Shown: positions 1 to 34,849 of the stretch, in pieces
Numbering within the stretch: the stretch's first letter is position 1
Layout: each line of letters starts with the position of its first letter
NCBI GenBank assembly: GCA_031081675.1
Contig: JAVHLZ010000025.1
Location: 1-34,849, forward strand
From: Armatimonadota bacterium
GTDB lineage: Bacteria; Sysuimicrobiota; Sysuimicrobiia; Sysuimicrobiales; Kaftiobacteriaceae
Reading direction: 5' to 3'
Length of the DNA stretch: 34,849 bases
Position numbers and translations under genes: made by a program
Notes under the pieces: generated by a model
What the model saw: the letters and a program-made list of their open reading frames with translations, nothing else
The model's database searches: none
Told to the model about the DNA's origin: nothing

Positions 1-70
1 GATCGAAATTCCTGCCTCCTTGAGCGAACCACCGGCCCGAAGGTGCCCGCCCTCCGCGGGCCAAAAAGTC

Positions 71-79
71 TGCTAGGAT
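71..79 (+). promoter_or_regulatory. Extended -10 promoter element
   Basis: TGCTAGGAT fits an extended -10 box (TG-n-TAGGAT) about 50-60 bases before the first gene. No convincing -35 hexamer lies 16-18 bases upstream, which is tolerable for an extended -10. Inference from the sequence pattern only. Confidence 0.35.
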
Positions 80-137
80 ATTCCCCGGATAATCCCCCGA
101 AGTTGTGTGACGCCCCTGGAGGGGAGGTGTGAGGCCT

Positions 138-476
138 ATGGCGCGCCGACCGTACGAAGTCGTCGCCGAATGCGAGCTGGCCGGCCTGCCGACCGACGGG
201 GAGACGGCACGCCTGCGTCAGCAGATTGAAGATGCCCGCCGCGACCATCCCTCGGTCGTGAGGGCCACCCTCCACCCGCCCGCCATCTGCCGGCACGGGC
301 GCTACCTGCTGCAGGCCAAGTTTGCGGTGTGGGCGGATGACAGCGCCGCCGCCACGGCCGCCGTGGAGAGGCTGTTGCGCCAGGCGGGAATCCGGGCCCA
401 GGCGTATCCGTCGGGCCGCGCCCTCACCGACACCGACGTCCCGCCCGAGCCCGCTGAGCCGCAGCGGGTGGCGTGA
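138..476 (+). CDS. Small hypothetical protein
   Basis: An unrecognised soluble protein of 112 residues, rich in Ala, Arg and Pro. There is no signal peptide or membrane segment. The middle alternates short strands and helices (a stretch with CRHGRYLLQAKFAVW is the most strand-like), and the last 15 residues are Pro/Glu-rich and probably disordered. The purine-rich stretch at 118-127 (GGAGGGGAGG) can serve either ATG 138 or GTG 129; ATG is preferred, and the longer form would add MRP. An extended -10 lies upstream and a strong hairpin terminator begins five bases after the stop, so it is probably a single-gene transcript. Third-position GC bias matches its neighbours, which supports it being real. 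I cannot assign a function. Confidence 0.6.
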   Translation: MARRPYEVVAECELAGLPTDGETARLRQQIEDARRDHPSVVRATLHPPAICRHGRYLLQAKFAVWADDSAAATAAVERLLRQAGIRAQAYPSGRALTDTDVPPEPAEPQRVA

Positions 477-481
477 GCGCT

Positions 482-515
482 GCCGGGCGGCTTCCGCCGC
501 CCGGCGTACCATTTT
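482..515 (+). terminator. Rho-independent terminator of the small gene
   Basis: A perfect 9-bp GC stem (482-490 with 497-505) with loop CTTCCG is followed after five bases by ATTTT at 511-515. It starts five bases beyond the stop codon at 476, the expected place for an intrinsic terminator. The remaining sequence to 687 holds no gene that I can see. Confidence 0.6.
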
Positions 516-675
516 CGGAGAGGTCTCTCCGGTCGGGGGCGGAGTCCGGTCCACGAGGACGAGGCCCTCGATGTATCTGGTCGGCACCGCGGACCCCGGC
601 CGGCGGTCGTCCCGGATGTCCAGACCAGCAGGAGGCCTGGTCCTCGCCCGGAAACCTGTCCCCGGACGCCTGCTC

Positions 676-681
676 AGGAGG
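676..681 (+). promoter_or_regulatory. Shine-Dalgarno that fixes the phosphoesterase start
   Basis: A full AGGAGG lies six bases before ATG 688. The reading frame is open far upstream (from about 322), but this site and the signal peptide that begins at 688 show that the true start is 688. Confidence 0.7.
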
Positions 682-687
682 ACTCCC

Positions 688-2178
688 ATGCGCCGCTGGT
701 ATGCATTGCTGGCCGCATTGGCCTTGCTGGCCTCTCCGGCCCTGGGCGCGGCGCCCGTCACGCTCACCCTGCTGCACTTCAACGACGACTATCAGCTGGG
801 CGCCGTCGACCAGGGCAAGGCGGGCGGGCTCGACCGCCTGGCCACGGTGGTCAAGAGGGTCCGCCAGACCGACCCCGAGGCGATGCTGCTGTTTGCCGGT
901 GACCTCATCTCGCCGTCGGTGGAGTCGTCAGTCTTCAAAGGCGCCCAGCTCATCGACGGATTCAACCGCCTGGGGGTGGACGCCGCCACGCCGGGCAACC
1001 ACGAGTTCGACTACGGCCCTCAGGTCCTGCAGCAGCGCCTGGCCGAGTCCCGGTTCCCCTGGGTCGTCACCAACGTGCTGCGGCGGGACTTCTCCCGCCT
1101 GCCGGGCACCCACCTGGTCCTCACGCGGACGGTTCGCGGCATCCCGGTGGGAATCTTCGGCCTGCTGACCACCGAGACCGCCATCGCCTCCTCCCCGGGC
1201 CCCGACATTCTCTTCCTGGACGAGATGGGCGCGGCCCGGGCGGCCGTGCCCCTGCTGCGCCGCCGCGGGGCCCGGGTGGTGATCGGCCTTACCCATGTCT
1301 CCATGGCCACCGACCAGGCCGTGGCGCGGGCCGTACCCGGCATCGCCGTGATCGTCGGCGGCCACGAGCACGAACCCCTGCGGGCGATGGTGGACGGCAC
1401 CCTCATCCGCAAGGCCGGCTCCGACGCCCGCTACCTGGGAGTCATCCGGCTCACGGTCGCCCCCGACGGCGCCACCCTGAACGTCACCGACGAGCTCATC
1501 CCCATCACCGACCAGATCCCTCCGGACCCGGCCATGGCCGCCCTGGTACAGCAGTACGCGGCACGGCTGTCCCGCGAACTGGACGTGGTGGTGGCCCGCA
1601 CCCAGGTGCCCCTGGACGCTCGCAACGCCACCGTGCGGGCCCGGGAAAGCAACCTGGGCAACCTGATCGCCGACATCATGCGGGCGGCGGTGGGCGCCGA
1701 TGTGGCCATCACCAACGGCGGGGGGATTCGCACCAACGCCCTGTTCCCCGCCGGCCCCATCACCCGCAGGGACGTCCTGGCATGGCTGCCGTTCGGGAAC
1801 ATCGTGGTGAAGATCCGGATCACCGGCGCCACCCTGCGGGCCGCGCTGGAAAACGGTGTCAGTCAGGTGGAGAACCTCTCCGGGCGCTTCCCCCAGGTCT
1901 CCGGCCTGCGGTACACCTTCAGCCCCGGCCGACCCCCGGGCCAGCGCATCCTGGAGGTGACGGTGGACGGCCGGCCCCTGGATCCCCAGGCCACGTACAC
2001 GGTGGCCACCAACGACTTCATGCTCAACGGCGGGGACGGCTACAGCATGCTCCGCGACGCCGAGGTCCTGGTCAGCCCCGCCAGCGGTCCGGTGATGGCC
2101 ACGGCGGTCATCGAGGCCTTGCAGCGGATGCAGACCGTCGCCCCTCAGGTGGAGGGCCGGATCCAGGTCGCGCCCTGA
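688..2178 (+). CDS. Exported 5'-nucleotidase/UshA-type phosphoesterase
   Basis: A 496-residue protein of the 5'-nucleotidase/2',3'-cyclic phosphodiesterase family, expected to release phosphate from nucleotides outside the cytoplasm. Residues 1-22 form a signal peptide (Arg-Arg, then a Leu/Ala core, then GAAP). The calcineurin-like metallophosphoesterase domain shows FNDD (31-34), GDL (71-73), GNHEFDYG (103-110), THV (202-204) and GGHEHE (224-229), the usual two-metal ligand set. One point differs: the family's first motif is usually ND-x-H, and here the position after NDD is Tyr35. The C-terminal 5'-nucleotidase domain has ESNLGNLIAD (320-329), NGGGIR (343-348) and NDFMLNGGDGY (442-452), the substrate-binding region. 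Length is normal for the two-domain form. It appears to stand alone, converging on the ABC transporter operon. Exact substrate unknown. Confidence 0.9.
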   Translation: MRRWYALLAALALLASPALGAAPVTLTLLHFNDDYQLGAVDQGKAGGLDRLATVVKRVRQTDPEAMLLFAGDLISPSVESSVFKGAQLIDGFNRLGVDAATPGNHEFDYGPQVLQQRLAESRFPWVVTNVLRRDFSRLPGTHLVLTRTVRGIPVGIFGLLTTETAIASSPGPDILFLDEMGAARAAVPLLRRRGARVVIGLTHVSMATDQAVARAVPGIAVIVGGHEHEPLRAMVDGTLIRKAGSDARYLGVIRLTVAPDGATLNVTDELIPITDQIPPDPAMAALVQQYAARLSRELDVVVARTQVPLDARNATVRARESNLGNLIADIMRAAVGADVAITNGGGIRTNALFPAGPITRRDVLAWLPFGNIVVKIRITGATLRAALENGVSQVENLSGRFPQVSGLRYTFSPGRPPGQRILEVTVDGRPLDPQATYTVATNDFMLNGGDGYSMLRDAEVLVSPASGPVMATAVIEALQRMQTVAPQVEGRIQVAP

Positions 2179-2256
2179 CCGACACCCGCCCGCGCCCTGT
2201 CTGGCCGGACCGCCCAGCCGACGGCAGCTTCCCGGCGGAGCCGCCTTCGTGAGCGG

Positions 2257-3012
2257 TCAGAGGACGTGGGCCAGAAACTGACGGGTGCGGGCATCCCGGG
2301 CGTCGCGGAAGATCTGCGCGGGCGCCCCCTCCTCAACGAACTCCCCGGCGTCCATGAAGATCACCCGGTGGGCCGCCTCCCGGGCGAACCCCATCTCGTG
2401 GGTGACCACCACCATGGTCATCCCCTCCCGGGCCAGGTCCCGCATCACCGCCAGCACCTCGCCGATCAGTTCCGGGTCCAGGGCGGAGGTGGGCTCGTCG
2501 AACAGCATGATCTTGGGTTCCATGGCCAGCGCCCGGGCGATGGCCACCCGCTGCTTCTGTCCGCCCGACAGCCGCGCCGGGTAGACGTCCCGCTTGTCCA
2601 ACAGCCCCACCTTGGCCAGCAGCCGCTCCCCCAGGGCCACCGCCTGGTCGCGGGACATCCCCCGCACCGTCAGCGGTCCCTCGATGACGTTCTCCAGCGC
2701 GGTCATGTGGGCGAACAGGTTGAACTCCTGGAAGACCATCCCCACCCGCATGCGGACCTGGCGCACCTGGGGCCACGCGCGGGCCGTCCGCTCGCCCGAC
2801 GGCAGCGCGATGCCGTCTATCACCACCGTGCCGGCCGAGGGTTCTTCCAGGTGGTTGAGGCAGCGCAGGAAGGTGCTCTTGCCGGCGCCGCTGCGGCCGA
2901 TGATGACCACCACCTCGCCCTGGCGGACGTCCAGGCTGACGCCCCGCAGGACGTGCAGCCGGCCGTAGAACTTGTGCAGGCCGCGCACCTGGATGATGGG
3001 CTCACCGTTCAT
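2257..3012 (-). CDS. Polar amino-acid ABC transporter, ATP-binding protein
   Basis: The cytoplasmic ATPase (251 residues) of a polar amino-acid uptake system of the GlnQ/HisP type. Visible motifs are Walker [10 protein letters not shown] (39-47), Q-loop Gln95 within [11 protein letters not shown] signature LSGGQKQR (148-155), Walker B IMLFDEP (168-174) and switch His205. The N-terminal [11 protein letters not shown] and the early FNLFAHMT stretch are typical of this subfamily. It is the last gene of a five-gene minus-strand operon and its start overlaps the permease end by 11 bp, so translation is probably coupled. Substrate cannot be read from the ATPase; the two methyltransferases upstream suggest a methionine precursor or methyl donor. 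Confidence 0.93.
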
Positions 3013-3802
3013 AGGCGCGGGCCAGGCGGCCCTCCACCCGGGACTGCAGCGCCGAGAACAGGATGGTCAGGCCCCAGTAGATGGCCGCGGCGAACACCAG
3101 CATCTCCAGGGACCGGAAGTACTGGCGGCCGACCTTGGTGGCCCGGAAGGTCAGTTCCCACACCCCCATCACCGACACCAGGGCCGAGTCCTTCAGCATG
3201 GCGACGAACTCGTTGCCCACCGGCGGGACGACCACCCGCAGGGCCTGGGGCAGGACGATGCGCCGCATCACCTGGCCCCGGGTCATGCCCAGCGACAGGG
3301 CCGCCTCCACCTGCCCGCGGCCCACCGAGAGGATCCCGGCCCGGATGATCTCGGCGATGTAGGCGCCGTAGTTGATGCTGAGGGCGGCCACGCCCGAGGG
3401 AATGGCGTCCAGGACGATGCCCAGCTGGGGCAGCCCCAGGTAGATCAGGTAGACCTGGACCAGCAGGGGGGTGCCGCGGATGAACGACGTGTAGAATGTC
3501 GCCACTCCGTGGGCGACCGGATTCCCCGACAGCCGCCCCAGGGCGGCCACCAGTCCCAGGACCAGAGCCAGGGCGATGGAGACCACCGACACGCCGACGG
3601 TGATGGGGACCCCGCGGGCCAGAAACGCCGCCCACCCCACCATGAAGCCGTAGTCGAACCGAAAGCGGGCAAACAGCCCGCCCAGGGCCACCGCCAGGGC
3701 CAGCCACACCAGGACCAGCCTGATCTGCTGCGCCCGCGCAAAGGCGGCCAGCCGACGGCTGACCGCCTGCTCGATGGCCGCCGCCTCACCGGCGTGGGCC
3801 AT
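3002..3802 (-). CDS. Polar amino-acid ABC transporter permease (HisM/GlnP type)
   Basis: A 266-residue inner-membrane permease. After a 25-residue soluble N-terminus there are about five to six hydrophobic segments. The region [12 protein letters not shown] (107-118) is characteristic of the HisMQ/GlnP family, and the EAA coupling loop runs from Glu166 to Ala187 (starting EAALSLGM and ending VLPQA), where the ATPase docks. There is a single permease gene, so a homodimer is expected. GGGAGGG lies just upstream of the ATG. It overlaps the ATPase gene by 11 bp and is 33 bp downstream of the binding-protein gene. Confidence in the family is high; the substrate is inferred only from context. Confidence 0.92.
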
Positions 3803-3835
3803 GGTTGGTCCCTCCCCGGACCGCCGCGACGGATG

Positions 3836-4678
3836 CTACTTCTTCTTGGTCAGGTCCACCCCGTACCACTTCAGGGACAGCCGCGTCAGCGTCCCGTCGG
3901 CGTGCATGGCCCGCACGATCTCGCCCAGCCGTTGCACGAAGCGGGTGGGATCGCGCAGGGAGTGGCGGTCCACCGCGAACGCCAGGTGCTCGTAGTACAC
4001 CGGGTCGCCCAGCAGCCGGATGGGCACCCCGCGCTTGATGGCGAACACCAGGGTGGGCAGGGCCGACAGGACAGCGTCCAGCCGCACGCCGTCGCCCAGG
4101 GCCAGATCCTGGATGGCGTCGGCGTCGGTCTCGTAGGTGCGGATGACGGCGTTTCTGACCTTGAACTCCACCGTCTCGCCGACCAGCCTGAGGGTGCCCC
4201 GCAGGTAGAGCTCGTAGGTGCACCCGCCGCACACGCCCACCCGCCGGCCGGCCAGGTCGGTCACGGCGCGAAACCGGGTGTTGGCCTTGTGGACGGCGAA
4301 CTGGGCGGGGGTGAAGTAGTACGGTGGGGTGAAGTGCAGCACCTTCTGGCGGTCCTCGGTGATGGTCATGCTGCCGATGCTGACATCCCACCGGCCGCCC
4401 CAGCGTCCGCTGACGATGGCCTCCCACGCCGGCGTGACGAACTGCACCCGGACGCCCAGGCGCCGGGCCACCTCCTTGGCCACGTCCACGTCAAATCCGT
4501 CCATCTCGCCGCGGGCGTTGATGAAGCTCTGGGGGGCGTAGTTGGGATCCGTGGAGACGAACAGAAAGCCCCGCGCCAGGACCTCGTCCAGCAGGTCCCG
4601 GGGGGCGGCCCCGCCCGCGGGCAGCCCAGCCAGGCCGACCACCAGCGCCACCACAGCGGCTACCATCGGCCGCCTCAT
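3836..4678 (-). CDS. Polar amino-acid ABC transporter, substrate-binding protein
   Basis: A 280-residue solute-binding protein of family 3. Residues 1-24 form a signal peptide (MRRPMVAAVVALVV core, then GGAAP). There is no lipobox Cys, so it would be soluble and secreted or anchored by the uncleaved peptide. Family hallmarks are FDVDVAKEVARRLG (62-75), MTITEDRQKV (104-113) and TPPYY (117-121). Where relatives usually have a GVQxGTT-type stretch, this one has GVCGGCTYE (148-156), so Cys150 and Cys153 form a CxxC near the ligand cleft. The C-terminus ends in a Lys-rich tail. It sits between the second methyltransferase (12 bp upstream) and the permease (33 bp downstream). The ligand is unknown; S-methylmethionine or methionine is a reasonable guess from the neighbours. 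Confidence 0.9.
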   Translation of the reverse strand: MRRPMVAAVVALVVGLAGLPAGGAAPRDLLDEVLARGFLFVSTDPNYAPQSFINARGEMDGFDVDVAKEVARRLGVRVQFVTPAWEAIVSGRWGGRWDVSIGSMTITEDRQKVLHFTPPYYFTPAQFAVHKANTRFRAVTDLAGRRVGVCGGCTYELYLRGTLRLVGETVEFKVRNAVIRTYETDADAIQDLALGDGVRLDAVLSALPTLVFAIKRGVPIRLLGDPVYYEHLAFAVDRHSLRDPTRFVQRLGEIVRAMHADGTLTRLSLKWYGVDLTKKK

Positions 4679-4690
4679 GGTCTCCCCTCC

Positions 4691-5620
4691 TCACCGGCTC
4701 TCTGGACCCCGGAGGTGCGCGCTGATCAGCGCGATGTGCTCCGGAGTCGTCCCGCAACAGCCTCCGACGATCCGGGCACCCATCTCCACCCACCGCCGCG
4801 CCCACTCCAGATACACCGGCGGGGGATACTCGTCGGTGAACATCCACTCGGGCGGGTCGAACCGGCCGATGTGGGGGTACAGGCCCACCGGCTGGCGGCG
4901 GTGGGCCGCCAGCTCCCGCAGCCCCGCGGTGGCGTCGGGGGGAGGCGCGCAGTTCACCAGGAGGGCGTCGGGCTGCAGGGGGCTGAGGGCGGCCACCGCG
5001 TCGGCGAAGGTCTCACCGGTGAACAGCCGGCCCCGCTCGTCGCACACGAAACTCACCCACGCCGGCAGGCCGCGCTCGCGGACCGCCTCCAGGGCCACGC
5101 GGGCCTCGCCGACGCTGTTGACGGTCTCCAGCAGGATCAGGTCCACGCCGGCGTCGGCCAGCACGTCCACGACCTCCCGGTACTCCCGGCGGGCCTGGTC
5201 CGGGGGCGGCGCCAGGTCGGGGCGGAAGCACCACTCCAGGGTGGTCACCGACCCCGCGATGGCCACCGGCCGCCCCCCGGCCGCAGCGGCCCGGGCGGTG
5301 CGGGCCAGGGCCACCGCCGCCCGCAGGGCCTGGGCCCAGCGCACGTCCAGGTCCCGGGCGCCGATGTGGCGCATGTGGTCCAGGTCGCGGAAGTGGCCGG
5401 CGAAGCTGCGGCGGGTGAGCTGAAAGGTGTTGGTGGTGATGACGTCGGCGCCGGCCCGGATGTAGTCTTCGTGGATGGCGCGGATCTTGTCGGGGTGGCT
5501 CATCACCTGATGGTCCGCCCACGACAGGTCCCGGCGGAGGATCTCGGTGCCGATGGCCCCGTCCAGGACCACCACCTGGCCCTTCTCCAGTCGCTCCCGG
5601 ATGGCGTCGTAGGCACTCAT
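4691..5620 (-). CDS. Homocysteine S-methyltransferase (copy A)
   Basis: A 309-residue cytoplasmic (beta/alpha)8 enzyme of the homocysteine S-methyltransferase family, which moves a methyl group to homocysteine to give methionine. The zinc site is complete: Cys224 in LLVNCAPP and the pair Cys288-Cys289 in GGCCGTTPEHI. The N-terminal LDGAIGTE (19-26) and GADVITTNTFQ (57-67) are family signatures. No folate- or cobalamin-binding domain is present, so it resembles MmuM-type enzymes that use S-methylmethionine or another methylated thiol or amine donor. It lies 4 bp downstream of a paralogue and 12 bp upstream of an amino-acid-binding protein. Both copies share an HIGRFDPP motif (250-257 here) near the C-terminal zinc ligands. 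The donor is inferred, not shown. Confidence 0.88.
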   Translation of the reverse strand: MSAYDAIRERLEKGQVVVLDGAIGTEILRRDLSWADHQVMSHPDKIRAIHEDYIRAGADVITTNTFQLTRRSFAGHFRDLDHMRHIGARDLDVRWAQALRAAVALARTARAAAAGGRPVAIAGSVTTLEWCFRPDLAPPPDQARREYREVVDVLADAGVDLILLETVNSVGEARVALEAVRERGLPAWVSFVCDERGRLFTGETFADAVAALSPLQPDALLVNCAPPPDATAGLRELAAHRRQPVGLYPHIGRFDPPEWMFTDEYPPPVYLEWARRWVEMGARIVGGCCGTTPEHIALISAHLRGPESR

Positions 5621-5624
5621 CGGG

Positions 5625-6572
5625 TCAGCGGGCCACCTCCGCGTCCAGGATCCGGCGCAGCGCGGCGATGTGGGCCGGCGTGGTCCCGCAGCATCCCCCG
5701 ATAATCCGCGCCCCCGCCCTCCGCCAGATGTCGGCGGCAGCGGCGTAGCGGGCCGGCGGCCACTCGTCGGTGCCCGTGAACTGGGGGAAGAATTCGAACT
5801 TCCAGCTGGGCGGGTCGAACCGCCCGATGTGGGCGAATCCGCCCGCGGGCACCGACCCCGCCCGCCGCAGGGCCGCTAGCGCCCGGGCGACGTCATCGGG
5901 GGGCACGCAGTTGACCAGGACCGCCTCGGCCCCCTCGGCGGCCACCGCGGCGGCAGCACCCGCGAGGTCCTCCCCTCCCAGAACGCGGCCGTCGGGGCCC
6001 AGGACAAAGCTCACCCACACCGGGCGGCCGGTCGTCCGGGCGGCCCGCAGAGCGACCAGCGCCTCCCGCAGCGTGTTCATGGACTCCAGCACGAACAGGT
6101 CGACGCCTTCGCCGGCCATGACCTCCGCCAGCTCCCGATGTTCCGATTCGGCCTCGTCGTCCGGAGGGACCAGGTCGGGCCGGAAGCAGTGGTTCAACGG
6201 GGACAGCACCCCCGCCACGGCCGGGCGCCGGCCTCCCGCGTCTGCCGCCTGCCGGGCCAGCCGCAGCGCCCGGCGGACCAGGTCGATGGCGCGACGGTCC
6301 AGGTCGGGCGCGCCGATGCGCCGCATGTGGTCCCGGTCGCGGAAGACGTTCAGGTAGGTCCGCCGGTTGAGCTGGAAGGTGTTGGTGCGGATGACGTCGG
6401 CGCCGGCCCGCACATAGTCCTCATGCACCGCCCGCACGGCGTCGGGGTCGGTCCTCAGACCGTGCCACCGCCACCGGACGCCCCGGCGGACCAGTTCGGA
6501 GCCGATCCCGCCGTCCAGCAGGACGGTCTGTCCGGAGGCCAGGCGCTGCCTGACCGCCTCGTAGGCTTCCAT
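5625..6572 (-). CDS. Homocysteine S-methyltransferase (copy B)
   Basis: A 315-residue paralogue of the next gene and the first gene of the operon. The zinc ligands are Cys222 (LVNCVPP) and Cys294-Cys295 (GGCCGTTPAHI). LDGGIGSE (19-26) and GADVIRTNTFQ (57-67) match the family. By eye about half the residues agree with copy A, with matching HEDY, FRDxDHM and HIGRFDPP blocks, so this is an old tandem duplication rather than a recent one. It carries a small insertion with EFFPQFTGTDEWPP (260-273) where copy A is shorter, next to the active-site end, which may change donor choice. No strong Shine-Dalgarno is visible before ATG 6572. No riboswitch could be recognised in the short leader shared with the divergent plsY-like gene. 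Confidence 0.87.
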   Translation of the reverse strand: MEAYEAVRQRLASGQTVLLDGGIGSELVRRGVRWRWHGLRTDPDAVRAVHEDYVRAGADVIRTNTFQLNRRTYLNVFRDRDHMRRIGAPDLDRRAIDLVRRALRLARQAADAGGRRPAVAGVLSPLNHCFRPDLVPPDDEAESEHRELAEVMAGEGVDLFVLESMNTLREALVALRAARTTGRPVWVSFVLGPDGRVLGGEDLAGAAAAVAAEGAEAVLVNCVPPDDVARALAALRRAGSVPAGGFAHIGRFDPPSWKFEFFPQFTGTDEWPPARYAAAADIWRRAGARIIGGCCGTTPAHIAALRRILDAEVAR

Positions 6573-6636
6573 GGTGGGATCTTGACGGGTGCGTTTCTCC
6601 GCCCCCGCCGCCCTTCCTCCCCGCCGGCCGGTCCCC

Positions 6637-6642
6637 TATGCT
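6637..6642 (+). promoter_or_regulatory. Candidate -10 box of the plsY-like gene
   Basis: TATGCT is a good -10 match lying ten bases before GTG 6653. If used, transcription would begin around 6649-6651, leaving almost no leader. There is no obvious -35 hexamer. The arrangement parallels the box at 19250. Confidence 0.35.
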
Positions 6643-6652
6643 GGGGGCGGGG

Positions 6653-7243
6653 GTGACCACGATGACTGCCGACCTGGCCGCGGCCCTGGCGGGCTACCTG
6701 GCGGGCAGCGTCCTGCCCGGGGAGATCGCGGTGCGCCGCCTGCGGGGCGCCAGCGCCGCCGACCTGCATGACAATCCCGGCGGCGCGGGGACCTGGCGCC
6801 TGCTGGGCCCCCGGACCGCCATCCCGGTGATCGCCCTCGACATGGCCAAAGGGGCTCTGGCGGCCTGGCTGGCGGGTCGGTATGCGTCCTCTCCCCTCTC
6901 CTATGCCTTCATCGCCACATCGGCGGTGGTGGGCCATAACTGGCCGGTGTACTTCCGGTTCCGGGGCGGGCGTGGGCTGGGGCCCGCGGCCGGTGCCTTG
7001 GCGGTCATCCACCCGCAGGTGTTCCTGATCTGCTTCCTGGTCGGCGGCCTGGCCGGGCTGCTGACCCGGTGGGTGCCGACCGTGGGAATCGTGGCCCTCC
7101 CCCTGATGCTGCTCGGGCTCGCCCGGGAGGGTGATCCGCAGGCCCTGCTGGCGGCCACCTGCATCTCCGCCGTCGTGGGCGTCCGCCAGCTGCCCTGGCT
7201 GTACACCCGGCTGAAGGCGCGCCTGGGGGCCGCCCACCCCTGA
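6653..7243 (+). CDS. Divergent PlsY-like acyl-phosphate:glycerol-3-phosphate acyltransferase
   Basis: A polytopic membrane protein of about 196 residues of the PlsY family, which transfers an acyl group from acyl-phosphate to glycerol 3-phosphate, the first step of phospholipid synthesis. Family features are an early GSxxxG-like GSVLPG and the strong motif GHNWPVYFRFRGGRG (canonical GHxWPVFxxFKGGKG), with about five hydrophobic segments. The second motif, usually GSGNxGATN, is degenerate here (DNPGGAGTW), and the GVAT after the GGKG block is changed to GLGPA. It may therefore be a specialised paralogue with altered activity. The start could be GTG 6653 or ATG 6662; GGCGGGGG at 6647 and the -10 at 6637 fit either. 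The DegV gene follows 8 bp later in the same direction. Confidence 0.75.
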   Translation: MTTMTADLAAALAGYLAGSVLPGEIAVRRLRGASAADLHDNPGGAGTWRLLGPRTAIPVIALDMAKGALAAWLAGRYASSPLSYAFIATSAVVGHNWPVYFRFRGGRGLGPAAGALAVIHPQVFLICFLVGGLAGLLTRWVPTVGIVALPLMLLGLAREGDPQALLAATCISAVVGVRQLPWLYTRLKARLGAAHP

Positions 7244-7251
7244 GGCGGGCC

Positions 7252-8106
7252 ATGCCTCCGCCCGTCGCAGTTCTCACCGAGAGTACCGGAGGAGTCCCTC
7301 CCGATCTCTGCCGGGAGCTGGAGATCGGCATCGTTCCCGTGTGGATCGTCCACAGGGGGCGCAGCTATCGCGACGGCGTGGACGTGACGCCGGAGCAGTT
7401 CGACGGGTGGCTGCGGGAGGGCCCTCCGTACCCCACCACGTCGGCTCCTTCGCCGGCGGACTTTCTGGACGCCTACCGGGCCGCCGCCGCGCGCGGGGCG
7501 GCGGAGATCGTGGTGCTGGCCCTGCACGCGGGCCTGTCGGGTTCGTGGCAGAACGCGCACCTGGCGGCGGCCGACTCGCCCGTCCCGGTGCACGTGGTGG
7601 ACACCCGCACCGCCGCCGCCGCCGAAGGCCTGCTGGTGGTAGAGACCGCGCGCCGGCTGCGGGCCGGAGAGACCACCGCGCAGGTTCTGCGGTGGCTGGA
7701 GGGGGCCCGCTTCCGGGCACGCCTGGTGGCGGCCGTCCCCGACCTGCGCCACCTCGTGCGCAGCGGACGGGTCCCCGGTCTTGCCGGGACGCTCGCTGAC
7801 CGGGCGGGGGTGAAGCCGCTGTTCAGCCTCGCTGGAGGCACCATCCGTCCCGCCGGGGTGGCCCGCACCCTGGAGGGCGTCCGCAGGCGCCTGGTAGCCG
7901 GTCCCCGGCGGGACCGCTCCCGGACGCGCCGGCTGCTGGTGGCGGTCACGCACGCGGACGCGCCGCTGGAGGCCGACCTGCTGGCGGCGAAGCTGCGGGA
8001 TGACGTGCGCCCCGATGAGCTGTGGGTGGTCCCCTTCACCCCGGTGATGGCGGCCCACACCGGACCGGGGGTGCTGGGGGTGGCGTGGCTGGGCCTGTCC
8101 GATTGA
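7252..8106 (+). CDS. DegV family protein (FakB-type fatty-acid-binding protein)
   Basis: A 284-residue DegV protein. Members bind a single fatty acid and present it to the kinase FakA for phosphorylation. The N-terminal AVLTESTGGVP, the PTTSAPSPADF block (about 62-72), HAGLSGSWQNA (about 92-102) and DTRTAAAAEGLL fit the ligand-binding domain. HLVRSGRVPGLAG and the later VKPLFSLAGGTIRP fit the second domain, and the C-terminal AAHTGPGVLGVAW is the conserved closing motif. Length is normal. It is 8 bp downstream of the PlsY-like gene, so cotranscription is likely, and its stop is one base from that of the convergent DAK2 gene. Fatty acid binding is family knowledge; ligand preference is unknown. 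Confidence 0.88.
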   Translation: MPPPVAVLTESTGGVPPDLCRELEIGIVPVWIVHRGRSYRDGVDVTPEQFDGWLREGPPYPTTSAPSPADFLDAYRAAAARGAAEIVVLALHAGLSGSWQNAHLAAADSPVPVHVVDTRTAAAAEGLLVVETARRLRAGETTAQVLRWLEGARFRARLVAAVPDLRHLVRSGRVPGLAGTLADRAGVKPLFSLAGGTIRPAGVARTLEGVRRRLVAGPRRDRSRTRRLLVAVTHADAPLEADLLAAKLRDDVRPDELWVVPFTPVMAAHTGPGVLGVAWLGLSD

Positions 8107-8107
8107 C

Positions 8108-8983
8108 TCAGGCCGACCGGACCCGGGTGACGGTAAACTCTTCTACGGCTCCCAGGGCGCCCAGTTCCCGCACCGCCACCTCCGGGGAGGCGGTGTGCAG
8201 GTGGATCCGGACCAGGCCTTCCTGCTCGGCGACGATCACCGCATCTCCCAGGTGGCGCAGGGCTGCCGGAGAGACCGCCGCATGGCCGGCCCGCACCACC
8301 ACCTGGGTGCAGTAGACGGGCCGGACCGCCTGGGGCGCCGCCGGGGCCGCCGCCGTCGCCGGCGCGGCCAGGGGCAGAGGTTCTTCCGCCCCCGGCTCCA
8401 TGGCGGTGGCGAGGGCCTGCAGGAACACCACCAGCCCGGCGGCGCCGGCGTCTACCACCCCGGCGGTCCGCAGCACCTCCAGCTGGTCGGGAGTGTGGGC
8501 CAGAGCGACCCGGGCCGCCGCGGTGGCGCCGCGCAGCGCCTCCGGGGCGGTGGCGCCCTCCGCGCCTGCGGCGGCGGCGTCGGCCACCGTCAGGAACGTC
8601 CCCTCCACGGGATGGGCAACCGCCCGCCGCGCCCGGTGGGCGGCCCGGCGCAGGGCGTCGCGGATGACGTGGGCTCCCGCGGCCGTCACGCCCGCAAATC
8701 CCTCCGCCAGCCCGCGCAGGAACTCCGCCAGCAGGACTCCGGAACTCCCGCGGGCGGAGCGGAACGCGCCCCGGGCGAGGGCGTGGCTGACGTCGTTGAG
8801 CTCCGCCGGCACTCCCCGCGCCTCGGCCACGGCCGCCTCCAGGGTCAGGGCCATGTTGGTGCCCGTGTCGTGGTCGGCCACCGGGAAGACGTTGAGGGCG
8901 TCCAGGCTCTCCCTCACCCGGCGCAGCACCGCCAGAGCGGCCTCCGCCCCCGCCAGCAACGCTTCGCCCGTCAGAGGACGCAT
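8108..8983 (-). CDS. DAK2/DhaL-domain kinase, short FakA-like
   Basis: A 291-residue protein resembling the front half of FakA, the ATP-dependent fatty acid kinase that works with DegV proteins. The DhaL domain (about 1-195) has LNVFPVADHDTGTNM (30-44; canonical PDGDTGTNM) with metal-binding Asp37 and Asp39 kept, SARGSSGVLLAEFLRG (76-91), PVEGTFLTVADAA (125-137) and GVVDAGAAGL (175-184). An Ala/Pro linker (197-221) leads to a middle domain starting YCTQVVV (224-230) with RIHLHTASP (259-267). Full-length FakA proteins are about 550 residues; the C-terminal domain is absent here, although the gene ends cleanly against degV. The Gly to His38 change in the metal motif is unusual. Function as a fatty acid kinase is likely but not certain. 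Confidence 0.8.
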   Translation of the reverse strand: MRPLTGEALLAGAEAALAVLRRVRESLDALNVFPVADHDTGTNMALTLEAAVAEARGVPAELNDVSHALARGAFRSARGSSGVLLAEFLRGLAEGFAGVTAAGAHVIRDALRRAAHRARRAVAHPVEGTFLTVADAAAAGAEGATAPEALRGATAAARVALAHTPDQLEVLRTAGVVDAGAAGLVVFLQALATAMEPGAEEPLPLAAPATAAAPAAPQAVRPVYCTQVVVRAGHAAVSPAALRHLGDAVIVAEQEGLVRIHLHTASPEVAVRELGALGAVEEFTVTRVRSA

Positions 8984-9154
8984 CGCCGGCCCCCGCTCAC
9001 CAGACGTGTGCGGGATGCGGCGGCCCAGCCAGCGCGGAGCCGATCACCGGACGGATAAGTGCAGTCGCTCAGGCCCGCCCGGCCAGCGCCGCTCCCACAC
9101 CCAGCGTACCCCAGCGGGCCGCCGCCGGACAGACCGGCTCCTGTGCGCAGCGGA

Positions 9155-9934
9155 TCACCATCCGCGCTCGGCCAGACCGGCCCGCACCCGGTCGTGGGCG
9201 GAGGCCGCGGCGGAGGCGAGCATCCGGGTATCCGAGCCCACGGAGACGAAGCGGAATCCCTGGTCGATCCGCGCCAGGGCGTCCTCGGCCCCGCCGGCCA
9301 TGATTCCGGCGACCTTGCCGTGGGCCCGGGCGGCTGCCAGGATGCGCTCCAGAGCCGCCACGAACTCCGGATGGTCGAACTGGCGGAAGCAGCCGAGGTT
9401 CGCCGACAGGTCGCTGGGGCCGACGAAGAGCACATCCACTCCGGGGACCGCGGCGATGGCCTCGGCCTGCCGGACGGCCTCGGGGGTCTCCACCTGACAC
9501 GCCACCAGTACCTGCCGGTTCCACTCGGCCAGGTACTGGGGCAGGTCGCGGCCGTAGCGGCTGGCGCGGGTGCCGGCGACGCCCCGGATGCCCTCGGGGG
9601 GGAAACGGGCGGCCGCCACGGCGGCCTGGGCCTGGGACGCAGTGTGTACCAGAGGCACCACCACCCCCAGGGCTCCCCGGTCCAGCGCCCTCTTGATGAG
9701 GGCGGGGTCGTTGGCCGGCACGCGGACCAGCGGGGTCACACCGGTCCCGTCCAGGGCTCGGACGATGTCCTCCACCGTCTCCCAGTCGGCCGGCCCGTGC
9801 TCGGCGTCGATCACCAGCCAGTCCATCCCGGCCAGCGCCAGGATCTCGGCCACCTGCGGCGAGGGCAGGCTCACCCACTGGCCGATGGCCGGGCGGCCGT
9901 CCGCGAGCAACTGCTTCACCTTGTTGACGAGCAT
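9155..9934 (-). CDS. HpcH/HpaI family aldolase
   Basis: A 259-residue class II aldolase of the HpcH/HpaI family. These cleave 2-keto-3-deoxy or 4-hydroxy-2-keto acids to pyruvate (or a related keto acid) and an aldehyde, using a divalent metal. Expected catalytic residues are visible: His46 in DAEHGP, Arg71 in LVRVP, Glu149 in QVET and Asp175 in VGPSDLS. PPEGIRGVAGTRASRYG (112-128) is typical of the 2-dehydro-3-deoxyglucarate / 2-keto-3-deoxyrhamnonate group. A strong GGAGGG lies six bases before the ATG. It is the second gene after the hydroxyacid dehydrogenase (40-bp gap). Exact substrate not readable. Confidence 0.87.
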   Translation of the reverse strand: MLVNKVKQLLADGRPAIGQWVSLPSPQVAEILALAGMDWLVIDAEHGPADWETVEDIVRALDGTGVTPLVRVPANDPALIKRALDRGALGVVVPLVHTASQAQAAVAAARFPPEGIRGVAGTRASRYGRDLPQYLAEWNRQVLVACQVETPEAVRQAEAIAAVPGVDVLFVGPSDLSANLGCFRQFDHPEFVAALERILAAARAHGKVAGIMAGGAEDALARIDQGFRFVSVGSDTRMLASAAASAHDRVRAGLAERGW

Positions 9935-9974
9935 GGGACCCTCCTCGTGTGGATGTGACTGGCGACACCACGGA

Positions 9975-10934
9975 TCAGGACGTCTGGTAGACCTCGGGAT
10001 TGGCCACGTAGGGGGGCCTCCGGCCGGCCAGGGCGTCCAGGACCTGCTCGGCCACGGCCACGGCCATGCGGCGCAGCGCCTCGCTGGTGTGGGATGCCGC
10101 GTGGGGGGTCAGAACCGCGCGGGGCGCCCGCAGCAGCGGGTGATCGGGAGGCGGCGGCTCGGTGCCGAAGACGTCCAGCCCGGCCCCGGCCAGGCGACCG
10201 TCGGCCAGCGCCTCCGCCAGCGCCCCTTCGTCCACGACTGCGCCCCGGCTCGTGTTGATCAGCACCGACCCGGGCCGCAGGATCGCCAGCTCCCGCCGGC
10301 CGATCAGGTGCCGGGTGTCCGGCCTGAGCGGCACGTGAAGGCTCACCACGTCGCACTGCCTCAGCAGGTCGTCGAGGGACTCCGCCCGCTCCACACCCTC
10401 CGGCATCTCGGCGACGTAGGGATCGTAGCCCAGCACCCGCATGCCCAGCGCCCGGCAGCGCCGCGCCACCTCGCGGCCCACCGCCCCCACGCCGACGACG
10501 CCGGCGGTGCGCCCTGCCAGCTCGATGCCCCAGATCTCGTCGCGGGCCTGCCAGCGTCCCTCGCGCACCGCCCGATCCAGGTCCACCAGGCGCCTGGCCA
10601 CGGCCAGCAGCAGCGCCAAGGTGTGCTCCGCCACCGACACGGCGTTGGCGCCCGGAGTGTAGACCACCGGGATCCGCCGCCGGGTGGCGGCAGCCAGGTC
10701 CACATTGTCCACACCCACGCCGTGGCGGCCGATGACCCGCAGGCGCGGGGCGGCGTCGATTTCCTCTGCTCTCAGGCGGACCAGGCGGACGATCACCGCG
10801 TCGGCGTCGGCGAGGGCCGCGCGCACTGCCTCGGGTTCGGGAGCGGGCAGGACGGTGACATCGGCGGACTGCTGCAGCAGGGCCAGGCCGTCGGGGTGGA
10901 TGGGCTCGGTGAGCAGGACGCGGGGACGTTCCAT
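9975..10934 (-). CDS. D-isomer-specific 2-hydroxyacid dehydrogenase
   Basis: A 319-residue NAD-dependent dehydrogenase of the phosphoglycerate dehydrogenase / glyoxylate reductase superfamily, without the ACT domain of full SerA proteins. The Rossmann motif GVGAVG runs 148-153 with the acidic Asp171 that selects NAD over NADP. Catalytic residues are Arg230 (NTSRGAVVDE), Glu259 (GTEPP) and His278 (TPHAASHT). It precedes the aldolase gene by 40 bp on the same strand. A two-step pathway is plausible, in which a hydroxy acid is oxidised to a keto acid that the aldolase splits, or the reverse. No clear Shine-Dalgarno is seen before ATG 10934. Substrate unknown. Confidence 0.87.
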   Translation of the reverse strand: MERPRVLLTEPIHPDGLALLQQSADVTVLPAPEPEAVRAALADADAVIVRLVRLRAEEIDAAPRLRVIGRHGVGVDNVDLAAATRRRIPVVYTPGANAVSVAEHTLALLLAVARRLVDLDRAVREGRWQARDEIWGIELAGRTAGVVGVGAVGREVARRCRALGMRVLGYDPYVAEMPEGVERAESLDDLLRQCDVVSLHVPLRPDTRHLIGRRELAILRPGSVLINTSRGAVVDEGALAEALADGRLAGAGLDVFGTEPPPPDHPLLRAPRAVLTPHAASHTSEALRRMAVAVAEQVLDALAGRRPPYVANPEVYQTS

Positions 10935-10993
10935 GGGACACTGCAGGTGTTGGACGTCGGCGACGAGCTTCCCTGGCGACCGCCAGGATAGCG

Positions 10994-11022
10994 CCGGGGC
11001 CCGGCCAATGGCCGGGCCCCGG
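10994..11022 (-). terminator. Hairpin after the cold-shock gene
   Basis: A perfect 13-bp, all-GC stem (10994-11006 with 11010-11022) with loop AAT lies 24 bases beyond the csp stop. There is no T-tract on either strand, so it may act as a pause, RNA-protecting or Rho-assisted terminator rather than a classical one. Confidence 0.5.
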
Positions 11023-11046
11023 TCCGCCTGCGTGCGAGATGCCTCG

Positions 11047-11253
11047 CTAGCCGATGGGCCGCACGCCCGTGGCCTGCGGACCCTTCTGGCCCTGGGTCAC
11101 GGTGTACTCGACCTTCTGCCCCTCGACCAGCGACCGGTACCCTGCGCCGTCGATGCCGGAGAAGTGCACGAAGACGTCCTTGCCGCCGTCTTCGGGGGTG
11201 ATGAAACCGTACCCCTTCTCGCTGTTGAACCACTTGACGGTCCCTGTTGCCAT
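11047..11253 (-). CDS. Cold-shock domain protein (CspA family)
   Basis: A 68-residue single OB-fold RNA/DNA chaperone. The opening is [13 protein letters not shown]1 is KGYGFI (13-18) and RNP2 is VFVHF (27-31). The C-terminus QKGPQATGV is typical. The upstream in-frame ATG (11283) is rejected because the canonical N-terminus begins at 11253 and a GGCGGGAG Shine-Dalgarno sits just before it. It has its own promoter at 11314-11342, giving a leader of about 54 bases, and a strong hairpin downstream, so it is a single-gene unit. Whether it is cold-induced or constitutive cannot be read from the sequence. Confidence 0.96.
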
Positions 11254-11313
11254 CGATCTCCCGCCTTTATCCTGGGCTATCACAGAGCCATTCCGGTTCT
11301 GTAACGCCTGCCC

Positions 11314-11342
11314 AGTATCTCATGGGGCCGGGCAAAACACAA
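11314..11342 (-). promoter_or_regulatory. Sigma-70-type promoter of the cold-shock gene
   Basis: Reading the minus strand, TTGTGT (11342-11337) and GATACT (11319-11314) are separated by exactly 17 bp. Both are good matches to -35 and -10, and the stretch is AT-richer than its surroundings. Transcription would start near 11307. Confidence 0.6.
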
Positions 11343-11450
11343 GTGCCAGTTGAGGCGGCACTGCCCGGGGCCCGTGTCCGCGGCGGCCGCCCGGCGGGCA
11401 TGACACAGGCAAGGCCACGCGGTGCAGACGCCGCCGGAATGGGGTGGACC

Positions 11451-12146
11451 ATGCGCTACGGTCCGGGAATCCTCGCGGTCCTGCTGGCCGCGGCTTTGCT
11501 GCCGGCGAGGGCACAGGCGCCGGAGCCGGGGCGCCGGCAGATCGTCACCCAGGGCACGGGGCGGGTGCAGGTGGCGCCCACCGAAGCCGCGGTCGTCGTG
11601 GCAGTGCAGGTGCAGCGCGCGACGGCGGTCGAGGCGAGTCGGGAAGTCGCGCGGATTGCCGACCAGACCCTGCGGCGGCTACACCAGCTGGGGATCCGCC
11701 GCCAGATGATCCGCACGTCGGGCGTCCAGGTCTACCCGGTGTTCAGCACGCCCCGCGACGGCGCGCCCCAGGTGGCGGGATACCGGGCCATCTACGCGGT
11801 GACGGTGACGCTCACCGACCTGAGCCTGGTGGGTCCCGTGATCGACGACGCGGTCCGGGCCGGCATGAATCAGGTGGCGGGAGTGACGTGGGGCTTGAGG
11901 GATCCCTCCGCGGCCCGGCGGGAGGCCCTGGCCCTGGCGGTGCGGGAGGCGCGGGAGGCCGCCGAGGCCATCGCCGCCGCCGCGGGCCTGCAGATCGCGG
12001 GCGTCGAGCGGATCGTCGAAGAGTCGGCGGGGGTGGAGGTGCGGTCGCTGGAGCGCGTGGCCCCCGCGCCGGGTCAGGCCCTGGTGCCGATCGAGCCGGG
12101 GCTGATCACGGTGACGGCCCGGGTGACGATGGTGGTGACGTTTTGA
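11451..12146 (+). CDS. Exported SIMPL (DUF541) domain protein
   Basis: A 231-residue secreted or periplasmic protein. Residues 1-22 form a signal peptide (MRYGPG, a Leu/Ala core, then ARAQA). The rest matches the SIMPL/DUF541 family: ITQGTGRVQV-like opening (IVTQGTGRVQVAPTEA), a helical region with repeated Ala/Arg, the strand pair GYRAIYAVTVTL, and a closing LITVTARVTMVV. Family members form oligomers at the cell surface; their molecular role is poorly known. ATG 11451 is preceded by GGGGTGG and begins the signal peptide; ATG 11439 in frame is a less likely alternative. It is alone, with an imperfect hairpin after the stop. Confidence 0.85.
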   Translation: MRYGPGILAVLLAAALLPARAQAPEPGRRQIVTQGTGRVQVAPTEAAVVVAVQVQRATAVEASREVARIADQTLRRLHQLGIRRQMIRTSGVQVYPVFSTPRDGAPQVAGYRAIYAVTVTLTDLSLVGPVIDDAVRAGMNQVAGVTWGLRDPSAARREALALAVREAREAAEAIAAAAGLQIAGVERIVEESAGVEVRSLERVAPAPGQALVPIEPGLITVTARVTMVVTF

Positions 12147-12147
12147 A

Positions 12148-12166
12148 TCCCTCCCGGGAGGAGGGA
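12148..12166 (+). terminator. Short hairpin after the SIMPL gene
   Basis: TCCCTCC (12148-12154) pairs with GGAGGGA (12160-12166) around a five-base loop, two bases after the stop. There is no T-tract downstream, so its role as a terminator is tentative. Confidence 0.35.
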
Positions 12167-12199
12167 CACGGGCGTCCGGCGGCAACCTCTCGCAGTCTC

Positions 12200-12274
12200 T
12201 GGTGGAGACGAGGGGATTCGAACCCCCGACCCCCTGGTTGCAAACCAGGTGCTCTCCCGCTGAGCTACGTCCCC
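12200..12274 (-). tRNA. tRNA-Ala (anticodon UGC)
   Basis: A complete cloverleaf on the minus strand. The acceptor GGGGACG pairs with CGTCTCC and includes the G3-U70 pair that marks alanine tRNAs. The D-arm is GCTC/GAGC, the anticodon stem CCTGG/CCAGG holds loop TTTGCAA (anticodon TGC), and the T-arm carries TTCGAAT. CCA is encoded at 12200-12202. It has its own promoter upstream. Confidence 0.97.
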
Positions 12275-12284
12275 GTCGTGTGAC

Positions 12285-12314
12285 ATTGTAGGTGATCCGT
12301 CGTTCGAGAAGCAA
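12285..12314 (-). promoter_or_regulatory. Promoter of tRNA-Ala
   Basis: On the minus strand TTGCTT (12314-12309) and TACAAT (12290-12285) are 18 bp apart, good -35 and -10 matches placed about ten bases before the tRNA 5' end. Confidence 0.6.
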
Positions 12315-12564
12315 GTTTGGAGTCTTCGCGTCTTGTGTCAGGGCTCCACCGTCGGATCGGAAGCAGCGGGGCACGACCTGCTCTTCCGTTTCTGTCCTGA
12401 TCCAGGCCCGGAATTCGGCGAGCACATCGCGAGTATGAGCCCGCAGCATCCTCTGGCGTCCGGCGGGCTGTTTGGAGACATGGTCAGCCATATGGCTTCC
12501 GACAGAGAATGATGTCAGGGGTCACAACGTCCGAGGGATTTCACGAGCCCACCTGCTGAAATGA
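12315..12564. other. Stretch without a recognisable gene
   Basis: About 250 bases with lower GC than the surroundings and no supported coding region. A minus-strand open frame crosses it and runs on through the tRNA, so it is not credible as a whole. It is probably decayed sequence upstream of tRNA-Ala. Confidence 0.5.
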
Positions 12565-12759
12565 TGGGGTGGCTCCGTAGAGGTCACCTATCCGGACATG
12601 AAGCCGTCCGCAACGTCCTGCCTGGAGCGGGTGGCGGTCGATCCTGAGCAGACGGTGAGCATCAGGTTCGCGGCGAAGAAGACAGGCACGTCCGGGTTCG
12701 CCTGCCACATGCCCGGCCACTACGGGGCGGACATGAAGGGCACGCTGACGGTCACGTAA
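12565..12759 (+). pseudogene. 5'-truncated cupredoxin remnant
   Basis: The frame reads about 64 residues to a TAA at 12757 and matches the C-terminal half of a plastocyanin/azurin-like cupredoxin. The type 1 copper motif CHMPGHYGADM (Cys, then His five on, then Met five on) is intact and followed by KGTLTV. The N-terminal strands and the first His ligand are missing: an in-frame TGA at 12562 precedes the homology, and the only ATG inside it is at 12598. No N-terminal half was found in other frames upstream. It looks like a deletion remnant, just before a YHS metal-binding gene, a pairing common in copper-handling clusters. A 53-residue product from ATG 12598 cannot be excluded. Confidence 0.65.
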
Positions 12760-12779
12760 CCTCGAAGGGAGTGATACCC

Positions 12780-12947
12780 GTGGCAACCGATCCGGTCTGC
12801 GGCATGCAGGTGGACGAGCGCAAGGCGGCCGGGACGTCCGTGTATCGCGGTCAGACCTTTTATTTCTGTTCGAGCGGCTGCAAGGCAGCCTTTGACAAGG
12901 AACCCGAGAAGTACGCACAGCACACCGGCCACGCCCACGGCCACTGA
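12780..12947 (+). CDS. Small YHS-domain metal-binding protein
   Basis: A 55-residue protein starting at GTG 12780, with GGGAG at 12767-12771 eight bases upstream. It is almost entirely a YHS domain: DPVCGMQVD at 4-12, then YRGQTFYFCSSGCKAAF with the CxxxC pair. YHS domains occur in or beside copper and other heavy-metal ATPases and bind metal through these cysteines. The tail HTGHAHGH is His-rich and could add a metal site. No copper ATPase follows, so it appears to be the intact survivor of a metal-resistance cluster, 20 bp after the broken cupredoxin. Confidence 0.75.
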   Translation: MATDPVCGMQVDERKAAGTSVYRGQTFYFCSSGCKAAFDKEPEKYAQHTGHAHGH

Positions 12948-13042
12948 CAGCCGGGATCGGCGCGAGCTCCTGCAGGAACGGCGTCGGGCGGCGGCCGGAA
13001 ACACACGTCATCGCGACCCGCACCCTGCGGACCTCTTTCGCG

Positions 13043-13831
13043 TCAGCAGCCGGGAGGTCTGGACGGGCGGCGCCGCCGGTCCGACCCGGCGTGGGTCCCG
13101 GGCGCCTGCCGCGAGACATGCGCCTGCCGGACGAGGAGGCCGAGCCATCCCCGCGCCGTGCCGACCCCAAGCAGCACGCACAGCGCTCCCAGACCCTGCA
13201 CCGGGGTCAGCCGATCGCCCAGCGCCGCCATGGCCGTGAGCACTCCGATGACGGGGATGAGAAATCCGTACAGGGACCCCCGCACCGCGCCGATCCGGGG
13301 GATGTTGCGGTACCACAGGATGTACCCGAGCGACCCCGCGCAGAAGGCGGCGTAGGACAGCTCCAGCCACGCCCGGGCGGATACCCGCCCCCAGGGGAAG
13401 GCGACCATCGGAACCCAGGCGATCGGCAGGATCAGAAGCGCCCCGGCCACCACCGCCACGCCCATCACCGTGGCTCCGTCTGCTCCGCTCAGGTACCGCT
13501 CCGCCAGGGCGACGCCGGAACCGGTGGCCGCAGCCGCTCCCAGCGTGAGGACGTCGCCCACAAGCGAATCCCGGTACGGTTGCGGGGACGCGGGCGTGTC
13601 CCCCAGGGTCAAGGGGAAATGGCTGGCCCCCCCTCCTGCACCAAGCCCCAGGATCACGCGCCCGGGAGCGAGGTGGCTGAGGGTGGCGAAGGCGTGGGCG
13701 GTGATGGCGGGGTGCCGGCGGCACACATCGGCGACCAGTGCAGCGTGCACGCTCGCGGTCTCCGGCAGGTTCTCCCGCCGGCTGGCGCAGGATGCTGGCC
13801 GGAGGCGGACAACTACAGGCAGAGGTGGCAC
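13043..13831 (-). pseudogene. Chimeric open frame: LLM fragment joined to half an EamA transporter
   Basis: An open frame of 262 codons with two unrelated parts. Residues about 20-70 look like an internal piece of a luciferase-like (F420/flavin) monooxygenase: LVADVCRRHPAITAHA and APGRVILGLGAG are typical. Residues about 91-235 are the second five-helix repeat of an EamA/DMT drug-metabolite transporter: GDVLTLGAAAAT, then YILWYRNIPRIGAVRGSL, IPVIGVLTAM and LGDRLTPVQGLGALCVLLG. The first half of the transporter and most of the monooxygenase are absent. Neither part can fold as its family normally does, so a deletion fusion is the simplest reading. The 5' end overlaps the divergent MFS gene start. 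An expressed half-size transporter with a foreign N-terminus is possible but unlikely. Confidence 0.65.
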
Positions 13832-14997
13832 CCGCCGGAAGGTTCTCCGGGACGTTTGCCCTCCTGTGGCTGGTGGCGCTGCTGGGCTACCTGGGCTTCC
13901 AGCTGACCACCGCCGGCCTGCCCCTGTACGCGGTCAGCCTCGGCGCCGACGATGCGGCCGTGGGCCTGCTCAGCGGCGTCATCGCCCTCACCTCGCTGGT
14001 GTCCCGGCCCTGGGTCGGCGTGTGGCTGGACCGCGGCGGCGCCCGGGGAGCCCTGGTGATCAGCGGCTGCCTGTTCGCGGCGTCGGCGGCAGGTTTCGCG
14101 GCATCGTCCTCGGTGGGGGCGCTCATCGGCTTCCGGGTGCTGTCGGGACTGGGGATCGCGCTGCTGTCCACCGCCTCCCAGCTCCTGGCGGTCGTCCTGG
14201 CGCCGGCGCCCCGGCGGGGAGAAGCCCTCAGCGTGCTGGCTCTGGCCCTCAGCCTGGGGCAGGGCATCGGGCCCGCCGCCGGCGTGGCGATGGCCGCGCG
14301 GGCGGGCTACCGGTCCCTGTTCGGTGCCTGCGCGGCCGCCAGCGCCGCGGCGGCGCTGCTGGCGATGACGCTGCCGGCCGCGTCTGCGGCGTCTCCCGCC
14401 CGCGCGTCGGCAGGAATGTTCCACCGCGGCGTGGTGCTGCCCGGCGTCCTCCTGATGGCCCTGATGGCCAGCTTCGGGGTGAACTTCGCCCTGCTGGCGG
14501 TGCACGCCGTCCGCCGGGGCCTGGGCAATCCCGGCGTGGCGTTCACCGCCTTCGCGGCCGGGCAGGTGGCCTCCCAGATCCTTCTGCGGCGGATCTCCGA
14601 TCGCGTGGGCCGGGCGGCCGCCATCATCCCCGGGCTGGCGCTGGTCGCGGCCGGCATGGCCGTCTCCGGCCTCGCGGGCGGGTGGCTGCTGGCGGCGGGC
14701 GCGTTCCTGGTCGGCGCGGGCCAGGGCGTGGCCCAGCCCGCGCTGCTGGCGCTGGCCTCCGACCTCTCGGGGGCAGGCGGGCGCGGACGGGCCCTGGCCA
14801 CCATGGGCATCTTCCTGGAGCTGGGCATCGGCGCCGGAGCCATTGGCGGCGGGCTGGTGGGCCGGGCGGTCGGACTTCAGACCACCTACCTGCTGGCAGC
14901 CGCCGGTGCGGCTGCGGCCGGTGTGCTCGGCGGCGCATGGCTGCGCCGACCGGAAGTCTCACTGGCACGCCGTCTACCCGCGCGTGACCAGGGGTAA
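13792..14997 (+). CDS. MFS transporter (probable drug/sugar efflux)
   Basis: A 401-residue major facilitator with about 12 hydrophobic segments. The loop between helices 2 and 3 has SRPWVGVWLDRGGARGAL, matching the MFS signature region (G-x-x-x-D-R-x-G). A second related loop, RRISDRVGRAAAI, follows helix 8. A short soluble linker separates the two six-helix halves around residue 200. The start is uncertain: ATG 13792 has a weak ribosome site, and GTG 13825, closer to the first helix, is an alternative. It stands alone beside the chimeric remnant. Direction and substrate cannot be read; sugar or drug efflux is the usual call for this subfamily. Confidence 0.85.
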   Translation: MLAGGGQLQAEVAPAGRFSGTFALLWLVALLGYLGFQLTTAGLPLYAVSLGADDAAVGLLSGVIALTSLVSRPWVGVWLDRGGARGALVISGCLFAASAAGFAASSSVGALIGFRVLSGLGIALLSTASQLLAVVLAPAPRRGEALSVLALALSLGQGIGPAAGVAMAARAGYRSLFGACAAASAAAALLAMTLPAASAASPARASAGMFHRGVVLPGVLLMALMASFGVNFALLAVHAVRRGLGNPGVAFTAFAAGQVASQILLRRISDRVGRAAAIIPGLALVAAGMAVSGLAGGWLLAAGAFLVGAGQGVAQPALLALASDLSGAGGRGRALATMGIFLELGIGAGAIGGGLVGRAVGLQTTYLLAAAGAAAAGVLGGAWLRRPEVSLARRLPARDQG

Positions 14998-15075
14998 GGA
15001 GGGAGCGGAACCCGGCGGGGCTGCCGCGCGTACAGATAGGCAGGCGCCACAGGCACCCGAGGAGGACTGGTCCGG

Positions 15076-15552
15076 ATGAAGACCGCACGCATCCTCGCGT
15101 CAGTCCTGGCAATCGCCCTGGCGTTGGGCTCGCCGGCCGTGGCCGGCCCGTCGCCCAAAGGCGGGCCGCCCAAACCGATCAAGGTCAAGTCCTACAAGCC
15201 CGGAGAGCTCTTCTGCCCGGCCGCCGTCCTGGTGGTGGGCGGCGTGGTGATCCAGCCGGGGCGGTGCTACGTCCTGCTGGTCCTGCGGGACAGCCGGGGG
15301 ACGTTTCTGGCCTTTGCGGCGCCCGACGTCCGGATCCCGCCCGGCCAGCTGGTACGGCTGAACACCCCGGCAGGAGCCAAACTGCGGGGGCGGATCTTCT
15401 ACCTGGTGCCGCTGCGCACCACCGTCGCCCTCGTGCCCATGAACTCGGTGGCGGTCATTGCCGTCAAAGAAGAGGATTTCGGCCCGCAGCTGTCGCTGAC
15501 CTTGATCAGCAGTTCGGCCAACCTGACGGTGGTGTTCAGCGTCCGGATCTGA
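15076..15552 (+). CDS. Small secreted hypothetical protein
   Basis: A 158-residue protein with a clear signal peptide (MKTARILASVLAIALALGS, cleavage near AVAG). The mature part opens with a Pro/Lys/Gly-rich segment (SPKGGPPKPIKVKSYK) and continues as alternating hydrophobic strands, suggesting a beta-rich fold. It has one Cys pair candidate (Cys47, Cys64). GGAGG at 15061-15065 lies ten bases before the ATG. I do not recognise the family. Its last 17 bases overlap the end of the convergent molybdenum hydroxylase gene. Confidence 0.75.
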   Translation: MKTARILASVLAIALALGSPAVAGPSPKGGPPKPIKVKSYKPGELFCPAAVLVVGGVVIQPGRCYVLLVLRDSRGTFLAFAAPDVRIPPGQLVRLNTPAGAKLRGRIFYLVPLRTTVALVPMNSVAVIAVKEEDFGPQLSLTLISSSANLTVVFSVRI

Positions 15553-17830
15553 GGCCGCCCCGACCGGTGTCCCGCTCCTGCCCGGCGGCCTCCCGCAGCG
15601 CCCGCAGCAGCCGCTCGGGAGTGATGGGCAGCTCGTAGATCCGCACCCCGGTGGCGTCGGCGATGGCGTTGGCGATGGCCGCCCCTCCCGGCACCACCGG
15701 CGGCTCGCCGACGCCTTTGGCGCCGAACGGTCCGGCCTCCGATGGCACCTGGACCATCACCACGTCGGTGGGCGGCACGTCCGCGGCCCGAGGAATCGGG
15801 TAGTCGGCGAACGTGGTGGTCAGCAGCGTGCCCTGCCTGTCGTAGATCATTGCCTCCAGCAGCCCCCAGCCGATGCCCTGGGCGGCCCCCCCGCGCATCT
15901 GGCCCTCCACGGCCGCGGGGTTGATGGGGAATCCCACGTCCTGGATCACCAGGTAGTCCAGCAGCCGCACCTGTCCCGTCTCCACGTCCACACGCACCCG
16001 GGCCAGGTGGGCGGCGAAACCCGGCGACGGGCGGGGAGCCGCGATGGAGCCGGTGCCGAAGATCGGAGCGTAGCGGGCTCCGAAGGACATGCTCTTGCGG
16101 GCGATCTCCGCCAGGGCGATGGCCTTCTGTGGCGTGCCCCGCACCCGCACCTGGCCGTCGGCGATCTCCAGGTCGTCCACGCGGGCTTCCAGCTCGCTGG
16201 CGGCGATGCTGAGGATCTGCCGGCGCGCGTCTTCGGCGGCCATCTTGACCGCCGCGCCCACCGTGTAGGTGGTCTTGCTGCCGGCGGACATGCCGGCGTA
16301 GGGCGCGTGGTCGGTGTCGGCGGTGACGACCCGGACGCTGTCGGGGTCCACCCCCAGCACCTCGGCGGCAATCGCCCGGAACGTGGTGGCGGTCCCGGTG
16401 AGGTCCACCGCTCCCGTGATGACCTGGAAGGTGCCGTCGGGATTGGCCCGCACGCAGGCGCTGGCGGACTCCACACCCCCCGGCCAGCCTCCCACCGCCA
16501 CCCCGTAGCCGGTGCCGGGCTCCCGGGGCCGGGAGGTCCACCGCGGGTGGTCGCGCAGGGCCCGCAGCACCTCATCCAGCCCCATGGGCGGCCACGGACG
16601 GCCGTTGGGCATGGGGTCGCCCGGCCGCGAGGCGTTGCGCAGGCGGAACTCCACCGGATCCATCCCCAGCGCCTGCGCCATCAGGTCCATCTGCGACTCG
16701 ATGGCAAACGTGGCCTGGGGCGCGCCGGGGGCGCGGTACGCCCCGTTGGGGGCCTTATGGGTAAGGACTTCCAGGGACTCGATGTCCAGGTGCGGCGCCC
16801 GGTAGTAACCGCCCAGCAGGATGGCGGCGATGGACGCCGGCGCTCCCGGCTGGCAGCCGGCGTCGAAGACGATGCGCGCCTGCAGGGCGACGAGCGCGCC
16901 ATCCGATGCGGCGCCCGTGCGCAGCCAGATGGTGCACTCCGGGCCCGGGTTGCTCAGCAGGAAGTCCTCCCTCCGGGTGAGGACCAGGCGGACCGGACGG
17001 CGCACCGCCACGGCCAGGGCGGCCACCAGCGGCTCCAGCAGGGAGATCTTGCCGCCGAAACCCCCGCCCACCGTCATGGGCACCACCCTCACCTGCTGCT
17101 CGGACACGCCCAGGGCCTCGGCCACCTCCCCGCGCACGTAGAACGACCCCTGGGTGGAGCTGTAGACCGTGACCACCCCGCTGGCGGGGTCCACGGCGGC
17201 CGCGGTGGCGTGGGGCTCCAGGTGGGCCTGGTGCAGGCGGGACGTCCGGTAGGTCCGCTCGATGACCACCGCGGCCTGCCGGAAGCCCTCCTCGATGTTC
17301 CCGCGCGTGAAGCGGTAGCGGGTGGCCACGTTGCTGGGCGCGGTCGCCGCGGTCTCCTCGGCCGCCAGCGTGGCGTGGCCGGCCTCCTCGTCGTCCTCTT
17401 CGGCCTCAGCCTCGGGGGCCACCAGCGGCGCGCCGTCCCGCATTGCGTCTTCCGGCGTGAGCACCGCCGGCAGGACCTCGTACTCCACCGCCGCGGCCAG
17501 CCGCTCGGCGCCGTCGGCGGCCGCCGCCTCCGACTCCGCCAGGACCGCCGCCACCGGCTGGCCGGCGTAGCGGACCTCGTCCCGGGCCATCATGCGGCTG
17601 CCGACGCCGGCCGGCAGATCGGCTTCGGTCACCACCGCCTCCACGCCGGGCACGGCCAGGGCCACCTCGCGGGGAATGCGCCGGATGCGGGCGTGGGGGT
17701 GGGGACTGAGCACCAGCCGCGCGTGCAGCATCCCCGGCAGGCGCAGGTCCTCGGTGTACCGGGCCGCCCCGGTGACTTTCTCGCGCCCCTCGATGCGCCT
17801 GGTGGGCGCGCCGACTACCCGTGGGTTCAT
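15536..17830 (-). CDS. Molybdenum hydroxylase large subunit (xanthine dehydrogenase / CoxL family)
   Basis: A 764-residue molybdopterin-binding subunit that hydroxylates purines, aldehydes or N-heterocycles. The N-terminal a/b hammerhead domain (about 20-125) contains GAARYTEDLRLPGMLHARLV-type sequence. The molybdopterin domains show GGGFGGK (255-261), AYRAPGAPQ (364-372), QGIGWG (651-656) and the catalytic Glu709 in KGVGEPP. The CO dehydrogenase active-site loop AYxCSFR is absent, so CO oxidation is unlikely; AYRAPGAPQ is commoner in nicotinate- and aldehyde-type enzymes. An acidic stretch at 139-150 forms a linker. ATG 17830 follows GGGGAGG. The usual FAD and 2Fe-2S subunit genes are not adjacent, so partners must come from elsewhere. 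Confidence 0.88.
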   Translation of the reverse strand: MNPRVVGAPTRRIEGREKVTGAARYTEDLRLPGMLHARLVLSPHPHARIRRIPREVALAVPGVEAVVTEADLPAGVGSRMMARDEVRYAGQPVAAVLAESEAAAADGAERLAAAVEYEVLPAVLTPEDAMRDGAPLVAPEAEAEEDDEEAGHATLAAEETAATAPSNVATRYRFTRGNIEEGFRQAAVVIERTYRTSRLHQAHLEPHATAAAVDPASGVVTVYSSTQGSFYVRGEVAEALGVSEQQVRVVPMTVGGGFGGKISLLEPLVAALAVAVRRPVRLVLTRREDFLLSNPGPECTIWLRTGAASDGALVALQARIVFDAGCQPGAPASIAAILLGGYYRAPHLDIESLEVLTHKAPNGAYRAPGAPQATFAIESQMDLMAQALGMDPVEFRLRNASRPGDPMPNGRPWPPMGLDEVLRALRDHPRWTSRPREPGTGYGVAVGGWPGGVESASACVRANPDGTFQVITGAVDLTGTATTFRAIAAEVLGVDPDSVRVVTADTDHAPYAGMSAGSKTTYTVGAAVKMAAEDARRQILSIAASELEARVDDLEIADGQVRVRGTPQKAIALAEIARKSMSFGARYAPIFGTGSIAAPRPSPGFAAHLARVRVDVETGQVRLLDYLVIQDVGFPINPAAVEGQMRGGAAQGIGWGLLEAMIYDRQGTLLTTTFADYPIPRAADVPPTDVVMVQVPSEAGPFGAKGVGEPPVVPGGAAIANAIADATGVRIYELPITPERLLRALREAAGQERDTGRGGLRSGR

Positions 17831-17860
17831 CGTCGCCTCCCCGCCAGAGTGTCCGCAGGC

Positions 17861-17866
17861 ATCATA
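17861..17866 (-). promoter_or_regulatory. Candidate -10 box of the molybdenum hydroxylase gene
   Basis: TATGAT on the minus strand lies 30 bases before ATG 17830. The hexamer 17 bp upstream (TGGGAA) is a weak -35. Tentative. Confidence 0.35.
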
Positions 17867-17921
17867 CCGCGGCCGTCGGACGCTTCCCAGAGGGAACGCG
17901 GCGCGGGCGGTGCCGCCGCGC

Positions 17922-19196
17922 CTACGGCCGCGGCCCGCCGCCGAAGCTGAGACCGGACGTCTCAAACAGCCGGGTGTAGACGTCCAGGGCGAACCGGTCG
18001 GTCATCCCCGCAATGTAGTCGCAGACCACCCGGTATACGTCGGCCCGCTGCAGGCGCTCCTGGGTCACCCGCGGCAGCAGCCGGGGCTGCGCCACGAAGG
18101 CCTCGAACAGCCGGCGCACCACCCGCCGCGCCTTTTGCTCCATCTGCAGCTTGTCGGGGTGCAGGTACACCACGTCCCGCAGGTAGGCCGCCAGCTGCAG
18201 CAGTTGCTGGTGCAGCAGATCGCTGAGGGTCACCAGGCGGTCCGGATGGTCCATGGCCTGGTCCGCCGAGCGCACTCCGCGGGCCGCGATGCGTCGGGCG
18301 GTGGTGACCACCGCATCTTCCACCAGACGGCCGATCATCCACCGGATGGCCTCGCGGATGCGCACGTCCGCCCGCTTGCGCGACCCCGGCGGCAGGAACG
18401 CCGCCGCCCGCTCCCCCCGGGGCTCTTCCAGGGTGAGCTCCACCTGGGTGCGGGCCGCCTCGGCCCGGGCCACCAGCCCGTCGGCGGCCCGCACGGCGTC
18501 GGCCCACAGCTCGATGTTCTTGGCCGCCAGGTCGTCCTCGTCGGCCAGCCCGATGCGCAACGCGTCGTCCAGGTCGTGGGTGCAGTAGGCGATCATGTCG
18601 GCCAGGTCCACCACCTGGGCCTCCAGCGACGGCTGGGCCCGGCCCGCGAACTCGGGCGGCACCACCGGCACGTCATAGATGGTGGCGTGGGTGGCGATCC
18701 CCTGGCGGACGGGCCAGGTGAGGTTCAACCCCGGGGCGTGGGCGTAGCGCACCTCCAGCTCGTCCACCACCCGCAGGGACTGCAGGTTGTGCTCGAATCC
18801 TCCGTGGTCCGCCATCAGCGCGTGCAGTTCCTGCTCGCCGGCGTGGCCGAAGGGCGGGTGGCCCAGGTCGTGGGCCAGGGCGATGGCCTCCACCAGGTCC
18901 ACGTTCAACCCCAGGGCCGCCGCGATGCTGCGGGCGATCTGGCTCACCTCCAGGGTGTGGGTCAGGCGCGTGCGGTAGAAGTCGCCCTCGGTGACCACGA
19001 AGACCTGGGTCTTGTGCTGCAGGCGCCGGAACGCCGTGGAGTGCAGCACCCGGTCCCGGTCCCGCTGGAACTCGGTGCGGAACCGGTCCGGCGGTTCGTG
19101 GTAGCGTCGGGCGGCGCCGACGCTGCGGGTGGCGTAGGGCGCCAGCGTCGCCTCCTCCTGGGCCTCGCGCGCCTGCCGCTCCACCAGGTACTCCAT
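17922..19196 (-). CDS. dGTPase-like HD-domain triphosphohydrolase
   Basis: A 424-residue deoxynucleoside triphosphate triphosphohydrolase-like protein, which would split dNTPs into deoxynucleoside and triphosphate in the cytoplasm. The HD metal site is present: His80 in RLTHTLEVSQIAR, the pair His109-Asp110 in AHDLGHPPFGHAGE, and a later Asp in DLADMIAYCTHDLDDA. The N-terminal RTEFQRDRDRVLHSTAFRRLQHKTQV is typical of the family. Length fits the bacterial type 2 group. It is transcribed away from the unknown 268-residue gene across a 70-bp gap. Its role in dNTP balance is family knowledge. Confidence 0.9.
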   Translation of the reverse strand: MEYLVERQAREAQEEATLAPYATRSVGAARRYHEPPDRFRTEFQRDRDRVLHSTAFRRLQHKTQVFVVTEGDFYRTRLTHTLEVSQIARSIAAALGLNVDLVEAIALAHDLGHPPFGHAGEQELHALMADHGGFEHNLQSLRVVDELEVRYAHAPGLNLTWPVRQGIATHATIYDVPVVPPEFAGRAQPSLEAQVVDLADMIAYCTHDLDDALRIGLADEDDLAAKNIELWADAVRAADGLVARAEAARTQVELTLEEPRGERAAAFLPPGSRKRADVRIREAIRWMIGRLVEDAVVTTARRIAARGVRSADQAMDHPDRLVTLSDLLHQQLLQLAAYLRDVVYLHPDKLQMEQKARRVVRRLFEAFVAQPRLLPRVTQERLQRADVYRVVCDYIAGMTDRFALDVYTRLFETSGLSFGGGPRP

Positions 19197-19246
19197 GCGG
19201 CCGTCCCGCCCGGAACTTCCGTCCGGATCCCGCCGTCTCCTGTCCG

Positions 19247-19255
19247 TGCTATACT
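19247..19255 (+). promoter_or_regulatory. Extended -10 promoter, almost leaderless
   Basis: TGCTATACT is a near-perfect extended -10 (TG-n-TATACT), followed by an AT-rich AAAAT. The start codon ATG 19267 is only eleven bases after the box, so the transcript would begin about five bases before it. There is no -35 and no Shine-Dalgarno. Confidence 0.6.
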
Positions 19256-19266
19256 AAAATCACTCG

Positions 19267-20073
19267 ATGGGACGCAACCAGACCTTCACCGAGCTGGCCA
19301 TCCGCCTGTTCGACCGCCCGGGCGAGTTCACGGTGCGGGGGCGCTCGACCAAGGCGGTGGTGGCGGCGCTGCTGCGGGGCGCGGCGGTGCACGGACCCTG
19401 GTTGCGGCAGGTGGCCCGGTGGGTCGAGGAACTGGCCAGCGACGGCTGGCGGTACCGCGGCTACACCGGGCAGGCCCTGGTCTTCCGATCCACGCGCCCG
19501 CTGGATGAGCAGGAAGTGATGGCCTACGTGCGTCGCCGCCTGGGGCAGGACGCGGTCAGTCGGGTGTCGGTGCGCGAGCGCGCCGCACCGCCGGCACGGG
19601 CGCGGCCGCCGAAGCTGCCCAAGGCCGACGACGAGCTCACCCGGGAGCTGCGCCGGCTGATCGGAGCCGAGCAGCACCAGGCGGAACTGTACCTGGGCCA
19701 CCCCACCGAGGAGCTCAGCGAACTCCTGCTGGACATGAGCTTTCTGGCCCAGGAGGCCCTCGAAGATCCCGACGTCTCCGGCCTGATCGACCAGCTCAAG
19801 GAGGAGCACGAACACGACGCCCAGTACCGGGACCTGCACGCGCGCTACCTGTCCCTGATGGAGCGGGCCGGGGCCGGCGACCCGGCGGCCGAAGAGGCCT
19901 ACTGGGACCTGTTCTCCTACATGTCCCGCAAGCTCGCCCGGCTGGTGCCGGCCCTCAGGCAGTTCCTGGAGCGGCGGGGATTTTCGGACCTGTGCGAGCA
20001 CGAGGCCACCGCGTTCCTCACCGCCGCCCTCTCCCAGGCCCTGTCCATCGTCGAGGAGCACAACGGCGACTGA
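19267..20073 (+). CDS. Unrecognised 268-residue protein
   Basis: Cytoplasmic, no signal peptide or membrane segment. Two parts are visible. Residues 1-100 form a small mixed domain (FTELAIRLFDRPGEF, then GWRYRGYTGQALVFRSTRPL). A basic Pro/Ala linker (about 101-118) leads to a helical, acidic C-terminal domain (120-268). The helical part has His/Glu clusters (EQHQAEL, KEEHEHD, LCEHEA, VEEHNGD) that could bind metal, but this is only an impression. It is probably translated from a nearly leaderless mRNA. It lies divergent from a dGTPase-like gene and ends six bases from the convergent AI-2E permease stop. I cannot name a family. Confidence 0.75.
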   Translation: MGRNQTFTELAIRLFDRPGEFTVRGRSTKAVVAALLRGAAVHGPWLRQVARWVEELASDGWRYRGYTGQALVFRSTRPLDEQEVMAYVRRRLGQDAVSRVSVRERAAPPARARPPKLPKADDELTRELRRLIGAEQHQAELYLGHPTEELSELLLDMSFLAQEALEDPDVSGLIDQLKEEHEHDAQYRDLHARYLSLMERAGAGDPAAEEAYWDLFSYMSRKLARLVPALRQFLERRGFSDLCEHEATAFLTAALSQALSIVEEHNGD

Positions 20074-20079
20074 GCCCCG

Positions 20080-21135
20080 TCAGTCGGCGGGCCGGACGCG
20101 CCGGCCCACCTCCCCCGCCACCACCTGGAGCGCCGCCGCCACCGGCACCGCCAGCAGGGCGCCGGCGATGCCCAGCAGCTTGCCGCCGACGACGAGGGCG
20201 AGGATGGTGAGCAGGGGCGACAGCCCCACCGCCCGGCGCATCACCCGGGGAACGATGAAGTTGGCCTCGGCCTGCTGGATCACCGCGTATCCCGCCACCA
20301 CCAGGAGTACCTTCACCGGAGACTGGAACAGGGCCAGGAAGACGGCCGGGATGGCGCCCAGGACGGGGCCGACCATGGGCACCAGCTCGGTGATGCCGGC
20401 GATCAGCCCCAGCAGCACCGGGTAGGGCAGGCCCACAATGCTGGTCCACGCCCAGGCCGCCGCCCCGATGACCAACCCCAGCAGCAGCTGCCCCCGCAGC
20501 CACCCCCCGAAGCGCGCCCCGATCTGATCCAGCACGTCGGCCACCGCGGCCCGCTCCCGGCGCGGGAACAGGGCCAGCACCCCCGCCCGGATGGCCGGCC
20601 CCTCCACCAGCATGTAGAAAGCGAGGAACAGGACGGTGACCACCGACGCCACCCCGCCCAGGACGCGGAACGCCACGCCGGCGGCCGGCCGGAAGAACCG
20701 CCCCAGGGTGGCCAACTCGCGGGGCAGCCGCTCCAGCGGTCCCGCCATATCCGGCAGCCACGGGTAGCGCGCCTGCAGGTCCCGCGCGCGCACCTGCAGC
20801 TCCGCCAGCCGGGCCGGGAAGTTGGCCACGAATTCCCGGGTCTCCAGGACCAGGGGCGTCACCAGGATGGCGCCGACACCCAGCAGCAGGACGACGACGG
20901 CCAGAAAGACCACCAGGATCGCCGACGCGCGGGACAGGCGCCACCCCCGCGGGGTCCACTGCACGGCCTCCAGCCGGTTGACCACGGGCGACAGGCCGGC
21001 GGCGAGGATGGCGGCCACCAGGACGATCAGCAGGATGTCGGTGATCTGCACCAGCAGCCAGGCCACCCCCAGCACCAGGAGGACGGTGAGGACCACCAGC
21101 GCCGTGCGGACCACCAGGTCGGTGCGGGCGGACAT
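20080..21135 (-). CDS. AI-2E family transporter (PerM/TqsA type)
   Basis: A 351-residue membrane protein of the AI-2E transporter family. Two N-terminal hydrophobic segments (about 10-50) precede a third and a soluble helical stretch (about 105-150), then a C-terminal block of five segments. The conserved region LVPMVGPVLGAIPAVFLAL (about 245-263) and the following EANFIVPRVMRRAVGLSPL are diagnostic. Family members include the E. coli AI-2 exporter and Na+/H+ antiporter-like proteins, so the substrate cannot be assigned. It is single, convergent with the unknown gene and next to tRNA-Asn. Confidence 0.9.
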   Translation of the reverse strand: MSARTDLVVRTALVVLTVLLVLGVAWLLVQITDILLIVLVAAILAAGLSPVVNRLEAVQWTPRGWRLSRASAILVVFLAVVVLLLGVGAILVTPLVLETREFVANFPARLAELQVRARDLQARYPWLPDMAGPLERLPRELATLGRFFRPAAGVAFRVLGGVASVVTVLFLAFYMLVEGPAIRAGVLALFPRRERAAVADVLDQIGARFGGWLRGQLLLGLVIGAAAWAWTSIVGLPYPVLLGLIAGITELVPMVGPVLGAIPAVFLALFQSPVKVLLVVAGYAVIQQAEANFIVPRVMRRAVGLSPLLTILALVVGGKLLGIAGALLAVPVAAALQVVAGEVGRRVRPAD

Positions 21136-21244
21136 GTACGCATTACGATTCCGGACCCGGGAGGCGGGGTCCTGCGGAGGAGCACGGACAGCGCGGCGGC
21201 GAGCCTGCCGGCGTCCGGCGGCGCGACCGGGATCGTCGGGCGCC

Positions 21245-21273
21245 TTGTCCGGGGCGGGGGCGGCGGCTAGAAT
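21245..21273 (+). promoter_or_regulatory. Promoter of tRNA-Asn
   Basis: TTGTCC (21245-21250) and TAGAAT (21268-21273) are separated by exactly 17 bp and lie about 31 bases before the tRNA. A good sigma-70-type match. Confidence 0.65.
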
Positions 21274-21304
21274 AGGAGTGCGTCGGCGGACAGGTGCCGC
21301 CCGT

Positions 21305-21379
21305 TCCGCGGTAGCTCAACGGTAGAGCGTCCGGCTGTTAACCGGAGGGTTGGAGGTTCGAATCCTCCCCGCGGAGCCA
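21305..21379 (+). tRNA. tRNA-Asn (anticodon GUU)
   Basis: A full cloverleaf. The acceptor TCCGCGG pairs with CCGCGGA, the anticodon stem TCCGG/CCGGA holds loop CTGTTAA (anticodon GTT), the T-arm carries TTCGAAT, the discriminator base is G and CCA is encoded at 21377-21379. Confidence 0.97.
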
Positions 21380-21664
21380 GGATCGCCGGCCGGATCTGCC
21401 CGTATTCGTCCCGTATTCTCATGGACCGTACTCCGATGGATCCGGGCGGCAATCCTGGCCGACGACAGGTCGAACCTCCACCCCGAGGGGGGTGCGGGGG
21501 AGCGTCAGCTCCCCCAGACAGCAGGGGCAGGCGTCGGAGGGGCTGGCCCATCCGAGGAGGGACCCGTACCATCAGTGAGCCCGACACTCCCGCGCTGTGG
21601 GCGCGCCGGCCCACTCTTTCCGTCCGGTGTCCCCGCGGACGGCGTCTGAGACAACAGGGAGAGC
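21380..21664. other. Non-coding stretch downstream of tRNA-Asn
   Basis: No supported gene. It contains a direct repeat CCCGTATTC (21399-21407 and 21410-21418, 11 bp apart) and an 8-bp hairpin GGGGGAGC/GCTCCCCC (21496-21515, loop GTCA) that might end the tRNA transcript although no T-tract follows. The element and pseudogene side of the tRNA begins here. Confidence 0.5.
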
Positions 21665-23011
21665 ACGGCTAGAAGGCCCGAAGTCGCCCGTCTCCTCAGC
21701 CACCTCAGGACGCGACTGCAGGGTGCGTTGCTGGTCCCGGGCGACCCGGGGTACGACGAGGTGCGCGCGATCTGGAACGGGATGATCGACCGGCGGCCCG
21801 CGGCCATCGCCCGCTGCCTCGGCACGGCCGACGTCATTGCGGGGGTGACGATCGCGCGCGATCACAACCTCCCCCTGTGCATCAAGGGCGGCGGGCACAA
21901 CATTGCGGGGCTGGCCGTCTGCGACGGCGGGCTCATGCTCGACATGTCGCTCATGCGCGGCATGTGGGTGGACCGGGCCGCGCGGACTGCCCGGGTGCGT
22001 GTTGGGCGACGTCGACCGCGAGACTCAGCTGCACGGTCTGGCGACGGTCCTCGGCTTCGTGTCCAATACGGGCGTGGCGGGCCTCACGCTGGGGGGCGGG
22101 TTCGGCTATCTCACGCGCCGCTTTGGCTGGACGTCCGACAACGTGCGGGCCATGGACGTCGTCACGGCCGAGGGCCGCGTCGTGCGCGCCAGCGAGAGCG
22201 AGAACGCGGACCTCTTCTGGGGCCTCCGCGGCGGGGGCGGTAACTTCGGGGTCGTCACGGGATTCGACTTTGCGCTCCACCCCGTCGGGCCCGAGATCGT
22301 GGGGGGCGCGATCGCCTGGCGCCTCGAGGAGGCGGACGATGTGTTCGCACTCTACACGGCAGTCATGGAGACGGCTCCGCCCGAGCTCACCCTCGTCGCC
22401 GCCCTCCGCCTGGCCCCGCCGGCGCCATGGCTTCGCCAGGACGTTCACCGACGGCCCATCGTGGCCCTGTTCGCGTGCCACACGGGGCCGACCGACAAGG
22501 CGGAGGCGGACATAGCGTCCCTCAAGGCGCTGGGATCGCCCGTCGGCGATACCGTCCAGCGGCGCTCGCATGTCTCCCGGCAGAGTCTGCTCGATGCGAC
22601 GCAGCCCAAAGGACGCCGCTACTTGTCCTCCCTCACTCCGCGATTGCGCTCTTTCCACTCGGCGGCGCCCTCAACCGGCTGCCGGAGGATCACTCCGCCG
22701 TGGGGAACCGGAACGCGACCTATGTCCTCAACGTCACGGCATCGTGGGAGAAGGCCGAAGACGACCACGTGAACATCGAGTGGGCGCGTTCGGCCTGGCG
22801 GGACATGCGGCGGTTTTCGACAGGCAGCGTCTACGTGAACTTCCTGACGGAGGAAGAGGATACCGCGCGCATCCGGGCCGCCTACGGGGAAAGCTATGAC
22901 CGCCTGGTGGATATCAAGACAGCGTGGGACCCGGGCAATCTGTTCCGGATGAACAAGAACATCCCTCCGCGTCCGTCCGCCCCGGGGGCGAGGGGAGAGG
23001 CCGCAACCTAG
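21665..23011 (+). pseudogene. Broken FAD-linked oxidase (berberine-bridge type)
   Basis: The remains of a roughly 450-residue FAD-binding oxidoreductase spread over shifting frames. Part one (to about 21,999) has LLVPGDPGYDE, RRPAAIARC and KGGGHNIAG, with the His that binds FAD covalently. Part two (about 22,005-22,622, another frame) has GDVDRETQLHGLAT, GLTLGGGFGYLTRRFG and GGGGNFGVVTGFDFALHPVG. Part three (about 22,637 to the TAG at 23,009, first frame again) has WARSAWRDMRRFSTGSVYVNFL and DPGNLFRMNKNI. At the first junction the normal GGATW-type residues are missing (a small deletion), and at the second about 20-25 residues are gone. Two frame-breaking deletions argue for a real pseudogene rather than a single read error. 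Confidence 0.85.
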
Positions 23012-23066
23012 ACCGTTTCCACGGCGCTGCGGTGCGGAAAGCCCCCGCGGGGCCATGAGCGCATAG

Positions 23067-23091
23067 GGCCCGCTGACGCCTCGAGCGGGCC
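23067..23091. terminator. Hairpin between convergent units
   Basis: GGCCCGCT (23067-23074) pairs with AGCGGGCC (23084-23091) around a nine-base loop, between the pseudogene end and the stop of the convergent DinB-like gene. It lacks a T-tract, so it is only a candidate bidirectional terminator. Confidence 0.35.
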
Positions 23092-23148
23092 TCACCGGCC
23101 GGCGGCCGGCACATGCTCTCTCCTCCGGTGCGGGCAAGGGACGGGATC

Positions 23149-23709
23149 CTAGCGTCCGGTCTCAAACCACCGGGCTGCCCGCCGCTTCAGCGAACTGATC
23201 TGGAATGCGTGCCCCGCCTCGTGCTCGACCAGGTGGAAGACTACCCACTCGGGAGTGACCGCGTAGTCCTCGCCCTGGGGTGCGCGCAGGCGGCGCCACT
23301 CATCTCCCGAGAGCTCCCTGATCGCCTCCAGGAAGACCTGTCGGCTGCGGGCCAGGCGCGCGAGGTGCGACTGAAGCGGCTCTCCGAGCACCGGGGTCAG
23401 GCGTCCGTCAGGAGTCTGCATGGGATAGGGGAACTCGGACGCCACATCCGCGGGTAACTTCGGCTGAAGCAGAAGGTCGTAGTACAGCCAGCTCATCTCC
23501 ACCAGGGCGATGTGGTAGAGCAACGAGCCGATGGCGTTCTCCCGCTCGTCCGGACCCTGCCAGTCGAGGGTGCGCTGGTCCAGTCCCTGGACCAGACGCA
23601 GTATGTAGCGTCGGCGGACGTCCTGCAGGGCCCACAGCCATCTCCCGACCTCGGGGGGATAGCCGGACAGGAGCTGGATCGCAAGTTCTTCCCGGCCCGT
23701 CGGGGTCAT
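23149..23709 (-). CDS. DinB-like four-helix metal-binding protein
   Basis: A 186-residue protein of the DinB/YfiT superfamily, mostly helical. The metal triad is visible: His66 in SLLYHIALVEMSW near the end of the second helix, and His163 and His167 in VVFHLVEHEAGHAFQIS. Family members bind Zn or Ni and include mycothiol/bacillithiol S-transferases and many proteins without known function. A weak ribosome site precedes ATG 23709. It is transcribed in the same direction as the ACT-domain gene but separated from it by 130 bp with no recognised feature. Confidence 0.8.
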   Translation of the reverse strand: MTPTGREELAIQLLSGYPPEVGRWLWALQDVRRRYILRLVQGLDQRTLDWQGPDERENAIGSLLYHIALVEMSWLYYDLLLQPKLPADVASEFPYPMQTPDGRLTPVLGEPLQSHLARLARSRQVFLEAIRELSGDEWRRLRAPQGEDYAVTPEWVVFHLVEHEAGHAFQISSLKRRAARWFETGR

Positions 23710-23839
23710 CGTGGCCGGACTGTTCTCCCGGCGCAGCGCCGGCTCCTGCCCTGCGGTCGCACCAGGGCCACCGCCCGAGGGGATGGAAGCGGTTGCCCCG
23801 CGGGAAGGGGACCGTCCGTCCCGTGCGGCCAGCGGAGCC

Positions 23840-24256
23840 TTACGACGCGCCCAGGGCCGCCGCCGCCCGCGCGACGTCCTGCTGGGCGACCCAGATGATC
23901 ATGCCGTAGCGCCCCGCCCCCGCGCCCAGGGCGGTGGCGGCGACGATGTTGATCCCCACGCCGGCCAGCTTGCCGGTGTGCTCGGCGGCCGCTCCCACCC
24001 GGTCCTCCCCTTCGATGAAGAACGCCTTTTTCGGGCCCACCAGGCTCAGCCCCGCATCCCGGGCAGCCTGTCGGAACCTGCCCACGTCGGCCGGGACCAG
24101 GTCGATCTGCGCCTGTCCGCCCCCTGTGGGAAACGCGTGGTAGGCCAGCAGCAGCACCCCCGCGTCCCGCAGCGCCGACAGGACCCGGAAGCTCTCGCCC
24201 GGCCTGTCCGGCACCATCACGTAGAAATACTCTACCTGCCGTACCCGGTCGGCCAT
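23840..24256 (-). CDS. ACT-domain protein
   Basis: A 138-residue protein that appears to hold two ACT-type ligand-binding units. The first (about 8-60) includes EYFYVMVPDRPGESFRVLSAL, and the second (about 75-135) includes EDRVGAAAEHTGKLAGVGINI. ACT domains usually bind amino acids or other small ligands and regulate a partner. No catalytic domain is attached. GGGGGGAGGG sits just upstream of the ATG and a TATCAT -10 box lies 29 bases before it. There is no clear partner among the neighbours. Confidence 0.8.
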   Translation of the reverse strand: MADRVRQVEYFYVMVPDRPGESFRVLSALRDAGVLLLAYHAFPTGGGQAQIDLVPADVGRFRQAARDAGLSLVGPKKAFFIEGEDRVGAAAEHTGKLAGVGINIVAATALGAGAGRYGMIIWVAQQDVARAAAALGAS

Positions 24257-24285
24257 GACCCTCCCCCCGCCAATGGTGTACTCCC

Positions 24286-24291
24286 ATGATA
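24286..24291 (-). promoter_or_regulatory. Candidate -10 box of the ACT-domain gene
   Basis: TATCAT on the minus strand lies 29 bases before ATG 24256. No good -35 is present at 16-18 bp; the first copy of the GGGGACAGTC repeat occupies that region. Confidence 0.4.
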
Positions 24292-24299
24292 CCCCGAAA

Positions 24300-24504
24300 G
24301 GGGACAGTCACCATCCGGTGGCGGGGACAGTCACCGGGGCGGCCGGGTGACAGGTACCGCCAGGGCGGGCTCCGGCCTTGCGTGAGTGGAATTGGCCTGC
24401 CCCGCCTCCGACGATGGCGCGGGGGACTGTCCCCATCCAGCGACGGGGACTGTCCCCTCGCCAGGCCTGGGGACTGTCCCCACGGTGGCGCGGGGACAGT
24501 CACC
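24300..24504. repeat. Array of GGGGACAGTCACC / GGGGACTGTCCCC repeats
   Basis: Six copies of a 13-bp unit. GGGGACAGTCACC occurs at 24300-24312, 24323-24335 and 24492-24504. The palindromic form GGGGACTGTCCCC occurs at 24422-24434, 24445-24457 and 24469-24481. Within clusters the period is 23-24 bp with about 10-bp spacers that are themselves similar (ATCCGGTGGC, ATCCAGCGAC, ACGGTGGCGC). The last copy contains the stop codon of the next gene. It resembles REP/BIME-type palindromic repeats; no transposase is nearby. Confidence 0.75.
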
Positions 24505-25171
24505 GGGCGAGCCGGTCCAGGGCGCGGCGGAAGGCTGCGGTGGCCGCAGCGAGGGAGGTCGGGTCGGTGCCGGTCACCACGGCCCCGATCATCAGCGCCC
24601 ACACCTGGGGGATCTCGCAATACCGCCCCACGTCCTCCGGGGCGATGCGCCGCTGGGCGGGCACGATGAGCCTCTTGCCGGTGACCTTCCCCACCCGCCT
24701 CAGCGTCTCGAAGTCGGAGTCGGCCGGCGGCCGGCCATACCCTTCGGGAGGGATCACCGCCGCCTCGACCCACGCCCCTGGTGCGTCCCGGGCAGATGCC
24801 AGATAGCCCTCCGCGGCCGAGTGAGGGAGCGCCGGCACCACGGGGAGACCGGCTTCGTACAGGTGCGGCGCCAGATGCGTGACAAACACGTCCAGGAACG
24901 CAAAGCCCATCGCCCGGATCACCGGCATCTCCTCAGACGAGACCATCACCTCCTCGCCGGGCACCAGCCCCGTCGGCAGGCCCAGGGCCAGCACTCGCTC
25001 CAGCCGCGGCCGTTCCTCCGCCAGCGTCCCGAACGCATGGCCTGATGCCAGGTGGCGCACGTTGACGTGCACCTTCAGGGCGTCCGCGCCGGCGTCCCGC
25101 GCCGCCTCCGCCAGCGCGCCGTCGTTGCGGGGCAGGCTGACGATCAGCAGAGGGCGGCGGTCAGGGATCAC
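24500..25171 (-). CDS. TIM-barrel-like protein, possibly NanE/aldolase-type
   Basis: A 223-residue cytoplasmic protein, the last gene of the sugar operon. Its pattern of alternating strands and helices suggests a (beta/alpha)8 barrel: LLIVSLP (8-14), ALKVHVN (31-37), the glycine-rich LALGLPTGLVPGEE (61-74), FLDVFVTHL (92-100), WVEAAVIPPEGYG (134-146) and a final GAVVTGTD (196-203), which resembles the phosphate-binding end of NanE-, ThiG- or PdxJ-like barrels. I cannot assign a named family with certainty. GTG 25171 overlaps the stop of the oxidoreductase gene (GTGA), and its own stop TGA lies inside a repeat unit. In this operon a role in amino-sugar phosphate conversion is plausible but unproven. 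Confidence 0.7.
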   Translation of the reverse strand: MIPDRRPLLIVSLPRNDGALAEAARDAGADALKVHVNVRHLASGHAFGTLAEERPRLERVLALGLPTGLVPGEEVMVSSEEMPVIRAMGFAFLDVFVTHLAPHLYEAGLPVVPALPHSAAEGYLASARDAPGAWVEAAVIPPEGYGRPPADSDFETLRRVGKVTGKRLIVPAQRRIAPEDVGRYCEIPQVWALMIGAVVTGTDPTSLAAATAAFRRALDRLAR

Positions 25172-26535
25172 GGCGGCAGAAACGCCCCCTGCTCCTGCAG
25201 GGCCCGGCGCAGGGCGGCAGGATCCACCCGCCGGGGAGGGATTCCCGCGGCCGCCGCCAGGGCCGCCGCCATCCCCGCGGCCTGGCCCACGGCCATGGCG
25301 ATGGCGGACACCCGGAAGGCGGCGAACGCCTCGTGGGTGGCGGAGATGCAGCGGCCCGCGGTCAGCGCGTTGTCCAGGTTCCGGGGCAGCAGGCAGCGGT
25401 ACGGGATGGAGTAGTAGTCACCGGGCGGCAGGCGCTTCGCCACCAGCCGCAGGGACGCCGGATCGTGCAGGTCGATGGGGTAGCCGCCGCAGGCCACCGC
25501 GTCGGCGAACTTCCGCCCGGACAGGATGTCCTCGGCCGTCAGCACGTAATCGCCCAGCACCCGGCGGCTCTCCCGCACCCCGATCTGCGCCGGGGTCTGC
25601 TGCAGGTAGGCGCCGGCAAATCCCGGGATCCGCCGGCGCAGGAACTCCACCACCTGGATGGCCTGGGCGCGCCCTTCCACCTCCGCCGCCATGAGGTCGC
25701 GGCCGCGCACGGCGATGCGGTCCACCACCCGCGTGGTGTTCACCACCGCTTCCCCCGGGCGCACCCCCTCGAAGACCAGCAGCCGGTCCCGGGGAATGTT
25801 CCACTCGCCCCGCTCCCGCGCCTGGGCCACCAGGCCCCGGAACCCCGCAAACCCGCGCACCCGTAGCGAGCGCAGCCACCGGGGATCGATGCGCTCGTGC
25901 ACACCCTGCCCGTGCTGCAGGTCCTCGTCGTGGCCGGCCAGGTGGGCCATGACGGCCTCCCAGTCCACGCCGCCCAGAACCAGCATCAGGGTCATGGGCT
26001 GGGGCCGTCCGTCCTGGGGCCGGCCGACCTCGAACGGCGCGCCCGCGGCCGCGCTCAGGTCGCCATCGCCGGAGGCGTCCACCCACACCGCCGCCTCCAG
26101 GACGTCCGTGCCTCCCTTGTGCCACACCCGCGCCTGCCGGATCCGGCCCCCCTGCGCCTGCGCGTCCACCAGCACGGCGTGCAGCCACAGGTCCACGCCC
26201 GAGCCCACCACCATCTCGAGGAGCACGCGCTTGAGGCCCTCGTAGTCAAAGGGGGTCACCGTGTAGCAGAAGTCGATGGGATCGGGGACGTGTCCCGGCG
26301 ACGCCCCCAGGGCCACCAGGCGGTCCACGATCTCCTGAGGGATCCCGCGCACCACCTGGAGGTCTCCGGCGTGGAATCCCATCATGGGCGCCACCAGGGC
26401 TGCCGTCAGCGACCCGCCCAGGACCCCGTAGCGCTCGATGAGCGCGACGTTGGCGCCGTTGCGCGCCGCGGCTACCGCCGCCACCGTCCCCGCCGGGCCG
26501 CCACCGATCACGACCACATCGTAGGACACGCTCAT
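25168..26535 (-). CDS. FAD-dependent oxidoreductase
   Basis: A 455-residue flavoprotein of the FAD-dependent oxidoreductase family often found beside sugar-uptake genes. The N-terminus is a Rossmann fold for FAD: VVVIGGGPAGTVAAVAAARNG (GGGPAG at 11-16) with the ribose-binding Glu34 in ALIERYG, followed by GVLGG. A second FAD-contacting strand is VWVDASGDGDLS (about 151-162), and the C-terminal NALTAGRCISATHEAFAAFR plus a closing AIAMAVGQAAGMAA are typical of the family. No signal peptide. The start overlaps the DUF4127 stop (ATGA), and the end overlaps the next gene by 4 bp. The substrate is likely a sugar or sugar derivative; this is inferred from context. Confidence 0.85.
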   Translation of the reverse strand: MSVSYDVVVIGGGPAGTVAAVAAARNGANVALIERYGVLGGSLTAALVAPMMGFHAGDLQVVRGIPQEIVDRLVALGASPGHVPDPIDFCYTVTPFDYEGLKRVLLEMVVGSGVDLWLHAVLVDAQAQGGRIRQARVWHKGGTDVLEAAVWVDASGDGDLSAAAGAPFEVGRPQDGRPQPMTLMLVLGGVDWEAVMAHLAGHDEDLQHGQGVHERIDPRWLRSLRVRGFAGFRGLVAQARERGEWNIPRDRLLVFEGVRPGEAVVNTTRVVDRIAVRGRDLMAAEVEGRAQAIQVVEFLRRRIPGFAGAYLQQTPAQIGVRESRRVLGDYVLTAEDILSGRKFADAVACGGYPIDLHDPASLRLVAKRLPPGDYYSIPYRCLLPRNLDNALTAGRCISATHEAFAAFRVSAIAMAVGQAAGMAAALAAAAGIPPRRVDPAALRRALQEQGAFLPP

Positions 26536-27965
26536 GCCTGCCTCCGGCCGGCGCGCCGGGCCGCCGCCTCCCCGGGGATCACGGCGACGTCAATGCGGAC
26601 CTCAAACAGCCTGTCCCAGGGAAAAGCCACCCGCCGCACCACCACCCGCGCCTGCGGGAACACCGGAGCCAGAGCGTCGGCCCTCTCTGACAGCATCCTG
26701 TGGGCCTGCTCCTCGCACCACGCCCGGTGGCTCCCCAGCCCGCCGGGATCTCCTCCCCGCCGCCGGAGCGCGGCGGCCAGGCGGACTCTCACATCGGCCT
26801 GGTAGGCCCAGTCGTCCAGCAGCCGGGCGGCCAGGAGCCGGCGGGCGGCCGCCTCATCGCCGTCCAGCGCTCCCCGGCGCGCGAGTGCGACGACCACCGC
26901 CTGGGCCAGGGCCGAGCCCAGGGCGTTGGAGCAGGTGTTCCATCCGGCATACGCCGCCACCCCGGCCAGCGACGGCTCCCGGAGCAGCCGGGCCACCAGC
27001 GCCCGGTCCGCGCCGTTGGCGAACCGCACGTCGGCCACCGCGACCACCTGCTGCCGGCGGACGGCGTCCCGGACGTCCGCCAGGGCCCGCTCCAGCGACT
27101 CCGCCGGCAGGTCCCCGCCCTGGTCGCGGGCCTCTCTTTGACGGTCCTCGAAGTTGTGGACCCACAGCAGCAGGTCGGCGTCCCGCTTCGCCCGCCGGCC
27201 CCCGACGCTGGCCACGTGCTCGGCCACCGTCCGGTCCAGCGGTGCGGCCTCGTAGCGAGGGATGCGGCCGGCGTGGGCGGGAAACGTGTAGAGGGTCTTC
27301 ACCGCGAGAGGGGTCCGGGTGAGATCCACCAGCCAGCGGGCCACAAGCCGCGCCGCCAGCTCGTCGGCTCCGGTGGTCACCAGCGCCCGGGACGGCGCCC
27401 GGGCGTCCGCCAGAGCCTGCAGGGCGTCCCGGTCGGCGGCGGCGGGACTGCCGGGGGCGGCATCGTCCTGACCCACCAGCAGGTACCGCCACACTCCCCG
27501 GCCGGCGGCCTCGATCAGGCGGGCGTGAAGGGTCCGGAACAGCTGGCGATGGCGGTGCGCAGAGGCGGCGTCGCCCGATGTCCAGTACGCCGCGTCCTCC
27601 TCGGTGGGCTGCGCGGGACTGCGGGGGATGACGCTGAATGCGTAGGTGGGCACCCGTGCCGCCAGGTCCGCCAGCCGCGCCAGCCACGGCTCCACGTCCC
27701 GCCAGGGGGACTGGGTCTGGCGGGATGCCACCAGCCCGCCACAGCACAGCATCTCCACCGAGACCACCGCGGCGTCCGCCCCGGCGGCCCACCTCTCCAG
27801 CCAGGCCCACACGCCGCGCACATCGGCGGGCCGGCGGCGGCCGCCCAGCAGGCCGCGGGGCGGTACCCGCACCCGCGCGCCCGCCGCCCGGGCCAGCTCG
27901 GCCGGCAGGTCCGCCGTCACCGGCCGGTCGTCCAGGGGTACCAGGACCAGCACCGGACGCCTCAC
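26532..27965 (-). CDS. DUF4127 family protein
   Basis: A 477-residue cytoplasmic protein of the DUF4127 family, function unknown. The N-terminal block VLVLVPLDDRPVT (5-17), PPRGLLGG and the segment VVSVEMLCCGGLVASRQ are the family signatures. Central stretches such as LLVGQDDAAPGS, DLLLWVHNFED and AGWNTCSNALGSALAQ are also conserved in character, and their Asp, Asn and His residues look like a catalytic or metal site. The true start is GTG 27965, which overlaps the permease stop as GTGA, even though the frame stays open far upstream. The stop overlaps the next gene as ATGA. Its position inside an amino-sugar uptake operon makes a role in processing the imported compound likely. Confidence 0.85.
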   Translation of the reverse strand: MRRPVLVLVPLDDRPVTADLPAELARAAGARVRVPPRGLLGGRRRPADVRGVWAWLERWAAGADAAVVSVEMLCCGGLVASRQTQSPWRDVEPWLARLADLAARVPTYAFSVIPRSPAQPTEEDAAYWTSGDAASAHRHRQLFRTLHARLIEAAGRGVWRYLLVGQDDAAPGSPAAADRDALQALADARAPSRALVTTGADELAARLVARWLVDLTRTPLAVKTLYTFPAHAGRIPRYEAAPLDRTVAEHVASVGGRRAKRDADLLLWVHNFEDRQREARDQGGDLPAESLERALADVRDAVRRQQVVAVADVRFANGADRALVARLLREPSLAGVAAYAGWNTCSNALGSALAQAVVVALARRGALDGDEAAARRLLAARLLDDWAYQADVRVRLAAALRRRGGDPGGLGSHRAWCEEQAHRMLSERADALAPVFPQARVVVRRVAFPWDRLFEVRIDVAVIPGEAAARRAGRRQA

Positions 27966-28807
27966 CGGATCGCCCCCAGGGTCAGCCCGCGCATGAAGTA
28001 CCGCTGGGTGAACAGGAACAGGACGATCACCGGGACGCTGGCCAGGACGGTGCCGGCGGCGATGTAGCGGGTGTTGTGGGCGAACACCCCCCGCAGGTAC
28101 AGCAGGCCGGCCGCCAGCGGGTACTTGTCGGGAGTTTTCAGGACGATGATGGGCCACAGGAAACTGTTCCAGAACGCCACGAACTGGAAGATGGCCAGGG
28201 TGGCCAGCGCCGGCGCCGCCAGCGGCAGCATGATGCGCCACCAGATGGTCAGCTCTCCGGCGCCGTCGATGCGGGCGGCGTCCTCCAGCTCCCGGGGCAC
28301 CATCAGGTAGGCCTGGCGGATGAGGAAGATGCCCACGATGCTGGCCACGCTGGGCAGGTACACCGCCGCGTAGGTGTCCACCAGATGCAGTTTCATCATC
28401 GTGAGGAAGTTGACGATGAGCCCCACGTGCTCGGGCAGCATCAGCATCGCCAGGATGGCGTAGAAGATGGCCGTGCGCCCGGGGAAGCGCATGCGGGCCA
28501 GAGGGTAGGCGGCCAGAGAGCATACCACCAGCGTCAGCCCCACCCCCAGCCCGGCGATCAGCACCGTGTTCAGGGTGTACCGGGGCAGCGGCAGGGTCTC
28601 CCACACGCCCCGGTAGTGCGCCCCGGTGAGCGGCCAGGGCCCCAGGTCAGGCGGGAAGGCGAAGACCGGCCCGGTCGGCTTGAGGGACACCAGCAGCGTC
28701 CACGCCAGCGGAAAGACGGTGAGCACCGCCACCGCCGTCAGCCCCGCGTACCACAGCAGGGCGCCCCCCAGGCGGCCCGGCCGGCGGCGCGGTGCGGAGG
28801 ACGTCAC
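27962..28807 (-). CDS. Carbohydrate ABC transporter permease (MalG type)
   Basis: A 281-residue inner-membrane permease of the binding-protein-dependent sugar uptake family with six hydrophobic segments, the first at about 18-40. The EAA coupling loop is ELEDAARIDGAGELTIWWRI (about 172-191) followed by LPLAAPAL. FWNSFLWPIIVL and the C-terminal FTQRYFMRGLTLGAIR are typical of the MalG side of the pair. The ATG overlaps the stop of the MalF-type gene (ATGA), and its own stop overlaps the GTG of the DUF4127 gene. No ATPase gene follows. Confidence 0.93.
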   Translation of the reverse strand: MTSSAPRRRPGRLGGALLWYAGLTAVAVLTVFPLAWTLLVSLKPTGPVFAFPPDLGPWPLTGAHYRGVWETLPLPRYTLNTVLIAGLGVGLTLVVCSLAAYPLARMRFPGRTAIFYAILAMLMLPEHVGLIVNFLTMMKLHLVDTYAAVYLPSVASIVGIFLIRQAYLMVPRELEDAARIDGAGELTIWWRIMLPLAAPALATLAIFQFVAFWNSFLWPIIVLKTPDKYPLAAGLLYLRGVFAHNTRYIAAGTVLASVPVIVLFLFTQRYFMRGLTLGAIR

Positions 28808-29685
28808 TCGTATCCCTCCAGCCCGCCGTGGCGGAACAGGCGGACGTTGACCGCCGAGAAGGCCAGCAGCACCGCGGCCAGGACCAGGGCCAGGGCCGCC
28901 GCGTAGCCCATGTCCAGCTCCTCGAAGGCGGTGTCGAAGATGTACATGAACATGGTGTACGTGCTGTAGAACGGACCGCCCCGGGTCATCACGTAGATCT
29001 CCTCGAAGACCTTCACCGCCGCCATGGTGGACAGCAAGCAGCCCAGCAACAGGTAGGGCCGCAGCAGAGGCACCGTGATGCGCCAGAACACCTGGCTGCG
29101 GGACGCCCCGTCCAGGTGGGCCGCCTCCTCATACTCGGGCGGGACCGCCTGCAGGCCGGCCAGGTAGATCACCATGTACCACCCCAGGCCCTTCCACAGG
29201 GTGACGAACATGACGGCGTACAGCGCCAGGGTGGGATGGGTCAGCCAGGAGAAGGGACGGTCCAGCACCCCCAGCGCCCGCAGGACGAAGTTGACCACGC
29301 CCTGCTGGTCGTACATCCACGTCCACACGATGCCGGCCACAGGCCAGGACGTGATCACCGGAATGTAGTAGGCGGCCCGGAACGCCCGAATGCCCCGCAG
29401 CGGCCGGTTGACCGCCACCGCCAGCACCAGGCTGCACAACTGGATGACCGGCACCACCAGCACGTAGCGGGCCGAGTTGGCCAGGGCGGTCCAGAAGTAG
29501 CGGTCGGCCAGCAGGCGCTGGAACTGGCGCAGCCCCACGTAGCGGGGCGGGGAGAGGACGTCGTAGTCAAAGAGGCTGAGAACCGTGCCCACCAGGACCG
29601 GGTACACGGTGAAGATCCCCAGCAGCGCCAGCGCCGGCAGCAGGAACAGATACGCGACGACCGTCTGCCGGGCGCGGGCGCTCAC
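28804..29685 (-). CDS. Carbohydrate ABC transporter permease (MalF/UgpA type)
   Basis: A 293-residue permease forming a pair with the next gene. Hydrophobic segments include LFLLPALALLGIFTVYPVL near the N-terminus, typical of MalF/UgpA proteins. The EAA loop is EYEEAAHLDGASRSQVFWRI, followed by VPLLRPYLLL. The start is GTG 29685, overlapping the GH20 stop as GTGA; a longer in-frame version up to 29796 is less likely because the family N-terminus begins here. Expected to form a heterodimer with the MalG-type permease and to need a separately encoded ATPase. Confidence 0.92.
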   Translation of the reverse strand: MSARARQTVVAYLFLLPALALLGIFTVYPVLVGTVLSLFDYDVLSPPRYVGLRQFQRLLADRYFWTALANSARYVLVVPVIQLCSLVLAVAVNRPLRGIRAFRAAYYIPVITSWPVAGIVWTWMYDQQGVVNFVLRALGVLDRPFSWLTHPTLALYAVMFVTLWKGLGWYMVIYLAGLQAVPPEYEEAAHLDGASRSQVFWRITVPLLRPYLLLGCLLSTMAAVKVFEEIYVMTRGGPFYSTYTMFMYIFDTAFEELDMGYAAALALVLAAVLLAFSAVNVRLFRHGGLEGYE

Positions 29686-31871
29686 GGACAGCCCTCCAGG
29701 GCGGTCAGTGCGAACACCGCCGGGCTGGCCCGGCCACCGGCGGAGGCGAACGTCACCGCGCGCACCACCTTCGCGGGGTCCGGATTGCGCCACCACAGGA
29801 CCTGCAGGTTGACCTCCACCCCGGCCCGGGTGCGTCCGGTCCAGGCCACCTGCTGTTCGATGGAGGCCACTCCTCGCTCGGGGTCCACCAGCCAGCTGGA
29901 GATCTCCCGGCCATACCGCAGGGGGATGTCCGCCGGCTCCGCGCCCACCCGGTGGACGGTGTACGCGCCCACCACCTCCCCGAACGGCGCGCTGTCCAGG
30001 GTCGCATGGAGGACGGCCAGGCAGGCGGCCGGCGCCCCCACCGGGACGGTCACCCGGGCCGGCAGGTCTGCGGCCACGTCGCGCTCGCCCCGCAGCATCA
30101 CCACGCTGGGACCGCGCCGGGGGTCCAGGATGTCGAACAGCACCCCCGCCAGCCGCTGGCGGCCGGGGGCCAGCGCCCGCAGGTCAAACTCCGGCCCCTT
30201 GCCCAGCCATCCGGTCCCGTCGTCGTCCACGTGGCGGCGGGTGGCCGCCCGGGAGAGGTCCACCGGACGGCCGGGGATGGAAGCCGGGAGGGGCCGGGGC
30301 GCCCAGGCGTCGGCAAACCGGCGGGCCAGCTCCGCGTCCTGGACGGTGGCCGGGTCCGGGGCAAAGGGGTTCCAGAAGTAGTTGGCCGCCGTGAGGTAGG
30401 TATACAGCTGCCGGTAAGCCCGGGTGAGGCTGGCCCGGTTCTGGAACTGCCCCGTCCAGGTGGTCCGGATCATCCCCAGGGCGCCCGCAGCGTACGCGGC
30501 CCGGCTGAACTCCACCGTGTTGCGCAGGCGGTACCAGGTCGCTCCCATCACGGGAAAGCCTTCCCGGCGGAAGTGCTCCACCTCGGGATACGCCGCCGCG
30601 TCCTCATACTTCCAGGGCACCACCACCAGGTCCCGGGGCAGCGCCCGGTAGGCCTCCAGGGCGACCGCCTCGGCGCGGCGCTCGTACAGCACGTCGCCCC
30701 ACACCATGGTCCGCACGCCGCGCTGGCGCAGGAAGGCGTCCAGGGCGGAGATGTCCCGCAGATACAGGCCCAGGTCCATGGTCGCGCCGCCGGGGCCTCG
30801 CACCTCGTCGTGGCCGATGTGCAGCATCACCGGCCGGAACAGGTCCACCGCCTCCTCCAGCACGGGCAGGACCAGCGCCTCCACGATGGTGGCGGAGGCG
30901 TCGGCGGTCAGCGGGCGGCGGGGGTCGTACACCGACGGGTAGACTCCCCGCACCCGGTCGCAGGTCAGCTGCGGCCGCGATCCTTCCAGGGGCGGGGGCA
31001 GGTAGGCGATCTGCCGACATACCGCGGGGTCGCGCAGCCCCGCAAACACCCACTCGCTGTGGCCCAGGGTGGCTACCAGAGGGATGACGTCCATGTGGTG
31101 CTGCCGCGCCGCCTCCAGCAGCGCCCGGACCTGGGCCTTGGAGGCGCCGCGGGGGTCGGGGGACCACAGCGGCCGCCCGCTGTCCCACTGGACGTGGTGG
31201 GCTTCGGCCACGATGGTGGTGAACTTGAACGGCGCCAGGATGCGGTCCACCAGAGCACCGTGAATCTCCTCGCTGGCCGCGTCCAGCAGGATGTGCACCG
31301 CCCGCACCCGGTGGGCCGGCCAATCCCGGATGGTGACCGCCGGCACGGCGATGCCGTCCCCACTGCGCCGCAGCAGCTGGCGGAGCGTCTGCACGCCGTA
31401 GAACGTCCCCCTCCGGTCCGATCCGGCCACCACCACACCGCGGGGGCCTGCGTGCAGCACGTAGCCTTGGGGGCCGGGCGAGTCGGGTGTCACCACCAGC
31501 CCCGACGCCAGCAGCAGCCGGGCCGACGCCGGGTTCAGCCAGGGCTCGCCGATGGCGATGACGGGAGCCGGCCAACGCGCCTGGAAGGCGCGCACGACGG
31601 GCAGGGTGAGCCCGAATCGGGCCTGTAGCTCCTCGTTCAGCTCCCGGGCGGCGAACAGGTCCTCGGCGGCGGCCTCCTCGCCGACCACGATCGGGGTGCC
31701 GGCCGTCAGCGCGAGCTGCCCGCGCCCCCACCGCACCTGGCGGGGGGCGGGCCACACATCGCCCGCGGCCGGCGGGACGAAGGCGTCGGGGGTGACCGGC
31801 CCCGCGGTCACGGACACCGCCAGCAGCAGAATCAGCAGCGCAACGGGAAGGACTACAGACGCGCGTTCCAC
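29682..31871 (-). CDS. GH20-like beta-N-acetylhexosaminidase, exported
   Basis: A 729-residue protein predicted to remove terminal N-acetylglucosamine or -galactosamine outside the cytoplasm. It starts at GTG 31871, 19 bp inside the binding-protein gene, and opens with a signal peptide (SVVLPVALLILLLAVSVTAG). The N-terminal non-catalytic GH20b-type domain (about 35-185) includes GYVLHAGPRGVVVAGSD and GTFYGVQTLRQLL. The (beta/alpha)8 domain follows from DWPAHRVRAVHILLD; the catalytic Asp355-Glu356 pair is in MLHIGHDEVRG, where most GH20 enzymes have HIGGDE, so His354 replaces Gly. A C-terminal beta-rich domain (about 540-729) has no assigned role. The substrate may be chitin, muropeptide or glycan fragments. 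Confidence 0.82.
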   Translation of the reverse strand: MERASVVLPVALLILLLAVSVTAGPVTPDAFVPPAAGDVWPAPRQVRWGRGQLALTAGTPIVVGEEAAAEDLFAARELNEELQARFGLTLPVVRAFQARWPAPVIAIGEPWLNPASARLLLASGLVVTPDSPGPQGYVLHAGPRGVVVAGSDRRGTFYGVQTLRQLLRRSGDGIAVPAVTIRDWPAHRVRAVHILLDAASEEIHGALVDRILAPFKFTTIVAEAHHVQWDSGRPLWSPDPRGASKAQVRALLEAARQHHMDVIPLVATLGHSEWVFAGLRDPAVCRQIAYLPPPLEGSRPQLTCDRVRGVYPSVYDPRRPLTADASATIVEALVLPVLEEAVDLFRPVMLHIGHDEVRGPGGATMDLGLYLRDISALDAFLRQRGVRTMVWGDVLYERRAEAVALEAYRALPRDLVVVPWKYEDAAAYPEVEHFRREGFPVMGATWYRLRNTVEFSRAAYAAGALGMIRTTWTGQFQNRASLTRAYRQLYTYLTAANYFWNPFAPDPATVQDAELARRFADAWAPRPLPASIPGRPVDLSRAATRRHVDDDGTGWLGKGPEFDLRALAPGRQRLAGVLFDILDPRRGPSVVMLRGERDVAADLPARVTVPVGAPAACLAVLHATLDSAPFGEVVGAYTVHRVGAEPADIPLRYGREISSWLVDPERGVASIEQQVAWTGRTRAGVEVNLQVLWWRNPDPAKVVRAVTFASAGGRASPAVFALTALEGCP

Positions 31872-33100
31872 TCGCGCACGGCCCAGTCCAGCGCGTCCCT
31901 GGGCGACATCCGGCCGAAGAACGCGCTCTCGACGGCCTCGCGGAAGATCTTGTACAGCTCGCCCTGATTGGGGATCACCAGGGTGAGGTCCCGGGCGTAG
32001 CGCAGCTGGTCGGCGGCCACGGCCCGGGCCTTCCACTCGGGGCCGGGGCCTTTCTGACGGAAGAAGGGATCGGCGGCCGCCCGGCGGGTGGAGGGGAAGA
32101 CCACCACCAGCCGGCTGAAGGCCAGCTGGTTGTCGTCGTTGGTCACGTACAGGGCAAACCGGACCGCCTCTCCGGCGTGGCGGCTGGCCCGGGGCACGGC
32201 CAGCACCATCAGGCCGCTGTGGATGATCCGCGCCTTGCCCACCGGGTAGGGGCCGACGAAGGTCCGGGCGTACACGTCCGGGTTGCTCACCTTCACCCGC
32301 TCGAGGAACTGCGGCCCCACCACCAGCATCCCCAGCTGGCCGGCGCTGTAGCGCTCCACCGCGCCCAGAAAGCCCCGGCGCAGGGTGTCGTCGGGGAAGT
32401 AGTCCTCCCGGAACAGCCGCACGTACTGCTGCAGGTAGGCCACGTGGGCCGGCGAGTTGAACACCGCCCGCCGCCCGTCGGGGCTCAACACGGGCAGGCC
32501 GTTTTCCAGGAAGCGGTGGATCAGGCGCGTGCCGTCCACCAGAGGCATGAACCCGTACACCCCGGTGCGGTCCTTGATGCGGATCGCCGCCGCCACCATC
32601 TCGCCCTCGGTACCCGGGGGCTCCAGGGGGTCCAGGCCGGCCCGGCGGAACAGGTCCACGTTGTAGATCAGGACCGGGGGCGCGATGTACCAGGGGATGC
32701 CGTACGACCGCCCCCGCACCCGCGTGCTGGCCCACAGGCCGTCAAAGTACTTCTCCCGCTCCTGCGCCGGGACCGCGCCGTCCATGTCCACCAGGGCGCC
32801 GCGGGCGGCGAGCCGGGCCGCAAACTCCATGTTGAGGTTGACCACGTCCGGGGCAACCCCGCCGGCGACGGCCGCCAGCAACTTCTGCTCGATGGCCTGG
32901 ATCTGCACGTCCACCCAGCGGATCTCCACGCCCGGATGGGCGGCCTCATACGCGCGGACGAGGCCGGTGACGTAGTCGGTGAAGAACGGCTGCAGGGAGA
33001 TGGTCCAGAATTCCAGGGGCACGCGGGGGCCGGCCCACCCGGTCGCGGTAAGCAGGGCGAGGGTGACAACCAGCAGCACGGCGCGTGGCGGAATCCTCAT
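31853..33100 (-). CDS. Carbohydrate ABC transporter, sugar-binding protein
   Basis: A 415-residue extracellular solute-binding protein of family 1. Residues 1-23 form a signal peptide (AVLLVVTLALLTATGWAG) without a lipobox Cys. Typical features are VPLEFWTIS at the first strand, AYEAAHPGVEIRWVDV (about 50-65), GGVAPDVVNLN (about 80-90), SYGIPWYIAPPVLIYNVDLF (about 132-151) and a late FFGRMSPRDALDWAVREWN. A GAGGGGTGG ribosome site lies just upstream. The gene is 78 bp downstream of nagZ, so readthrough from it is likely, and it overlaps the GH20 gene by 19 bp. The ligand is probably an oligosaccharide or amino sugar set free by the two hexosaminidases. Confidence 0.9.
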   Translation of the reverse strand: MRIPPRAVLLVVTLALLTATGWAGPRVPLEFWTISLQPFFTDYVTGLVRAYEAAHPGVEIRWVDVQIQAIEQKLLAAVAGGVAPDVVNLNMEFAARLAARGALVDMDGAVPAQEREKYFDGLWASTRVRGRSYGIPWYIAPPVLIYNVDLFRRAGLDPLEPPGTEGEMVAAAIRIKDRTGVYGFMPLVDGTRLIHRFLENGLPVLSPDGRRAVFNSPAHVAYLQQYVRLFREDYFPDDTLRRGFLGAVERYSAGQLGMLVVGPQFLERVKVSNPDVYARTFVGPYPVGKARIIHSGLMVLAVPRASRHAGEAVRFALYVTNDDNQLAFSRLVVVFPSTRRAAADPFFRQKGPGPEWKARAVAADQLRYARDLTLVIPNQGELYKIFREAVESAFFGRMSPRDALDWAVREWNARL

Positions 33101-33178
33101 GACCGGCCACCCCTCGGTTTCTTGCCCTGAGGTGACCCTCCCTGCTCTGCCGCGCGGCGGGATGGACCCGCCATCGGC

Positions 33179-34693
33179 CTACAGTTCCGCCCGGTGTCCC
33201 CGAGGGTACAGGCCCGGGAGGGCCACGGGCAGGCGTCCGGTGGGACGCACCTGACCCGCCAGGACGCGGGCCACGGCGGTCAGGCTGGCGGGGTCGGGAC
33301 CGTAGGCCGCCAGGTAGGTCGACACCCGGGGAAACGCCATCAGCTCATACGGGGCGCCCAGACCGACCACCACCAGCCGCTCGCCCACGCGATCCGCCAG
33401 ACCGGCCACCTCTGCGGCGGGGTGAATCCCGCGGCCCGACGTGACGGCCACCACGACGCCGGAGACGGCCTCAAAGGCCGCAGCCGGGTGCAGCTCGGCC
33501 CGCAGGCCGACAGCCCGCAGCGCGTCCGCCAGAGACGACGCGACCGGGTCCAGGGGGGATGCCAGGTCCACAACCGCCACCCGGCCGGAAGAGATCGGCA
33601 CCAGCCCGCGCGCGCAGCGGACCATCGTCACAGCCCGGTCGGCGATCGCCTGGGCGATCTGCCGGTGGGCGGGCAGGCCGACGGGGGCCGCGTCGGCGCG
33701 CGCAGGGATCCGGTCCTTCACGGCCCGGATGCGCCGGGCCGTCATCCGCAGCATCTGCGGGTCCAGGCGTCCGTCGGCGGCGGCCTGCCGCAGGGCCCGC
33801 AGGGTGTCCCACTGCTCGGCCTCGGACCCGCAGGCCAGGAGCAGGTCCACCCCCGCGCGCACGGCGGCCACCGCGGCCTCGCCCCGCGACCAGCGGTCCA
33901 GAGCCTTCATGGCCAGCGAGTCGGTAATCACCAAGCCATCCCAGCCCAGCTCGCCGCGCAGCACGCCCCCGATGACGGCGCCGGACAGACTGGCCGGAAA
34001 CTCCGGGTCCAGGGCGGGCACCAGCAGGTGGCCCACCATCACGGCGGACGCACCCGCCTGCAGCACGCGAGCGAACGGCACCAGGTCCTCGCGTTCCAGC
34101 GCCGCGCGGTCCTTGCGGATGACCGGCAGGCTCAGGTGCGAGTCGTCCGCGGTGGCGCCGTGACCGGGAAAGTGCTTGGGGGTCACCAGCACGCCTTCGC
34201 CGGAGGCGGCGGTGGCGTAGGCCGTCCCCAGCAGGGCCACCTGCTCGGGATCATCCCCGAACGCGCGCGCGCCGATGATGGGGTTTGCCGGCATGGCGTT
34301 GACGTCCAGGACCGGCGCGTGGTTGACGGTCACACCCACAGCCCGCAGTTCCCGCGCGGTGATCAGGCCAGCCGCGCCGGCATCCTCCGCGCGCCCGGTG
34401 GCGGCAATGGCCATCGGAGAGGGAAAGACAGTCACACCCTCGCGCAGCCGGTTGACGGCACCCCCCTCCTGATCGACGGTGACCAGCAGAGGCGGCAGGC
34501 CGGCGGAGGCCGCCATGGATTGCAGGTCCGCGGTCAGGGCGCGCACCTGATCGGGGGAACGCACGTTCTTGTCGAACAGGATGACGCCGCCGATCCGGCC
34601 CTCCCGGACTAGCCTCTCCAGACCGGAGGTGATCTCCGGTCCGGAAAAGTCCACGATGACGTGCTGCCCGACGTCGTCGGCGAGAGAGGTCAT
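33179..34693 (-). CDS. nagZ: GH3 beta-N-acetylhexosaminidase (NagZ type)
   Basis: A 504-residue glycoside hydrolase family 3 enzyme that removes N-acetylglucosamine from muropeptides or chito-oligosaccharides. NagZ-specific features are VDQEGGAVNRL (73-83), KHFPGHG (173-179) with the His of the catalytic dyad in DDSHLSLP (183-190), and the nucleophile Asp258 in ITDSLAM. The second domain (about 345-504) is the alpha/beta domain seen in longer Gram-positive-type NagZ proteins; Gram-negative NagZ stops near 340 residues. No signal peptide is present, so it probably acts in the cytoplasm on imported sugars. It is the first gene of the operon visible here; a GGAG precedes the ATG and a repeat array lies upstream. 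Confidence 0.9.
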   Translation of the reverse strand: MTSLADDVGQHVIVDFSGPEITSGLERLVREGRIGGVILFDKNVRSPDQVRALTADLQSMAASAGLPPLLVTVDQEGGAVNRLREGVTVFPSPMAIAATGRAEDAGAAGLITARELRAVGVTVNHAPVLDVNAMPANPIIGARAFGDDPEQVALLGTAYATAASGEGVLVTPKHFPGHGATADDSHLSLPVIRKDRAALEREDLVPFARVLQAGASAVMVGHLLVPALDPEFPASLSGAVIGGVLRGELGWDGLVITDSLAMKALDRWSRGEAAVAAVRAGVDLLLACGSEAEQWDTLRALRQAAADGRLDPQMLRMTARRIRAVKDRIPARADAAPVGLPAHRQIAQAIADRAVTMVRCARGLVPISSGRVAVVDLASPLDPVASSLADALRAVGLRAELHPAAAFEAVSGVVVAVTSGRGIHPAAEVAGLADRVGERLVVVGLGAPYELMAFPRVSTYLAAYGPDPASLTAVARVLAGQVRPTGRLPVALPGLYPRGHRAEL

Positions 34694-34745
34694 ACGCTCC
34701 GACCGCGCTTTCGGCGCCCGGGGGCCGGCTCCTGTCCGCTCCCCC

Positions 34746-34849
34746 GGGGTCTGTCCCTGGTGGGGACAGACCCCACGGGGGACAGACCCCAGCGGGGACA
34801 GACCCCGATGTGTCCCTGGTGGGGACAGACTCCACCGGGGACAGACCCC
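34746..34849. repeat. Array of GGGGACAGACCCC repeats at the window edge
   Basis: GGGGACAGACCCC occurs at 34762-34774, 34778-34790, 34794-34806 and 34837-34849, and with one mismatch at 34821-34833. Neighbouring copies are mostly 16 bp apart. An inverted copy, GGGGTCTGTCCC at 34746-34757, pairs with 34763-34774 as a 12-bp stem, and a shorter TGTCCC/GGGACA pair occurs at 34811-34827. The array runs off the window. It shares GGGGACAG with the array at 24300. Confidence 0.75.

Follow-up and report, generated by a model that had tools for sequence, protein, structure and literature searches.

What is made by three adjoining genes of a bacterial genome that belong to the PlsY, DegV and DAK2 families? 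The window, by which we mean the whole stretch of 34,849 nucleotides analysed here, carries all three within 2.4 kb, and the initial annotation read them as one line of fatty-acid capture, activation and first acylation. What the FakA, FakB and PlsY families do is known from the literature; the coupling of these three proteins and a change of acceptor are what we infer. Our preferred reading, to which we give a probability of about one half, is that a FakA_NL/FakB pair generates acyl-phosphate and passes it to a transferase of the PlsY family whose acceptor pocket has been rebuilt.

The first gene (6653..7243, + strand) encodes a PlsY-family membrane protein (PF02660, 1.5e-25; phmmer 2.1e-15 to 5xj5) whose residue table reveals an altered glycerol-3-phosphate (G3P) pocket. 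Its start may be GTG 6653, ATG 6638 or ATG 6662, the last of which best matches the relatives. Eight bases further on the same strand follows a DegV/FakB fatty-acid carrier (7252..8106, +; PF02645, 8e-59; TIGR00762, 218 bits against a cut-off of 99.7), and given this gap the two genes probably form one operon. The third gene (8108..8983, − strand) encodes a DAK2 protein of 291 aa that we class as FakA_NL (PF02734, 1e-29; PF21645 FakA-like_M, 6e-10; no PF13684). It is convergent with the DegV gene, and a single base separates the two stop codons. Both the three family assignments and this one-base convergent arrangement had been proposed in the initial annotation; Pfam and NCBIfam confirmed the former and the coordinates the latter. 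Upstream of the trio, two adjoining homocysteine S-methyltransferase-like genes (PF02574; 4691-6572, −) both score under the NCBIfam cut-offs.

The host genome is 2.29 Mb long and 97.8% complete. Profile searches find one DegV and one Dak2 match in it, both in the window, and two PF02660 genes: the copy described above, with 90 bits, and a canonical plsY that scores 166 bits and lies on another contig. Canonical genes elsewhere would have weakened the initial annotation, and here the answer is split, as there is no second fakA or fakB candidate but there is a canonical plsY. The contig of the latter also carries plsX, in the order rsmD-coaD-DUF177-plsX-fabH-fabD-fabG-acpP-fabF. Random placement would bring the sole Dak2 gene, the sole DegV gene and one of the two PF02660 genes into 2.4 kb with a probability of roughly 1e-5.

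The adjacency of the three families, whose conservation the initial annotation had proposed to examine, is found again in relatives. Among 43 genomes of the phylum, seven (including the host of the window) have a DegV gene, and in all seven its neighbours are an additional PlsY-like gene and a FakA-type DAK2 gene that includes the FakA middle domain. Five genomes, namely the host and four of family f3, have the PlsY and DegV genes in one direction with DAK2 convergent; in f3 the 3' ends of the convergent genes overlap, by 4 or about 68 bases. The other two (families f4 and f5) have DegV, PlsY and a full-length FakA in this order and in one direction. The trees of all three genes unite the window and f3 copies in a single clade (support 100/98 for PlsY, 100/98 for the kinase and 100/100 for DegV). 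None of the genes flanking the trio in the window recur beside the f3 copies, and nine other genomes of the host's own family contain neither Dak2 nor DegV. As far as sequence comparison tells, the window/f3 trio has been kept together while the surrounding genes changed, and it forms a real and conserved module, probably for acyl-phosphate.

DAK2 proteins of three further genomes (G018, G024 and G026) were considered as additional Fak kinases and rejected since these genomes have no FakA_M or DegV; they are probably DhaL. When named genomes were scanned with the DAK2 protein, the only match was a distant Streptomyces homologue.

Next, we consider the kinase. The initial annotation called it FakA-like, which is correct for the DAK2 and middle domains but overlooked that the FakB-binding C-domain is missing. 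The DAK2/FakA_N domain keeps Asn32, Asp38 and Asp40, and the middle domain keeps Cys240 (YCT), His282 and His284 (HLH). PF13684 (FakA_C, FakB-binding) is absent both from the window protein and from the three f3 orthologues scanned, and the window protein also scores below the TIGR03599 cut-off. We therefore regard the window kinase as FakA_NL-type rather than full FakA. An AlphaFold model computed without an alignment reached a pLDDT of 63.8, and the Foldseek match of this low-confidence model is FakA. Unfused FakA_NL proteins are also found in two unrelated genomes (L071, with DegV directly after it, and L072).

In Staphylococcus aureus, FakA is built of an N part that binds ATP, an L part for dimerization that holds Cys240-His282-His284, and a C part that binds FakB (PMC9136124). 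An engineered S. aureus FakA_NL is active, with a Km for FakB of 0.99 compared to 0.09 uM, about 11-fold higher (PMC9136124). Two competing models exist for Fak catalysis: either the kinase domain receives the acid straight from FakB, or FakB hands it over to a FakA_C/FakA_N pocket (PMC11617999). The module shares with the FakA/FakB systems of Gram-positives (S. aureus, S. suis, B. subtilis YloV/DegV) the DAK2 ATP domain, the Cys-His-His middle domain and a DegV with Arg173, and differs from them by having no FakA_C, a single FakB and an adjoining PlsY-like gene. FakA_NL and FakB of the window are likely to be an acyl-phosphate generator. Such a natural kinase/FakB pair lacking FakA_C would allow a direct test of the rival models using two small proteins: if the window pair works, the FakA_C/FakA_N pocket model is inapplicable to it. 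In other FakA proteins we observed replacements of Cys240 (catalytic/zinc), by Asp in L021, L022, L086 and L088 and by Glu in L005 (Streptomyces) and L098.

The DegV protein of the window keeps the FakB-type residues, namely Arg173 (SGR) and the Thr, Ser and His of the motifs PTTS, GLSGS and AAH, which we take to be the carboxylate-site residues. In the f3 DegVs the terminal His is gone and little remains of the GLSGS loop; Arg173 is retained throughout. These losses suggest that the carried ligand may differ between genomes. The role of Arg173 in FakB has been described (PMC9136124).

The PlsY-like protein, to which we now turn, is not a canonical PlsY. In the Aquifex aeolicus PlsY, the phosphate of G3P is held by Ser35, Arg45, Lys104 and Asn180 and its 2-OH by Ser142 and His177, while the acyl-phosphate is held by the loop-3 backbone, His92 and Thr41 (PMC5700162). 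Mutagenesis found most of S35, K104, S142, H177 and N180 to be critical; replacing Thr41, which touches the acyl-phosphate carbonyl, by Ala costs about 95% of the activity (PMC5700162). Compared to this enzyme (5xj5), the module protein shares the sequence family, His92, Arg45 and the Gly-Gly loop (GG102-103), as well as Asn37, and differs at five of the six G3P side chains: Ser35 is replaced by Asp or Glu or falls in a gap, and the others read K104>R, S142>G, H177>Q and N180>W. In the acyl-phosphate site His92 and the Gly-Gly loop are kept and Thr41 is Ala; Val or Ala at this position also occurs in many canonical PlsYs of the phylum. Residue equivalence in the last helix, where the phmmer alignment ends, was taken from a multiple alignment anchored on a conserved arginine. 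An alignment-free AlphaFold model of the protein (pLDDT 52.5) was left out of the analysis.

T41>A, K104>R, S142>G, H177>Q and N180>W are identical in all five close orthologues, which also have in common the motifs NPGGAG.WR, GHNWP, FRGGRGL and VRQLPW. The f3 orthologues are 51-57% identical to the window protein, and f3 pairs give a dN/dS of 0.19-0.26. A pseudogene was rejected on the basis of this dN/dS and the conserved signatures, and the protein looks like a maintained, different pocket rather than a decaying one. By contrast with the module copy, the canonical PlsY of the same genome has the complete set of six G3P residues, and so have 25 of the 28 PlsYs in the canonical clade of the phylum (one of the three exceptions is due to a masked stretch).

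The PlsYs of the f4/f5 and f98 modules have lost most of the same G3P residues by other changes, and those of f104 in part. Elsewhere, away from Fak genes, PlsY paralogues whose G3P residues are altered are numerous (L102-L132); a common type among them (DGNPGA.N) carries Asp at position 35 and, in many cases, Glu or Asp at position 180. With so many noncanonical PlsYs unlinked to Fak, the change of pocket is not unique to the module. A further, undiscovered role has been proposed for the E. coli PlsY (PMC11633183).

PlsY and Fak genes are also neighbours beyond the phylum. The FakA middle domain is present in 58 of the 386 genomes surveyed, and 51 of these 58 lie outside the phylum; in nine of the 51, as counted by eye from coordinate tables, FakA or DegV has a PlsY gene no more than 5 kb away. 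We found no published account of this adjacency in the open-access literature searched. Five of the nine (L066-L070) have a FakA_NL-DegV fusion of ~600 aa followed by a canonical PlsY. Like the module, the fusions combine a kinase devoid of FakA_C, a physical tie to DegV and an adjoining PlsY; unlike it, they are a single chain, form their own group in the kinase tree and adjoin a PlsY with all G3P residues.

Two others, the f98 clusters (G134, G265; L062, L063), contain FakA, DegV and noncanonical PlsYs as the module does, and one of their PlsY types has a similar signature (DNPGxAGxWR, GHNWP, FRGGxGL, RQxP). They differ in that all genes are co-directional, FakA is full length and PlsY is present in two or three copies. 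The last two (L064, L065) have the order FakA-PlsY-DegV. One origin for all PlsY-Fak clusters is unsupported: the PlsYs of f1/f3, f4/f5, f98, f104 and the fused type group separately, with weak deep branches. We also observed an 834-aa single chain (L075:4581-7082) that contains DAK2, FakA_M, FakA_C and DegV.

Taken together, a kinase devoid of the part that presumably holds the carrier and a PlsY devoid of most residues that grip G3P suggest that fatty acids are probably activated here in a non-textbook way. In the mechanism we propose, DegV (FakB) would hold a free fatty acid, which the two-domain FakA_NL would phosphorylate on DegV with no need for a FakA_C domain. The acyl-phosphate would then pass to the adjoining PlsY-family membrane protein, which would transfer the acyl group to an acceptor other than sn-glycerol-3-phosphate or bind G3P differently. 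We consider this outcome the most likely because residues of the acyl-phosphate site are kept while the acceptor pocket is rebuilt. Nonetheless, given the activity lost by the A. aeolicus enzyme upon T41>A, even the use of acyl-phosphate by the module PlsY is not certain. A conserved non-G3P pocket in Fak-linked PlsY-family proteins suggests that acyl-phosphate may have acceptors besides G3P.

The initial annotation instead implied a salvage line of its own: Fak would supply acyl-phosphate, with which the PlsY-like protein would acylate G3P to lysophosphatidate. On the side of capture and activation, the FakA and FakB catalytic residues are present. The conserved linkage, the retention of Arg45 and of acyl-phosphate-site residues, and the 25% of activity left in the A. 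aeolicus PlsY with K104R alone (PMC5700162) are all in favor of the complete line. So are the full-pocket PlsYs beside the five FakA_NL-DegV fusions, from which a Fak-PlsY coupling plausibly exists. Ordinary first acylation, on the other hand, is unsupported: the genome has a canonical plsY and a plsX at another place, and of the six side chains that contact G3P only Arg45 is left, four of the five replacements being the same in every one of the five orthologues. Furthermore, the module PlsY reaches 82 bits with TIGR00023 (cut-off 137.2) and falls below every curated NCBIfam PlsY cut-off. We consider a salvage line that ends in lysophosphatidate unlikely, with perhaps one chance in a few.

A less probable alternative, which we would think doubtful, is that the PlsY-like protein is not an acyltransferase at all and either anchors the soluble Fak pair at the membrane or hydrolyses excess acyl-phosphate. 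This would fit the loss of acceptor-site residues and Thr41, and soluble Fak partners are reported to work at the membrane (PMC9136124). Yet R104, G142, Q177, W180 and their surrounding motifs are conserved under purifying selection, suggesting a specific pocket rather than a scaffold.

It is more improbable still that the ligand of DegV and DAK2 is something other than a long-chain fatty acid, and that the PlsY linkage reflects another acyl or carboxyl substrate. The changed GLSGS loop and terminal His of the f3 DegVs point in this direction, as do the additional fabH, SDR and alcohol dehydrogenase genes that adjoin the kinase gene in two genomes (genus g12); against it, the window DegV keeps the FakB residues, Arg173 is kept throughout and the kinase triad is intact.

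Finally, chance neighbours with unrelated roles, for which the opposite strand of DAK2 might speak, can practically be dismissed, since the trio is found, in two arrangements and with unrelated flanks, in seven genomes of the phylum and its adjacency recurs in distant lineages.

The Fak pair may also matter where PlsX is missing. PlsX is a source of acyl-phosphate for PlsY, as the kinase pair of the module would be; a FakA/FakB generator from B. subtilis has already been combined with PlsY (PMC13400652). PlsX is an unrelated enzyme that uses acyl-ACP, and it is present in the host genome and missing from three genomes with the module (G016, G019 and G012). In these three, no PF02504 match is found genome-wide. 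Apart from plsX, their fab cluster is complete between rsmD and fabF, and rpmF lies between DUF177 and fabH with no space left for plsX; the order in L173, L174 and L175 is rsmD-coaD-DUF177-rpmF-fabH-fabD-fabG-acpP-fabF. Fak may be the source of acyl-phosphate in these genomes. Genomes having FAS-II and Fak and no PlsX would be candidates for a PlsX-free acyl-phosphate route. That FakA_NL/FakB both feeds a PlsY-family transferase with a non-G3P acceptor and is able to replace PlsX is a combination we advance only tentatively. As a statistical correlate of the module, plsX loss was rejected: plsX is absent from 3 of 7 module genomes compared to 5 of 36 others (p = 0.11, not significant), and those five are without Fak.

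In the g12 genomes (G016, G019) the extra fabH, SDR and zinc alcohol dehydrogenase genes immediately precede DAK2 and share its strand (L147:13719-16557 in G019). We considered whether they are the canonical fab cluster and rejected this, as the full cluster is on another contig. The canonical PlsY of g12 has K104R, N37Q and N180S/P.

PlsY frames are also found fused to other sequence. In L082:777-2582 (G012), L083:948-2681 (G013) and L128:1865-3523 (G062), PlsY is followed by a C-terminal Rossmann domain in proteins of about 550-600 aa. This domain resembles acyl-ACP reductase or the N-terminal part of PigE (48-62 bits with TIGR04058, far below the cut-off, and 103-108 with PigE). PlsY frames of fusion size are present in the plsX-less genomes G012, G014, G020, G023 and G036.
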